A stretch of DNA of 54,546 nt, from positions 1 through 54,546 of IMG/VR virus record IMGVR_UViG_3300043015_001816; one strand, given 5' to 3'. This DNA is from a virus. A program made the translations under genes and the position numbers. Positions 1 through 54,546 of the stretch are shown piece by piece. The notes under the pieces were generated by a model, which saw only the letters and a list, made by a program, of their open reading frames with translations, was not told where the DNA came from and ran no database searches. How positions within the stretch are numbered: position 1 is the first letter of the stretch; each line of letters starts with the position of its first letter.

Positions 1-384
1 CCTACTATAAGAAAAGTGACTGATTCAAATCTAACGCCTAGTTTGTCTTCTGATGACGATAGTTATTTATTATTGCAAAATGGGTCAATAACCGTATCAG
101 GAACAACAGACCCTAATAGAAATGTAATTATTGCTTCTGCCGTTTCTGGATTTGGAGCAAACGATACTTTGATTTTAGAAGAGTCTGACGGCACTATATA
201 TAAAGGAATCATAACAAACGTAAGCGGAACAAACCCTGTGACTATAGCTGTAGATTTTACAGGTGAACCAGATGGTATTCCAGATGCATCAACAGATGCA
301 GCAACATATCCAGTTGTAAAAATAACAGATAGAGTTGGTGAATTTAAAGCATTACTACCAACTGTTTTCCTTAGAATTAAATAA
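1..384 (+). CDS. Partial hypothetical protein (5' end outside window)
   Basis: The frame is open to the left edge, so the true start is probably upstream; an in-frame GTG at 16 gives a 122-residue minimum. The visible part is rich in Thr, Val, Asp and Gly with short alternating hydrophobic stretches, which suggests a beta-rich protein. There is no catalytic motif, membrane segment or signal peptide. It lies upstream of the packaging genes and reads in the same direction, so a virion or fibre-associated role is possible but unproven. If the genome were circular, the 54252 gene would not join it in frame, so they are separate genes. Confidence 0.6.
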   Translation, partial: PTIRKVTDSNLTPSLSSDDDSYLLLQNGSITVSGTTDPNRNVIIASAVSGFGANDTLILEESDGTIYKGIITNVSGTNPVTIAVDFTGEPDGIPDASTDAATYPVVKITDRVGEFKALLPTVFLRIK

Positions 385-442
385 ACTAACAAAACAAGAA
401 TGTGTTTATCTTTTAATACAACATTCCATTAAATAAAATAAA

Positions 443-661
443 TTGAAATACATTAGAAAGATATCAGTAGGTGCTGATTACAAAAACGCCATGCACTATA
501 TTGTTGGTCAAGAAGTACTTGGAGGCTCTTATGTTATAAATGACATAAGTCAGGAAAAAAACGGGTATTCCATTTGGGTTAAAAAAGATGGAGAAGTCAT
601 TAAGTGGAAAGAAGTATCCAATATTCCATTAATCATTGAATACAATCTTAACGTATTATGA
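443..661 (+). CDS. Small conserved phage protein, 72 aa, TTG start
   Basis: Starts at TTG after an A/T-rich tract, reads MKYIRKISVG..., and ends in TGA overlapping the ATG of the next gene by four bases (ATGA), which argues for translational coupling. No ATG exists near the natural N-terminus, so the TTG decides the start. The sequence has a short beta-rich pattern with MHYIVGQEVLGG near the N-terminus and a KKDGEVIKWKE strand near the C-terminus. I recall similar short proteins in Bacteroidetes phages, but their function is unknown. The tight link to the GroES-like gene suggests they are made together. Confidence 0.7.
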   Translation: MKYIRKISVGADYKNAMHYIVGQEVLGGSYVINDISQEKNGYSIWVKKDGEVIKWKEVSNIPLIIEYNLNVL

Positions 662-1203
662 CTCCGAGGTGGAAGTATTTAATATCCCCACAAGGAGAAG
701 AGTACAATAATCACAAAGACTTTGCTGGGGAGTCTTTTATAGTGAACACATCTATAGAAGACGCTAAGTATGTGAACAGAGTTGGAGTTGTTAAAGCATC
801 ACCACTTGATTCTGAGATTCCTATTGGAAGCTTAGTCATTGTTCATCACAATGTATTCAGGACTTACTTAGATATAAAAGGCAATAAAAGAAAAAGTAAT
901 GAATACTTTAGAGACGGATTGTATTTAGTTGATGACAGTAGAATATACATGTATAATGATGGAAGCGGTTGGAAGTGTACTAAAGAATATGTTTTTGTCT
1001 CTCCTGTTAATCACATTCAGGATGATGAGATTCATAGATCAGACAAGAAGGAGGAGGAGCATGTGGGAGTTATAGTGCATGGATCAATATATCATAAAGG
1101 GACTAGAGTTGGATTCACAAAAAACTCGGAGTATGAGTTTGAGATAGAAGATAATAAGATGTATAGAATGCAAGTTAAAGATATTTGTCTTAAATTTATA
1201 TAA
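658..1203 (+). CDS. GroES-like (Cpn10/gp31-type) co-chaperonin candidate, 181 aa
   Basis: The pattern resembles long phage co-chaperonin-like proteins: a central GSLVIVHHNVF segment, a RIYMY strand, and a C-terminal GTRVGFTKNSEYEFEIEDN element followed by MYRMQVKDICLKF, which matches the barrel-closing strands seen in T4 gp31/GroES relatives. At 181 residues it is nearly twice a bacterial GroES (about 97), as expected for phage forms with insertions. It sits just before the packaging genes and overlaps the preceding stop codon by four bases. A separate canonical-size GroES is encoded at 44205, so this would be a second co-chaperonin. The assignment rests on remembered family pattern and gene length; a structure prediction would decide it. 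Confidence 0.55.
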   Translation: MTPRWKYLISPQGEEYNNHKDFAGESFIVNTSIEDAKYVNRVGVVKASPLDSEIPIGSLVIVHHNVFRTYLDIKGNKRKSNEYFRDGLYLVDDSRIYMYNDGSGWKCTKEYVFVSPVNHIQDDEIHRSDKKEEEHVGVIVHGSIYHKGTRVGFTKNSEYEFEIEDNKMYRMQVKDICLKFI

Positions 1204-1293
1204 ATGGGAAAGTCATTAAACAGAAGGGGAAAGTATAGCCATTGTACAAGAGCGCAGAAAAATGGTAAGAATAAACCCGCTAAGAAAAAATAA
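1204..1293 (+). CDS. Very small basic protein, 29 aa
   Basis: ATG follows directly on the stop of the GroES-like gene and gives MGKSLNRRGKYSHC... ending in PAKKK. Nearly half of the residues are Lys, Arg or Asn, with one Cys-His pair. Short basic proteins are common in this phage (see the 45770-47648 run). The function is unknown. Support comes only from exact abutment with the upstream gene and the direction of transcription. Confidence 0.4.
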   Translation: MGKSLNRRGKYSHCTRAQKNGKNKPAKKK

Positions 1294-1309
1294 CTATAAT
1301 TAAATTAAA

Positions 1310-1534
1310 ATGAGTAAAGACTCAATTAACGTGAAGTCTAATGGACTTCGCAACGAACTGAAAGAGATACGTAAAAGTATCGACAAACTTACTAACGCCA
1401 TTATTATGGCACAAACAAACAAACGCTATGAAAAAAGCTACAATCACCATATTACTTATCCTTCTGACGGGATGCAGTGGATACACAGCAGCACTACTGG
1501 AGGGAAAGAAACTGGAATTCCAAATGATGACTAA
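1310..1534 (+). CDS. Small hypothetical protein, 74 aa, overlapped by lipoprotein gene
   Basis: ATG at 1310 follows an A-rich leader. The first 40 residues form a charged helix (LRNELKEIRKSIDKLTNAII), typical of a short coiled coil. The last third, from about residue 40, overlaps the 1428 lipoprotein gene out of frame and looks less protein-like (His, Ser and Gly rich). It has no membrane segment. The nested arrangement resembles Rz/Rz1 spanins, but the outer gene lacks an inner-membrane anchor, so I do not call it a spanin. It could also be a real short N-terminal protein whose tail is tolerated by overlap. Confidence 0.5.
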   Translation: MSKDSINVKSNGLRNELKEIRKSIDKLTNAIIMAQTNKRYEKSYNHHITYPSDGMQWIHSSTTGGKETGIPNDD

Positions 1535-1631
1535 AGATGTCTGTAGGGATAACAAGCATGAGGTTAAGTTAGCACAAAATTTATGGAGAGAGATGTTTCG
1601 AAACAACCCTCAGATGTACGAAAGACAATAG
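1428..1631 (+). CDS. Small lipoprotein, 67 aa (signal peptidase II type)
   Basis: The N-terminus is MKK, a hydrophobic stretch and the lipobox LLTGC at residues 13-17, a signal peptidase II site; Cys17 would be lipidated. The mature part of about 50 residues is charged and helical. The gene starts inside the 1310 gene and ends inside the TerS gene, in a different frame from each. A phage lipoprotein of this size may be an outer spanin, a superinfection-exclusion lipoprotein or a structural cap. No inner-spanin partner is adjacent, so the role stays open. The lipobox is the strongest reason to believe the gene. Confidence 0.6.
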   Translation: MKKATITILLILLTGCSGYTAALLEGKKLEFQMMTKDVCRDNKHEVKLAQNLWREMFRNNPQMYERQ

Positions 1632-1906
1632 AAAGAGTTATAAGTGCTGGAGAAAGAGCTGTTGAAGAACTTATAAAGGTTGCTGAAGAAGAAATCATAA
1701 CAGGTAAGCCTGATGATGAGTTAGCCGCTGACAGATTGAAGAATGCTGCGGCAACTAAAAAGCTTGCAATATTTGACGCCTTCGAAATACTACAGAGGAT
1801 AGAGAACGAAAGAGAAAAGCTTAATGGCACGGACGAACCTGAAACAAGTAAAGGAAAAGATAAAGGATTCCAAAGTTTCGCAGAATCTAGGGGAAGACAG
1901 TCTTAG
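1583..1906 (+). CDS. terS: Putative small terminase subunit (TerS), 107 aa
   Basis: Directly precedes and overlaps the large terminase gene by 83 bases in another frame, the usual place for TerS. The protein is almost wholly helical and charged (AGERAVEELIKVAEEEI, then DRLKNAAATKKLAIFDAFEIL), compatible with the oligomerising helices of TerS, which recognises phage DNA and delivers it to TerL. At 107 residues it is short for the family, and no clear N-terminal helix-turn-helix is visible. The call depends mainly on position and composition. Confidence 0.6.
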   Translation: MERDVSKQPSDVRKTIERVISAGERAVEELIKVAEEEIITGKPDDELAADRLKNAAATKKLAIFDAFEILQRIENEREKLNGTDEPETSKGKDKGFQSFAESRGRQS

Positions 1907-4103
1907 CCTTTGTCGCAAATTATCTGACATTGTTCCCGACTCTATTATTAAAAGGAACAATAAACTCAAGAAGTGGGAGTATGGATATAATAAGGATTAT
2001 AACATAATTATTATATCTAAAGATGGAACTTTAGGTGATGTTATTGAGATTCAAAATCTAAAAATAGGATTACCTTTGCAGCCGAAAACTACATACTCAA
2101 GGAGTGAAAAACAATCAGATCAGTATTGGGAACCAAGCGAATATCCAAAAGAACTTCAAAAGATTAAAAGCATTTTTCAATGGAATGAATATCCATCTTC
2201 ATTTAAAGAGTCTTGGATATTATATATTGAATCTGAATTTGAGAAAAGAGAGAATGGTTTTTGGTTTAAGAATAATGGTCATTCTACTTATATTACCGGC
2301 TCTCATTACATGTATCTCCAGTGGACCAAGATTGATGTTGGGCACCCAGAGTTTAGGGAATCAAACAGATTATTCTATATATTCTGGGAGGCATGCAAAG
2401 CTGATATCAGATGCTTTGGAATGTGCTACCTCAAAAACAGACGGTCTGGCTTTAGCTTCATGTCATCATCAGAAGCTGTTAATCAAGCCACCATTACTTC
2501 AGATGCTAGATTCGGCATCTTATCAAAAACAGGCTCTGATGCTAAGAAAATGTTTACAGATAAAGTTGTTCCAATATCCACAAACTATCCATTCTTCTTT
2601 AAACCAATACAAGACGGGATGGACAGGCCAAAGACAGAGCTTGCTTACAGAGTGCCAGCATCAAAGCTTACAAGGAAATCAATCGAGCAATCTAACACCG
2701 AAGATCTTACTGGGCTTGACACCACTATTGATTGGAAGAACACCGGAGATAACTCTTACGATGGCGAGAAGTTGCGACTCCTTGTCCATGATGAGTCTGG
2801 GAAGTGGGAAAGACCCGATAATATCCTCAACAACTGGAGAGTCACTAAAACTTGTCTTCGACTAGGTAGAAAAATTATTGGCAAGTGCATGATGGGATCA
2901 ACATCGAACGCCTTGGATAAGGGAGGGGACAACTTCAAAAAATTATATAGATCTTCTGACGTTACTGATCGTAATTCTAACGGACAAACAAAAAGTGGAA
3001 TGTATAATTTATTTATTCCAATGGAGTGGAATATGGAGGGGTTCATAGACAAGTATGGTCAACCTGTATTTAGGACTCCAGAGATTCCAGTGGAAGGTAT
3101 AGATGGAATGGATATAGATATAGGGGTCGTAGATTATTGGAATAATGAAGTGGAGTCCTTAAAGAACGACGCTGATGCTCTTAATGAATTTTACAGACAG
3201 TTTCCTAGAACAGAGAACCATGCTTTTAGGGACGAGTCTAAAAATACTCTTTATAATTTAAGCAGGATATACGAGCAGATAGATCATAACGATGGAATAG
3301 AAGGCCAAAGAGTTGTCCAAAAAGGAAACTTTTCTTGGAAAGATGGAAGAAAAGATACAGAAGTTATATGGACTCCAAATCCAAAGGGAAAGTTTTATGT
3401 AACATGGATACCTCCATTGGAACTTAGAAATAGAACTATAAATAGAAATGGCATAAAGTATCCTGGAAATGAACATATTGGTGCATTCGGATGTGATAGC
3501 TACGATATCTCTGGAACAGTAGGAGGGGGAGGGTCTAATGGGGCTTTACACGGATTGACTAAAGTTAATTTTGATGGACCATCAAATATGTTTTTTTTGG
3601 AATACATAAGCAGACCGCAGACCGCTGAAATATTTTATGAGGATGTGTTGATGGCGTGTGTATTTTATGGCATGCCAGTACTTGCGGAAAACAACAAACC
3701 AAGATTATTATACCATTTTAAGAACAGAGGATATAGAGGATTTAGTTTATCGAGACCAGATAAACATAAAAACGATTTATCAAAAGCAGAAAAAGAACTA
3801 GGAGGAATACCATCTTCTTCTGCCGTAATATCAATTCATGCCGAAGCTATTGAATCTTATATAGAAAAAAACGTTGGCTTTTCTGATTCTGGGTCTGGCA
3901 ACATGTACTTTACTAGGACTTTACTTGATTGGGCAAACTACGATATAAATAATAGAACTAAGTTTGACGCCACTGTTAGTTCTGGTTTTGCAATTATGGC
4001 TAATAACAAATATGTAAACAAACCACCAAAAACTGTTAAAGAAATAAATGTTACCTTTGCAAAGTACAATAATGGTGGAATAACTAGTACAATACTGAGA
4101 TAG
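1824..4103 (+). CDS. terL: Terminase large subunit (TerL), 759 aa
   Basis: TerL is the ATP-driven DNA packaging motor and headful/cos nuclease docked on the portal. An N-terminal ATPase region precedes a degenerate Walker A-like stretch near residue 205 (YLKNRRSGFSF), as in other Bacteroidetes-phage terminases where the classical GKS is replaced by a KxRRxG form. The C-terminal RNase H-like nuclease has acidic residues in IGAFGCDSYDISG (about residue 554) and VLAENNKP (about 622), then a conserved helix near 662. The length fits crAss-like terminases. TerS lies upstream and the portal gene seven bases downstream. The first 80 bases overlap TerS, so a later start is possible. Confidence 0.88.
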   Translation: MARTNLKQVKEKIKDSKVSQNLGEDSLSLCRKLSDIVPDSIIKRNNKLKKWEYGYNKDYNIIIISKDGTLGDVIEIQNLKIGLPLQPKTTYSRSEKQSDQYWEPSEYPKELQKIKSIFQWNEYPSSFKESWILYIESEFEKRENGFWFKNNGHSTYITGSHYMYLQWTKIDVGHPEFRESNRLFYIFWEACKADIRCFGMCYLKNRRSGFSFMSSSEAVNQATITSDARFGILSKTGSDAKKMFTDKVVPISTNYPFFFKPIQDGMDRPKTELAYRVPASKLTRKSIEQSNTEDLTGLDTTIDWKNTGDNSYDGEKLRLLVHDESGKWERPDNILNNWRVTKTCLRLGRKIIGKCMMGSTSNALDKGGDNFKKLYRSSDVTDRNSNGQTKSGMYNLFIPMEWNMEGFIDKYGQPVFRTPEIPVEGIDGMDIDIGVVDYWNNEVESLKNDADALNEFYRQFPRTENHAFRDESKNTLYNLSRIYEQIDHNDGIEGQRVVQKGNFSWKDGRKDTEVIWTPNPKGKFYVTWIPPLELRNRTINRNGIKYPGNEHIGAFGCDSYDISGTVGGGGSNGALHGLTKVNFDGPSNMFFLEYISRPQTAEIFYEDVLMACVFYGMPVLAENNKPRLLYHFKNRGYRGFSLSRPDKHKNDLSKAEKELGGIPSSSAVISIHAEAIESYIEKNVGFSDSGSGNMYFTRTLLDWANYDINNRTKFDATVSSGFAIMANNKYVNKPPKTVKEINVTFAKYNNGGITSTILR

Positions 4104-4110
4104 ATAATTT

Positions 4111-6513
4111 ATGAACGGAGTTCAAACAAGGAACGTTGTTGGCTTTCCAGATCAGCTCGCTTCTGATGCTGAAAAAGCATCTAAAGAGTATGGGTTAATT
4201 GTTGCCCGAGCAATAGAATCTGAATGGTTCAGAAAGGAAAGTGGTACATCAAGATTTTATAATAATAGAGATACATATCATAAGCTTAGAACTTATGCTA
4301 TGGGAGAGCAGTCTGTTCAAAAATATAAAGACGAGCTTGCAGTCAATGGGGATATATCGTACTTAAATTTAGATTGGACCCCTGTTCCTGTAATACCTAA
4401 GTTTGTAGACATTGTTGTTAATGGAATGCAAAATAGGCTTTATGATGTAATGGTAGACGCTGTTGATTCATTGTCCTCAAACAAAAAAGCTATGTACAAA
4501 TTAAAACTACAGGCTGAAATGAGGAACAAAGAAGGTCTGCAAGAAATACAAGCAATTACCGGAAAGGATATGTTCGATCAAGATCCTTCGACTCTTCCTC
4601 AAAGCGCAGACGAATTAGAACTTCATCTTCAGTTGAACTACAAAGACGACATTGAGATAGCTCAAGAGAAAGCTATTGAGAATGTTTTGAAGATGAATAA
4701 CTATGAGCAGATTAGAAATAAAGTTGATGAAGATCAAACAACTTTAGGCATCTCTTCCGTCAAACATTCTTTTAATATTCATGACGGGATTAAAGTTGAT
4801 TATGTGGATCCAGCTAATTTAATATGGAGCCCTACAGAAGATCAAGACTTTGAAGATTGCTACTACTTTGGAGAAGTTAAAAATGTAAATATTACGGAGC
4901 TAAAAAAAATAGACCCATCTCTAACCCAAGAAGATATTAAAGAGATATCTAAGATGTCATCTAAATGGGATGCTTATCAAGGAATCAGAGGGGGATATAA
5001 AACAGATAACTTTGATCACAACACAGCAACATTGCTGTACTTCTGTTACAAGACGGATAAGAACATCGTATACAAGAAAAAGAAAACACCTCAAGGAGGA
5101 GAAAAGGTGCTTAAAAAAGACGATCAATTCAACCCACCAAAAACAGAGAAAGCTAGATTTGAAAAACTTTCTAAAAGAATTGACGTATGGTACGAAGGTG
5201 TACTTGTTCTAGGAACAAATCACATTTTAAAATGGGACTTAATGAAGAACATGGTTCGTCCCAAATCATCAATGAGCAAAGCGGTTGCTCCTTATATTGT
5301 AAGTGCTCCAAAAATGTACAGGGGACAAGTGGATTCACTGGTAAAAAGAATGATTCCATTTGCTGATCAAATACAGTTAATACACTTAAAGCTTCAGCAA
5401 GTAACGGCTAAGATGATTCCAGATGGAGTCTATATGGATATTGACGGACTAAGTTCAATTAACCTTGGCAACGGAGCGACTTACACTCCTCAAGAAGCAT
5501 TGAATCTTTATTTCCAAACTGGATCTGTTATAGGTAGATCTTTCACAGAAGAAGGAGAGTTTAATCATGGAAAGATGCCTATTCAAGAATTAACTTCTTC
5601 TGGGGCTAATGCAAAGATATCTTCTTTGATAAATATGTATAACTACAATCTAGGAATGATCAGGTCTGCAACTGGATTAAATGAAGCTAGAGATGGTTCT
5701 ATGCCTGATTCTAATTCTTTAGTTGGAATACAAAAGATGGCTGCCCTTAACTCTAACACTGCTACTAGGCACATACTAAGGTCCGGTTTAAATACCACTA
5801 GAAGATTAGCCGAAGGGATTACTTATAGGATGTCTGACGTATTAGAATATTCACAGTTTAAGGAAGACTTTGCGAAATCAATTGGAAGATACAGCATGGA
5901 GATTTTGAAAGAAATTAAAGATCTTCATCATCATGATTTCGGAATATACATCGAGCTTCATCCTGATGAAGAAGAAAGAGCGGTTCTTGAGCAACACATA
6001 AATACTTCTTTATCACAAGGTAAGATTGACATTGATGATGCTATAGATATCAGAAATGTAAGAAATGTAAAAATAGCCTCTCAACTTTTAAAAGTAAGAA
6101 AGCAAAGCAGAGAAAGAGACGCAAGGAAACAGCAACAAGAAAACATTCAACAACAAGCTGAAGCAAATCAAAGTGCGTCAATGGCTGCTGAGCAAGCCAA
6201 GCAACAAAGGGAGATGGCTAAAAAGCAAGCTGAAATGGAGCTAATGAAAATGGAGTCTGACCTTAAATTGTTAGAGATGGAAAAAGAGTTTGCATTAAAG
6301 CTACGGCTTATACAGGCTCAAAAATCTTTAGAAGGAAATATTCAGGGGATGCAAGTTCAAGGTCAGTTAGCTAAAGAGAAGTATAGAGAAGACAGAAAAG
6401 ACAAAAGGACTGCTAAGCAGGCAACTCAACAATCGAAACTTATTCAACAAAGGCAACAGGACTTAGATCCAATAGACTTTGATGGTCAAGATTTATTAAG
6501 CACTGATTATTAA
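4111..6513 (+). CDS. Portal protein, 800 aa
   Basis: The portal is the dodecameric ring at one capsid vertex through which DNA enters and leaves. The N-terminal region has YAMGEQSVQKYKDEL and LDWTPVPVIPKFVDIVVNGM, a pattern I recognise from portal proteins of crAss-like and related Bacteroidetes phages. The middle contains the helical wing and stem regions. Residues from about 650 are a long Gln/Lys/Glu-rich coiled coil (QQQENIQQQAEANQ...), as in long portal barrels. Position between TerL and the scaffold/capsid genes agrees. The length is large but normal for this group. Confidence 0.88.
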   Translation: MNGVQTRNVVGFPDQLASDAEKASKEYGLIVARAIESEWFRKESGTSRFYNNRDTYHKLRTYAMGEQSVQKYKDELAVNGDISYLNLDWTPVPVIPKFVDIVVNGMQNRLYDVMVDAVDSLSSNKKAMYKLKLQAEMRNKEGLQEIQAITGKDMFDQDPSTLPQSADELELHLQLNYKDDIEIAQEKAIENVLKMNNYEQIRNKVDEDQTTLGISSVKHSFNIHDGIKVDYVDPANLIWSPTEDQDFEDCYYFGEVKNVNITELKKIDPSLTQEDIKEISKMSSKWDAYQGIRGGYKTDNFDHNTATLLYFCYKTDKNIVYKKKKTPQGGEKVLKKDDQFNPPKTEKARFEKLSKRIDVWYEGVLVLGTNHILKWDLMKNMVRPKSSMSKAVAPYIVSAPKMYRGQVDSLVKRMIPFADQIQLIHLKLQQVTAKMIPDGVYMDIDGLSSINLGNGATYTPQEALNLYFQTGSVIGRSFTEEGEFNHGKMPIQELTSSGANAKISSLINMYNYNLGMIRSATGLNEARDGSMPDSNSLVGIQKMAALNSNTATRHILRSGLNTTRRLAEGITYRMSDVLEYSQFKEDFAKSIGRYSMEILKEIKDLHHHDFGIYIELHPDEEERAVLEQHINTSLSQGKIDIDDAIDIRNVRNVKIASQLLKVRKQSRERDARKQQQENIQQQAEANQSASMAAEQAKQQREMAKKQAEMELMKMESDLKLLEMEKEFALKLRLIQAQKSLEGNIQGMQVQGQLAKEKYREDRKDKRTAKQATQQSKLIQQRQQDLDPIDFDGQDLLSTDY

Positions 6514-6546
6514 GCTTTTACAAAAGTTTAATTATTCGTAATTTTG
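6510..6546 (+). promoter_or_regulatory. Hairpin plus TAnnTTTG promoter element before scaffold/capsid genes
   Basis: A near-perfect inverted repeat (TTAAGCTTTT ... AAAAGTTTAA, 6510-6531) starts at the portal stop codon and is followed by TAATTTTG at 6539-6546, an exact fit to the Bacteroidetes -7 consensus TAnnTTTG, 23 bases before the ATG at 6570. No clear -33 TTG lies at the right distance. An internal promoter would allow extra expression of scaffold and capsid. Confidence 0.4.
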
Positions 6547-6569
6547 TAAACTAATTTAATTTAAATAAA

Positions 6570-7754
6570 ATGGAAGATTTCAAAGTTTATGCTTTGGATG
6601 ATGAGGGAAACAGAATAGAGACTCAACAGCCTGAAGCAGAACAAACACAAGATGAAGTTCGGGAGCCTAGTCAAGAAATTGCTACGGAAACTGAAAGTTT
6701 AGAAACAAAAAATGAAGATGGGATACTACAGCAAACCGAAGAGCAAACCCAAACCGAAGAGCAAAGCCAAACCGAAGAGCAAGGCCAAGCCGAAACCGAA
6801 GAAAAAATATTAACTGAGGAACCAGATAGAGATGACAATTGGTTTCTGAGTAAATTAAAAGAAAGATACGAAGTGGAGCTAGGCTCCATGGACGATCTTA
6901 AAAACGTTCTTTCAAATACCGAAAAAGAAAGTCTTCCCGAAGACGTTGAGAAGTATTTGCAATACAAGAAAGAGACCGGAAGGTCATTTAGTGATTTTGC
7001 TGAACTTCAAAAAGATTGGGCGTCTGTTTCAGATGCTGATGTAATTCGTCAGTATTACGAGCAAACTAAACCACATTTAGATCGGGGAGACATAGAGCAT
7101 ATTTTAAGTGAACAATTTTCTTATGATGAAGAGTTAGATGATGATAAGGAAGTTAAAGCTAAAAAGATTGCTTATAAAGAAGCATTGTATGAAGCTAGAA
7201 ATCATTTTGAAGGCCTGAAGGAAAAATACAAGGCGCCACTAGAGTCTAGTGAGGCTGATATTCCTGATGCTTACAAAGAGGCGTTTAGCTTTTATGATGA
7301 ATATAAAACTAAATCTGAAAAGGATTCTGTTATTCAGAAAAAACAAGCTTCTCATTTCACTGAGAAAACTAATGCTTTGTTTTCCGAAGAGTTCAAAGGT
7401 TTTGAATTTAACTTGGGAGATTCGAAGAAGGTTTTTAAACCAAGTGATATTGAGAAAGTTAAGTCCGCTCAGAGCAATGTTCAAAATTTTATCTCTCAGC
7501 ATTTGAATGAGGATGGACTTTTAAAAGACCCAGCTGCATATCATCGCTCGTTGTTTACGGCGATGAATCCTGATGCCATAGCAAAACATTTTTATGATCA
7601 GGGAAAAGCAGATGCCACTGGAAATATTATTAAGGAAACTAAAAATATAGACATGGGCGTAAGGGAGAATGTTGTTACCGATACGACGGGGACTAAGTTT
7701 AGAGTGGTAGAATCTGATGATCAGTTTGATTTTAAAATTAGAAAAAGAAACTAA
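6570..7754 (+). CDS. Scaffold-like / head assembly protein, 394 aa
   Basis: Lies between portal and major capsid, the usual place of a scaffold. The protein is very acidic and soluble, with an N-terminal low-complexity part holding tandem TEEQTQTEEQSQ repeats (about residues 55-80), then a long helical middle and a basic end (KIRKRN). Acidic helical proteins with a basic C-terminus that contacts capsid are typical scaffolds, although no specific motif proves it. There is no protease domain. Alternatively it is a capsid-associated internal protein. A promoter-like element lies just upstream. Confidence 0.65.
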   Translation: MEDFKVYALDDEGNRIETQQPEAEQTQDEVREPSQEIATETESLETKNEDGILQQTEEQTQTEEQSQTEEQGQAETEEKILTEEPDRDDNWFLSKLKERYEVELGSMDDLKNVLSNTEKESLPEDVEKYLQYKKETGRSFSDFAELQKDWASVSDADVIRQYYEQTKPHLDRGDIEHILSEQFSYDEELDDDKEVKAKKIAYKEALYEARNHFEGLKEKYKAPLESSEADIPDAYKEAFSFYDEYKTKSEKDSVIQKKQASHFTEKTNALFSEEFKGFEFNLGDSKKVFKPSDIEKVKSAQSNVQNFISQHLNEDGLLKDPAAYHRSLFTAMNPDAIAKHFYDQGKADATGNIIKETKNIDMGVRENVVTDTTGTKFRVVESDDQFDFKIRKRN

Positions 7755-7775
7755 AAACCTTAAAACTATTTAAAC

Positions 7776-9113
7776 ATGTCTGTAACAATGACCGGAGTAG
7801 GTGGAGCTTTAACCCCCTCTCCTTCGAAAGCTACGCTTTCAAGTAATTATCTTGGGTCAAGTATTGAATTTACTTCTCAATACCTTCCCGATGTACACGA
7901 AAAAGAATTTGAAAAATACGGAAATCGTTCTGTATCTTCTTTTCTAAGAATGGTAGGAGCTGAAATGCCTTTTGCCTCTGATGTAATTCAGTGGTCTGAG
8001 CAAGGAAGACTTCACCTAGCTGTAACTGGTGCAACTAGAGCTGCTGATGTAATCACCTCTAATGGACACCCTTTCCGAGTAAACCAAACAGTAATTATTT
8101 CTGACGGAACTGACCAGGAAAAAGCCATCATAACTGCGACAACCACAAATACATTTACAGTTGCCTCTTATGAGAATGCGAATCTTGCAGCAGCTATTGC
8201 CACAACTGGCCTTAGTGTATTTGCTTTTGGTTCTGAATTCAAAAAAGGAACTAATGGAATGTCTGGAAGTCTAGAGGCTCCTAAAGATATCCAAACCAAT
8301 AACCCAATTATTATCAAAGATAAATATGAAGTTAATGGTTCTGACTTAGCTCAGATCGGATGGATTGAGGTGACTACTGAAAATGGCGCTACTGGATATC
8401 TATGGTATTTGAAATCAGAGCATGAAACTCGTTTGCGTTTTGAAGATTACCTAGAACTTTCTTTGGTGGAAGGTAGACCTGCTGCAACCTCTTCTGGTGC
8501 TGAAGGAGCTGGATACAAAGGAACTAAAGGTTTGTTCTATGAAATCGAAAACAGAGGTAACATTGCTACTGGTTCAATTCAAGCTAGAACTGACATTGAA
8601 GAACTAATTAAAGTTCTAGATAAAGAAGGAGCTATTCAAGAAAACGTCATGTTCGTTAACAGAACTAAATCTTTCGAGATTGATACTGTTTTGGCTGCTC
8701 AAAATAACTCTGGTGCTTCTACTGCATCTTATGGTTTGTTTGACAACGACGAAAGCATGGCCTTAAATCTTGGATTTATGGGCTTTAACTTGGGATATGA
8801 TTTCTACAAGTCTGATTGGAAATATTTGAATGACGCTACTACAGGAGCTTTAACTGCTGGTGTAGACGGAGTTATTGTACCTGCTGGTACCACCACTATT
8901 TACGATCAAATTCTAGGGAAGAACGCTACTCGTCCTTTCTTACATGTAAAATATCGCAAGTCAGAAGCTGAAGACAGAAAGTATAAGTCTTGGGTAGTTG
9001 GATCCGCTGGAGGAGCTGGAATGTCTAGCGACTTGGATGCAATGCAAGTACACTTCTTGTCTGAGCGTGCACTATGTGTGCTTGGCGCTAACAACTTTAT
9101 CTTGATGAAGTAG
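7776..9113 (+). CDS. Major capsid protein, 445 aa
   Basis: Forms the icosahedral shell (HK97-fold expected). The N-terminal TSQYLPDVHEKEFEKYG and SVSSFLRMVGAEMPFASD segments and the C-terminal DAMQVHFLSERALCVLGANN match what I recall of capsid proteins of crAss-like and Cellulophaga podophages. Codon use is biased and the gene is followed by a strong GC hairpin, both consistent with high expression. A beta-rich insertion near residues 80-150 (about 8010-8230) resembles an Ig-like or insertion domain. Position after the scaffold supports the call. Confidence 0.88.
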   Translation: MSVTMTGVGGALTPSPSKATLSSNYLGSSIEFTSQYLPDVHEKEFEKYGNRSVSSFLRMVGAEMPFASDVIQWSEQGRLHLAVTGATRAADVITSNGHPFRVNQTVIISDGTDQEKAIITATTTNTFTVASYENANLAAAIATTGLSVFAFGSEFKKGTNGMSGSLEAPKDIQTNNPIIIKDKYEVNGSDLAQIGWIEVTTENGATGYLWYLKSEHETRLRFEDYLELSLVEGRPAATSSGAEGAGYKGTKGLFYEIENRGNIATGSIQARTDIEELIKVLDKEGAIQENVMFVNRTKSFEIDTVLAAQNNSGASTASYGLFDNDESMALNLGFMGFNLGYDFYKSDWKYLNDATTGALTAGVDGVIVPAGTTTIYDQILGKNATRPFLHVKYRKSEAEDRKYKSWVVGSAGGAGMSSDLDAMQVHFLSERALCVLGANNFILMK

Positions 9114-9128
9114 TTTGATTGGATAGGC

Positions 9129-9162
9129 TGGGGGCTTCGGCCCCCATTACCTGTCATTTTTT
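9129..9162 (+). terminator. GC-rich hairpin with TTCG loop after capsid gene
   Basis: Seven base pairs (T GGGGGC / GCCCCC A) close a TTCG tetraloop at 9129-9146, and a T-run follows at 9157-9162. The exceptionally stable stem just after the capsid stop codon should terminate part of the transcripts or protect the capsid mRNA 3' end. Confidence 0.75.
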
Positions 9163-9186
9163 GATTTTAATTTAATACTTAATAAA

Positions 9187-9939
9187 ATGCCTAGAAAAAA
9201 CCCAGCTTCCTCTTGGGAGCTAAAAGACAGAATTTATATTCTTAAAGGAGGATTGACTCCTGTGAACTACATATTGCGTTCACGACATCATCTAAACAAA
9301 CCCCTACAATATTTTGATGGAGCTAGAAGCAGATCTTTAAGATATGCATCAAACCAAGTTTCAATATTTGAAGATGAGCAAATGGGGGATGTAACACTTC
9401 CAGCTGTAATCTTTAAAGACGGAAAGCTTATTGTTCCAAAAGAAAATACTCTTTTGCAGCAATTTTTATCTATATATCATCCTGACCTTAATAAGGTGTA
9501 CATGGAGTTTGATGCAAACAGAGAAGCTGAATCAGAAGTTAAAACTGTAGAGCAAGAACTAGAAGCAATGAACATAGCTAAAGATCTTCCTATAGAAGAT
9601 TTAGAAGCTATCGCTAGAGTTGTTTTGAAGGGAAGAGTATCTGACATGGCCTCAAACGAAATAAGAAGAGACATGCTTATATACGCTAGAAGAAACCCTA
9701 AAGAGTTTATTGATTTAACTAAGGACGAAAACATTAACTTAAGAAACATAGCGGTCCGATCTGTTGAGATGGGAATCTTATTTATTAAGGATGATCAAAG
9801 AACAGTTTGCTGGAACGATGGCAAAAAAGAAAAGATTATTACTGTTCCTTATGGAGAAAATGTATATAGCGCATTAGCTGTTTACTTTAAAACAGACGAG
9901 GGACTAGATGTACTTCAGGCCATAAACAACAAGCTATAG
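9187..9939 (+). CDS. Virion-associated hypothetical protein, 250 aa
   Basis: Lies in the head gene cluster between two terminators, so it forms nearly its own transcription unit with the capsid gene. The N-terminal half is beta-rich (MGDVTLPAVIFKDGKLIVPK). The middle has a charged helical segment with VEQELEAMNIAKDLPIEDLE followed by a helical repeat-like region (ARRNPKEFIDLTKDENINLR). I recall similar proteins beside capsid genes in crAss-like phages, where they may be capsid-decorating or completion proteins. There is no catalytic motif. Confidence 0.6.
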   Translation: MPRKNPASSWELKDRIYILKGGLTPVNYILRSRHHLNKPLQYFDGARSRSLRYASNQVSIFEDEQMGDVTLPAVIFKDGKLIVPKENTLLQQFLSIYHPDLNKVYMEFDANREAESEVKTVEQELEAMNIAKDLPIEDLEAIARVVLKGRVSDMASNEIRRDMLIYARRNPKEFIDLTKDENINLRNIAVRSVEMGILFIKDDQRTVCWNDGKKEKIITVPYGENVYSALAVYFKTDEGLDVLQAINNKL

Positions 9940-9969
9940 TAAATCCACCTAAACTGTAGCTGAAATGAA

Positions 9970-9999
9970 GGGGTCGAAAATATCGACCTCTTTTTTTTT
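9970..9999 (+). terminator. Rho-independent terminator
   Basis: An eight-pair stem (GGGGTCGA 9970-9977 with TCGACCTC 9983-9990, one G:T) has a five-base loop and is followed at once by nine T residues. It separates the capsid unit from the head-tail connector genes. Confidence 0.9.
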
Positions 10000-10001
10000 C
10001 G

Positions 10002-10009
10002 TACATTTG
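10002..10009 (+). promoter_or_regulatory. TAnnTTTG promoter element just upstream of connector genes
   Basis: TACATTTG matches the Bacteroidetes -7 element exactly and begins two bases after the terminator's T-run, so a new start here would be logical. The ATG follows four bases after the element (10014), so the transcript would be leaderless or nearly so. No -33 TTG is visible because the terminator stem occupies that place. Confidence 0.45.
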
Positions 10010-10013
10010 TATC

Positions 10014-10700
10014 ATGATAAATCATGTAAGAAATACTGTTTTAACTGTTCTCAATAAGGAGAATAGAGGCTTCATTACGCCTCAACAATTTAACTCGTAC
10101 GCTAAACATGCGCAACAATTGTTGTTTAATCAAAAGGTTTCTGAGTACTCAAGGATGGTGGCTCAAAGAAATTCGAGGATGATTTCTACAGACTTTATGG
10201 ATCGAGTGGATATTTTAAAATCTGCCTTAGAAGCGTTTACTGTAGAGGAGACTGTTACAAAATCTATTGATAGATATGCAAAGCCATCAAGCATTCAGCA
10301 TTTAGTGGCTATTAGATACAACAACAAAGATGTCGAACAAGTGTCGAGAGATAAGGAAAGATATTTAGTTGGTTCAAACCTTACCGATCCAACAGAGAAT
10401 TACCCAGTGTTTGTTGATAGGGGTAGCGATATTATTGTTTACCCAACAACACTTGCTCAAAATGTAGATTTTATATTTATTAGAAATCCAAAAGATCCTA
10501 AATGGACCTATAATACTGTTGGAGAGAATCCAATATTTAATATTAACGCACCTGACTATCAAGATTTTGAACTAGATGAAGATGAGTCTGTAAACTTGAT
10601 TGTAGAGATATTGAAACTGACTGGTGTTACGATTAGAGAATCAGAAGTAACGCAAGCGGCTACAACTATCGACCAGGTAAATACAAGCAAAGAAGCATAA
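10014..10700 (+). CDS. Head-tail connector / ring protein, 228 aa
   Basis: The N-terminus INHVRNTVLTVLNKENRGFI with TPQQFNSYAKHAQQLLF is a recognisable signature of a ring (adaptor) protein found after the capsid in crAss-like and other Bacteroidetes podophages. The rest alternates helical and beta regions, with YPVFVDRGSDIIVYPTT in the middle. The protein would stack below the portal as part of the short tail. It is followed one base later by a second ring protein, as in relatives. The biochemical role is inferred from homologues. Confidence 0.75.
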   Translation: MINHVRNTVLTVLNKENRGFITPQQFNSYAKHAQQLLFNQKVSEYSRMVAQRNSRMISTDFMDRVDILKSALEAFTVEETVTKSIDRYAKPSSIQHLVAIRYNNKDVEQVSRDKERYLVGSNLTDPTENYPVFVDRGSDIIVYPTTLAQNVDFIFIRNPKDPKWTYNTVGENPIFNINAPDYQDFELDEDESVNLIVEILKLTGVTIRESEVTQAATTIDQVNTSKEA

Positions 10701-10701
10701 G

Positions 10702-11559
10702 ATGGCCTTAACTGATCAACAATATTATTCCTCGGCAGACAATTATGGTGGCTCACAATTTGTGTCTCTTAAAAATATTATAAACAACTTCTATCTGTTT
10801 TATGTAGGAGATGAAAAGTTAATTAATAATGTTAGTAGGTTTGATGTTGTCTTTCATGCTAAAAGGGCTGTTCAAGAATTAAACTATGATGCCCTAAGAA
10901 ATGTAAAAGCATTAGAGCTGGAGCTTCCAAATACTTTGCAGCTTGTTCTTCCAAAAGATTTCGTTAATCTAGTTAGATTGTCTTGGGTAGATGAAAGGGG
11001 AAGGTTGCATCCTTTAATGGTTGACAACAACACTACAATCGCTAAAGCATATCTTCAAGATAATAACTATAACATTTTGTTTGATAGTAATGGGGTAGCC
11101 CTAGAGGGAAATTCTTATATAGAGGATAAGCTATCTCAAATTGAAAATACAACTCAAGATGCGGTATCATCTTTAAGTGATGAGTTTTTTGGAGGAAGGT
11201 TTGGATTGGATCCTTCAATATCTAATGTTAATGGAAGATACAATATAGACAAAGCAGCTGGTGTTATAAGGTTTAGCTCTGAAGTAAAAGGCAAATATGT
11301 TGTTATTGAATATATAACAGATGGATTGGATTATTTAACTGAAGATGAAATACAGATAAACAAGCTGGCAGAAGACTACATGTATAAGCAAATAGCATAC
11401 GAAGTTATCAAGCATAAGTTTAATATTCAAGAATACGTTGTTCGTAGAATTAAAAACGAAGCGTATGCTTCGATGAAAAACATGAAAATCCGTTTAATGG
11501 ACATCCATCCTTTCGATTTAATTCAAACATTGAAGGGAAGAAACAAATGGATTAAATAA
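10702..11559 (+). CDS. Head-tail ring / tail adaptor protein, 285 aa
   Basis: Contains FVSLKNIINNFYLFYVGDEK, FDVVFHAKRAVQELNYDAL and LPKDFVNLVRLSWVDERG, a pattern I associate with the second ring/adaptor protein of crAss-like phages, which links the portal to the tail hub. The stop codon overlaps the start of the next gene by one base (TAATG), so the connector genes and the large tail protein are translated as a coupled set. There is no enzymatic motif. Confidence 0.78.
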   Translation: MALTDQQYYSSADNYGGSQFVSLKNIINNFYLFYVGDEKLINNVSRFDVVFHAKRAVQELNYDALRNVKALELELPNTLQLVLPKDFVNLVRLSWVDERGRLHPLMVDNNTTIAKAYLQDNNYNILFDSNGVALEGNSYIEDKLSQIENTTQDAVSSLSDEFFGGRFGLDPSISNVNGRYNIDKAAGVIRFSSEVKGKYVVIEYITDGLDYLTEDEIQINKLAEDYMYKQIAYEVIKHKFNIQEYVVRRIKNEAYASMKNMKIRLMDIHPFDLIQTLKGRNKWIK

Positions 11560-14500
11560 TGAAGTTTAAAAATATCTTTAGTTCTGGAAAAATGAACAAA
11601 GACCTCGATGAACGACTTGTTCAGAAGGGTGAGTATCGTGATGCATTAAATCTTAAAGTTTCTAATTCAACTGGATCCGACGTAGGGTCTGTTGAAAATG
11701 AAATGTCCAATGCTGTGCTCACAAATCTTAATATGGGCACCAATGCTGTATGTATAGGTTCAGTTGCAGATGATGCAAACAATATGATATATTGGTTTGT
11801 TAGATCAGAAACGGGAAGTTATATATGTGAGTATGATGTTGACAATGATTCTTCAGAATTTGTTTTACTTGACACTAGGACTGGAAAGAACAATGTTCTA
11901 AACTTTACAAAGACAAACTTTATTGAGGGTAATGTTTTAATAGACATAGATAATAATAAAAAGTTTTTGTTTTTTACGGATGGCATTAACCCGCCGAGAA
12001 GAATTGAAGTAAACTCTGCAAAACTTATAGATGGGAATGATTTTGACAAATATGATATAGATGTTGTTCAGAAGCCGCCCTTATACCCTCCGTCGATAAC
12101 ACTACAATCAGCGTCTAATGCAGAGAATAGTATAGAGGAAAGGTTCTTATATTTTTCATATCGCTATAAATATAAGCATGGTGAATATTCAGCCATATCT
12201 CCTTTTTCAGAGCCTGCGTTTTTTCCAAAAACTTTTTCAATAGACTTTACCTCTGGGCTAAACAAATCCATGGTAAACAATTATGGGAGCGTCGATGTTT
12301 CATTTGACACTGGAGCAAAGAATGTTACAGATGTTGAAATAATATTCAAGGAGAGTAATTCAAGTACTCTGTATGTTGCAGAATCTTTTAACAAAGAGGA
12401 TAAGAGCTGGTCAAACAGTCAAACACAAACATTTACTTTTGATAATTCAAAAATATACAAAGTCCTTCCAGAGAAAGAGCTTCTTAGGGTTTATGATAAT
12501 GTTCCTTTAAAAGCTAAAACTCAACAACTAATAGGCAATAGAATTGTTTATGGCAACTATGTTGAGAACTTTAATCTAGTTAATGCTAATGGAGAAAATA
12601 TAAAGCCTAACATTTCTGCCGCTCTATCTGCAAGCACAATAACTTCAGCTCCAGTAAAAAGTGTTAAGTCAAACAAAGACTATGAGATTGGTCTGGTTTA
12701 TTTAGATGATTATGGCAGATCAACAACTGTTGTAACTTCAGAGGGAAATTCTGTAAACGTTCCTTTGGGTAGTCAAAAACTACAAAATGAACTAACAATT
12801 ACTATCGACCACTTCCCCCCAGCTTTTGCAAAAAAGTATAGGGTTTATGTGAAGCAAAGTAAGGGTGATTATGAATCAATATCTCCTGCTATATTCTATG
12901 AAGAAGAAGAGACTGGATATGTTTATGTTCAGTTAAATGGAAATGATAAGAATAAAATTAAAGAAGGCGATTTCTTAGTTGTTAAAGCAGACAGTAGGGG
13001 AGCTAAAACTGGTCTTATTGAAACTCAAGTTTTAGAAATTAAGGAATACAATGTTAACTTTTTAGAAGACAGTACATATCCAGGAGCGGGGGACCCTCCA
13101 ATTGCACAACAAGCTGGACTATATGCTAAGTTTAAGCCAAGTGGATATAGTCTCTCTACCTCTGATTACGATAGAACAGAGCATACAGACTACGATGATT
13201 CAAGTAACGGAAGGGACAATCCATTAGGCATAAGCTTTTCGTCTTCTTCTGTTGAAGGTCCGTTTTATTATGGAACAAATGGAAGTGTTACCGATGTTAC
13301 TATTGGTGGGACATATAATATAGCACAGGAATTTGCAAGAGTAAGAATAGAAATTGACGGAATAAATGTTGATGTAAACGGAGACGGGTCATTGATTGTG
13401 GATACTTTCCAATGGTCGGTTGATACATTAGACAATGATGCCACAAACACTTTAAATGCGACTGGAATTACAATAACTCCGGGAACGCCAATTGCTTTGA
13501 CTGGATCTGGATTAACTATAGATTTTGCTGCTGCAACTGGACATACGCTTGGAGACAGATGGATGTTTAATGCAAGACCATCTTCTGTTACCAATAAATA
13601 TACAGGGTTAAGATTTAGTAAGGCATTTTCTACATTTAGAAGCTTCAGTAAAGAAGAAGAGGAAATTAATCTTGGAACGATAATAAACATAACCTATGAC
13701 GAATATAATAGGGCAAATCAGTATGTTACACACGAATTTGTTTCAAATCAACGATACGAAAACTTAGAAGAATGGTACCATGAAAGTGGGGCTAAAGCTA
13801 CAATAGGAAATGATATCACAGAGGAAAGAATATTCTTTCTTAGAGGAACATACGGAGATGTTCAGTCAAACATAACCGGAGATCCTAACGACGATCTTTT
13901 AATGATCATTAGATCTAACTTCACACAAGAAGGTGATGCATCAAAAAGAGTTAAGGTTAACAATAATATAGTTTTGTTGTCTAGAACTAGTGACGACATA
14001 ATTAATTTTGAAACTAAACCAGAAAATATAAATTCAGAAATATTCTACGAGCTACCAGCAACGTATGAAATAAATAGTCAGGGATACCACGATGTTCCTG
14101 GAGGTGGAACTGCTCAGACTGATAGCAACGCAGCTACATTCACTATACCTTTCTTTAATTGTTTTTCTTGGGGCAACTGTGTTGAGTCGTATAAAATAAA
14201 AGATGACTTTAATGCTAAGTATTTTGAGCCAGAAAATAGGCCCTCTTCGAATTTAAAAGATTATAAGCAGAACAATAGGACCACATCATTGACTTACAGC
14301 AATGTCTATGATCAAACAACTAAGTATAATGGGCTAAATGAATTTAACCTTTCAACTGTCAATTACAAAGATATGGATGACTTCTATGGAAGCATCAATA
14401 AGATTGTAGGAAGAGAGGCTGACTTAGTTGTATTCCAGGAGAATAGGGTTTCTAAATTATTATTCAACAAGAATGTTCTTTTCAATGCTGACGGAAGTGG

Positions 14501-17500
14501 AAATGTTGCTGCATCAACAGATATATTAGGGCAGGTTTTACCATATCTTGGAGAGTATGGAATCACTGCAAATCCTTTTTCTGTGGTAATATGGGGAGGG
14601 AGAATATATTTTGTAGACGAAAGAAGGAGAGTTGTATGTCGATTGTCACAAGATGGAATTACTCAGATCTCTGATTATGGAATGATAGACTGGTTTGGTG
14701 ACAACTTAAAGATTACTCCAGATGTGATAGGCGGATACGATCCAATGGATAGAACTTATTCCATAGCACTTAGAGGAAGCCAAGAAGAGTGGAGAGAAGA
14801 TGAAGTTGAATGTGAAATATTGTACGACAGCACTGACACTGATAGCGACGGAACAGTTGACTCTATTGACACAGATGATGATGACGATATCGTTCCAGAT
14901 GTTAATGACGCATTCCCATTAGACTCAACAGAAGCAACTGACACGGATGGCGATGGAGTCGGGGACAACACAGATACTGACGACGATGGAGATGGAGTGC
15001 CAGATGCAAACGATGCATTCCCCCTAGATGAAACTGAATCTGTTGATACAGATGGAGACGGCATCGGCGATAACGCCGACACTGACGATGACGGGGATGG
15101 AGTACCAGATATTGATGAGGGAGACATGGATAGTGACGGAATAGATGACAACAACGACACCGACACTGATGGGGATGGAACATTAAACGTTGATGATTTA
15201 GACGATGACAATGACGGAGTTCCCGATGTAAGTGATGCATTCCCAACAGATCCAGACGAAACATTAGATACCGACGAAGATGGAATTGGCAATAATACAG
15301 ACACCGACGATGACGATGACGGTGTTCTTGATGTTAAAGATGACTTCCCCTTAGATCCCAATGAAAATACTGACACCGATGATGATGGCATAGGTGACAA
15401 TGCTGATCCAGATGATGACGGGGATGGAGTACCAGATATTGACGATGTGTTTCCTCTTGATTCTACAGAAGATACGGATACCGATAACGATGGTCTAGGA
15501 GATAATATAGATCCAGATGATGACGGAGATGGAATAGCTGATGTTAATGAGGGAGATACAGATGGAGACGGGACTCCAGACGATACGGATACAGATGATG
15601 ATAACGATGGAGTCCTTGACATAAACGACGACTTCCCATTAGATTCCTCTGAAACCACCGATACGGATGGTGATGGCATAGGGGATAATGCGGATACAGA
15701 TGACGATGGTGATGGTGTGCCAGATGTCAACGATGCGTTCCCATTAGACTCAACCGAAACAGTAGATACTGACAGTGACGGCATTGGCAATAATTCTGAT
15801 ACGGATGATGATAACGATGGAGTTCTGGATGTTGATGACGCATTTCCTTTAGATTCTTCAGAAACCACTGACACGGACGGAGATGGAACTGGCGATAACG
15901 CTGACACAGATGATGATAACGATGGAATATTAGACGTTGATGATGCGTTTCCTTTAGATCCAACAGACACAATTGATACTGATGGCGATGGTGTGGGTAA
16001 CAATACCGATACCGATGACGATGGAGACGGAGTTCTTGATGTAGATGATGATTTCCCACTAGACCCAACAGAGACAACCGACACTGATGGCGATGGTATT
16101 GGAGATAACACTGATACTGATGATGATAACGATGGAGTTCTTGATGTAGATGATGCGTTCCCGCTTGATGCAACGGAGACAGCTGACACAGATGGGGATG
16201 GAATAGGGAATAACACAGATACGGATGACGATGGCGATGGCGCATTAGACGTTGATGATGCGTTTCCTCTTGATGCTACAGAAAGTGTAGATACAGACGG
16301 GGACGGAACTGGAAATAATGCAGACACAGACGACGATAATGATGGAGTGTTAGACGTTGATGATGCATTTCCATTAGACGCTAGTGAATCGGTAGATACT
16401 GATGGCGATGGTATTGGAGATAACACTGATACTGACGATGATGGCGATGGCGTATTAGACACAGAAGACGCCGATCCATTGGACGCTAATGTAACTAAAA
16501 TCTCCCCAACAATAACATTTAATAATCAAACAGTAACTTACGGAGACTCTGACTTTGTAGTTAGTGCCTCATCTAATTCGGCAGGAGCTATAACTTATTC
16601 TTCTTCGGATACAGGGGTGGCTACCATATCTGGAGACATTGTAGCAATACAAGGAGCCGGAAGCACCACTGTAACTGCAAATCAAGTTGCGGATGGAATA
16701 TATTTGTCTGGATCACAGACAATGACGCTTACAGTTCAAAAAGCAAGTCCGACTATTACATTCTCTAACCTTTCTGCTACTTATGGAGATCCAAATATTA
16801 CACTTACGGCAGCATCAAATAGCACCGGAGCTATAACATACTCCTCTTTAGATCCTTCTGTTTCAACAATTTCTGGAAACACACTTACAATACTAGGGGC
16901 TGGATCGGATACTGTAACAGCTTCTCAAGTGGCAGACTCTAATTATTTATCTGGTAGCAGAAGCGTAAATTTAACAGTTGCCAAGGCGTCTCCAACAATA
17001 GTTTTCCCTGACATTACATCTTACGCAAATAGTCCAGATTTTACATTAAGCCCAACGTCTAACAGTACAGGTGCTTTTACCTTTACGTCTTCAGATGTTT
17101 CTGTAGCTACAATATCTGGATCTACAGTAACTATGGTTGCTCAAGGAACTTCTACGTTAACAGCATCTCAAGCAGCTAATTCAAATTATCTTGCTGGGTC
17201 ACAGACCGCTTTGTTAACTGTAAATGCAGCCTCTGTGGACACAGACGGAGATGGTACGCCAGACATTACAGATACCGATGACGACAATGATGGAGTATTA
17301 GACGTCAACGATGCGTTCCCATTGGATGCAACAGAAAGTGTTGATACTGATGAAGATGGAATAGGCAATAATGCGGACACTGATGATGACGGAGATGGAG
17401 TTAGTGATTCACAGGAAGCCACAGATGGAACAGATCCGCTTGATGCAGATAGTGATGGAGACGGGATAGTAGATTCCGTTGATCCAGAGCCTCTAGTTTC

Positions 17501-19277
17501 TGCCAACAATAACGATAGAGATAGGTCTGGAGCAGGCAGAGGTTCATCTTGTCCTGAGCCAGAAAAATATATGTACATCGAAAACGTTAGACAATATAAT
17601 GCACTTGGCGGCGATAGCTATGGCATGGATGATTACAACGACAATTTACCATTCGAAACGTCTGATTCTGCGCTTTCAATTATTCCAAAAGCAAGTAGTG
17701 CCGTGACTACAGATAACACACCATACTTTCACACAAACAGGCTGGTTTCAAGTATTGATTTAACGGATGCAGTAAAGTTTTACGATGCGGTGAATAGACC
17801 CACCACTGGACTTATTCTGGAGGATGGTTATATAACAAAAGCAAGGGCTGTTGAGCTAGGATACACTATTGGCATACTGCCTAATAGAAACTCTAATGGT
17901 ATAGTAAGCGCAAAATCATTAACAAATCAATCAATTAACGACATACCAGACAATGCAATATTGATTTGTTACACAAACGACGTGATGCAACATCCTACTC
18001 AACCTTTCATTGTACCAAGGCATGAAGATAGTGCGGTGAGCCTTTGTGTTCCGATAGGTTTTAGGGAGGTTGACTTGCTGACTAAAGTAAACTCACGCAA
18101 GAGATTTAATGACATAAATGAAAGACACACACGTCGATGGCTTTTCTGGGATCAAGACTGTAATAATTCTAACTGGTATGAATTTGTAGGAACACCGACA
18201 TCTACACAGACAGGATGGGTTTTAACATATGAGAACCAAAGTTTGACATTCCCTCAAGTCACATCTTACACCGGGTCTGGGGGTACTGTCACATTTGGAA
18301 CAAAACATTCGGGTGGATCTGGAAATACCGTCCTTGTTCAAGATGGAGATGATGGGTTTGAAGTAAAAGCCGTTCAGGCTGGAATAAGTAAGATAGGGCC
18401 ATTATTTAGGCACTACGGCTTTCAACAAGAAACAATAAAGATGCATTCATACTACGACTCTTTAGAGCCAATAACAATAAATATAAAAAACTTAGATTAT
18501 GGAACAACATACAATTCGACTCCGACCTTAATTGCATCAGCCCTTAGCGGTGATATAAGTTCGGGCGTTTCTATAGATTCTAACGGAAATATAAATGTTA
18601 ATTCAATGGGTACGACAGTATACACTGGAGATTTAAATCACCCACAGTTTTCTGGAAGCGATCTATCTTTAACTAATCCCGTTGGAAAATTTGGTAGGCT
18701 AGGGATTTCCTTAAAAAGAACAAACACTACTACAGGACTGCAAGAAGACGCTCCATTTAAAGCGCAGTTTATAGCTCTAGACACAGGTGGAGATAGGGCC
18801 TTCCATATTGCGTCAACTGATGGTATTAATAACGTTAGTCCAACATACTTTTATGAAGTAGGAACAGGGACTCTGACTGCTCTCAACCATTATGTTACTA
18901 GGGCTAATTTACACTCAGCCCCAAGCACATTTGTTCCTTTAGACCAATGGAACGCCTACGCTAACGATTTAGTTTTTAGTAACAAATACGAGGGGATAGT
19001 ATTTGCTGATGGTAATAGTGTGTACGGTTCCGGCGCTCCTAATGCCAACACAAGAACAACAACATCAGGTTATAGCTCTACTTTAAGAGATATGTATTTT
19101 GTGCCAGTACGAGTGCAAGTCGATTTTAATCCCTACTATGGAATACTTATCATTCAGCCACAGGATGGAGACACGCCTAGTTCTCAAAGCTTCACAACAA
19201 GCGTATTCTTTGACGGAGAGGATATAAATAGTACTTATGAGACTGCGGTTGTAAAAAAACTAACCATAAATGTTTAG
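11559..19277 (+). CDS. Giant tail stabilisation/muzzle-type protein with TSP3 calcium-binding array, 2572 aa
   Basis: Residues 1-1090 follow the tail stabilisation (muzzle) family of crAss-like phages: SSGKMNKDLDERLVQKGEYR near the N-terminus, and a beta-propeller-like region ending near GGRIYFVDERRRVVCRLS. From residue 1093 to 1647 come 14 units of about 35 residues of the thrombospondin type 3 kind (DTDGDGIGDN...DTDDDGDGV...DAFPLD), which bind Ca2+ through aspartates. Residues about 1649-1890 are three Ig-like (Big-type) repeats starting SPTITF. Two more TSP3-like units follow (1894-1980), then a C-terminal part of about 590 residues without recognised domains. Homologues known to me are much shorter, so the array looks like an insertion that extends the tail tip. 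Likely a virion surface component with an adhesive or spacer function. Confidence 0.8.
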   Translation: MKFKNIFSSGKMNKDLDERLVQKGEYRDALNLKVSNSTGSDVGSVENEMSNAVLTNLNMGTNAVCIGSVADDANNMIYWFVRSETGSYICEYDVDNDSSEFVLLDTRTGKNNVLNFTKTNFIEGNVLIDIDNNKKFLFFTDGINPPRRIEVNSAKLIDGNDFDKYDIDVVQKPPLYPPSITLQSASNAENSIEERFLYFSYRYKYKHGEYSAISPFSEPAFFPKTFSIDFTSGLNKSMVNNYGSVDVSFDTGAKNVTDVEIIFKESNSSTLYVAESFNKEDKSWSNSQTQTFTFDNSKIYKVLPEKELLRVYDNVPLKAKTQQLIGNRIVYGNYVENFNLVNANGENIKPNISAALSASTITSAPVKSVKSNKDYEIGLVYLDDYGRSTTVVTSEGNSVNVPLGSQKLQNELTITIDHFPPAFAKKYRVYVKQSKGDYESISPAIFYEEEETGYVYVQLNGNDKNKIKEGDFLVVKADSRGAKTGLIETQVLEIKEYNVNFLEDSTYPGAGDPPIAQQAGLYAKFKPSGYSLSTSDYDRTEHTDYDDSSNGRDNPLGISFSSSSVEGPFYYGTNGSVTDVTIGGTYNIAQEFARVRIEIDGINVDVNGDGSLIVDTFQWSVDTLDNDATNTLNATGITITPGTPIALTGSGLTIDFAAATGHTLGDRWMFNARPSSVTNKYTGLRFSKAFSTFRSFSKEEEEINLGTIINITYDEYNRANQYVTHEFVSNQRYENLEEWYHESGAKATIGNDITEERIFFLRGTYGDVQSNITGDPNDDLLMIIRSNFTQEGDASKRVKVNNNIVLLSRTSDDIINFETKPENINSEIFYELPATYEINSQGYHDVPGGGTAQTDSNAATFTIPFFNCFSWGNCVESYKIKDDFNAKYFEPENRPSSNLKDYKQNNRTTSLTYSNVYDQTTKYNGLNEFNLSTVNYKDMDDFYGSINKIVGREADLVVFQENRVSKLLFNKNVLFNADGSGNVAASTDILGQVLPYLGEYGITANPFSVVIWGGRIYFVDERRRVVCRLSQDGITQISDYGMIDWFGDNLKITPDVIGGYDPMDRTYSIALRGSQEEWREDEVECEILYDSTDTDSDGTVDSIDTDDDDDIVPDVNDAFPLDSTEATDTDGDGVGDNTDTDDDGDGVPDANDAFPLDETESVDTDGDGIGDNADTDDDGDGVPDIDEGDMDSDGIDDNNDTDTDGDGTLNVDDLDDDNDGVPDVSDAFPTDPDETLDTDEDGIGNNTDTDDDDDGVLDVKDDFPLDPNENTDTDDDGIGDNADPDDDGDGVPDIDDVFPLDSTEDTDTDNDGLGDNIDPDDDGDGIADVNEGDTDGDGTPDDTDTDDDNDGVLDINDDFPLDSSETTDTDGDGIGDNADTDDDGDGVPDVNDAFPLDSTETVDTDSDGIGNNSDTDDDNDGVLDVDDAFPLDSSETTDTDGDGTGDNADTDDDNDGILDVDDAFPLDPTDTIDTDGDGVGNNTDTDDDGDGVLDVDDDFPLDPTETTDTDGDGIGDNTDTDDDNDGVLDVDDAFPLDATETADTDGDGIGNNTDTDDDGDGALDVDDAFPLDATESVDTDGDGTGNNADTDDDNDGVLDVDDAFPLDASESVDTDGDGIGDNTDTDDDGDGVLDTEDADPLDANVTKISPTITFNNQTVTYGDSDFVVSASSNSAGAITYSSSDTGVATISGDIVAIQGAGSTTVTANQVADGIYLSGSQTMTLTVQKASPTITFSNLSATYGDPNITLTAASNSTGAITYSSLDPSVSTISGNTLTILGAGSDTVTASQVADSNYLSGSRSVNLTVAKASPTIVFPDITSYANSPDFTLSPTSNSTGAFTFTSSDVSVATISGSTVTMVAQGTSTLTASQAANSNYLAGSQTALLTVNAASVDTDGDGTPDITDTDDDNDGVLDVNDAFPLDATESVDTDEDGIGNNADTDDDGDGVSDSQEATDGTDPLDADSDGDGIVDSVDPEPLVSANNNDRDRSGAGRGSSCPEPEKYMYIENVRQYNALGGDSYGMDDYNDNLPFETSDSALSIIPKASSAVTTDNTPYFHTNRLVSSIDLTDAVKFYDAVNRPTTGLILEDGYITKARAVELGYTIGILPNRNSNGIVSAKSLTNQSINDIPDNAILICYTNDVMQHPTQPFIVPRHEDSAVSLCVPIGFREVDLLTKVNSRKRFNDINERHTRRWLFWDQDCNNSNWYEFVGTPTSTQTGWVLTYENQSLTFPQVTSYTGSGGTVTFGTKHSGGSGNTVLVQDGDDGFEVKAVQAGISKIGPLFRHYGFQQETIKMHSYYDSLEPITINIKNLDYGTTYNSTPTLIASALSGDISSGVSIDSNGNINVNSMGTTVYTGDLNHPQFSGSDLSLTNPVGKFGRLGISLKRTNTTTGLQEDAPFKAQFIALDTGGDRAFHIASTDGINNVSPTYFYEVGTGTLTALNHYVTRANLHSAPSTFVPLDQWNAYANDLVFSNKYEGIVFADGNSVYGSGAPNANTRTTTSGYSSTLRDMYFVPVRVQVDFNPYYGILIIQPQDGDTPSSQSFTTSVFFDGEDINSTYETAVVKKLTINV
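14835..16500 (+). repeat. Tandem array of 14 TSP3-like calcium-binding units
   Basis: Period 105 bases (35 residues), with two units lengthened by extra D-rich stretches near 15110-15250 and 15535-15600. Each unit has the pattern D-T-D-x-D-G then D-T-D-D-D-x-D-G and ends with DAFPLD or a variant. Units differ by many synonymous changes, so the array is old enough to have diverged at DNA level while the protein pattern is kept, which suggests selection on the protein. Confidence 0.9.
16504..17229 (+). repeat. Three Ig-like (Big-type) repeats inside the tail protein
   Basis: Three units of about 80 residues start with SPTITF or SPTIVF and contain GAITYSS/GAFTFTS, VATISG or VSTISG, and end with a LTV strand plus Lys/Asn-Ala. 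This is the common bacterial Ig-like surface domain pattern. They separate the long and short TSP3 arrays. Confidence 0.8.
17238..17499 (+). repeat. Second short TSP3-like array (two units)
   Basis: Two further D-rich units (DTDGDGTPDITDTDDDNDG and a longer degenerate one with TDGTDPLDADSDGDGIVD) follow the Ig-like repeats and end at PEPLV. The pattern is the same as the main array, so the Ig-like block looks inserted into one original array. Confidence 0.8.
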
Positions 19278-19279
19278 CC

Positions 19280-20230
19280 ATGAAGTTTAGATCAGGATAC
19301 AGAAAAGTAAAAACGCTTAGAAAATATGTAAATGGCAAACCAACTAATGTGACTAAGCCAAATACATCATCTGATCCTGATTACATAGAAAAATATCTTT
19401 CGGATGAATGCCCAGTCAACAATCTTCCGTCGGGTATTACAGTCACACCGACTGTCCCAGCCACCCAGGCATATAGGAATCCAACTGTAACCGGATCAAA
19501 TAACTATACTGTTAGTTTTAGCGAATATGTTAATGGGTGGACCTCTTTTCATTCATGGTTGCCGGAGTCAATGGTTAATATGAATGGCGATTTTTACACT
19601 TTTAAATCTGGACAACTCTACAAACATCACAATGATGAAAGTAATAGAAATGAATTTTACGGAACAACATATCCGTCTGAGCTAGAGTTTGTTTCCAACG
19701 ATGCTCCTGGAGATGTCAAGATGTTTAAAACAGTAGAGATAGAAGGCGACAGTAAAGATTGGGATGTTACTATCTCCACCAACTTAGATGAGGGACACAT
19801 AGATAAGAGTTCTTTTGAGAAGAAAGAAGGGTTTCATTATTCTTACATAAGAAGAAATTCTGATGACATGGTAAACACGGAGCTTCTTTCTGTGCAGGGC
19901 GTTGGTATGCTATTAGCTTCTAACGGAAATATATACAACTTTTCTTCTGTACCAAGTGAAATTGCCATAGGAGATTCTTTATATAGAGCTACAATTTCAG
20001 GATCCTATGAGTTGGTTGGGGTTATTTCAGGCCTAACTGATTCCACTGTTACGACTAGTTCCTCAGCAGTAACGCCAGCACTAAATGACTTTATGTTTGT
20101 AGCAAAGTCTCCTATCGCTGAATCATACGGACTGAAAGGTTATTTTGCTAACATAAGAATATCAAACACAAGTAATTCTAAAGTTGAGGTTTTCGCTGTG
20201 AATTCAGAAGTATCGAAAAGCTTCCCTTAA
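19280..20230 (+). CDS. Tail stabilisation protein, C-terminal-module type, 316 aa
   Basis: Contains VNGWTSFHSWLPESMVNMNG, DFYTFKSGQLYKHH and NEFYGTTYPSELEF, then NDAPGDVKMFKTVEIEG. I recognise this block as the conserved module usually found at the C-terminal end of the large crAss-like tail stabilisation/muzzle protein. Here it is a separate gene beginning two bases after the giant protein's stop. Both begin MKF. The two products probably assemble together in the tail. The remainder is beta-rich. Confidence 0.65.
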   Translation: MKFRSGYRKVKTLRKYVNGKPTNVTKPNTSSDPDYIEKYLSDECPVNNLPSGITVTPTVPATQAYRNPTVTGSNNYTVSFSEYVNGWTSFHSWLPESMVNMNGDFYTFKSGQLYKHHNDESNRNEFYGTTYPSELEFVSNDAPGDVKMFKTVEIEGDSKDWDVTISTNLDEGHIDKSSFEKKEGFHYSYIRRNSDDMVNTELLSVQGVGMLLASNGNIYNFSSVPSEIAIGDSLYRATISGSYELVGVISGLTDSTVTTSSSAVTPALNDFMFVAKSPIAESYGLKGYFANIRISNTSNSKVEVFAVNSEVSKSFP

Positions 20231-20237
20231 TATTTAG

Positions 20238-20245
20238 TATATTTG
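20238..20245 (+). promoter_or_regulatory. TAnnTTTG promoter element before GNAT gene
   Basis: TATATTTG fits the Bacteroidetes -7 element exactly and ends five bases before the ATG at 20251. No -33 TTG is at the expected distance. If used, the mRNA would be essentially leaderless, as at 10002. Confidence 0.4.
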
Positions 20246-20250
20246 CAGTA

Positions 20251-20652
20251 ATGAAATTTAATTTAAGATCAGTCTCTAAAGAAGACTATGAAGACGTTCT
20301 TGTAAAATGGTGGAAAGATTGGGGATGGGAACCACCTCCTTTAGATTTCCTGCCAGAAACTGGACTAATTGTTTCAAAAGGCAATGTGGATATTTGCGCA
20401 GGTTTTTTATATCTTACAAATTCCAAAGTTGCTTTGACAGAGTTTGTTGTTTCTAATAAAGATTACAAGGAGTCAGACAGAGGAGAAGCAATTGATTTTC
20501 TTTTGGACTGTATATTAGAATTAGCAAACCAAAATGGGTGCAAGTATGCCCATGTGATTTTAAAAAACAAAAGTTTGTTGCAAAAATACAAACGAGCTGG
20601 ATATATAGAGTCTGATAAAAACGTTATAGAATTAATTAAGGTATGGCAATAG
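20251..20652 (+). CDS. GNAT-family acetyltransferase-like protein, 133 aa
   Basis: Begins with a helix containing VKWWKDWGWEPPP, has GLIVSKGNVDICAGFLYL, and a core strand ALTEFVVSNKDYK followed by a helix. This matches small GNAT-fold proteins often found among tail genes of Bacteroidetes and other phages. GNAT enzymes transfer an acetyl group from acetyl-CoA, but the pyrophosphate-binding R/QxxGxG/A loop is weak here (KESDRGEAIDF), so activity is uncertain. Placement between tail and ejection genes suggests a virion or assembly role. The stop overlaps the next ATG. Confidence 0.65.
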   Translation: MKFNLRSVSKEDYEDVLVKWWKDWGWEPPPLDFLPETGLIVSKGNVDICAGFLYLTNSKVALTEFVVSNKDYKESDRGEAIDFLLDCILELANQNGCKYAHVILKNKSLLQKYKRAGYIESDKNVIELIKVWQ

Positions 20653-21293
20653 CGACCGGAACAGCAATAGCCCTAGGAGTGACCGCAGCAACTGGAGCTG
20701 CAACTGCTATATCAGGGGCGTCAAGGGCTAAAAGAGCAAAGAGAGCCCTTCAAAACTTTCAAAGACAAGAGCTAAGACAAACAGAAGGTCTTCGAGTGTC
20801 TACATTGGGGGCTGAACTTCAAACTGAAGCAGCTCTACAAAGGCAAGCTTCGTCTGTTGATGCTCTTCAAGCAGGAGGAGTTAGAGGATTAGTTGGCGGA
20901 TTAGGAAGAGTTGAGGCTATACAAGGCCAGCAACAAAGACAAATAGCTGCTGACTTAGATAGACAGCAAATGCAGATTGAGCGAATGCAATTCCAAGAAG
21001 CACAATCTTTAAGGCAAATGCAAGAGCAAAGAGAGAGCTTTCAAATTGGTGCACTTATGTCTGAGCAGCAGGCTGGACAGCAAGCTATAACTTCCGGGTT
21101 ATCACAAATAGGATCTGCTGCCTTAACAGGTCTTCAGTCTATGGAGAGTATGCAATATAAAGATCCAACGGTTCAGCTTCCACAAAGTAACTCAGATCCG
21201 TTCGCCGGATCATATAGAGACTACACGAGTCAACCTGGAACGGGCGATCTTACAAGACGGCAGTTCAGGGAAATTAAAAGAGCAGGAAATTAA
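20643..21293 (+). CDS. Internal virion / ejection protein, 216 aa
   Basis: The N-terminal Ala/Gly-rich hydrophobic segment of about 25 residues (TAIALGVTAATGAATAISGA) could insert into a membrane. A long Gln-rich coiled coil follows (RQQMQIERMQFQEAQSLRQM). This composition and the place after the tail genes match small ejection proteins (T7 gp14-like, P22 gp7-like) that leave the capsid with the DNA and help form a channel across the cell envelope. The two genes that follow are probable partners. Identity is inferred from composition and context. Confidence 0.6.
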   Translation: MAIATGTAIALGVTAATGAATAISGASRAKRAKRALQNFQRQELRQTEGLRVSTLGAELQTEAALQRQASSVDALQAGGVRGLVGGLGRVEAIQGQQQRQIAADLDRQQMQIERMQFQEAQSLRQMQEQRESFQIGALMSEQQAGQQAITSGLSQIGSAALTGLQSMESMQYKDPTVQLPQSNSDPFAGSYRDYTSQPGTGDLTRRQFREIKRAGN

Positions 21294-21296
21294 AAT

Positions 21297-22946
21297 ATGG
21301 CAGCAAGTGATTATGTAGCTGGATATCAGGTGGCCGGAGCTGGAAAAGCTCAGGTGGTTGATTTAAGCGCACAAGCAGCTCAGGTTGCAAAATTTGGCGT
21401 TGAGCAACAAGCCTTAACAAGACAAAAGCAAAAGGAGTTTGATGATCAGAGGGCTCAATTCAAGGCCGACATGGCTGAGGCCTATGATCAATACGTTCAC
21501 GAAAACAATTTCGACAACACTGGTATATTAGACTTTGACAATGCCACTGATAAACTAAGAAACGAAATAAAGAACTCGCATTTACAAACAGAGTATCTGT
21601 ACGATCAAGGAGTTATTGACGAAGCGGAAGTCCGAAGAAGAAATAACGAAATAAAAGGTCAAGTAAATCAAGTTAAAGGATTGTCGCAGCAAATTACAAA
21701 GTTTGCTGGTGATGTTCAGACTCTTGATGAGGCGGGAAAAGGCAACGCTGTTAATGATTTAAGAACTGATCTTCTTGAAAATCTATCCAATAACTTTAAC
21801 ATTGTGTCTAACGAAAATGGTCTTCAATATCAAACTCTAGACAAGGATGGAAATGTTCTTGCTTTTAGCGCAGGAGAATTTCAAAGGATTTTAAATGCTG
21901 AGCAAGGTGTTGATATAGAAAAAGATTTAGATGAAATAGTTAAGCTTGGTGGCCTTGAAGAAAAGCTAGAAGGGTATGGTAGAGATGCTAAAAAAGTGAC
22001 GTCTTATTTGAGAGATTCTGAAGAAGGCAAAGCTCTTTTGAAAACAAGAATAGATCAGTGGTCTTCGTCAGAGAAATACGACTACATGATACAGGCTGGA
22101 CTAGCCACAGACGACCCTGAACTTGCAAGAAAACAAGGCCTAAAACTTTTAGATGCTTCGTCTATATTTAAAAAAGAAGTTTCGGAAGATGAGGAGAAGG
22201 CTATTGCTGAGCACATGGCGGAGGAACTAGGCACAAGATTGTCCTACAAAGAAACTAAAGAGCTTTACGACGACAAGTTTGCTTTAGAGGGCTTAAGACA
22301 AAAAGGAAGAGCAGCTTTAAGTAAAGAGAAAACGATTATAAAGTCAGCGGATGTCGAGCTCACGGATGATTTTGGAAACAAAAGAAGAGTTAAAGAGGTT
22401 TATCCAACTTCCGGAAAAGGCATTCAGCTGGACTACATAGTGCAAGATCCAGGAAATAACATATCGAGATCAATGATGGAGGCTATAGAGGGAATCGAAG
22501 GCGGAATACCAATACCCTTTGATGCGATTAAAAAAACTGTGTTTAAGAGACAGCGTGCAGATGTTGATTCTGGGCTAATAGAAATTGAGCTCGGATACGA
22601 TTATGACATGAAGGACGAAGCGGGGGGCGGATCTTCTCTTGTTCAAGCAATTGAAAGAATGAGCGATGTTAATTATAGAAAAAGCATTAGAAAATTTGGT
22701 CAGGATGCTGGATTGAGTGAGGCGGAGATAAGTAATCTTGAGACTAATAAATCTCAAGGTGTGTCTTTTTTAACTGATCGAGCTCCAAAAGCAGGATCAG
22801 CAACATTTACCTATGTCCCAACAAATATAAGTGAGTACAATAAGATACGAACAGCTACTGGACAAGAGCCAATATCAAATGCGGATTGGTCTAAATACAT
22901 TGAAGCCAAAAAGAAAAGTCAAGGCTGGTCTTCTTTGAATAAATAA
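21297..22946 (+). CDS. Internal virion / ejection protein, 549 aa
   Basis: Begins with a small-residue N-terminus (AASDYVAGYQVAGAGK) and is otherwise a long helical, charged protein with many Gln and Glu residues. It starts three bases after the previous gene and precedes the 1785-residue protein, so the three form an ejection set as in T7 (gp14, gp15, gp16). There is no catalytic motif. Length and place agree with the middle member. Confidence is limited by lack of a specific motif. Confidence 0.55.
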   Translation: MAASDYVAGYQVAGAGKAQVVDLSAQAAQVAKFGVEQQALTRQKQKEFDDQRAQFKADMAEAYDQYVHENNFDNTGILDFDNATDKLRNEIKNSHLQTEYLYDQGVIDEAEVRRRNNEIKGQVNQVKGLSQQITKFAGDVQTLDEAGKGNAVNDLRTDLLENLSNNFNIVSNENGLQYQTLDKDGNVLAFSAGEFQRILNAEQGVDIEKDLDEIVKLGGLEEKLEGYGRDAKKVTSYLRDSEEGKALLKTRIDQWSSSEKYDYMIQAGLATDDPELARKQGLKLLDASSIFKKEVSEDEEKAIAEHMAEELGTRLSYKETKELYDDKFALEGLRQKGRAALSKEKTIIKSADVELTDDFGNKRRVKEVYPTSGKGIQLDYIVQDPGNNISRSMMEAIEGIEGGIPIPFDAIKKTVFKRQRADVDSGLIEIELGYDYDMKDEAGGGSSLVQAIERMSDVNYRKSIRKFGQDAGLSEAEISNLETNKSQGVSFLTDRAPKAGSATFTYVPTNISEYNKIRTATGQEPISNADWSKYIEAKKKSQGWSSLNK

Positions 22947-22961
22947 TTATATAGAGCATAC

Positions 22962-25900
22962 ATGGACGAAGAAAATATCATTTCAGATTCAACTTTAGAT
23001 CCAGGAACAGAGCAAGATAAAAGTGTAATTCCTGAAGTAAATGACGATGCTTTACAGTTAGCATATAATGATGCGTTTGACAATGGCTTTGTTGGAGACA
23101 AACAAAAGTTCTATCAAGTTCTTTGTGAAAACGAACAAGCACAAAATTGGTCTTATGAGTCCGCTCAGCTTGATGGATATAATGGATCTCTCGAAGACTT
23201 TAAAAACCTTCTCGGGATAGATGTTGCTGTTTCTAAAGTGGATCAAGAAGAGCCTGAAGTAAAAAAAAAAGATATACTTGGTCCGCTTTCGGAAGAAGAT
23301 TCGAAATTATTATCACTCGAGTCTGAGTTTACCGATTCAGACGTTAACTTTAGCGTAGATAAAGCAGCAAGATACCAGGAGGAATACAGAAAAGCTGAGT
23401 TAAAAAAAGCAACTGAAGAGCTAAGACAGATCCGTCCAGATATAGACTGGGAGAAGTCTAAAGATGAATATTACGGAGTCGACATGGCTCCAGAACTCAC
23501 TGCCACCACAGAGTATAAGGATGTAACAGACATATCTGCAGGAGAAATAAAAGCTAGAGAAGAAAAGGCTAAAATTTTCCAAGAATATAAAGAAGGAAAA
23601 AGAGAACTTACTCCACAGCAATCATTAGTGAACACCCTCTATAATCAAATGGGAAGGTTGGCCACTATTGATGACACTTATAGATACTTATACGGAATTG
23701 CAACAAATGACTTAGAGCAAGTCGGTATTGCAAAGGCTGAATTAGACAGGATAGAATCCTATGCTGCCCCAGTAGCAGAGTTTACGGAAGACGCTAACTT
23801 AATTGAAAATCCAGGAATGTTTGCGGCTGCGGTAGCTGATGGCTTTGCTGGGTTCGCAACGTCTTATGCAATCATGAGAGCTATTCCCGGACCCGGACGT
23901 TTTGGTAAATTAGTTGGTGAAGTAACGCTTGGAAGTGAAATGATTGCTAGATCAATCAAGTCATACAACGAAGAAAAAGCTAAAGCAAACGGAAAGACAG
24001 TTGAGGACCTTCATGCAGATGGAGAGTTCGATGTTGCTATGCCCGCAATGATGGGTTATTTTGAGTACAGGCTTGAGAAGCTTGGTCTTACTGGGGTTGG
24101 TGCAGCTATAACTAAACTTGGAAGCAAGGGCTACTCAAAGCTTGCTAAGTTACTGACCTTTGGTTCATCTCAAATGAAAGAAGGAGGAACTGAATATGGA
24201 CAGAATATTCTTGAAGATGTAAATAAATACATTGCCAGAATTGACACCCCTGAAAATATAGAAAAATACAAAGACAATCCCGTTGCTCTTTACAATAAAA
24301 TTGGAGAAGAGTTTGTTAGATCAGCTCAATCGAGAGAATCAAGAGAGGCTTTATATAAGGGAATAGCTGGTGGGGCTGGAGGAACTATTGTTGGAACCTC
24401 TTATAACAAGGTCATGGCTGCGACTAAAAACAAAGATCAGGTCAAAGCACAAGAGGATCTTGTTGATACGATGCTAGATCTAGAGGGCATGCAAAGAAAC
24501 AAGAACCTAAGCGACTCAGACAGAGAGGTAATTAAAACCGCCCAAGACGCTGCACTTGAGGAGTTAAAAAAGATACAAGCGGAGGCGGAAGAAAATGTAT
24601 CATCTTTAAATGAACAGCAAGTAAACGAAATTGTAAAGCTCCGTGAAGAACAGGTGTCTTTAAATAATCAACTATGGAATGTAGAGAACTCTGAAAATTT
24701 AACAAGAGAACAAAAGGACAAGGTTATAGAGTCTCTTGAGAAAAAGTTCAAGGATAATGTTTCTAGGGTTAGGCAGATACAAAAAGAATCAATAGATTCT
24801 AAGGAGGCAGAAGAAAAGGTGGCGACAGAACAAGAAGCTCCGGCCGCACCAGAGCAAGTTCTAACTGAAGAAGAACAATTGCTTCCCCTCAAGGACGAGC
24901 AAGGGTCTACATTTGAATCGCCAGAGGGATCTCAGAGGTTTATCATAGGAGGTAGACAAAGAACTATTGCATTAGTAGATGCTTCCGGAAAACTAATAGG
25001 CGCTTTTGATTCCAAAACTGGGGAAAAAAGGAAGACTACGAAGTCATCAGAAGATGAACTGATTAAACAGTTCAATTATGACGCCGGAAAGTCAGCTTTT
25101 GAAGGCGTTGAAACTACAGAAAGGGATGATGTAAACGAAATCGTAGCTAATGAAAGTCAAAATCCTAAAGAGGTTGCTGTAGCTTTTATGCAGGAAAAAG
25201 AAAAGGGGCCTGAAGATAGTGGAGCTTCTCAATTACTTACCAACTTAAGGGAGGATGGACAAAGGTTCAGCCTTGAATCTTTGCTTAGACATGCAGGATT
25301 CACCCCTAAACAAGAAGGCTTGTTCCCCAGCGGAGAGTTCACCCCAAGAGAATTAAGAAGACTTAAAATTCAGCTAAATAAAAACTATCCAGGCATATTA
25401 AAATGGGTTGCCAAAGATAAGAAGGATACTAACATAGAAGATGTTTCCCGAGATAATTATGGCGTAGAACCTGATGATGTTTTTCAAGCAATTAAAGGGA
25501 AAAGCCCTGTTCCTAATAAAGTATCGGTAACAGAAGCAAATTTAAAAGAAAGATTTAAAGAGCTAACCGGTCTTCAGGGAACTGATGATCAAATTCAAAG
25601 GGTAGCGGAGCAAGATCCAGCACAACTAATGTCTCCTAGAGTTCCTGTTGATGTTGAACAGGAGCTGTCTGAAAGGATGGAGGAAGAGCGAATCGAAATG
25701 GAGTATGCGGACAGACAAGGTATAGACACCGAGGAAGGAGCTGAGAACACAAAAAGGTCTTTAAAAACTTGGTTTAATGAACTCCGGGCAAGGATTGGAC
25801 TTGACCCAAAGAGAGGTAATGTTGCGGTTAGAAACCTACAGGAAAGGCTGAAAGGCGGTATGGAGAGTGGAAAATATGAAGCATACACTAGATTTGAAAG

Positions 25901-28319
25901 CCTAGAAAAACAAATTAAAAAGCTCTCAAAAGAAGATCAGCAGAAAGCTAGATCTTTAAGCGACAAGATACTTAGAGGGGAAGAGATCACTCTGGAGGAA
26001 GTAAATTCTTTTCCAGTCATTGCTAAACAATCTAAGGAATTTAGAGATTCAGTTGACAAACTTAGCCAGGAATTAATTAATCTAGGGATACTAACTCCGG
26101 AAGCGGCTGATAACATCTCAAACAATATTGGAGAGTATTTAACCAGATCTTATGCTGCATTTACAGATCCAAACTACAAACCAGATGCAAGCGTAAGGCA
26201 GGACGCAAAACAATTCTTAATAGACAATCCTTATCTTATTGAGGAGGCAGCCAGGAAGAGAGCGAAAGAAGAGAATATACCTTTAAGAGTTGCTATGGGT
26301 ATTGAGGCTGACATCTATCTTGATTCGCGTCTTGAAAAAGATGAGGCTGCATATCCATTAGGAAGAAGCTTTAAGTTGGATAAGTCTATATTGAAGCAAA
26401 GAAAAGATTTGCCTAAACCTATTAGAAGATTCTTAGGGGAGGTAAAAGATGGTAGGGTAGCCACATATATAACACACTTGAAACTCAACAACCTTGTTCA
26501 GACAGCCAAGTATCAAAAGGGAATGCTAGAAAACGGACTGGGTAAGTTTATTTTTAAAAAAAATGATCCCAACAAACCTAAAGGTGCGGTAGAAATAACT
26601 GGAAGTGCTTATGAGATATTAGCAGGATATTATGCGTCTCCAAAAGTTATTGAGTCTATCATTCCACAAATACAAAAACAAAACAATTCAACCATACAGG
26701 CACTACTTGATTTGAATGGATTAGTTAAAGGATGGAAGACTGTATACAACCCGACATCTTATATGAGAAACTATATATCTAGCTTGGTTATGCTTGCAGG
26801 TAAAGGAGATTTTTCTTTGAAGGAATTTGTGGATGCTCATAAAGAGTATTTGAATACTATTAAGGGGAAAAAGATATTTGAAGAAGAAATTGCAGAGTAT
26901 AAGGAGATGGGGATTCATGGCCAAAACATTGACATTGGGATGATTAAAAGCGCTATGCGTGAAGATGCTGCCGATATAAAAACTGGATTGTACAAGAGGA
27001 TTACTGACAAAGACAATGACCAGGCTTCTGTTATAAGAAAAAGCATCAGATCAATATACAAGCTAGGAAAGCTAGGTAAAGGAATAGAGTGGAGTTCGGA
27101 AAGAATGCAGTCAATATTCCAGGCTGGGGATGACATTATTAGAAGTGCGGCCTATAAAAAAAGAAAAAAGTTTTATGCTGATGCTAGATTCAATAAGAAA
27201 TTAGAGGACCTATCGCAAGAAGAGCTACAACAAGTTAAGGAAGAGGCCGCTAATGAGATTAAAGATCAATATAATAATTACGACAGGGTTCCTCCAGCTA
27301 TAAAGAAACTTAGTAGGAATGCTGTGTTTGGATCATTTGTTCAATTCCCTGCTGAGATGATAAGAAATAGTGTTAACGTTATAGCAGATACGTCCTTAAA
27401 ATTGAATGATCCAAATGAAAAGATCAGAAATGATGCAAGGACTAGACTCGCTACTTTCTTGACAACTCAATCGGCATTACTAACGGGAACCACTTATCTT
27501 GGGACAGAAATTTCAAAATTATTTATGCTTGACGATGAAGAGGAAGATGAAATTCTAACTGTAAAAGACTTAAGGAATGTAGTTGCCCCTTGGTCTAAGA
27601 ATCACAAGATTCTTGTTCGTGAAATGGGGGATAATAAACTAAGCTACATAGATGTAAGTGCAAACAACCCATACAACATGATATCTAGGGTTGTGCAAAG
27701 AGTAGGGATTGATGGCATTAGCAATACAAAAGAAGCTTTTGATGCTGTATTTGATTTCTTTGGTCCATTCTTAGATCAAGAGATCCTTAGTAGATCAATA
27801 CAGGAAGCTGTGGAAGGAGAGAACTCAAATGGAAAGCCATTATATTTTCCTACCGATTCTGGTCCAGAAAAGTTTTCAAAAGGAAGTATGCACATACTTG
27901 AAAGTATAATGCCTGGATATGTTAACTTTATCGAGAGAGTCACAGACGAAGATAAAAGTACAGTCAATGAATTGATATCACTAACAGGGTTTAGAACAAC
28001 AGAGGTTGATCTCGGGACTTCTATTTACTTTAAGATGAAGGCTACATACAATGAGATGCAGTCTTTACAGTCAAGCTATAGAGCGGACTTAAGGGAGGGA
28101 AAAGACACCTACGATGAAGCTGCTATTAGATATGGAGAAGCTATATCTAAAGCCAATGAAGTGTTACAATCTCACATAAGACTTGGTCTTGATTCAAAGG
28201 TTGCTCTTGAGCAGATGAAAAAGATGATGGCTAAGAATCAGAAGTTCAGTAACGATGAAATCAGGGCTATCATTTATGGAATACCAATAGCCTTCAAGCC
28301 TGCCAAGAAAACTAAATAA
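22962..28319 (+). CDS. Large internal virion / DNA ejection protein, 1785 aa
   Basis: Acidic helical N-terminus. Hydrophobic Ala/Gly-rich stretch near residue 286 (AAVADGFAGFATSYAIM). Coiled coils about 490-615. From about 960 to the end is a long region with KGWKTVYNPTSYMRNYIS at about 1257, a motif I associate with large phage internal and polyvalent virion proteins. A second hydrophobic segment is near 1500 (QSALLTGTTYLGTE). No lytic transglycosylase signature was seen in the parts I checked. The place at the end of the virion cluster and the size agree with a T7 gp16-type ejection protein. Confidence 0.7.
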   Translation: MDEENIISDSTLDPGTEQDKSVIPEVNDDALQLAYNDAFDNGFVGDKQKFYQVLCENEQAQNWSYESAQLDGYNGSLEDFKNLLGIDVAVSKVDQEEPEVKKKDILGPLSEEDSKLLSLESEFTDSDVNFSVDKAARYQEEYRKAELKKATEELRQIRPDIDWEKSKDEYYGVDMAPELTATTEYKDVTDISAGEIKAREEKAKIFQEYKEGKRELTPQQSLVNTLYNQMGRLATIDDTYRYLYGIATNDLEQVGIAKAELDRIESYAAPVAEFTEDANLIENPGMFAAAVADGFAGFATSYAIMRAIPGPGRFGKLVGEVTLGSEMIARSIKSYNEEKAKANGKTVEDLHADGEFDVAMPAMMGYFEYRLEKLGLTGVGAAITKLGSKGYSKLAKLLTFGSSQMKEGGTEYGQNILEDVNKYIARIDTPENIEKYKDNPVALYNKIGEEFVRSAQSRESREALYKGIAGGAGGTIVGTSYNKVMAATKNKDQVKAQEDLVDTMLDLEGMQRNKNLSDSDREVIKTAQDAALEELKKIQAEAEENVSSLNEQQVNEIVKLREEQVSLNNQLWNVENSENLTREQKDKVIESLEKKFKDNVSRVRQIQKESIDSKEAEEKVATEQEAPAAPEQVLTEEEQLLPLKDEQGSTFESPEGSQRFIIGGRQRTIALVDASGKLIGAFDSKTGEKRKTTKSSEDELIKQFNYDAGKSAFEGVETTERDDVNEIVANESQNPKEVAVAFMQEKEKGPEDSGASQLLTNLREDGQRFSLESLLRHAGFTPKQEGLFPSGEFTPRELRRLKIQLNKNYPGILKWVAKDKKDTNIEDVSRDNYGVEPDDVFQAIKGKSPVPNKVSVTEANLKERFKELTGLQGTDDQIQRVAEQDPAQLMSPRVPVDVEQELSERMEEERIEMEYADRQGIDTEEGAENTKRSLKTWFNELRARIGLDPKRGNVAVRNLQERLKGGMESGKYEAYTRFESLEKQIKKLSKEDQQKARSLSDKILRGEEITLEEVNSFPVIAKQSKEFRDSVDKLSQELINLGILTPEAADNISNNIGEYLTRSYAAFTDPNYKPDASVRQDAKQFLIDNPYLIEEAARKRAKEENIPLRVAMGIEADIYLDSRLEKDEAAYPLGRSFKLDKSILKQRKDLPKPIRRFLGEVKDGRVATYITHLKLNNLVQTAKYQKGMLENGLGKFIFKKNDPNKPKGAVEITGSAYEILAGYYASPKVIESIIPQIQKQNNSTIQALLDLNGLVKGWKTVYNPTSYMRNYISSLVMLAGKGDFSLKEFVDAHKEYLNTIKGKKIFEEEIAEYKEMGIHGQNIDIGMIKSAMREDAADIKTGLYKRITDKDNDQASVIRKSIRSIYKLGKLGKGIEWSSERMQSIFQAGDDIIRSAAYKKRKKFYADARFNKKLEDLSQEELQQVKEEAANEIKDQYNNYDRVPPAIKKLSRNAVFGSFVQFPAEMIRNSVNVIADTSLKLNDPNEKIRNDARTRLATFLTTQSALLTGTTYLGTEISKLFMLDDEEEDEILTVKDLRNVVAPWSKNHKILVREMGDNKLSYIDVSANNPYNMISRVVQRVGIDGISNTKEAFDAVFDFFGPFLDQEILSRSIQEAVEGENSNGKPLYFPTDSGPEKFSKGSMHILESIMPGYVNFIERVTDEDKSTVNELISLTGFRTTEVDLGTSIYFKMKATYNEMQSLQSSYRADLREGKDTYDEAAIRYGEAISKANEVLQSHIRLGLDSKVALEQMKKMMAKNQKFSNDEIRAIIYGIPIAFKPAKKTK

Positions 28320-28348
28320 AAAAAAGGGACTGAATTAACAGCCCCTTT
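28317..28348 (-). terminator. Terminator of leftward transcription (also stem for rightward)
   Basis: AAAGGG...CTG loop CAG...CCCTTT forms a stem at 28323-28348. On the minus strand it is followed by eight T residues, a strong intrinsic terminator for the leftward early operon ending at 28401. On the plus strand the T-tract is short. Confidence 0.85.
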
Positions 28349-28384
28349 CTCGCCCCGACTAAGAGCACAATCCAAAAAAGCCCT

Positions 28385-28416
28385 TAGCTTAAAGCCAAAG
28401 CTACAATATTTTTTTT
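28385..28416 (+). terminator. Terminator of rightward virion operon
   Basis: TAGCTT (28385-28390) pairs with AAGCTA (28398-28403), and a run of eight T residues follows from 28409. It overlaps the 3' end of the leftward resolvase-like gene. With the minus-strand terminator beside it, it closes the convergent junction. Confidence 0.55.
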
Positions 28417-28850
28417 AATAAACAAATAACTTCTTCACAATCTTTTTGATTTCTTGGCATAAATAAAGCTGGAGATTGTCCGGTATCAGCTAAATGTTTT
28501 TTAAAAAGCTTCCACCTGATAGGGAAAGCTTCGTTAGGATTTCCTTTGCATTCTATAATAAACCTTCTCGGTTCCTTAGCGTCTATAAAGTCTGGAGTGT
28601 ACCTGATAGGTAAGATGTTTTTGTTCCCTTTGTCTTGTAAAATTTTTTTACCTTTAGTTTTTTCGTAACTTGACGCTGGAAAATTAAAACCCCTGACAAC
28701 TTCATATGTCTCCCCTTCGTACAAAACTTTTATTTTTTCTCTTTCTAGCGCTTTGTACATATACAGCTCTAACTTGGAAGCAAACTTATGTCCTTTGTAT
28801 GTTACTTTGGTACTCCTGGTGATTTGTTTTCTTTTAGAATATTTCCTCAT
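28401..28850 (-). CDS. PD-(D/E)XK nuclease, Holliday-junction resolvase-like, 149 aa
   Basis: Contains FASKLELYMYKALE, then YTPDFIDAKEPRRFIIECKG, the PD...(D/E)xK pattern of the restriction-endonuclease-like fold as in DUF1064 and T7 endonuclease I relatives. The N-terminus is highly basic (MRKYSKRKQITRS), suiting DNA binding. These enzymes cut branched DNA before packaging. It is the last gene of the leftward operon and overlaps the upstream gene by 17 bases. The exact family is uncertain. Confidence 0.75.
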   Translation of the reverse strand: MRKYSKRKQITRSTKVTYKGHKFASKLELYMYKALEREKIKVLYEGETYEVVRGFNFPASSYEKTKGKKILQDKGNKNILPIRYTPDFIDAKEPRRFIIECKGNPNEAFPIRWKLFKKHLADTGQSPALFMPRNQKDCEEVICLLKKIL

Positions 28851-29304
28851 TGTCTTTCCTGATTGTTATAATATTCTTGAATCCAAGTATTGAATCGAAA
28901 TAAAACAGGGCATCTTTTTCGGACCTAGCTATGCAATGTCTAACGGGCTCGTCTCCCACTAAGGTTGCTTCTGTTTGAGCTATGTACCTGTCGTAATCGT
29001 TTACTTCATTAACCCACAACAGTTCCATGAGCTCTTCGTAAAATCCATCATATTCAGCTATCGCATACACAGCCTGAAGGTCTGTACACATAAGCTCGTT
29101 TGCTTGCCACTGAACCTCCTTTGAACTAAAGGTCAATATTTTCATTGATGTGTCTTTGTCGTTTACATTTCCCAAATCGACATAGTAATAGTTTTCTTCG
29201 AGGGTACTACTAATTAATACGCTTGCTACGTATATACCTACTACCTCTTGTTCTTCAGGAGTTAAGCTCCTACTAAAGACCACTCTGTCTATTGCTGATC
29301 TCAT
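28834..29304 (-). CDS. Hypothetical protein, 156 aa
   Basis: Not recognised. It is acidic overall, with predicted helices and short beta segments (EQEVVGIYVASVLISSTLEE; NIITIRKDNEEIF at the C-terminus). No membrane segment or catalytic motif was seen. It overlaps both neighbours, an NTP-pyrophosphohydrolase-like gene and the resolvase-like gene, so it is translationally coupled with nucleotide and DNA metabolism genes. Confidence 0.65.
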   Translation of the reverse strand: MRSAIDRVVFSRSLTPEEQEVVGIYVASVLISSTLEENYYYVDLGNVNDKDTSMKILTFSSKEVQWQANELMCTDLQAVYAIAEYDGFYEELMELLWVNEVNDYDRYIAQTEATLVGDEPVRHCIARSEKDALFYFDSILGFKNIITIRKDNEEIF

Positions 29305-29533
29305 CTTTGGCTCTTTCTAGATAGAGTATTGCGTCCATAAGCTCTTGCTTTAGATGCTCCATCCACTCCACCAAAGATAATTCATTTTCAGCTAATGTAG
29401 TTCCGTATTTATTGATCCCGACCTCACTTCGGTCCCTGAACTCACCTCTTATTTTTTCTACGATAGGATCTGGCTTCATTTTAAAAACCACATCTTCCTT
29501 CATTTCATGATATTTTTTAATGCTATCACTCAT
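29273..29533 (-). CDS. MazG-like / dNTP pyrophosphohydrolase-like small protein, 86 aa
   Basis: Contains INKYGTTLAENELSLVEW followed by MEHLKQELMDAILYLERAKD, the pattern of short all-alpha NTP-pyrophosphatase-like phage proteins in which a glutamate pair and the ExxD element bind Mg2+. Such proteins may trim dNTPs or sanitise the pool, or act on alarmones. With 86 residues it has about one half of a full MazG fold. The start overlaps the stop of the small membrane protein upstream. Confidence 0.65.
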   Translation of the reverse strand: MSDSIKKYHEMKEDVVFKMKPDPIVEKIRGEFRDRSEVGINKYGTTLAENELSLVEWMEHLKQELMDAILYLERAKDEISNRQSGL

Positions 29534-29627
29534 TATTTAAGATTTTGTAGAGTATCCTTATTAGGCCAACCTCGATCACTCTACATAATACATAAAAGAA
29601 AAAGCCCTGAAGTATTGCAGTTCCCAT
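29526..29627 (-). CDS. Very small membrane protein, 33 aa
   Basis: ATG at 29627 gives MGTAILQGFFFYVLC followed by a second hydrophobic/basic helix ending YKILNNE. The stop TGA lies within the start of the next gene (ATGAGTGA), and the ATG comes three bases after the upstream stop. The overlaps on both sides support translation. One transmembrane helix is likely. The function is unknown. Confidence 0.5.
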   Translation of the reverse strand: MGTAILQGFFFYVLCRVIEVGLIRILYKILNNE

Positions 29628-29629
29628 AA

Positions 29630-29854
29630 TTATTTGATTAATTCGTTAGACTCTTTAGTATCTTGTTCTCTATCTTTTTTAAGATCATCCTTCAGCTTCT
29701 TTATCGCTTTGTCGTATCCAGACATTCGTTGTAATATTTCTAGCATCCCAGCCGAGAGGGTTTGGGTTTTTCTTTGGTCCGTCAAGATCATCGTCAGCAA
29801 TCTTTCGTGCGTCTCGATCTTGTTCCTCATCTTTATTAACTCGTTTTCCTTCAT
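29630..29854 (-). CDS. Small coiled-coil protein, 74 aa
   Basis: The chosen start is MKENELIKMRNKIETHERLL at 29854. An upstream in-frame start at 29896 adds 14 residues but places the ATG within an A/T-rich leader. The protein is a nearly unbroken charged helix (IETHERLLTMILTDQRKTQ and LKKLKDDLKKDREQD-like segments), a coiled coil. There is no enzymatic motif. It lies between membrane-protein genes, so it may bind one of them. Confidence 0.6.
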   Translation of the reverse strand: MKENELIKMRNKIETHERLLTMILTDQRKTQTLSAGMLEILQRMSGYDKAIKKLKDDLKKDREQDTKESNELIK

Positions 29855-29956
29855 CGTTTTGTTTTTTAAATTTACAAAAGCAGCCACCAACATCAAGCCA
29901 GCAGTCGCATATTCTCATTTGGTTGGAACTCACCAATCTTTATCTTTATAATTGTT

Positions 29957-30304
29957 TCAATTAAAAATATAGGATCCATAACCCACTAAAAGATTGAGGT
30001 TCACTATAACTAAATTCCACTGCTTAGCAACAAACACTTGTGGCATTGATAGACAAGCCCCAATAACATACGTAAAAGCTCCTATATTATTGTAAGGTAA
30101 AAGGTAAGGAGAAAGCATTATAAACGCCGTCCCCATGTATCCGAACCTATTAGAAAGCCTTTCAATTGGAGTCAGCATTCTTTCTTTCACCAATAATCTT
30201 AGCCATCTTTGTTTAAACCTGTATTCACATTTAACACAAGTAAGCCTGTTAACCCTAAATTTACTTTCTGGTTTTTCTTTATAACACTTGTTGCATCTTT
30301 TCAT
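29957..30304 (-). CDS. Membrane protein with N-terminal zinc-ribbon-like motif, 115 aa
   Basis: The N-terminus has two CxxC pairs (KRCNKCYKEK and LTCVKCEYR), a small zinc-binding knuckle. Then follow two to three hydrophobic helices (GTAFIMLSPYLLPYNNIGAF, FTYVIGACLSMPQVF, LVIVNLNLLVGYGSYIF). A cytosolic Zn knuckle on a small membrane protein is seen in some phage accessory proteins, whose role is unknown. Placement in the run of tiny membrane genes suggests an envelope function such as lysis timing, exclusion or metabolism. About 100 bases downstream, before 29854, hold no gene. Confidence 0.65.
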   Translation of the reverse strand: MKRCNKCYKEKPESKFRVNRLTCVKCEYRFKQRWLRLLVKERMLTPIERLSNRFGYMGTAFIMLSPYLLPYNNIGAFTYVIGACLSMPQVFVAKQWNLVIVNLNLLVGYGSYIFN

Positions 30305-30310
30305 TAGCTA

Positions 30311-30397
30311 TCACTTTAACCAGTAAATCATAAACCACCCCCACAAAAATAAAGCAACCATAATGATTAATGAATCTAAGAAGCCTAAAATTGTCAT
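30311..30397 (-). CDS. Very small membrane protein, 28 aa
   Basis: ATG at 30397 overlaps the upstream gene's TGA (ATGA). It reads MTILGFLDSLIIM, then a hydrophobic Trp-rich helix (LFLWGWFMIYWLK). It is one transmembrane span. Four-base overlap with a neighbouring coding frame is the main support. It is too short for any domain call. Confidence 0.5.
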   Translation of the reverse strand: MTILGFLDSLIIMVALFLWGWFMIYWLK

Positions 30398-30525
30398 AGT
30401 TTGTTGTATATTTTATAAACACAAACGCATAAAAAAACCACACAAAAAACAAAGAACAAAACACCTATGCTATACAGTGCAACAATAGCTCTCCATGTAT
30501 CGTTTATGATTCCTAAGTAAAGCAC
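30394..30525 (-). CDS. Very small membrane protein, 43 aa, GTG start
   Basis: The GTG at 30525 sits within the stop codon of the metallophosphoesterase gene (TAGTG) and the stop overlaps the next ATG. It reads MLYLGIINDTWRAIVALYSI and then a strongly hydrophobic Val/Phe/Cys-rich helix (GVLFFVFCVVFLCVCVYK). Two overlapping junctions make translation likely. No function can be assigned. A longer reading in another frame (30279-30464) competes; I prefer this one because of the coupling at both ends. Confidence 0.5.
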   Translation of the reverse strand: MLYLGIINDTWRAIVALYSIGVLFFVFCVVFLCVCVYKIYNKL

Positions 30526-31682
30526 TAAAACAAATGAGTAAATCTAGCAACCTGTCCGTGATCTTTTGAATGGATGAACCCCTCCACCGCTTTTGGAGCA
30601 TGTTGGTATCCATTTCTGTGATGCCACGAATCTGTTCCGGAGGGGGATCTTAATGCCTCCACAGTTACACCAATATAATCTTTAGAAACTTTGTGGTGAA
30701 GATGATGCATATAAACATACCTGTGTTTTGTTTTACTCCACATCTCTTTTGATTCTTGTGCCATCAGCAACGGAAGATCTTGCTGCTTAGCGCCATCCCC
30801 ATGAGTCGTCCCTATCAAAGAGTTACCATATTGGTAATATTTTCTGTGAGATATATTAGTGTCAAAAGTTATATTGTCACACCCCCTATACCAAGACTTA
30901 ATAGCGTCCGCCAAAAAGAATCCATTTTGATAATCATGATTAGATGGATTATACATTACATGTACATCAGCAAGCTTAATAAGTTCATCAAGGATATCAA
31001 TGTAAAGTTTCTTTGCTATTAAAAAGTTATTATACCACATCCCGTCAGTGTCCTGTGGCGTTCCGGCAGTTGTCGTTCTTCTGGGTGTGTCAATATGAAG
31101 GATGTCATTGCCAGCTACAAATACAATCTTATCTATGTTAAAGGAACTGGACTTTTCTATAATACCAGCAACTCCGTCTTTAACTCTTTTGACTGCAATC
31201 TGGTTGTTATAATCTTCTCCTGTTTCGAAACTTGAAGCAAGCTTCCCAATGTGTATATCAGCAGGATCAATAACAAGTAAGCAAGGATCAGTATAACTTG
31301 GTCGTTCAATTTTTTCATAATTAAATGTGTGATTTTGTACGTCATGAATGTGATCTCTAAGCATCTCTTCAAACGTTGGTCCTTCACTTAAGCTAGGCTT
31401 GAATTGAATAGACCAGTGTTTGTCCTTATTCCAAGCAAGGCCAACGCTAGACACGTTAATACCTCTTTCATCGCACGCTTCAGCTAAGGCAGGGTGCTCA
31501 TCAACTCTTTTCTTTTTTGTATAAGCCACCCTCAACAACGAAGAAGTCTGGTGTTGTGTTCTCACCTCATCATCAATCCGATACTTATCGTGAAGAATTT
31601 CGGAGATCTTCGCATAAGAGTAGCCATTAACTTCCCTCATAGAGACCCCTTCATTTATCAATTCTGTTATATTAATCATCAT
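30525..31682 (-). CDS. Calcineurin-like metallophosphoesterase, 385 aa
   Basis: Metal-binding motifs appear in the usual order: DPADIHIGK (about 138-146), VFVAGNDILH (about 190), NPSNHD (about 246), GTTHGDG (about 294) and YMHHLHH (about 326-332). This is the two-metal phosphoesterase fold that hydrolyses phosphodiesters in nucleic acids or nucleotides; phage versions resemble SbcD-type nucleases and probably act on DNA ends or single strands. The N-terminal 100 residues form a helical region with a possible HTH (YSYAKISEILHDKYR). It begins within the 58-residue gene upstream and ends at the membrane-protein run. Confidence 0.82.
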   Translation of the reverse strand: MMINITELINEGVSMREVNGYSYAKISEILHDKYRIDDEVRTQHQTSSLLRVAYTKKKRVDEHPALAEACDERGINVSSVGLAWNKDKHWSIQFKPSLSEGPTFEEMLRDHIHDVQNHTFNYEKIERPSYTDPCLLVIDPADIHIGKLASSFETGEDYNNQIAVKRVKDGVAGIIEKSSSFNIDKIVFVAGNDILHIDTPRRTTTAGTPQDTDGMWYNNFLIAKKLYIDILDELIKLADVHVMYNPSNHDYQNGFFLADAIKSWYRGCDNITFDTNISHRKYYQYGNSLIGTTHGDGAKQQDLPLLMAQESKEMWSKTKHRYVYMHHLHHKVSKDYIGVTVEALRSPSGTDSWHHRNGYQHAPKAVEGFIHSKDHGQVARFTHLF

Positions 31683-31848
31683 CTTTGGTTTGCAAGTGTA
31701 GTGTTTCGATTAGACTTTTTAATTCAATAAAAGTATTTTCTAGTTCAATTCCGGCATCTGGCAGAAGCAGAAAGAACTGAACATCATTACAAAGGCCTAC
31801 TAGCCTCCTCTTCATATACTCAATATACTTCTGCCGTTTCCCCTTCAT
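31672..31848 (-). CDS. Small hypothetical protein, 58 aa
   Basis: ATG overlaps the upstream stop by four bases (ATGA), and its stop overlaps the metallophosphoesterase start. It reads MKGKRQKYIEYMKRRLVGLC, then FFLLLPDAG and an acidic helix (IELENTFIELKSLIE) ending TKDDD. It is not recognised. Coupling on both sides supports it. Confidence 0.55.
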   Translation of the reverse strand: MKGKRQKYIEYMKRRLVGLCNDVQFFLLLPDAGIELENTFIELKSLIETLHLQTKDDD

Positions 31849-32141
31849 GAATCTTTATCTTGATGAATCAATAACTGACCACCAAGTGAGCTGTCTATTC
31901 TTTTTATATATCTATAAATAACTCTGGATTTCTTTTTTGTTTCCGCTATTTCAGATTTGGTTGAGTCGACGCCTTGATTAACGTACATAACGGCATCTAG
32001 CTCTAGCAGAGAGTCGATCTTTTGTTTGTCTGTTAAGGTTTTGTAAGAGAATATCTTGTCGCAGAACCCCTGAACATCTAGTTGAAAGATGTTAAACTTT
32101 TCGCCCCTGTACTTACCAAACCTTGTTTCAAAGCTACTCAT
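31845..32141 (-). CDS. Hypothetical protein, 98 aa
   Basis: The chosen start is MSSFETRFGKYRGEKFN (ATG at 32141). An upstream TTG at 32168 would add nine residues but lacks support. It is a charged, mostly helical protein with a KKKSRVIYRYIKRIDSS basic segment. It has no recognised domain. It is part of the leftward replication operon, after the primase-helicase and the 87-residue gene. Confidence 0.6.
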   Translation of the reverse strand: MSSFETRFGKYRGEKFNIFQLDVQGFCDKIFSYKTLTDKQKIDSLLELDAVMYVNQGVDSTKSEIAETKKKSRVIYRYIKRIDSSLGGQLLIHQDKDS

Positions 32142-32191
32142 GACTAAAATTTTAATAAAGTTAGACAAAATGATAACAAAAACAAAACTTA

Positions 32192-32455
32192 TTAAATGTT
32201 TTTAACATTTTTATTGTATAAGTGCCTATATATCCCTGCCATAACCCTTGAAGCGTTATTTTTTAGGTAGCTGTTTGAAGATTCTTTTTCTTTAATAATT
32301 CCGTTTTGAACATACTCAACCACAACTTTGTATTCCCCCCCTTTAAAAGGCTTCATAAAACATCTCATCTTATTTCTAAGACACCAAGACATAGCAACTC
32401 TATCCTCGTATGTGGGATAATATGGGTCATCTTTAATTTTTTTTGGCCTTCCCAT
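32192..32455 (-). CDS. Small basic hypothetical protein, 87 aa
   Basis: Begins MGRPKKIKDDPYYPTYEDR, a GRP-type AT-hook-like start, and continues with a basic body (RNKMRCFMKPFKGGEYK). It may bind nucleic acid. It lies six bases downstream of the primase-helicase gene. The family is not recognised. Confidence 0.6.
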   Translation of the reverse strand: MGRPKKIKDDPYYPTYEDRVAMSWCLRNKMRCFMKPFKGGEYKVVVEYVQNGIIKEKESSNSYLKNNASRVMAGIYRHLYNKNVKNI

Positions 32456-32460
32456 AACTT

Positions 32461-34251
32461 TTAGAATGGTAAATCATCAAGATCAAAAGCTTCTCTAACT
32501 GTCTTCATTTCTAAAGGAGCCTCTGCCTTGTCGAAAACAAAGGTTGGTGGGTTTGGTCCAACGTAATATCTACCAGATGGTAAGTGATAGTTAAAGATTT
32601 CTCTTTGAGCCATCTCCCCCTGAAATTTCATCTTTACCTTCTCTGTTATAAATTCTATTTGGTTTTTATCTATAAGAATATTTTGTTCTTGGACATCTTC
32701 AAAGTATCTATAAATCGTAAACCCATCATGAGTTTGGTTTCTGAAGTCCGCTGACCCAGATATATCATAAAGTGAAGGCTTGTTGTATATGCCAGACTCA
32801 TTCTTCTGCATCTTGGTTGGGTGTGCTATTAAAAATATTATAACATTATTCATTTGAGCGAACATAGTTAACTGGGTGAGGACCCTTTTAATCCTGCTCA
32901 ATTCATTATCCTTCCTGTCATCATAGTCAAGCTTATTAAAAGCATCAATGACAAATATATCTATGCCATAAATAAACATCTGCTCTTTAAATTTTTCCAT
33001 GAGCCAGTTCCAGGTCGGGAACTTTCCGTCCTCTGCGGAGGTTATATACAGCCTCTCTTGTGCCCATTCCTTATACCTGACAATTTCTTCTTTTGTTACT
33101 CTAGGTAGACCATCGTTGTCTCTAAAGAAGTTTTTTCCAAAGAACTTTTCTATGAATGTTGTTTGATGAAGAGCCATTGGATGATGCTCTGGAGAAAAGA
33201 AAGATGCCTTCATGTTGTAGTCTTTCATTAAATTCATTACATACCATTCGACAAAGTTTGATTTTCCATGGGAAGGAATACCTGTTCCAACAACCAAATG
33301 TCCCTTCATCACGCTAAAAATGCTTTTAAGATTACCAAAACATGGATGCTTAGGGTAAATTGTTTCCGGCATACCATTGTTATGAAGATCCATGATATCA
33401 TCCATCATATCATCGACAGTAAACGTACCGCTTGAAGGATATTTTTTTGAAGATCTTATAGACTCTAACAAAACATCATCTCCTTCTATTAAGTCACCAT
33501 TAGCATCTTTATTTTTGAAAAGTATTCTTTCGCATCTATACCTTCCAAGCCTCTGAACTATTTTTTCCGCAACAGCTTCTCCTTTTTCGTCATTGTCTGT
33601 GCATATATAAAACTTCTTAATGTCTTGGAGGTATCTCTCTGAGTTAATCCAAAAGTCATCATTGTCGTTGGCCCCGTTGGGAATGCTAACTGTGTTTTTA
33701 AAACCTGCCTGATGCATAGCTAATACGTCAAACTCCCCCTCAACTATATACAACTCATCCTGTCCAAGCGCTGCATTTATATTGTACAGTATTGGTTTTG
33801 TTTGTGCTGTCTGGGTAAAGTGTTTTCCTCCAGACCTATACTTTTTGTTCACAAGAACATCACCCTCGAAGTAATTAAAAACAATGTTGTTCATCTTTTG
33901 TCCTGCTTGTGGCTGAAAATAAACCTCCTCTGTTATATTCATTACCTTAAGAGTGGACTGTCTAAGTCCTCTTGATTCGCACCATTTAACCATTGAGTCA
34001 GACAGATCGGTGTAATTTTTCCATGTTTGTTCTGGAATCTTATAATCAATACGGACGTTCTCTTTGTAATCAGATCGTATTGATATAGCTTCGCAGTGAT
34101 GACATTTGGCAACACCTTTAGATATATTTACACTTAAACTCCTGTCTCTTTTGTTCTTCCTATCCGAAGTACATGCAGGGCAAACAAGTTTATGTTGTCC
34201 AGAAGATTTCCCTTTAAGGTCAATTGACGACCATTCGATTGTGTTTTTCAC
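32461..34251 (-). CDS. Primase-helicase (T7 gp4/Twinkle type), 596 aa
   Basis: Makes RNA primers and unwinds DNA ahead of replication. Residues 24-53 hold a zinc finger (CPAC and CHHC) like the T7 gp4 primase zinc domain. TOPRIM motifs are VEGEFDVLAM (170-179) and CTDNDEKGEA (217-226). The RecA-like helicase has Walker A GIPSHGKS (324-331), a Walker B-type DIFVIDAFNK, and VIFLIAHPTK. The C-terminus ends DLDDLPF, the tip also found on the SSB-like protein at 35485. It overlaps the upstream replication protein by four bases. Length is close to T7 gp4 (566). Confidence 0.92.
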   Translation of the reverse strand: MKNTIEWSSIDLKGKSSGQHKLVCPACTSDRKNKRDRSLSVNISKGVAKCHHCEAISIRSDYKENVRIDYKIPEQTWKNYTDLSDSMVKWCESRGLRQSTLKVMNITEEVYFQPQAGQKMNNIVFNYFEGDVLVNKKYRSGGKHFTQTAQTKPILYNINAALGQDELYIVEGEFDVLAMHQAGFKNTVSIPNGANDNDDFWINSERYLQDIKKFYICTDNDEKGEAVAEKIVQRLGRYRCERILFKNKDANGDLIEGDDVLLESIRSSKKYPSSGTFTVDDMMDDIMDLHNNGMPETIYPKHPCFGNLKSIFSVMKGHLVVGTGIPSHGKSNFVEWYVMNLMKDYNMKASFFSPEHHPMALHQTTFIEKFFGKNFFRDNDGLPRVTKEEIVRYKEWAQERLYITSAEDGKFPTWNWLMEKFKEQMFIYGIDIFVIDAFNKLDYDDRKDNELSRIKRVLTQLTMFAQMNNVIIFLIAHPTKMQKNESGIYNKPSLYDISGSADFRNQTHDGFTIYRYFEDVQEQNILIDKNQIEFITEKVKMKFQGEMAQREIFNYHLPSGRYYVGPNPPTFVFDKAEAPLEMKTVREAFDLDDLPF

Positions 34252-34916
34252 AGTGCGGGCTTTTGGGATTTAATTATCTTTCTACCATTCATTCCTTTGC
34301 CAGTAGTTTTTTTATACCACCTAACAAAGTATTGCCTGTACTCTTGTGGAGATGTGGAGGTAGTTCCATTTAGTGTAGCGTGGTTTGTAAAATTATTTAT
34401 ATACTCTTGAAACTGATGATCGTTTAAAAGAAAGTTGTTCATTACTGCTTTAATCCACTTCGAATCAGACAAGCAAATTTTCTTCGCCTCTTCTATTTCT
34501 ATTATATTATTATCGTTATTTATATTATTTATATTATTAGTTGGTGTTATTCTCGTGTTATTCTCGTGTTGATCGGGTGTTATTTGAGTGTTGTTTTTAT
34601 TATAACTACCTTGGTAATCGCTATATTTTACTACAGATACAAGAAGATATTTGGGTGTTGCTTTTGTTTCTAAAATTTTACTGTCCTTGAGTTTTGACAT
34701 AGCGGTTCTAACTTGCTGTCGAGAAAGCCCTAAAGAGTCTCCTATTTTGTCGTATGATGTGGCAAAAGATCCTCGTTTAATTAGACTGTTTTCAAACATC
34801 TTGTTCTTATAATTAGCATTCAGTAGGCAGTGTATAAATACACGAAACACATTAGGATTTCTATACCACTGCCAGCTCAGTATTTTTCTGTCTAATTGTA
34901 TGAATGAATTCTTCAT
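34248..34916 (-). CDS. Replication initiation / replisome organiser-like protein, 222 aa
   Basis: The N-terminal winged-helix domain (about residues 1-110) has FIQLDRKILSWQWYRNPNVF and LGLSRQQVRTAMSKL, the DNA-binding helix pattern of phage replication initiators and DnaT/DnaB-loader-associated proteins. An Asn-rich linker (about 125-140) follows, then a C-terminal helical domain (QYFVRWYKK). It probably loads the primase-helicase encoded just downstream, with which it overlaps by four bases. It overlaps the DnaA-domain gene upstream by 56 bases. Function is inferred from context. Confidence 0.75.
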   Translation of the reverse strand: MKNSFIQLDRKILSWQWYRNPNVFRVFIHCLLNANYKNKMFENSLIKRGSFATSYDKIGDSLGLSRQQVRTAMSKLKDSKILETKATPKYLLVSVVKYSDYQGSYNKNNTQITPDQHENNTRITPTNNINNINNDNNIIEIEEAKKICLSDSKWIKAVMNNFLLNDHQFQEYINNFTNHATLNGTTSTSPQEYRQYFVRWYKKTTGKGMNGRKIIKSQKPAL

Positions 34917-35424
34917 CGTCTATGTATCTTTCTTTAATTCCTTGTGGGATTTCGTTTATTAGTTCTAGTAGATAGTTTACATTAAAAACAAGCTCTGCAT
35001 TAATAGTTTTTAGCTCGTCCAAGTCTTGGTCCTCAAGCGAGTGTTTAACTATCTTTATAGTCTCACTTTTTTTACTTTCTATTTCTATTTTTCTAATACA
35101 ATCGTAGTAGTATTCTACGAAAATCGGTAGTTTTTGAAAATGAATAATGCCTTCCATTGTTTTTATTGCATGAAGAACAGTGGCATGATCTCTATTAAAA
35201 TACTTACCAACTTTAGCAAGTTCAAGAACGCATAAATCCCTGATCAAATACATAGTAAGCTGTCTGATTTCTACATAAGGTCTTTTTCTAGTGTTTAAGT
35301 TTTCTAATGGATTGATCTTTGTTACAGAATAAACTATTTCACAAATTTTAATTGGGTCTAAATTTATTCTCTTAAATCTCTTTCGGTTTAATGGACTGTC
35401 CACTAATCTTGATGGATGTTTCAT
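34861..35424 (-). CDS. Stand-alone DnaA domain IV (DnaA-box-binding) protein, 187 aa
   Basis: Residues about 48-92 hold VEIRQLTMYLIRDL and KYFNRDHATVLHAIKTM, the C-terminal helix-turn-helix and signature of DnaA (RDHTTVxHA in bacteria; here RDHATVLHA). The AAA+ ATPase domain of DnaA is absent. The first 45 residues are basic and the C-terminal 90 are helical and acidic. A protein carrying only the box-reading domain could recognise phage or host DnaA boxes, mark the phage origin, or compete with host DnaA. It precedes the initiator-like and primase-helicase genes. A strong terminator lies directly upstream of its start. Confidence 0.8.
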   Translation of the reverse strand: MKHPSRLVDSPLNRKRFKRINLDPIKICEIVYSVTKINPLENLNTRKRPYVEIRQLTMYLIRDLCVLELAKVGKYFNRDHATVLHAIKTMEGIIHFQKLPIFVEYYYDCIRKIEIESKKSETIKIVKHSLEDQDLDELKTINAELVFNVNYLLELINEIPQGIKERYIDDEEFIHTIRQKNTELAVV

Positions 35425-35437
35425 AATGAATTGGATT

Positions 35438-35465
35438 AAAAAAGGGAGGTTGATAACCCCCCTTT
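35438..35465 (-). terminator. Intra-operon rho-independent terminator between SSB and DnaA-domain genes
   Basis: AAAGGG-A-GGTT pairs with AACC-C-CCCTTT around a three-base loop (35441-35465). On the minus strand six T residues follow, so it ends part of leftward transcription after the SSB-like gene and reduces transcription of the DnaA-domain and primase-helicase genes. Confidence 0.85.
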
Positions 35466-35484
35466 CTGTTAATTAAATTAAAAT

Positions 35485-35736
35485 TTAAAAGGGCAGATCG
35501 TCGCTGATAGCAGGCTCTTTCCTTGTTGGTTGTTCTGCCTTATCTTTATTATAAGGCTCTCCAAATTTTAAAGAGAGAAACGTTTTCCCTGCTTTAGTTT
35601 GACTGATCCATCCAGCTACCTCAAGCTCTCTTCCGTTAACTAAAGCTGTTCCCTTGTAATCAGGCTGAGTATCTTTTTCCTTGTACTCGTTTTTGAAAAG
35701 ACTTCCTGTCAAGTCTTTGTGTTGATAATCACTCAT
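35485..35736 (-). CDS. SSB-like / DUF736-type protein with DDLPF tip, 83 aa
   Basis: Residues about 10-60 have GSLFKNEYKEKDTQPDYKGT and GWISQTKAGKTFLSLKFGEP, the pattern of the small OB-like DUF736 family. The C-terminus ends ISDDLPF, like the acidic interaction tip of bacterial SSB (DDDIPF). It is therefore a candidate single-strand DNA-binding protein for phage recombination and replication, although short. It lies right after the exonuclease gene and before the terminator. Confidence 0.7.
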   Translation of the reverse strand: MSDYQHKDLTGSLFKNEYKEKDTQPDYKGTALVNGRELEVAGWISQTKAGKTFLSLKFGEPYNKDKAEQPTRKEPAISDDLPF

Positions 35737-35740
35737 AATA

Positions 35741-36457
35741 TTAGATTATAGATTTTGGAATGCGACTGCCTATACTTACAGACAGACTTGTTAAATATTC
35801 TTTGCATACTTCTATGCGTTCATACAATCGCTGGACGTCCTCGTCGTTGTACTCGACTTTAAACTCTTTGATTCTAAGTTCCTCTGGGACGTCAGCGTAT
35901 TGAAGCCTATCGTAGACTTCTAGTTCAAGTTCTTCTGGGACTTCTATCATCCCAAGCTTCCAAGACAATCTTCTGATCTCATCTTGAATAAGCGTCATTG
36001 GTGTGTCTACTAAGCAGTAAGTTACTAAAGATTCTTTCTTTCCAGTTAGTGCCATGTATCCCTGCATTTGCCAATAGTATGCAGAGTTTGGTAGCTCTTC
36101 TTCATGCATGGGAAATGTTGTAAAGTCCCAAGAAGATTTTATATCTATTAGTTCATCTTCAATAATATCAGGAGTCCCACAGATAAGATCGTTCTCAAAA
36201 AACATTTCATTTTTTATGTATCTATGAGACTTGACTCTGCTGTACATTTCAATAGCGTCTTCCTCAACCTGCTTTCCCTTCTCAAGATACTTTGACTCGA
36301 TCTCTGTTGTCTTTCCAAAAACAACTTCCTTGTGTATCTCTTGAAGGTATTTTTTTGTAGTCGCTGACAGTAAGTCTTTCTTGTTTCTTGGATTTACCAT
36401 GAGTTTTCCCAGTGAAGAACACCTAAAGGTGTATGTATCAAATCCCTTTAATCGCAT
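35741..36457 (-). CDS. YqaJ/lambda-exonuclease-like recombination nuclease, 238 aa
   Basis: The catalytic pattern of the PD-(D/E)XK exonuclease fold is visible: E at VEEDAIEMY, CGTPDIIEDELIDIKSSW (D...DxK) near 110-127, and the Q-x3-Y helix YWQMQGYMAL. It would chew 5' ends to make single-stranded tails that the ERF protein anneals. It lies two genes downstream of the ERF gene, separated by an HNH endonuclease, and overlaps that by 10 bases. Length agrees with YqaJ-type enzymes. Confidence 0.82.
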   Translation of the reverse strand: MRLKGFDTYTFRCSSLGKLMVNPRNKKDLLSATTKKYLQEIHKEVVFGKTTEIESKYLEKGKQVEEDAIEMYSRVKSHRYIKNEMFFENDLICGTPDIIEDELIDIKSSWDFTTFPMHEEELPNSAYYWQMQGYMALTGKKESLVTYCLVDTPMTLIQDEIRRLSWKLGMIEVPEELELEVYDRLQYADVPEELRIKEFKVEYNDEDVQRLYERIEVCKEYLTSLSVSIGSRIPKSII

Positions 36458-36969
36458 GATGAGTTGTGTTTTCTTTTGCTTAAAATATAATGTAATGTTC
36501 CTGTGCTACTTATGTTGAAGTGTTCCATTGTCTTTTTTCTAGATCTTCCGCATTTATTGTAGTAATCAACCACTTCGTTTTTATTGTATTTGATACTCTT
36601 TTTTGTAGCTCGCATTTGCCTTTCCATTATAAGTTCCATTGGAAGATCTTTAAAGTTATCTAAGCATGTGCCTATTTCTATGTTTTCAGGTTTGTTGTTT
36701 GCCTTATTATTATCAAGATGTCTTACAACATTCCCTTTCTCATAAATTCTGTCCCCATATTTCTGATAAGCCATCAGCCTGTGGGCATAGAGTGACATAT
36801 TTTTCCCATCAACACTGACAGTGCATCTAACATACCCTTGTTTGTGCTTATAATTGCTGAGTTTTTCCCCTCTATATCCTATTAGAAAGCCATTTTCATC
36901 CACCACATACCCTCTCTTGCTGGCTATTTTTTCAATGAAGCTAAAGCTTCTTTTATTGTGTGATCTCAT
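36448..36969 (-). CDS. HNH homing endonuclease, free-standing, 173 aa
   Basis: Contains AHRLMAYQKYGD and VVRHLDNNKANNKPENIEIG, the H...H/N...N core of HNH homing endonucleases, followed by LDNF. A C-terminal helix-turn-helix-like region (KKTMEHFNISSTGTLHYI) likely reads DNA. Such genes spread by cutting intron- or gene-lacking alleles. It sits between the ERF and exonuclease genes, overlapping both, so it has inserted with compact junctions. Confidence 0.82.
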   Translation of the reverse strand: MRSHNKRSFSFIEKIASKRGYVVDENGFLIGYRGEKLSNYKHKQGYVRCTVSVDGKNMSLYAHRLMAYQKYGDRIYEKGNVVRHLDNNKANNKPENIEIGTCLDNFKDLPMELIMERQMRATKKSIKYNKNEVVDYYNKCGRSRKKTMEHFNISSTGTLHYILSKRKHNSSCD

Positions 36970-37433
36970 TAGAATCCTATTTCGTTGTTAGTATTTTTAA
37001 AGTTGTGATAGTTTTGACTTTTACTAGCAGCGGCTTGCGCCTGTCTAAATTTTTTGTCAGTCTGGTTGCCATCATCATCTTCAGCCTCAAGCGCAAGCAA
37101 AGATTGTATAGAATATCTTCGATAGTATGTTATCTCAGATCCCCTTTCCTGTGGATTTGATTTGTTTATAGTTAAACCAGTCATTGCCTCTGTTGTTTCA
37201 AAGGGTGGAAAGGTTTCTCCACTTTCATTGTCCATTATAACAGTCACCACTTGATCTCTAACTATTGGCTGCAAGATTGTTAAACCAAGCTTCTCTGCTT
37301 GAGGTTTTACTTGCGCTAGTATTTGATTGATGTCTGCGTAGTTGTTTTTGTGAAATGGATTCTTTAGGCTTTTTTTAAGCTTATCAAGTCCTGATATTAG
37401 CTTCGCTAATTTTTGTGTCATTTGTGTTGTCAT
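36969..37433 (-). CDS. ERF-family single-strand annealing protein, 154 aa
   Basis: Contains NYADINQILAQVKPQAEKLG, LTILQP and GSEITYYRRYSIQSLLALEA followed by EDDDGN, the signature of ERF recombinases that anneal complementary single strands. It works with the YqaJ-like nuclease and SSB-like protein downstream. At 154 residues it is at the short end for the family, with a short polar C-terminal tail ending NNEIGF. Its first bases overlap the preceding gene by 50. Confidence 0.85.
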   Translation of the reverse strand: MTTQMTQKLAKLISGLDKLKKSLKNPFHKNNYADINQILAQVKPQAEKLGLTILQPIVRDQVVTVIMDNESGETFPPFETTEAMTGLTINKSNPQERGSEITYYRRYSIQSLLALEAEDDDGNQTDKKFRQAQAAASKSQNYHNFKNTNNEIGF

Positions 37434-37785
37434 AATAATTTTCTTTGATTTTATTTAAAGTTGGTGTGTTTGATTTTTCAAATGCTTTTATCTTGTCTCC
37501 GCTATCCTGAAGATTAAACAATAAGGCTCTCGAATAAATGTAAGACCTAGACAACTCCCTCAACCCTTTCGTCATGGCATATATTAAGTAGGGAGTTTCG
37601 ACTATCTTATATATATCAGATCCAGTTTGGTAGAGTTGTATCTTATTGTCTATATTCTCTAGCTTTAGTCCGGGTAAAAATATAGCTTGACTTCCGTCAG
37701 AAAACGTGTGCTTTCGCTGGAGCTTGATCTCCTTACTCCATAATTTTTCAAGCATGTGCTTTCTTCTCTCCGTTATTAGTGTCAT
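37384..37785 (-). CDS. Hypothetical protein, 133 aa
   Basis: Not recognised. Mixed alpha/beta; it has HTFSDGSQAIFLPGLKLENI and a helical segment (YLIYAMTKGLRELSRSYIYS). It overlaps the ERF gene by 50 bases and follows a small gene five bases upstream, so it is part of the recombination operon. Confidence 0.6.
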   Translation of the reverse strand: MTLITERRKHMLEKLWSKEIKLQRKHTFSDGSQAIFLPGLKLENIDNKIQLYQTGSDIYKIVETPYLIYAMTKGLRELSRSYIYSRALLFNLQDSGDKIKAFEKSNTPTLNKIKENYYDNTNDTKISEANIRT

Positions 37786-37790
37786 TAAGT

Positions 37791-37937
37791 TTATATTTCC
37801 CTTAAGTATTCTCTTCTTTTGACAATCAGTTCGGCTCTGTTTTCTATTTTCTTTTGCATTTCTTCGCTAGTCAGACTAACTCGATAAAGAGCCTTGTCAA
37901 TGGCTAAGGCCGGAATCGATCTGTGTATCTCCATCAT
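37791..37937 (-). CDS. Small helical protein, 48 aa (start uncertain)
   Basis: The chosen start is MMEIHRSIPALAIDKALYRV at 37937. A longer reading from 38012 exists but overlaps the 37897 gene by more. The product is a basic helix (KKIENRAELIVKRREYLREI). It is not recognised. Confidence 0.45.
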   Translation of the reverse strand: MMEIHRSIPALAIDKALYRVSLTSEEMQKKIENRAELIVKRREYLREI

Positions 37938-38136
37938 TTGGTTTGACACAAAACTCTTGTGTCTTTTGATCTTGTTTGATTTCAAGATTATCTGTTTTAG
38001 TTGTTTCAGCATTTTCTTGTTTTTTATGTTCTAAATACTCCCGCTCCATCCAATCTAGAGCGACTCTATTTGACTCTGCGTACGTTTCTACAAAGTCATC
38101 AAAGATTTCTTCGACTAATGATTTTGTTTTTCCCAT
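37897..38136 (-). CDS. Small acidic protein, 79 aa
   Basis: Begins MGKTKSLVEEIFDDFVETYA and continues as an acidic, Gln/Lys-rich chain with NAETTKTDNLEIKQDQK. Its first bases overlap the 63-residue gene upstream. There is no recognised domain. The N-terminal half could be a short helix-loop-helix. Confidence 0.5.
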   Translation of the reverse strand: MGKTKSLVEEIFDDFVETYAESNRVALDWMEREYLEHKKQENAETTKTDNLEIKQDQKTQEFCVKPNDGDTQIDSGLSH

Positions 38137-38306
38137 GTTATTATATTTAATTCATTTAAAAACTCTTTTGTTTTACTCCACCAAACATTTCGCAAGTACA
38201 TTTTGTTATACTGCTTTTGGTTTAGTGAAGTATATCTAATAACTCCATCACCGCCTTTAGTAGACATGATGTATATTCCTGTCGGTAGCTTCTTAAACTG
38301 TGCCAT
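38115..38306 (-). CDS. Small hypothetical protein, 63 aa
   Basis: Begins MAQFKKLPTGIYIMSTKGGD and ends ITWEKQNH; beta strand, then a basic helix (YNKMYLRNVWWSKTKEFLNE). It overlaps the 144-residue gene upstream by 14 bases and the next gene by 22. It is not recognised. Confidence 0.5.
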   Translation of the reverse strand: MAQFKKLPTGIYIMSTKGGDGVIRYTSLNQKQYNKMYLRNVWWSKTKEFLNELNIITWEKQNH

Positions 38307-38727
38307 TTAAAGAGGATAGTTGATTTTTTAGATTGTCTGCCACTTTGTTTCTTAAGCTAATTATAAATTCAGCAGAGAACAAAGATACTGGAATTTGATA
38401 TGTGATATCCCCAACAGAGATCCTTACTTTACTACCATGAATATAGATTCTCTCTGGATTTAAACGTTTTATATTAGACATATCTTCAGGAATCATATCA
38501 ATTTTATCAGCATGCATGTAATGATTTAACTGATACTCATTGTTAGTGTGTTTAGGATTTTTATGAGTGTTCTTTCCATATTTGAAAATTACTTTGTCGG
38601 TGATAAGCCTACCAAATTTTCTCATAAACATACTCCTGATTACGTTTGGGTCTGTTTCATCAAGGTTCATTAGGAAGTTTTTTCCTTGAATGGACATTCT
38701 TCCTCTGTGGTGTTTTGCTTGTTGCAT
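38293..38727 (-). CDS. Hypothetical protein, 144 aa
   Basis: First gene after the 38756-38786 promoter candidate. The N-terminus is basic and the middle His/Lys-rich (GKNTHKNPKHTNNEYQLNHY). There is a short beta-strand series (RIYIHGSKVRISVGDITYQI) and a C-terminal helix. The family is not recognised. Early position suggests a host-interaction or regulatory role, but this is only context. Confidence 0.6.
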   Translation of the reverse strand: MQQAKHHRGRMSIQGKNFLMNLDETDPNVIRSMFMRKFGRLITDKVIFKYGKNTHKNPKHTNNEYQLNHYMHADKIDMIPEDMSNIKRLNPERIYIHGSKVRISVGDITYQIPVSLFSAEFIISLRNKVADNLKNQLSSLNGTV

Positions 38728-38755
38728 AATGTATAGAATTTAATTAATAATATTG

Positions 38756-38786
38756 CTAAGTTATGTTGTTGTTTGTAATTACCCAA
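38756..38786 (-). promoter_or_regulatory. Candidate leftward Bacteroidetes promoter
   Basis: Read on the minus strand: TTG (38784-38786), a 20-base spacer, then TAACTTAG (38756-38763), one base off TAnnTTTG. It lies in the 77-base gap before the 38727 start. Spacing fits the Bacteroidetes -33/-7 pattern well. Confidence 0.5.
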
Positions 38787-38804
38787 AAATTGTTAATAAC
38801 TTTC

Positions 38805-39281
38805 CTACCAGCTTGCATTATAGTAGTAATCATCGTCGGGATATAGGCTTAATTCTTTTTTTAGGTTGTAGCTGGTCTCTCTTAGCGAATCAAAGTACCA
38901 GTCATCATAATCTTGAGGTCCAAAAAAGAAGCCCTGTACGGCAGGCAATTTTTCTTCCGCTACCTTTTGTGCTTTTTCAAGAGTTTCGCTGTCTAAGACT
39001 CTTAAAATTTGGTCTATGGTGTCGAGAAGGTCTTCAAGTTGCTCTATTTCTACAAAATATTCTTTGCAATCGTCTAATCCCCCCTGAACCATTTGGACAA
39101 ACCAGTTGTGAATCCAGTTTGTTTTTCGCCAATCCATCACGTCAAAAGTAATTGAATTTATTTTTTCTAAGTTGATCGGTTTGTTTCCTTGAAATGCAAT
39201 CCCTGAAAAAAATTTTTCTGAAGGGTTGTGATCCCAGTTTTTTACATATCTTTTACGTTGTAAGTACATGTCTAATCCCAT
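38805..39281 (-). CDS. Conserved phage protein of the MGLDMYL type, 158 aa
   Basis: Begins MGLDMYLQRKRYVKNW and contains MDWRKTNWIHNWFVQMVQ, a pattern common in diverse phage hypothetical proteins. There are acidic helices in the middle and an unusual Tyr/Asp-rich tail (DDDYYYNASW). No function is known to me. Confidence 0.7.
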   Translation of the reverse strand: MGLDMYLQRKRYVKNWDHNPSEKFFSGIAFQGNKPINLEKINSITFDVMDWRKTNWIHNWFVQMVQGGLDDCKEYFVEIEQLEDLLDTIDQILRVLDSETLEKAQKVAEEKLPAVQGFFFGPQDYDDWYFDSLRETSYNLKKELSLYPDDDYYYNASW

Positions 39282-39313
39282 AGTTTCTGTGTTTTAATTT
39301 TATTTTTTAGGTG

Positions 39314-39466
39314 TTAATGATTATAAGTTTCTTCTAAGTGTCTATAAAGGATATCAAGCCCCCTGTCTACTCCTCTTTTTTCTGCATGATCATGGCTGTC
39401 TTGTACCCATTCGTCATCTGCTTTTATGTCTTCAATTATTCTTTTTATGGTTTCAATGTTTATCAT
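39314..39466 (-). CDS. Small hypothetical protein, 50 aa
   Basis: ATG overlaps the upstream TGA by four bases. It reads MINIETIKRIIEDIKADDEW and ends YRHLEETYNH; two amphipathic helices with an acidic His-rich turn (DSHDHAEKRG). It is not recognised. Confidence 0.55.
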   Translation of the reverse strand: MINIETIKRIIEDIKADDEWVQDSHDHAEKRGVDRGLDILYRHLEETYNH

Positions 39467-39714
39467 GGTTTTTCTTTTTTGAATGAACAAAAGTTTTCGT
39501 GAATGTACTGCTCAGGATCTGCCGATAACACCATGATTTGCTCAATTATTTGTCCGTCCAAAACTTCCTTCATCAAGCTGACATCATATCCAGTTGGATC
39601 CATGATCGCTATCTCCTGCTCTTTGTTGTCGTTGGTGTACTCCCATACTTTGTATGTGTTTCCATTGAACATTATCTCCGTCTCAATAACTTTCGTGTTT
39701 GCTATTCTTTTCAT
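39463..39714 (-). CDS. Small hypothetical protein, 83 aa
   Basis: The chosen start is MKRIANTKVIETEIMFNGNT at 39714, after the GC hairpin at 39754-39774; an upstream ATG at 39801 would include the hairpin and a non-protein-like leader. Beta-rich with YKVWEYTNDNKEQEIAIMD and a C-terminal helix (PEQYIHENFCSF). It is not recognised. Confidence 0.55.
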   Translation of the reverse strand: MKRIANTKVIETEIMFNGNTYKVWEYTNDNKEQEIAIMDPTGYDVSLMKEVLDGQIIEQIMVLSADPEQYIHENFCSFKKEKP

Positions 39715-39753
39715 TTTATTTATAGAGTTTGTGTTTCTGTGTTTGTTTAAGGT

Positions 39754-39774
39754 GCGGGGGAGGATCAGCCCCGC
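39754..39774 (-). other. GC-rich hairpin in early leader
   Basis: GCGGGG (39754-39759) pairs with CCCCGC (39769-39774) between two early genes. There is no T-run, so it is more likely an mRNA stability or translation element than a terminator. Confidence 0.55.
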
Positions 39775-39834
39775 TCTTAAAACAAAAACAATAATTATCA
39801 AATGAATGTGATCCTCTTGGTGTGTTTTGTGTTC

Positions 39835-40086
39835 TTATAAATAGAACGGTTGCTCTAATGTTTGAAAATCTATTTTGTTGTAAACTTTTTTAGCTAATTT
39901 CAGGGCATCGTCAAAGATATCCACTCCGTAGATCGGGCGCATAGTTTCACTATCTATCAACTGTATTTCATCGATGTTGTTTTCGATTGTGCATTTGACG
40001 ATAAAATTTCTATCGTTTCTGACCATTGTAAAGGTCATGTTGTATGCAGTTGGGGCAATTGTCGCATCTCTGTATGTTGCTTCCAT
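39835..40086 (-). CDS. Small hypothetical protein, 83 aa
   Basis: Begins MEATYRDATIAPTAYNMTFT. Beta strands (FIVKCTIENNIDEIQLID), then a helix (FDDALKLAKKVYNKIDF). It is not recognised. Part of the block of small early proteins under the 41626-41656 promoter. Confidence 0.55.
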   Translation of the reverse strand: MEATYRDATIAPTAYNMTFTMVRNDRNFIVKCTIENNIDEIQLIDSETMRPIYGVDIFDDALKLAKKVYNKIDFQTLEQPFYL

Positions 40087-40100
40087 ATTTTGTCTTGTTT

Positions 40101-40382
40101 TTAATATGTAATAAATTTATCTATGTCCAACTCCTCAAGTAGTCTTTCTGCTATGTGCATCAATGATGGCTCGTGGATTTCATCGCATGGGTCATCAATG
40201 GGATTTATTGATACGTCCAAAATTCGGTCGCCGTTATAATAAACTCCCCTGGCTTCGTATTCAATCCCTTCGTGCATGAACTCAACGTTTAAATGAAATG
40301 TTCCAACCCATGCCTCTTGATATTTTATTTTTACTTGTAATTCTTTCTCAATCTCTGTTGTTCTTGTTTCTGTTGTTTTCAT
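40101..40382 (-). CDS. Small acidic hypothetical protein, 93 aa
   Basis: Begins MKTTETRTTEIEKELQVKIK, with beta strands WVGTFHLNVEFMHEGIEYEA and an acidic helix (PSLMHIAERLLEELDIDKFI). It is not recognised. Ten to twenty bases separate it from its neighbours. Confidence 0.55.
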   Translation of the reverse strand: MKTTETRTTEIEKELQVKIKYQEAWVGTFHLNVEFMHEGIEYEARGVYYNGDRILDVSINPIDDPCDEIHEPSLMHIAERLLEELDIDKFITY

Positions 40383-40388
40383 AAATTA

Positions 40389-40613
40389 TTAGCTTAGTTC
40401 GTTGATATACTTTTGTAATAAATGATTAACGATTAATTCATTATGTTTTATGTTCTCATATAATTGCCCATAATAACTGCAAGCTTCTATCTTTAAACGC
40501 TCTACTTCCTTTTGTCTTTTTCGTTTTGTCTTAACTATAATTTCATATTGATTTTTAACTGGCTCGCCTGTTCGTGTACTTGTTAAAGGATAAACTTTTA
40601 CTGGTGTTTTCAT
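40389..40613 (-). CDS. Small basic hypothetical protein, 74 aa
   Basis: Begins MKTPVKVYPLTSTRTGEPVK. Basic region IIVKTKRKRQKEVERLKIEA, then helices. It is not recognised. Highly basic middle; possibly nucleic-acid or protein binding. Confidence 0.55.
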   Translation of the reverse strand: MKTPVKVYPLTSTRTGEPVKNQYEIIVKTKRKRQKEVERLKIEACSYYGQLYENIKHNELIVNHLLQKYINELS

Positions 40614-40625
40614 TGTTTTGATTTT

Positions 40626-40645
40626 TAAAGGGGCATTGCTGCCCC
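40626..40645 (-). other. GC-rich hairpin in early leader
   Basis: GGGGC (40630-40634) pairs with GCCCC (40641-40645) just after the stop of the 64-residue gene. On the minus strand three T residues follow and the ATG of the 40613 gene lies 13 bases beyond. A weak terminator or mRNA-processing stem. Confidence 0.5.
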
Positions 40646-40652
40646 CGTTTGC

Positions 40653-40847
40653 TTAAATAAATTTTACGTTGTTTTCGTTTAATAGTTTTTTTGCCGTTTC
40701 GGATCCGCATCCGCTATAATCAGCGATTTGACCCTTTTCATCTAAAAATATTTCAATATCGTAGTCGAATATATAACTTGTTCCGACCGCCTCTCCTCTG
40801 AGAAATTCTATTTTCTTTTGTAGTAAATCTATCATGACTTGTTTCAT
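40653..40847 (-). CDS. Small hypothetical protein, 64 aa
   Basis: Begins MKQVMIDLLQKKIEFLRGEA; has YDIEIFLDEKGQIADYSGCG. It is not recognised. The C-terminal part (ETAKKLLNENNVKFI) is helical. Confidence 0.55.
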   Translation of the reverse strand: MKQVMIDLLQKKIEFLRGEAVGTSYIFDYDIEIFLDEKGQIADYSGCGSETAKKLLNENNVKFI

Positions 40848-40854
40848 TTGATTT

Positions 40855-41247
40855 TTAGAAATTATTGTATTGTTTCATTCTTTCGCTATACCTCGCCCTT
40901 TTGTACCCTCCGCATAGGGTTATGAATAGGTTGTATTGAGCTTTGAAAAGCATGTCCATTCCGCATCCGCTTATAGATCCGTTTGGGCTTACCCCTGCAA
41001 GCTTTAGGATGTTTGGGTTTCCAATGTTCACCAGTCTATTTTTATAAATGTAGGCGAGTTTGATTTTTCTACTCATTCCCGATCTACTCACTGAAATAAC
41101 GCCAGCATAAAACTTACCCGACAGCATGGCGTTTTTGATCTTTGTTAGTTCTTTTGCCATATAATTAATTTGTGCCTCCCTGTAAATTGTTGGCTCATCC
41201 TTACTCATGGCTGTGGCTAATTTCTGAATGTGTTTTGTTGTTTTCAT
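40855..41247 (-). CDS. Conserved phage protein with SGMSR and GCGMDM motifs, 130 aa
   Basis: Contains VISVSRSGMSRKIKLAYIY and ISGCGMDMLFKAQYNLF, two motifs that recur together in many phage proteins of unknown function. The N-terminal helix is Lys-rich. Product of the early leftward operon, directly after the first gene. The motifs suggest a defined fold, but I know no activity. Confidence 0.65.
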   Translation of the reverse strand: MKTTKHIQKLATAMSKDEPTIYREAQINYMAKELTKIKNAMLSGKFYAGVISVSRSGMSRKIKLAYIYKNRLVNIGNPNILKLAGVSPNGSISGCGMDMLFKAQYNLFITLCGGYKRARYSERMKQYNNF

Positions 41248-41588
41248 TATAATTGTTTTTTATTTGTATTAACGTTTTCATCATAATAGTGCTTTATTTG
41301 TATTAACTCTTTTTTATTGCACTTCCTTTGTAAATTGCTCCTTAGAATTATGTTGTTTTCTTGGCAATATGCTCGGAGGCTCTGCCCATAATTGGGGGAA
41401 ATCTTATTGAACTGTGTTAAAATCGCTTTTGCTTCCTGTTCGTATTGCATCCCGTACCCGTATTGAAACCACATTAAAAATGTTTCTTTATCCTTCAAAT
41501 CATAATTAAGGGTAACAGTTCCAGCAAAATAGCTGTTTCCATTTACTCTGTCATACCATTCTTTTGCGTCAATGTCTATTGTTTTCAT
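41247..41588 (-). CDS. First gene of early leftward operon; conserved phage hypothetical, 113 aa
   Basis: Contains MWFQYGYGMQYEQEA and a basic C-terminal half (LQRKCNKKELIQIKHYYDEN). I recall similar short phage proteins next to the SGMSR-type gene; the function is unknown. It starts 38 bases downstream of a promoter candidate and ends overlapping the next gene by one base. As the first leftward gene it should be made early. Confidence 0.65.
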   Translation of the reverse strand: MKTIDIDAKEWYDRVNGNSYFAGTVTLNYDLKDKETFLMWFQYGYGMQYEQEAKAILTQFNKISPNYGQSLRAYCQENNIILRSNLQRKCNKKELIQIKHYYDENVNTNKKQL

Positions 41589-41625
41589 CTGATTAGATTT
41601 TAAATGTTTTATTGTTTTGATGATG

Positions 41626-41656
41626 TAAAAGTATATAGAGGGGTCGAACTAACCAA
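41626..41656 (-). promoter_or_regulatory. Main leftward early promoter candidate
   Basis: Minus-strand TTG (41654-41656), 20-base spacer, TACTTTTA (41626-41633), one mismatch to TAnnTTTG. The first gene starts at 41588, so a leader of about 30 bases is expected. It lies next to direct repeat copy 1, which could be an operator. Confidence 0.5.
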
Positions 41657-41662
41657 ATAAAA

Positions 41663-41745
41663 ATCGATAAAGTGCACACCTTTTTTTCAAACCCCCGTAA
41701 ACACTGGGCATCTGGATGGGATCATTTTATCGATAAAGTGCAAAC
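41663..41745. repeat. Pair of direct repeats ATCGATAAAGTGCAnAC
   Basis: Copies at 41663-41679 and 41729-41745 match in 16 of 17 bases and lie 66 bases apart, with the second extended by a palindromic TTATCGATAA. They sit immediately upstream of the leftward promoter candidate and could be protein-binding sites (repressor, DnaA-like protein). Confidence 0.75.
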
Positions 41746-41920
41746 ATAGATTTTTATAATTGCGTTTTCCTTATAAAATGAAAATATATTTTTTGCGGGG
41801 TTGCGGACAATTGGCAATGACTATAACGCCCAGTTAACCAGGACCATCAAAGAAGTTTAGGCGGTGCGTAAAATTGGGGGGTATGTTTAATCGTAAATTT
41901 TCGGAAAGGGGGGGTTGGTC

Positions 41921-42002
41921 AACTGCTCGAACAGTTCGCCCAAACTTTCGCACACGTCCCCCACATAGGTGACAAAACCTAAAAAGTTTTGCCCACGTCA
42001 CC
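41921..42002. repeat. Two dyad-symmetry elements
   Basis: AACTG (41921-41925) with CAGTT (41932-41936), and CAAAAC (41973-41978) with GTTTTG (41986-41991) enclosed by GGTGAC (41968-41973) and GTCACC (41997-42002). Possible cruciforms or RNA structures in the control region. Confidence 0.5.
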
Positions 42003-42096
42003 GAAAGCGTTGGGGGGGTGCGTTTGTCAGATGCGTTTTCTGTACGACATGTAGATCTGTAATGTATATATAACCCAAAACCAAAACATTTCTAAC

Positions 42097-42167
42097 GTGG
42101 CACAAAAAGTGGACATTAGTTGTATACTACTTATGGTGTACAGTTATTTGGCGTCTTTTTATGCCAC
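42097..42167. repeat. Inverted repeat GTGGCAnAAAAA
   Basis: GTGGCACAAAAA (42097-42108) and its near-inverse TTTTTATGCCAC (42156-42167) match at 11 of 12 bases with 47 bases between. Symmetric arms around an AT-rich centre suit an origin or regulator binding site. Confidence 0.6.
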
Positions 42168-42339
42168 ACTTTTCAACTCACATAGTATTGTCGTTTTTCA
42201 CCCTTTATATATAGAATGAAAAAGTACAAATATGCCTATAACAGGAAGGTGACAATAAATAAAACGCAATAGGTAACAAAGTGTCCCATAATGGTACATA
42301 AATATATGACAATAGCGAACAGTGTATAATATTATTTCT

Positions 42340-42347
42340 TATCTTTG
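42340..42347 (+). promoter_or_regulatory. TAnnTTTG element upstream of small rightward gene
   Basis: TATCTTTG fits the -7 element exactly, without a clear -33 TTG. A terminator begins about 30 bases downstream, so a short RNA would result unless antitermination occurs. Confidence 0.35.
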
Positions 42348-42377
42348 ACTGTTGCATAATTTTTCTTTTAAATGATG

Positions 42378-42415
42378 AGAGGGGGTGAATCCTTTGAAGC
42401 CTCCTCTTTTTTTTT
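42378..42415 (+). terminator. Rho-independent terminator close to a promoter element
   Basis: AGAGGGGG (42378-42385) pairs with CCTCCTCT (42400-42407, one G:T), followed by nine T residues. It lies upstream of the 44-residue gene. Confidence 0.85.
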
Positions 42416-42431
42416 AACAACACATAGAGAT

Positions 42432-42566
42432 ATGACTAGTATTAATTTTATATTCCAACCTCCTTATGCCTTAATGGTTGGAGCGGAAGTATTTCAAAGT
42501 AATGAAGATAAGATCGATGGGTTCGCCATACATCTTTTACTTTTTAGCGTAGAGGTTTATTGGTAG
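42432..42566 (+). CDS. Small hypothetical protein, 44 aa
   Basis: Begins MTSINFIFQPPYALMVGAEV and ends with IHLLLFSVEVYW. The pattern of two hydrophobic strands around a small acidic turn looks like a real short protein; a longer in-frame start at 42372 lies inside the terminator hairpin and is rejected. It is not recognised. It precedes the groEL promoter. Confidence 0.5.
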   Translation: MTSINFIFQPPYALMVGAEVFQSNEDKIDGFAIHLLLFSVEVYW

Positions 42567-42590
42567 ATTTGTCAATTAATGTTATATTTG
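42560..42590 (+). promoter_or_regulatory. groEL operon promoter, Bacteroidetes type
   Basis: TTG (42560-42562), 20-base spacer, exact TATATTTG (42583-42590); the groEL ATG is 25 bases further. It is the best promoter match in the window. The -33 region overlaps the end of the 44-residue gene. No CIRCE (TTAGCACTC) element is visible, so host HrcA control is unlikely. Confidence 0.7.
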
Positions 42591-42615
42591 TGGCATAAAT
42601 CAAATACAATATAAC

Positions 42616-44208
42616 ATGATTGAAAAAGATATAGACTTTGACAAGGACGCTAAGGACAAACTTAAGTCTGGAGTAGACAAGATTGCTAATGCAGTTAAAT
42701 CTACATTGGGAGCAGCAGGGACAACTGTAATCTTAGAGGACGATTTAGGTAGACCTCATGTAACAAAAGATGGGGTGACTGTAGCTAGATATGTTAACCT
42801 TTCTGATCCGGTAGAGCATCTTGCTGCGGAGATTGTAAAGCAGGCATCTATAAAGACTGCTGATGAAGCTGGGGATGGAACAACTACATCTATTGTTTTG
42901 GCTCAAGCAATAATTAACGAGGCATTCAGAGAGCTGGAGGATAATCCTGAGCTAAATGTAACTTCTTTAAGGAAGGCTATTGAGGAGGCTTCAGAGGTCG
43001 TTTGTGGTTTTCTTGATAGTAAGGCAAAGCCTGTAGACGAAAACAGTCTTAAATACGTTGCCACTATTTCAGCTAATAATGATCCTGAACTTGGAAAGAT
43101 CATATCAGAGGCATACAATATTGTTGGGGTTGATGGAGTTCTTACAATAGAAGAGTCAATGTCTAAGGATACTCATGTAGAGATTGCTGAAGGAACTAGA
43201 ATAAAGAGAGGATTTCATTCTCCGTATCTTATAACTGACAAAGAAAAGAATCAAGCCGTCTTGGAAAACCCCCTTGTATTAATTGCAGACAAGAAGGTTA
43301 ATACTATAGAAGACATTGAGCTTCCATTGAAAGCGGCAATGGGAGTTAAAAGACCTATCCTTATTATAGCGGATGTTGAGACTGCTGTTATGAATACACT
43401 CAATGTAAACAAAGCTAGGGGCATCTTGCAAGTTAATGTTCTAACCCCAGAAGGAGTTGGACTAAATAGATTTGAACTTCTAGAGGACTTGGCGGTCATG
43501 ACAGGAGCTACTGTAGTATCTGATGATACAGGTAACGATTGGAATGGTGTGACAGCTGAGTTTCTTGGCGAAGCCAAAAAGTCGGTGTCAACAAACAAAG
43601 AGACTATCTTAACTCTAAATTTAAAAAAAACAGCTGCCGCTGTTAAAGAACAAGCAGAGAGGGTGAGATCTGTCCTAAAGTCTAAAGAGGACACGGATAA
43701 CAACTGGCATTATAAAGACAGGCTTTCAAGGCTAGCTGGAGGTATTGCTGTTATATATGTAGGGGCTCTTAGTGAGGTGGAGATGAAAGAGAGGAAGGAT
43801 AGGGTTGATGATGCTGTGTCTGCTACAAGGGCCGCTTTAGAGGAAGGTATACTTCCAGGTGGAGGGTCCGCACTGTTTCATGCAACAAGCAAACTGCAAA
43901 GCAAACAGATTAAATCTAAAAGCAAGGAGATTCAAAAAGGATATCACATACTTCAAAATGCTATAGAGCAGCCATTCATTACGATACTTGAAAACGCTGG
44001 TGCAAATCATATGTATGCTGCTATTGAGATATTTAAGTCCGGAAGACACACAACTGGATATGACGTAAAAAAGAACAGAACTGGCAACATGTATTCTTTC
44101 GGTATCATAGATCCTTTAAAGGTAACAAAGAACGCTTTGAGAAATGCAGTATCTGTTGCCACTACAATACTTCAAACTAACTGTGTGATTTCAAATAAAA
44201 GAGCATGA
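42616..44208 (+). CDS. groEL: Phage GroEL chaperonin (Cpn60), 530 aa
   Basis: ATP-driven folding cage. Key residues sit at the E. coli positions: TLG at 30-32, KDG with Asp52, AGDGTTT at 85-91 with catalytic Asp87, and RVDDAVSATRAALEEG with Asp398, followed by LPGGG. The substrate-binding apical region is present but diverged (GFHSPYLITDKEKN), and the E. coli APGFGD segment is replaced by TPEGVGLNRFE. The GGM-rich C-terminal tail is missing, so it is 530 versus 548 residues. The stop overlaps groES by four bases; the order groEL-groES is the reverse of bacterial groES-groEL. Codon use resembles its neighbours. It is predicted to fold phage capsid or tail proteins. Confidence 0.95.
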   Translation: MIEKDIDFDKDAKDKLKSGVDKIANAVKSTLGAAGTTVILEDDLGRPHVTKDGVTVARYVNLSDPVEHLAAEIVKQASIKTADEAGDGTTTSIVLAQAIINEAFRELEDNPELNVTSLRKAIEEASEVVCGFLDSKAKPVDENSLKYVATISANNDPELGKIISEAYNIVGVDGVLTIEESMSKDTHVEIAEGTRIKRGFHSPYLITDKEKNQAVLENPLVLIADKKVNTIEDIELPLKAAMGVKRPILIIADVETAVMNTLNVNKARGILQVNVLTPEGVGLNRFELLEDLAVMTGATVVSDDTGNDWNGVTAEFLGEAKKSVSTNKETILTLNLKKTAAAVKEQAERVRSVLKSKEDTDNNWHYKDRLSRLAGGIAVIYVGALSEVEMKERKDRVDDAVSATRAALEEGILPGGGSALFHATSKLQSKQIKSKSKEIQKGYHILQNAIEQPFITILENAGANHMYAAIEIFKSGRHTTGYDVKKNRTGNMYSFGIIDPLKVTKNALRNAVSVATTILQTNCVISNKRA

Positions 44209-44483
44209 GCAAGGTGTCAAAAAGTTTTAAAGCTATAGGATCATTTGTTGTTTTAGAGAAAGAGAAGGAGGAGGTAAAAAATTCAATGGGCCTTATTATG
44301 ACTGAAGCCAACGAGAAAGATATAAGGTATAAGTTGGCTAAGGTTAAATCTGTAGGTGATGATGTTTTGGGTATATGCAATGGAGATTCCGTTTATTTTG
44401 ATTCTGCTGCTGGGTCTGACATTCGTATCAATGGGGATAAGCTAACCATCGTTCACGACAGGAACATTGTGGTGGTTCTGTGA
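44205..44483 (+). CDS. groES: Phage GroES co-chaperonin (Cpn10), 92 aa
   Basis: Lid of the GroEL cage. The order matches GroES: first strand SFVVLEKEKEEV, a mobile loop NSMGLIMTEANEKD in place of the usual GGIVL loop, AKVKSVGD, GDSVYF and a C-terminal strand DRNIVVVL. The loop keeps the hydrophobic tripeptide (LIM) that docks on GroEL. Translation is coupled to groEL through ATGA overlap, and the next gene starts with GTG in the stop region. The sequence is diverged and dissimilar from the 181-residue GroES-like protein at 658. Confidence 0.85.
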   Translation: MSKVSKSFKAIGSFVVLEKEKEEVKNSMGLIMTEANEKDIRYKLAKVKSVGDDVLGICNGDSVYFDSAAGSDIRINGDKLTIVHDRNIVVVL

Positions 44484-45223
44484 AACTCTTTGAGTATGTA
44501 GATGACAGTCAGCATCAGCTGATGACTCAGCACGACTTCAAAGGAGCTGACTTTGTTTGGTACAATTCTCCAGTAGATCACTATGACATAAGACAAATAC
44601 ATAGTAAGATATCTGGCTTTGATCATCTTCAATATTATGCGGAGGTTTACTTTCATCTTAATCCAGATTTAAACTTATCAATATTTAAGGGTTTGTTTCA
44701 TTGGCTTGGAACTAGAGAAAGTGGAAGGAGTGTTAGAACTTATGGTAAGCCAAGAATAGATCAAATGATTGAAATGGTTTATTATAGAAAGCCTCACCCT
44801 TGGTGTAGAAGAAAAAGAAGGGTTGTTTTTAATCCCGAAGTAATAATCTCTCCTGTTGAAAAAATGAGCATAACCGCTACTATTGTTGGTAGAGGTGTGT
44901 CTTACACTAAAAAGGATTTACTAAATGTTTTAGATTCCATGTACAGAGCCAGAATGCTGGCAACACAGGATAGTATTGCTGACAATCTAGGGTGCAGTAA
45001 AAGAACAATACAAAGGCTGATGACTAAAACCATGAAAACAATAGTAAACAACAATAACAAGTTAATTAAGAGAGAAGAAAAAATATCTAAAGTTATTGAA
45101 TGGATTGACGTGTTGAGTTCAGAAGGAGAAAAACTTAAGATGAGATACTTAAAAGATATAACTAACGTTAGAGATTACTCAATACTTAAGGAGGCTATAA
45201 CTCGATATGAGGATCAGTGGTAG
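44480..45223 (+). CDS. Helix-turn-helix protein at end of chaperonin operon, 247 aa
   Basis: Starts GTG within the groES stop (GTGA). The N-terminal half is mixed, with FNPEVIISPVEKMS and a basic central region (HPWCRRKRRVVF). Residues about 170-200 form an HTH: TQDSIADNLGCSKRTIQRLM, followed by a long charged helix. It probably binds DNA and may regulate the operon or act in late transcription. The 3' end overlaps the oppositely oriented gene at 45195 by 29 bases. The family is not known to me. Confidence 0.65.
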   Translation: MKLFEYVDDSQHQLMTQHDFKGADFVWYNSPVDHYDIRQIHSKISGFDHLQYYAEVYFHLNPDLNLSIFKGLFHWLGTRESGRSVRTYGKPRIDQMIEMVYYRKPHPWCRRKRRVVFNPEVIISPVEKMSITATIVGRGVSYTKKDLLNVLDSMYRARMLATQDSIADNLGCSKRTIQRLMTKTMKTIVNNNNKLIKREEKISKVIEWIDVLSSEGEKLKMRYLKDITNVRDYSILKEAITRYEDQW

Positions 45224-45695
45224 TTGTTCTGTAGTTCATTTTCTTTATAAGACTCCTATATACTTTATCCATGTAAGTTTCCCCTTTCATTATTTTGTTT
45301 TTGTATGGATCTTCTGATATTGTTTCCATTCCTAGAAGTTTTTTATATGTATGGGAACATATAAGTTTTGCTTTTTGAGTTAGCTGGTATAGTTGTTTAT
45401 GCTTTGCTACTTTTCCTTTTCTCCAAACAACTATTAATTCTCTATCTACCATATCACTGAACCTGCCTCTATCCCACGACATAGAGTTGGCAAACTTATT
45501 AAAAAGTTCTTTATCGAATACGTTTTCATCGTAAAGAAACAAAAGCATTTCCAGCTCTGATAGACTGAGCTCGTATCTTTTTTGTATATAGTATCTAACA
45601 ATTCTCCAGTTTTTTAAAAAATCAAACTCTCTTTCTGTGGGTTTATATACGGGAGTTTTTTTAGGTTTCTTTTTCAGGTAGTACCTGTTATACAT
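45195..45695 (-). CDS. Winged-helix/MarR-like regulator, 166 aa
   Basis: The only leftward gene in this rightward half. The middle has ELSLSELEMLLFLYDENVFD and a recognition-type helix with WDRGRFSDMVDRELI, then a wing-like basic strand (VVWRKGKVAKHKQLYQLTQK), as in MarR and related winged-helix proteins. The Lys-rich N-terminus (YLKKKPKKTPVYKP) suits DNA binding. Promoter elements for this gene and for the 45770 gene overlap, so it could control the switch of the small-protein and lysis block, or repress the phage. The fold is judged from pattern only. Confidence 0.6.
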   Translation of the reverse strand: MYNRYYLKKKPKKTPVYKPTEREFDFLKNWRIVRYYIQKRYELSLSELEMLLFLYDENVFDKELFNKFANSMSWDRGRFSDMVDRELIVVWRKGKVAKHKQLYQLTQKAKLICSHTYKKLLGMETISEDPYKNKIMKGETYMDKVYRSLIKKMNYRTTTTDPHIEL

Positions 45696-45715
45696 GTGAT
45701 TTCATTATATGCTGT

Positions 45716-45723
45716 CAAATCTA
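45716..45723 (-). promoter_or_regulatory. -7 element of leftward regulator promoter
   Basis: CAAATCTA on the plus strand is TAGATTTG on the minus strand, an exact TAnnTTTG, 20 bases before the ATG at 45695. A clear -33 TTG is lacking. Confidence 0.45.
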
Positions 45724-45739
45724 CAAAATTTAAAATTCT

Positions 45740-45747
45740 TATCTTTG
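45740..45747 (+). promoter_or_regulatory. -7 element of rightward late promoter
   Basis: TATCTTTG, exact TAnnTTTG, 22 bases before the ATG at 45770. Its expected -33 zone falls on the leftward -7 element, so the two promoters should exclude each other. Confidence 0.5.
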
Positions 45748-45769
45748 TCTCAGGAAATAAAATACCACA

Positions 45770-46069
45770 ATGGCTCCAAGAGTTGATAAAAGTAGCATGG
45801 CTTGCAACACACCAAAGAAAAGCCCAAACCCTAAAAAGAAAAGGGTTGTTAAGGCTTGCTCTGGTGGACAAGAAAAAATTATACACTATGGAGCTACTGG
45901 CTATGGACACAATTATTCTGCTGCCGCAAGAAAATCTTTTCGTGCAAGACATAAATGCGGAGAGGCAACTAATAAGTTGACTGCTAGGTATTGGGCATGT
46001 AAAGATCTCTGGGCTGGCCCAGGAGGGTCGAAGCAGTCTTCACCAAAAAATAAAAAAGGAAAATACTAA
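45770..46069 (+). CDS. Small conserved phage protein (ARHKCGEA..ARYWACK type), 99 aa
   Basis: Contains GATGYGHNYSAAARKSFRAR and TARYWACKDLWAGPGG, a pattern I recall from small phage proteins of the DUF6321-like kind. The N-terminus is Pro/Lys-rich and the Cys residues could bind metal. No enzymatic role is known. Four bases before the stop, the next gene begins with overlap (TAATG). A longer frame beginning at 45696 is a shadow. Confidence 0.65.
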   Translation: MAPRVDKSSMACNTPKKSPNPKKKRVVKACSGGQEKIIHYGATGYGHNYSAAARKSFRARHKCGEATNKLTARYWACKDLWAGPGGSKQSSPKNKKGKY

Positions 46070-46251
46070 TGGCAAATCCATTTAAGAATCATAAAGGTGT
46101 TGGAGACACTGTGGAGGCTTTGACGACAGCTACTGGAATAAAAGCTATAGTTGATGCCGGGTCTAAAGCTTTTAACAAGCCTTGCGGTTGCGGGTCTAGA
46201 AAGAAAACATTAAACGACATGTTTCCCTATGGCAAAAGAAAAGAGAAATAA
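46069..46251 (+). CDS. Small Cys/Gly-rich protein, 60 aa
   Basis: Begins MANPFKNHKGVGDTVEALTT and has CGCGSRKKTLNDMF. Overlaps both neighbours. The Cys-Gly-Cys could coordinate metal or be structural. The family is not recognised; it is part of the small basic-protein run. Confidence 0.6.
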   Translation: MANPFKNHKGVGDTVEALTTATGIKAIVDAGSKAFNKPCGCGSRKKTLNDMFPYGKRKEK

Positions 46252-46378
46252 AATCTGTGCATCTGGAATAGCCTGGGCAAAAAAAACTTTTGACAGGTAT
46301 CCCTCTGCTTATGCTAACATGGCAGCGAGTAAGTATTGTAAAGATCCAAACTATGCAAAAAAATCTAAACGCAAATGA
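46229..46378 (+). CDS. Small basic phage protein, 49 aa
   Basis: Reads MAKEKRNKICASGIAWAKKT followed by FDRYPSAYANMAASKYCKDP. The FDRYPSAYANMAAS core is a recurrent small phage sequence. It overlaps the previous gene and ends overlapping the next ATG. Confidence 0.65.
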   Translation: MAKEKRNKICASGIAWAKKTFDRYPSAYANMAASKYCKDPNYAKKSKRK

Positions 46379-46521
46379 AGGTTAAAGCGCCAAAAGGATA
46401 TCATTGGATGTCTTCTAGTAAAGGAGCTCCAAAGCTTATGAAACATAAAGGAAAGTTTGTGTCCCATAAAGGGGCAAGCCTATCTTATAATTTTGACATT
46501 AAAAAAACACACAGCAAATGA
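46375..46521 (+). CDS. Small conserved phage protein, 48 aa
   Basis: Reads MKVKAPKGYHWMSSSKGAPK and then GKFVSHKGASLSYNFDIKK. The PKGYHWM and HKGASL patterns recur in phage small proteins. Four-base overlaps occur at both ends. The function is unknown. Confidence 0.65.
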   Translation: MKVKAPKGYHWMSSSKGAPKLMKHKGKFVSHKGASLSYNFDIKKTHSK

Positions 46522-46937
46522 CCTTACCTAAAAATGGAGTTGCTAAAGAATTGAGATCTTATGCTGGATCTTTATTTATTTTTTTGTTTGTTATAGGTAT
46601 TATAATAACTCTGTTGCAGTTTCCTGTATTAGATGAAAACAAAGAAGTTGTAATGATGTTAATAGGGACCATTGCCGCTTCAATTCCCATAGTTATAAGT
46701 TCCATAACTGGAACAAAGCCAGACGACATAAACGCCTTAAAGGCGGAGATAGAGAAAAAAGATCATCGAATAGATTTACTGATAAAATCTAAAGACGATT
46801 TAGAGGCTATGGTTATTAATTTGCAAAGCGAAATACTCAAAAATCAAGACGACATGATGGATAAGATTCTATTTAAAGCGGCTCTTGATTATGATGACAA
46901 AGCTATTGCTAAATCAGTATCAATAAAAGATGACTAA
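46518..46937 (+). CDS. Two-helix membrane protein with coiled coil, 139 aa (lysis-associated)
   Basis: Two hydrophobic helices (about 15-37, AGSLFIFLFVIGIIITLL; and 48-67, MMLIGTIAASIPIVISS), then a charged coiled coil (DALKAEIEKKDHRIDLLIKS-like). It resembles holins or inner-membrane spanin partners. It overlaps the next gene by eight bases and begins inside the previous stop. Near an endolysin and a 3-TM holin, so a lysis or membrane role is likely. Confidence 0.6.
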   Translation: MTLPKNGVAKELRSYAGSLFIFLFVIGIIITLLQFPVLDENKEVVMMLIGTIAASIPIVISSITGTKPDDINALKAEIEKKDHRIDLLIKSKDDLEAMVINLQSEILKNQDDMMDKILFKAALDYDDKAIAKSVSIKDD

Positions 46938-47283
46938 GGCAAATATAGATATTGACGGAGATGGGAAACCAGACGTGAAAGTTGATTTAAAAACTTTAGT
47001 AGCTATAGCAATGGGATTATTTTCTATTGCAGGAGTATATTTTACATTGCTATCTGAAATAAAAGCTATTGAAGTTTCGGTTATGAGGATGGAATCTGAA
47101 GTAAAAATGAATAGCGAGTTTAGAATTAAGTGGCCTAGGGGTGAAATGGGCGCTTTGCCTGATGACGCAGAACAAAATTTAAGACTGCTCTACATTGAGA
47201 AGAACTCAGATAAATACTTTTCAGATGTAGACGAATTAAAATTGAAAATAAAAGAGCTTGAGGATTGTATTGGTCTTAAGTAA
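46930..47283 (+). CDS. Small membrane protein with DIDGDGKPD motif, 117 aa
   Basis: Residues 5-16 read NIDIDGDGKPDVK, a calcium-binding-like aspartate loop of the TSP3/EF type, followed by one transmembrane helix (LVAIAMGLFSIAGVYFTLLS) and a soluble C-terminal part of 70 residues with helices. It resembles small phage membrane proteins that begin with this loop. A lysis-associated role is inferred from the neighbouring genes. Confidence 0.6.
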   Translation: MTKANIDIDGDGKPDVKVDLKTLVAIAMGLFSIAGVYFTLLSEIKAIEVSVMRMESEVKMNSEFRIKWPRGEMGALPDDAEQNLRLLYIEKNSDKYFSDVDELKLKIKELEDCIGLK

Positions 47284-47289
47284 AAAACA

Positions 47290-47532
47290 ATGGGTGAATT
47301 AAAAAAATGGCGAGATGAAAAGTGGGTTCGAATAGGAACTGATGGCTCTATACTTGGAGAGTGTGGAACTAGCAAAAACAAAAAGAACCCAGATAGATGT
47401 TTACCTTTAAATAAAGCAAGAAGCTTATCTAAAGCTGAGAGAGCTGAAACTGCTAGAAAAAAGAAAAGAGAAGGAACGAAAAAACAATTTGTCTCTAATA
47501 CAGAAAAAGCAAAAGTTAAAGTTAAAAGATAA
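47290..47532 (+). CDS. DUF5872-type small basic protein, 80 aa
   Basis: Contains KKWRDEKWVRIGTDGSILGE and CGTSKNKKNPDRCLPLNKAR, a pattern I recognise as the DUF5872 family of phage and marine bacterial proteins. A Lys/Arg-rich tail follows (KKKREGTKKQF). The function is unknown. The stop overlaps the next gene by one base. Confidence 0.75.
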   Translation: MGELKKWRDEKWVRIGTDGSILGECGTSKNKKNPDRCLPLNKARSLSKAERAETARKKKREGTKKQFVSNTEKAKVKVKR

Positions 47533-47648
47533 TGCCTTATAGTAAATACACTGAAAAGCAAAAAAAGTTAGCGAGAGTTGCGCCTCCTAGAAAAAAAATA
47601 ACTAAGAAAGATCTTGAGGTTTTAAGGTCTTATAAAAAACGAGGGTAG
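47532..47648 (+). CDS. Small basic phage protein, 38 aa
   Basis: Reads MPYSKYTEKQKKLARVAPPR followed by KKITKKDLEVLRSYKKRG. A short sequence of this kind recurs in phages. The stop TAG contains the GTG start of the next gene. Confidence 0.6.
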   Translation: MPYSKYTEKQKKLARVAPPRKKITKKDLEVLRSYKKRG

Positions 47649-47797
47649 TGGAAGATTTGAGAATATATGGAATAAACATATCAGCCATAACTGGAGTAGC
47701 AATTAGTGATATAAACCCATACCTGTCTACATTAGTTTTGTTGACTACTTTGGTTTATACAGTTCTTCAAATTTTAGAAAAGTTTAAAAAAAAGTAA
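47648..47797 (+). CDS. Small holin-like membrane protein, 49 aa, GTG start
   Basis: GTG lies within the upstream stop codon (TAGTG) and the stop TAA overlaps the endolysin ATG. It reads MEDLRIYGINISAITGVAIS, then a transmembrane helix (LSTLVLLTTLVYTVLQIL) and a basic end (EKFKKK). One transmembrane span with a charged tail, directly before the endolysin, fits a small holin or a membrane accessory. Confidence 0.55.
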   Translation: MEDLRIYGINISAITGVAISDINPYLSTLVLLTTLVYTVLQILEKFKKK

Positions 47798-48153
47798 TGG
47801 AGTTAAAATACTTTACAGATCAAGAAGATTTTAAAGGCAACATGGATAAAATGAATCCAAAGCTTTTGAGTATGCTAGATGAGGTGCGGGATTTGTATGG
47901 ACACCCAATGGTTATAACGTCTTCCTATAGATCACCTGATCATCCGATAGAGGCAAAGAAAAGCTCTCCTGGAGAACATACTCATGGGGCCGCCGTCGAT
48001 GTAAAAAGTGTTGGTGGAGAAAAAACATTTTTGCTGGTTGATGCAGCAATTAAAGTTGGGTTTACCAGGATTGGAATAAGTAGAAAGAGTAACTTTGTGC
48101 ACTTGGGTATTGGATATCCAGGGGCACCAGAAAAAACAATTTGGACATATTAA
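47797..48153 (+). CDS. M15-family peptidase endolysin, 118 aa
   Basis: Cuts peptidoglycan stem peptides at lysis. The zinc-binding pattern is SSYRSPDHP, GEHTHGAAVDV (about 58-68, His and Asp ligands) and the C-terminal ligand region FVHLG, where most relatives have HLD. The D/G change is not at the zinc-binding His, but may affect the catalytic dyad. Length is typical of short M15_3 phage lysins. Signal peptide absent, so release needs a holin. Confidence 0.85.
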   Translation: MELKYFTDQEDFKGNMDKMNPKLLSMLDEVRDLYGHPMVITSSYRSPDHPIEAKKSSPGEHTHGAAVDVKSVGGEKTFLLVDAAIKVGFTRIGISRKSNFVHLGIGYPGAPEKTIWTY

Positions 48154-48154
48154 T

Positions 48155-48571
48155 ATGGCTAAAAAAACCTTTAAAGAAACGGCGGTTGGAAAGTTCTTGC
48201 TGGAAAAAATACCTTCAGTAGTTGGAGCTATTGCTGAAGACACTCCAGTTGGAAACGTCATTCAAGCTATTATAGGAGGATCAGAAATGTCTGAGGGAGA
48301 CAAAGCTATCGCCTACAAAAAGCTAGAGCTAGAAAAAGCTGAAATGGATGGCATCACAAAAAGATGGGTTGCAGATGCAAAGTCTGCATCATGGCTTGCC
48401 TCTAATGTGAGACCTTTAACTCTTGTTGTTTTAACAGCATCATTTGTTATTGGGTGGTATTTACAAATAGAAGAGCTTTCGGTTGTTAAGGAGCTTTTGC
48501 AAATTGTTTTTATAGGATACTTTGGCAGTAGGGGGGCAGAAAAAATTATGGGTAATAATAAGCATAGATAA
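48155..48571 (+). CDS. Three-TM holin (GTA_holin_3TM-like), 138 aa
   Basis: The chosen start is ATG 48155 (MAKKTFKETAVG); a longer reading from 48095 overlaps the endolysin gene and is not protein-like. Contains KRWVADAKSASWLASNVRPL, typical for this holin family, then two to three hydrophobic helices (LTLVVLTASFVIGWYL; LLQIVFIGYFGSRG). Holins permeabilise the inner membrane to release the lysin. Just downstream of the endolysin. Confidence 0.8.
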   Translation: MAKKTFKETAVGKFLLEKIPSVVGAIAEDTPVGNVIQAIIGGSEMSEGDKAIAYKKLELEKAEMDGITKRWVADAKSASWLASNVRPLTLVVLTASFVIGWYLQIEELSVVKELLQIVFIGYFGSRGAEKIMGNNKHR

Positions 48572-51500
48572 TGGCAAGAATAACCACATACGAACAAGAC
48601 AGTAATGTTTCGTTTGAAGACAAGTTGTTGGGAACCGACTCGGTGACTGGCGGAACTAAAAACTTTACTATTCAAAGTTTAATGAACTTGATAAACGAAC
48701 TAAGCGGCGTGTCTTTGTTTGACGGGGTCTTGTTTAAATATCAAGAATACGATCCATCAGCGACAGATCCTAGAGGCATATTAAATTTAGTTGGGGGAAT
48801 AGCAGCGTCAACACCCTTTACTTCAGTAACACAGATAATTCTTTCAAAGAAGGTTGTTAATGGTGTTGATGTAGAAAATTACTTGCGATCTTTTGCGGGT
48901 AAAAGAATAAAGATATCTAAGCAAGATGACTTTGACGTTTTTGCAACATTCAAAGTTAATTCAGTTGCAGATTATACTAACACAAGATACTTAACTTTTG
49001 CTGTAGAGCATGTTCAATCAAATGGTTCATTTAACCCAGAAGGACTTTTCTTTGCTTCTTACCACAGTGATGCAAGCGTGACAGACTTGGAAGATGTTTC
49101 AAGTGCTGGTTCTGGACAAATAATAACTTCTGCAGAAAGAACAGCTATCAGTAATTCAGTAAAATATACTGATGTAAAAGATAACCTTGTTTCAACAGAT
49201 ACCAATAAACCTTTATCTGCAAATCAAGGGTATGTATTAAAAGGGTTGATCGACAATATCAATACTCTTCTTACTAGCGACAATATAGATCTAGACACGT
49301 TACAAGAAGTTGTAGACTTTATAGAAGCGAATAGAACAACTTTGAATAGTTTAACTATAAGCAATATTGCTGGACTTCAAAATGCTCTTGACAATAAAGT
49401 GGATGTTGTTTCGGGAAAAGAATTATCGACAAATGATTTTACAGATGCTTTACTTACAAAGCTAAATGGAATAGCTGCTGGTGCCGAAGTAAATGTTCAG
49501 TCGGATTGGGCTGAAGTTTCTGCAACTAGCGATGCATTTATACAAAATAAACCAACCGATGTAACTGACTTAAGTCAACATAATGCAACTGAGCTTGCAG
49601 ACATAACTAGTTCTGGATCTGGTCAAATAATAAGTTCGGCAGAAAGAACTAAACTTGCTGGAATACAAGCTGGAGCCGAAGCTAATGTTCAGGTTGATTG
49701 GAATGAAACGAATTCAGGTTCTGATGCTTTTATTGTAAACAAGCCAAGCATAACGCCAAGTTCAAGAACTATTGAGATTGCTGGAACTGCAAATGAAGTT
49801 GATGTTACTCCATCTGGTCCTCAAGATTTATCTGCCAATAGAACATTTACTGTTGGGCTTCCAAATGATGTAACAATTTCCAGTGACTTAATAGTTAACG
49901 ACACGATAGAGCTTGTTAATGATCAGGCTTCAACCCCTACCTTTCAGAATGGATTTTATGTAAAAAACGACGATGGTCATGATACTATTCATTTTAGATA
50001 TCATGGCCATGATATTAGCATCGACAAGTTTACTGAAGTCATTCCTACAGGTATATTAAATGGAGGAAATCTTTCTGTTTCAAGCTCAACTGAATTTACT
50101 ATTGCTGCTGGTAATGGAATCATAAATGATCTAAATAAAACTCCCTTAAGTGAACCCCATCCAGAAATTATTAATGTTTCTTGGAGTTCGCAAACTCTTA
50201 CTGTATCTGGGCTAAACTCTGGGGATTCTAACCAACTTAACACTTGGATTTATGTAGATCAGAATGGAACGGTCCAACAGCAAAATACTGTTTTCACTGA
50301 AGCGCAGGTTAGAAGCAATATCATAATAGGTGCGGCAATACATTCTTCCGGAATACTTAGGTTTGTTAGAACTTTTCCTAGAACAGCTTATAATGCTACA
50401 TCTCAAATACTAGAGTTTGTAAGCGTGTTTGGACCAATCAAAAAGTCAGGACATGTTCTTTCTGCTAACGGAACTAACCTTTCTTTAGATAGGTCTGCCG
50501 GAGTTTCTTTTGCTTTAGGTAGAAATTACGATACGGATCCAGAGAATCCATCAACAGTAACTGACTCGTCTAAGACTCAATGTGTTATTCATAGATATTA
50601 CAAAGATGGGATTGGCGGATTTGTTAAAGATGACGGAATTGGAGCTGCTGGTTATTCTGTTTTAGACCCAACCAAATATGATAACGGATCCGGTACCTTA
50701 GTGTCAGTTTCGTCAGGACATTATTCTACGCAGAGGTTTTATTACTTTCCATCTACACCAGACATACTTATAGCTTACTATGGCGTGGATGAATACAATT
50801 CAATCGAGAGTGCTGAGCTTAACTTAAATCTAGAGACTGTTGCTGAAGCAGATAATACAGCACAACAAGCCATTTATCTTGGAGCTATAATAGTTAAATC
50901 ATCTGCATCAGATCTTTCAGATTCAGCTCAAGCTAAGTTTTTTGTTTCAGGAAACTTTCGTAGCTTAGCTTCCACACCTGTTGGTCAAGTGCTAGCGGCT
51001 TATTTAAGTGATCTTACAGATGTAAATGTAAGCAATCCTACAAACAATCAAATACTTCGATACAATTCATCTAGTGCATATTTTGAAAACGTAAATCTTG
51101 ACACGGATGGTGTTCCAGAAGGTTCAACAAACCTTTATTATACTTCAGCAAGATTTGACAATGATCTATCTGGAAAAACTACGGATAATGTATCGGAGGG
51201 AATTTCTAACCTTTATTACACATCCACAAGATTTAATAATGATCTATCTGGAAAAACTACAGATGATGTATCCGAAGGATCAACTAATCTTTATTACACA
51301 TCGACAAGATTTAATAATGATTTCTCGAATAAAGATACAGATGGCTTAACCGAGGGAGCAACTAACCTTTATTATACATCCACTAGGTTTAATAATGATT
51401 TGTCTGTAAAAACAACAGATGATATCACAGAAGGGTCTAGCAATCTTTACTATACAGATAGCAGATCTAGGTCAGCAATAACAGTAACTGGTGCTGGTAG

Positions 51501-52881
51501 TTATAATAACATTACTGGAGTTATAAATGTAACTGGAGGAGTCACAAGTGTAAATGGTCAATCTGGATCTGTTTCTTTGGACACTGATGATGTTAGCGAA
51601 GGCGCCACTAATTTATATCACACCAACGCAAGGGTTGATGCGAGGATAGGTCTTGCAAGCATTGATGACCTTTCTGATGTAGACACAACAACTAATGCCC
51701 CAGTGTCAGGTGAAGTTTTAAAGTGGAATGGAACAAATTTTGTCCCTGGAGTTGCTGGAGCAAACTTGTCAACCTCAAGTATTGGGGATTTGTCTGATGT
51801 TGACATAACCTCATTCGCACCATCAACTGGAAACGTTCTAAAGTGGAATGGAACTAATTTTATTCCAGCTATAGATAATTCTTCTGCTGCTTCAAATTCT
51901 TTTAAAAATTTAGCTGTATCTGGACAAAACACTGTGGTTGCAGATTCCTCTTCAGACACATTAACTCTTGTGGCAGGAGGCGGAATGACCATTACAACTG
52001 ATTCGACATCTGACTCAATAACTTTTGAAGCCGCAGGAGGGGTCGGGGCTCTTACAGTAGATAATTTTACGGGGAATGGAAGCACAGCTATTTACCAGTT
52101 GACTGCCTCTCCAACTTCTGAGAATTTTACTGATATTTATTTTGATGGTGTATATCAGCAAAAAAATACATATACCTTAAATCCTTCCAATAGTCAAATA
52201 ACTTTTGATACAAACGTAGCTAATGGAGTAAGTATAGAAGTAAGATCTCTTGAGCAACTATCAGTTAGTGACATTGTAAAAACAAATTTAGTATCTGATT
52301 CTTTTACTGCAACAGCCAATCAAACAGCATTTACTTTAGTGAATGGTAATCCAGCAGCTTTAGAACTTACGATGGTTTTTGTTCAGGGCGTTTATCAGTC
52401 TAAAACAAACTATAGTTTAAATTCTGGAGACATAGTTTTTTCTACTGGATTAACAGCAGGAGACATTGTTGAAGTAATTTCAATAAAGGGAGCTAATACA
52501 ACAACCAGCCCCGTACTTAGTGTTAATGGACAAACTGGGGTTGTTAGCATTCCGGCTGGCGTTGCTAGCGTTAATGGACAAACCGGAGCTGTAACTATTA
52601 GTACCACTCCAACTGTTTCTGTTATTAGCGCAAACACAACGGCTCAGGCTAATTATGTTTATGTTTTTACAGCAAGCCTTACACTAACACTTCCTGCTAG
52701 CCCGAGCTCAGGTGACTCTATAAAAATTTCAAACAGGTCAGGAACTACAACTTGTGTACTTGGGGCAAATGGTAACAATATAATGGGTAGCGCATCTGAT
52801 CTTACATTAGATACGGCATCAGCAAGTTTTGAATTAATATACTCCGACACAACAAATGGTTGGGTAATAATAGGACAATAA
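48571..52881 (+). CDS. Tail fibre / receptor-binding protein, 1436 aa
   Basis: Recognises the cell surface. The N-terminus (about 1-150) has TYEQDSNVSFEDKLLGTDSV, a typical virion-attachment type start. Repeats fill the shaft: SGSGQIISSAERTKLAGI-type units, five 26-residue NLYYTSxRFNNDL units (about residues 846-975), DLSDVD...VLKWNGTNF units and VNGQTG units. The C-terminal end (YVYVFTASLTLTLPASPSSG) is a beta-rich knob. Starts with overlap to the holin stop. Repeats are typical of long fibres of Bacteroidetes and marine phages. Confidence 0.85.
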   Translation: MARITTYEQDSNVSFEDKLLGTDSVTGGTKNFTIQSLMNLINELSGVSLFDGVLFKYQEYDPSATDPRGILNLVGGIAASTPFTSVTQIILSKKVVNGVDVENYLRSFAGKRIKISKQDDFDVFATFKVNSVADYTNTRYLTFAVEHVQSNGSFNPEGLFFASYHSDASVTDLEDVSSAGSGQIITSAERTAISNSVKYTDVKDNLVSTDTNKPLSANQGYVLKGLIDNINTLLTSDNIDLDTLQEVVDFIEANRTTLNSLTISNIAGLQNALDNKVDVVSGKELSTNDFTDALLTKLNGIAAGAEVNVQSDWAEVSATSDAFIQNKPTDVTDLSQHNATELADITSSGSGQIISSAERTKLAGIQAGAEANVQVDWNETNSGSDAFIVNKPSITPSSRTIEIAGTANEVDVTPSGPQDLSANRTFTVGLPNDVTISSDLIVNDTIELVNDQASTPTFQNGFYVKNDDGHDTIHFRYHGHDISIDKFTEVIPTGILNGGNLSVSSSTEFTIAAGNGIINDLNKTPLSEPHPEIINVSWSSQTLTVSGLNSGDSNQLNTWIYVDQNGTVQQQNTVFTEAQVRSNIIIGAAIHSSGILRFVRTFPRTAYNATSQILEFVSVFGPIKKSGHVLSANGTNLSLDRSAGVSFALGRNYDTDPENPSTVTDSSKTQCVIHRYYKDGIGGFVKDDGIGAAGYSVLDPTKYDNGSGTLVSVSSGHYSTQRFYYFPSTPDILIAYYGVDEYNSIESAELNLNLETVAEADNTAQQAIYLGAIIVKSSASDLSDSAQAKFFVSGNFRSLASTPVGQVLAAYLSDLTDVNVSNPTNNQILRYNSSSAYFENVNLDTDGVPEGSTNLYYTSARFDNDLSGKTTDNVSEGISNLYYTSTRFNNDLSGKTTDDVSEGSTNLYYTSTRFNNDFSNKDTDGLTEGATNLYYTSTRFNNDLSVKTTDDITEGSSNLYYTDSRSRSAITVTGAGSYNNITGVINVTGGVTSVNGQSGSVSLDTDDVSEGATNLYHTNARVDARIGLASIDDLSDVDTTTNAPVSGEVLKWNGTNFVPGVAGANLSTSSIGDLSDVDITSFAPSTGNVLKWNGTNFIPAIDNSSAASNSFKNLAVSGQNTVVADSSSDTLTLVAGGGMTITTDSTSDSITFEAAGGVGALTVDNFTGNGSTAIYQLTASPTSENFTDIYFDGVYQQKNTYTLNPSNSQITFDTNVANGVSIEVRSLEQLSVSDIVKTNLVSDSFTATANQTAFTLVNGNPAALELTMVFVQGVYQSKTNYSLNSGDIVFSTGLTAGDIVEVISIKGANTTTSPVLSVNGQTGVVSIPAGVASVNGQTGAVTISTTPTVSVISANTTAQANYVYVFTASLTLTLPASPSSGDSIKISNRSGTTTCVLGANGNNIMGSASDLTLDTASASFELIYSDTTNGWVIIGQ
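51108..51500 (+). repeat. Five 78-base tail-fibre repeats (NLYYT units)
   Basis: Units of 26 residues with a conserved EG-S/A-T-NLYYTS core and a variable linker (NDLSGKTT, NDFSNKDT). They are inside the fibre gene and form a shaft repeat. A degenerate sixth copy lies at about 51590. Confidence 0.85.
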
Positions 52882-52882
52882 T

Positions 52883-53443
52883 ATGGGTAATTTAACAGAT
52901 TTTTTTTCAGGTGGAGGTGGTGGAAATAACGTATTAGAACATTTAATTTGGCAGCCAGACGGCAGAACTATAAAAACTGTTAATGGGGATAAAACAGCAG
53001 AAACCGTAACGGCTAGATTTGTTCCTCCAAATTCTTGGACAAATTCAGGGGGCAGCAGTATAGATTATACTCCGCCAGCAGGCACAAAAAATTTATTATA
53101 CCGGTTTAATTTTAATTATGATTATTATAACGGGTATATAATATGGCTCACAGCAATACACATAGACGGTACACAGGTAACGACATCAAGAGACTCCTTA
53201 TGGGGAGGAACTGATGATACTAGGAATGCAGTGTCTGTGTGTAGAGCGTTACAAGTAGGCGCAAGCTCAGAAAATATTGCAGCTGGCAGAATAGGTACAT
53301 GGACAAGCGACAAAACTTTACAATATAGAATTGCAAGTTATAACTCCACCTACGATTATTACGCTTTTTCTAATGGTTATGTTATCGGCAGCTCTGACGG
53401 CTCTTATCAACCTCCTACATTTGAATTAATAGCAACAACTTAA
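52883..53443 (+). CDS. Tail fibre-associated / receptor-binding protein, 186 aa
   Basis: Begins MGNLTDFFSGGGGGNN, a start typical of phage tail fibre tip proteins, then a beta-rich domain with RTIKTVNGDKTA and a Tyr-rich strand (YRFNFNYDYYNGYIIWL). It probably forms or caps the fibre. The stop is followed three bases later by the next gene. No enzymatic motif was seen. Tyr/Trp-rich surface is compatible with polysaccharide binding. Confidence 0.65.
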   Translation: MGNLTDFFSGGGGGNNVLEHLIWQPDGRTIKTVNGDKTAETVTARFVPPNSWTNSGGSSIDYTPPAGTKNLLYRFNFNYDYYNGYIIWLTAIHIDGTQVTTSRDSLWGGTDDTRNAVSVCRALQVGASSENIAAGRIGTWTSDKTLQYRIASYNSTYDYYAFSNGYVIGSSDGSYQPPTFELIATT

Positions 53444-53446
53444 ATT

Positions 53447-53752
53447 ATGATTTCATATACATATCAAATATTATCATTAAGAAAGCATAACGATACTTTT
53501 TTAAATAATATAAAAAGTTTTAAAATACGTATCACCGGTACAAAAGACAACGAGTCATATTATGTAGACGATGAGATACTATTAGATACGCCTTCTGAAG
53601 AGTCTTTTATACAATATTATAAATTAACTGAACAAAATTTAATTGATTGGTATCAAGACGGTATTAGAGAAGAAATGGTTAAATATGAAATACAACGAAA
53701 GTTTAATTTAAATAAAGGGGAAGAAGCAGTTAGTTTTCCTTGGTCAACGTAA
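53447..53752 (+). CDS. Small tail-fibre-module protein, 101 aa
   Basis: Alternating beta strands (SFKIRITGTKDNESYYVDDE) then a helix (QNLIDWYQDGIREEMVKYEI). I recall similar 100-residue proteins next to tail fibres in marine phages. It may be a fibre assembly or chaperone protein. The function is unproven. Confidence 0.5.
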   Translation: MISYTYQILSLRKHNDTFLNNIKSFKIRITGTKDNESYYVDDEILLDTPSEESFIQYYKLTEQNLIDWYQDGIREEMVKYEIQRKFNLNKGEEAVSFPWST

Positions 53753-53764
53753 TAAAATAATATT

Positions 53765-54250
53765 ATGGCAATAACAAAAATAACATCAAGCATTTTAGAG
53801 GATTCAGCTGTTACGGACAGTAAGATAGCATCTCAAGCCGTTACGGACAGTAAGATAGCATCTCAAGCCGTTACGGATAGTAAAATAGCGCCTCAAGCCG
53901 TCACCTCTGATAAGGTTGGTAGTGAGTTTAAAACCTCTGCAACTATTGCACAGGCAGGTGGGGATCTCGATTTTAAAAGCGCTCAGGTTTTTACTTTAAC
54001 CTATCCAACAAGTGGGCCTAATACTACAATTAATATTGTTAATCCTATAGTAGGTGTTCAAAAAACTTTAGTAGTTGTAGGGGCCGGTAGCACACCTGTA
54101 GATATAGCCTTTACAGTAGGTGGCAGTGCGGGTACATTTAATAAAATAGCTGGGGAATATGACGATACCTTAGATACTAAAAACTTATTTAGTATACTAT
54201 GCTATAGCTCTACGGAATTTTGGTATTCAATATCGCAAATAGCTACTTAA
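53765..54250 (+). CDS. Fibre-like protein with AVTDSKIASQ repeats, 161 aa
   Basis: Three tandem copies of a 10-residue unit AVTDSKIASQ (residues about 15-44) at the N-terminus, a spacing typical of trimeric fibre shafts, then a beta-rich C-terminal domain (TLVVVGAGSTPVDIAFTVGG). It is probably a short tail fibre or fibre-tip protein. It lies between two other fibre-module genes. Confidence 0.65.
   Translation: MAITKITSSILEDSAVTDSKIASQAVTDSKIASQAVTDSKIAPQAVTSDKVGSEFKTSATIAQAGGDLDFKSAQVFTLTYPTSGPNTTINIVNPIVGVQKTLVVVGAGSTPVDIAFTVGGSAGTFNKIAGEYDDTLDTKNLFSILCYSSTEFWYSISQIAT
53807..53896 (+). repeat. Three 30-base tandem repeats in a fibre gene
   Basis: Copies of gctgttacggacagtaagat followed by agcatctcaa, the first two almost identical at DNA level, the third with four changes. 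Near-identity suggests recent duplication, so copy number may vary between isolates. Confidence 0.85.
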
Positions 54251-54251
54251 T

Positions 54252-54546
54252 ATGTTTGGACAAGGTATACTATTAGGACTTGGAATAGAAGCGGGTCGCC
54301 CCCCTGAAGCTTTGTCAAATACATTTAATACCTCTGATTCTTTATATGCTATAGGCGACACTATTACGTTTGATAAACCATCATCTCTTACCAGTCCTGG
54401 AGGGGGCAACCATCTATTCCCCATCAGAAATGGAGTGCAATTTAGAATAAAGCTATATGGAGCAAGTGGCGGGTATCACAACGGTGCCACAAGCCAATAC
54501 GGTAGCAATTCAAATGGTGGAATAATCGATGCAACAATTGATCTAT
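54252..54546 (+). CDS. Partial glycine-rich tail fibre protein (runs off right edge)
   Basis: ATG at 54252 follows one base after the previous stop. The 98 visible residues begin MFGQGILLGLGIEAGRP and contain Gly/Asn-rich parts (SLTSPGGGNHLF; GASGGYHNGATSQYGSNSNG). This composition resembles fibre tips with a polyglycine-rich surface domain. No C-terminus is visible. Confidence 0.6.
   Translation, partial: MFGQGILLGLGIEAGRPPEALSNTFNTSDSLYAIGDTITFDKPSSLTSPGGGNHLFPIRNGVQFRIKLYGASGGYHNGATSQYGSNSNGGIIDATIDL

Follow-up and report, generated by a model that had tools for sequence, protein, structure and literature searches.

The 54,546-base window analysed here (a whole IMG/VR virus record, classed as linear) carries a three-gene operon that is best explained as a group I chaperonin operon dedicated to the phage itself, a reading to which we assign a probability of roughly 0.68. 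All three genes lie on the + strand: groEL (42616-44208), groES (44205-44483) and a gene for a putative helix-turn-helix (HTH) DNA-binding protein of 247 residues with a GTG start (44480-45223; hereafter HTH247). They are joined by 4-base stop/start overlaps, ATGA and GTGA, just as the initial annotation had described. The phage GroEL/GroES operon is real, functional-looking and phage-specific, and in the best reading its two chaperonin products are a barrel and a lid that match each other and have been adapted to client proteins of the phage. Support for a dedicated operon comes from the adjacency of groEL and groES in each of the 20 close loci and from the conservation of this arrangement across GroEL identities of 62-97%.

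Barrel and lid

The groEL product is a group I chaperonin of 530 residues, of which residues 23-528 cover positions 1-489 of the 490 in the Pfam Cpn60_TCP1 profile (E 3e-64, above the curated cut-off), so that the equatorial, intermediate and apical parts of a full-length Cpn60 are all represented; the protein also matches phrog_5725, chaperonin groEL (E 1e-139). The catalytic Asp52, Asp87 and Asp398 (E. coli numbering) claimed from the first inspection are all conserved in the alignment with E. coli GroEL, the last of them being residue 399 here. In the same alignment Ala stands in place of both P33 and K34 in the nucleotide loop (P33A, K34A), and the C-terminal GGM tail is lost, changes which could reduce GroEL activity. 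The groove that receives the lid and the substrate (Y199, Y203, F204, L234, L237, L259, V263 and V264) is kept in part, with the substitutions L234E, V263N, F204L and L259M. Both L234E and V263N occur in six of the six window-clade GroELs tabulated, whereas in the Bacteroidota GroELs shown these positions are Leu and Val. Homology and the conserved residues suggest that the phage GroEL would assemble into seven-fold rings and run an ATPase cycle. The GroEL of one relative (L009, 1302-2891) reads AGYGTTTS, with Tyr in place of Asp87 (D87Y), which is either a true loss or a sequencing error; activity may thus not be essential in every member of the group.

The 92-residue GroES scores 41.1 bits against the curated Pfam Cpn10 model (E 2e-10; cut-off 21.1). 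Its mobile loop, EEVKNSMGLIMTE, already pointed out in the initial annotation, was recovered in the alignment with E. coli GroES; it carries a hydrophobic LIM where E. coli has IVL, and GLIM replaces GIVL in every clade member aligned. Judging from its sequence, the loop is of the GroEL-binding type. Between the flanking strands the mobile-loop stretch comprises 27 residues vs 25 in E. coli GroES. The roof hairpin is missing, 7 residues being aligned with the 16-residue E. coli stretch that holds it. The roof is likewise missing in all window-clade members aligned and in the named phages ctfjg026, Elemovirus and phi38:1, while immuto keeps it. Since T4 gp31 is also without a roof, the hairpin is dispensable for membership of the Cpn10 family. 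T4 gp31, which has no roof loops and a mobile loop of 22 residues vs 16, folds the 56-kDa capsid protein gp23 (PMC6318259), and the phage GroES described here resembles it as a lid without roof loops. The two differ in that the mobile loop of the phage GroES is only about 2 residues longer than that of E. coli GroES, and in that gp31 works with the host GroEL, whereas the window phage encodes its own.

Control region and neighbouring genes

Read by eye, the promoter upstream of groEL consists of TTG at 42560, a spacer of 20 nucleotides and the Bacteroidota -7 promoter element TATATTTG at 42583-42590 on the + strand. The TATATTTG element of the Bacteroidetes-type promoter claimed earlier was found in 10 of 10 aligned relatives, which does not hold for the TTG. 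An exact search for TTG-N19-TAnnTTTG returned no site at the groEL promoter, where the spacing is 20, and the number of such sites in the window was at chance level. The search for CIRCE-like sites that had been proposed as a check found none in the window at up to 3 mismatches, in agreement with the earlier claim of CIRCE absence, although this says little for a phage gene.

A perfect 10-bp dyad, ATGTTATATT-N19-AATATAACAT (42579-42617), has one arm overlapping TATATTTG and the other covering the groEL start, and was matched in none of 100 shuffles. It is retained in the window subclade, with a 9-bp core in L003, L007, L008 and L009, and L013 carries a different perfect dyad; no significant dyad was detected in L011, L014, L015 and L220, though all four carry the HTH gene. 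Being strong in the window subclade and not in these four relatives, the dyad is left as a candidate operator, plausibly for HTH247 or for the protein encoded at 45195-45695.

Several features had been overlooked: a small ORF directly before groEL, a conserved + strand hairpin before that ORF, the convergent gene at 45195-45695 and, far from the operon, a gene at 658-1203 whose product has a GroES fold. The small conserved ORF (42432-42566, + strand, 44 aa) stops 49 nt 5' of groEL, and its homologues in L002, L003, L007, L009, L011, L013 and L015 (eight sequences with the window) stop 48-49 nt before that gene. In L008, L014 and L220 its place is occupied by another + strand ORF, unrelated to it, whose Cys motifs look radical-SAM/SPASM-like by eye. 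The hairpin upstream of the small ORF (42377-42417, + strand) is terminator-like, with a T run and a fold z of -2.2, and similar hairpins that differ in sequence are present in L003 (z -3.7), L009 and L013; in this comparison the segments folded for L011 and L015 missed their hairpins. The genes to its left are on the - strand and the hairpin is on the + strand; it suggests an unannotated + strand transcript or leader. A conserved noncoding block of about 165 bp with a GTGGCA...TGCCAC dyad (42008-42173) lies between divergent gene blocks, is 79% identical to its counterparts in L003 and L007 and 73% to those in L009 and L011, and is a possible origin or control region. The Rfam search gave no RNA-element match. 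A consensus structure computed for this noncoding block contained no pairs, but the coordinates of two sequences were partly misplaced, so that this result carries little information.

A profile scan of IMG/VR with the 247-residue protein returned 20 close loci, and in all of them the HTH247 gene lies directly behind groES, itself behind groEL. Two distant homologues of 27% and 34% identity (G008/L233 and L240) are also encoded directly behind groES, and one (G009) sits elsewhere in its genome; no homologue was found among the named phages of the collection searched, nor in Elemovirus and ctfjg026, where it was looked for. The HTH247 gene is therefore a true recurrent operon partner in this branch and no accident. 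Of the claimed DNA-binding HTH partner, the conserved third gene stands, but the HTH signature is weak: the HTH_36 match of 16.5 bits is under the Pfam cut-off of 25, the comparison with PHROG transcription-regulation families gave E 3e-4, and the CRP-like profile matches E about 1. The structure prediction (pLDDT 65 overall) was of low confidence and yielded no usable fold match. HTH247 would most likely regulate the chaperonin operon or a phage gene set co-transcribed with it, with the dyad at the groEL start as the candidate site.

The convergent neighbour (45195-45695, - strand, 166 aa) is a probable winged-helix regulator, MarR/PadR-like, whose profile resembles MarR/PadR structures weakly (E 0.07-1). 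A member of its family (phrog_17028, the m20 family) adjoins the chaperonin genes in ctfjg026, in Elemovirus and in most of the IMG/VR relatives; among the 14 loci of the GroEL scan, the gene comes next wherever the contig is long enough. The ctfjg026 member of the family bears the name 'repressor protein'.

Relatives, ancestry and likely function

Complete chaperonin sets had been regarded as rare in phages, but the operon is more widely spread in this phage group than was held, as the relatives carry both genes. GroEL and GroES are both encoded in five of the five named records examined (ctfjg026, Elemovirus, phi38:1, Panino and the more distant immuto) and in eight of eight IMG/VR contigs of at least 45 kb that bear a GroES-fold gene linked to the terminase large subunit gene (TerL); the four tested contigs in which GroEL is missing are fragments shorter than 42 kb. 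GroEL-like matches occur in 289 public phage records, a count that includes some bacterial sequences filed as phage (e.g., L120). The window terminase (large subunit, 1824-4103, + strand; phrog_6681, E 7e-169) shares 65% identity with its counterpart in ctfjg026 (MW202828, podovirus, Manatee Spring) and 44% with that of Elemovirus. The IMG/VR scan with GroEL returned 14 loci of 62-97% identity, each of which encodes GroEL, GroES and the 247-residue protein in succession. The reversed order reported initially was thus confirmed but is not peculiar to the window: groEL precedes groES in 11 of 11 IMG/VR contigs holding both genes as well as in Elemovirus, ctfjg026 and Panino, with phi38:1 (ES-x-EL) and immuto (ES-EL) as exceptions, so that the order characterises this group of phages.

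Elemovirus (Flavobacterium phage elemo) and ctfjg026 resemble the window in having groEL followed by a groES for a roofless lid, the convergent m20-family neighbour and a GroES-fold gene before terL, but their GroELs are only 37-38% identical to that of the window. Cellulophaga phage phi38:1 (Pervagoviridae) shares GroEL, GroES and the TerL-linked GroES-fold gene, but differs in gene order and has its m20 homologue elsewhere in the genome. The bacterial groES-groEL operons (E. coli; Bacteroidota) encode the same two protein families with the same catalytic residues; their gene order is opposite, and the GGM tail and the roof, missing in the window, are present in bacteria.

If the operon is indeed dedicated to the phage, the Bacteroidota-type promoter would give rise to a single transcript encoding GroEL together with its own GroES. 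As homology and the kept residues suggest, GroES would cap GroEL via the GLIM-type mobile loop and the substrate would fold inside in an ATP-driven cycle. The roofless GroES would leave the closed chamber open at its top, which would suit phage proteins whose size approaches the limit, and the polar substitutions in the groove of GroEL, matched by the altered mobile-loop tripeptide, may reflect co-evolution of the pair away from the host lid. We infer both this lid specificity and the identity of the client. The likeliest client would be the virion protein encoded at 7776-9113 (445 aa, 48.1 kDa, phrog_13704), a capsid candidate to which its size and the T4 precedent point. The size limit of the closed GroEL chamber is about 60 kDa. 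Service to the very large tail and capsid proteins of this phage, as first proposed, is therefore unlikely, as the proteins of 278, 201 and 152 kDa exceed the chamber, whereas the capsid candidate of about 48 kDa fits.

The operon might instead be a fitness or stress accessory that increases the overall capacity for folding during infection, to the benefit of host as well as phage proteins, without a dedicated phage client. The conventional catalytic core of GroEL would agree with such a role, as would the location of the operon, which lies in the area between the replication genes and the virion genes and outside the head module. However, the roofless lid and the altered groove are kept over a divergent clade, which argues for specialisation, and throughout entire families of phages the operon is inherited together with a single virion module; we consider a general accessory role unlikely. 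Another view takes its model from the giant phages EL, OBP and AR9, which, like the window phage, encode GroEL homologues, and whose studied chaperonins act without GroES (PMC7185714, PMC9598537). EL and AR9 are 27-30% identical to the window GroEL. That the window GroEL works in this way, with a vestigial GroES, seems quite improbable, since GroES is the conserved next gene after groEL in all close relatives, retains 64-100% identity with its loop intact, and is adjacent to or overlapping groEL throughout; moreover, bacterial GroELs (40-44% identity) are closer to the window GroEL than EL, OBP and AR9 are.

That the phage recently took up a host groE operon which plays no specialised part is excluded in practice by identity and tree comparisons, and we rejected it on these grounds. 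Among the bacterial GroELs found, identity to the window GroEL ranges over 40-44% and is at best about 44%, too low for a recent capture. Two trees, which have long branches and E. coli as their sole root, each unite the GroELs of this kind of phage (19 rows, with 100/99 support, in the second) and place them outside the sampled bacterial Bacteroidota with immuto as neighbour. The opposite gene order and the lack of CIRCE speak in the same direction. The initial annotation had considered that GroEL might fall inside a recent host clade with CIRCE present; the identities of at most 44%, the separate group and the absence of CIRCE are what was found instead. A sister relation of the phage group to the GroELs of Flavobacteriaceae was not rejected in the AU test (p 0.497), and an old flavobacterial origin, by capture from an ancestor of that lineage long ago, is conceivable.

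A second GroES-fold protein and its implications

Outside the operon, at 658-1203 on the + strand, the window encodes a tandem GroES-fold protein of 181 residues that is related to the lid by fold and matches PHROG 13932 'co-chaperonin GroES' (E 9e-16). In 80 of 80 homologous IMG/VR loci a member of its family is encoded 5' of TerL in the same orientation, and the TerL-upstream gene is also present in Elemovirus, phi38:1, Panino and ctfjg026. The hhalign profile comparison tied the C-terminal half to GroES with a probability of 90%, and the phi38:1 copy exceeds the Pfam Cpn10 cut-off. The AlphaFold2 model (pLDDT 84.7) has two beta-rich halves, and its best PDB match over both domains is the chloroplast Cpn20 (7ekq_R; E 3e-5, TM 0.61/0.58); taken together, these comparisons show a GroES fold. 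Cpn20 likewise consists of two tandem GroES-fold domains, but the phage protein is only 14% identical to it, is without a conserved mobile loop/hydrophobic tripeptide and adjoins the terminase. The mobile-loop segment is absent from domain 1, and in the family comparison the loop of domain 2 is of variable length, lacks a common hydrophobic motif and is almost entirely lost in L186. The name 'co-chaperonin GroES' carried by RefSeq relatives is therefore doubtful, and in the absence of this GroEL-binding feature a head or packaging role is likelier. In the crAss-like cr111_1, a '10kDa chaperonin' with a weak GroES match is encoded a few genes before TerL (L124, 5807-6217); its homology to the 658-1203 protein was not supported, none being detectable in one comparison.

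We tentatively propose, as a possibility rather than an expectation, that the two GroES-fold proteins of these Bacteroidota phages divide their labour, one being the roofless lid of GroEL and the other a TerL-linked Cpn20-like protein that lacks the GroEL-binding loop and is repurposed for packaging or head assembly. If this were true, GroES architecture would have moved from protein folding into the DNA-packaging motor. The widespread label 'co-chaperonin GroES' beside the terminase probably needs correction, the fold being right and the GroEL-binding loop missing.

The well-studied phage systems consist of either a lid acting on the host GroEL, as in T4 gp31, or a GroEL without a lid, as in EL, OBP and AR9, whereas here a GroEL is matched with a roofless lid of its own. 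The operon makes it testable whether roof loss of the gp31 type is a general answer to capsid-protein folding, and whether the lid and the barrel may have co-evolved in a way that excludes the host partner.
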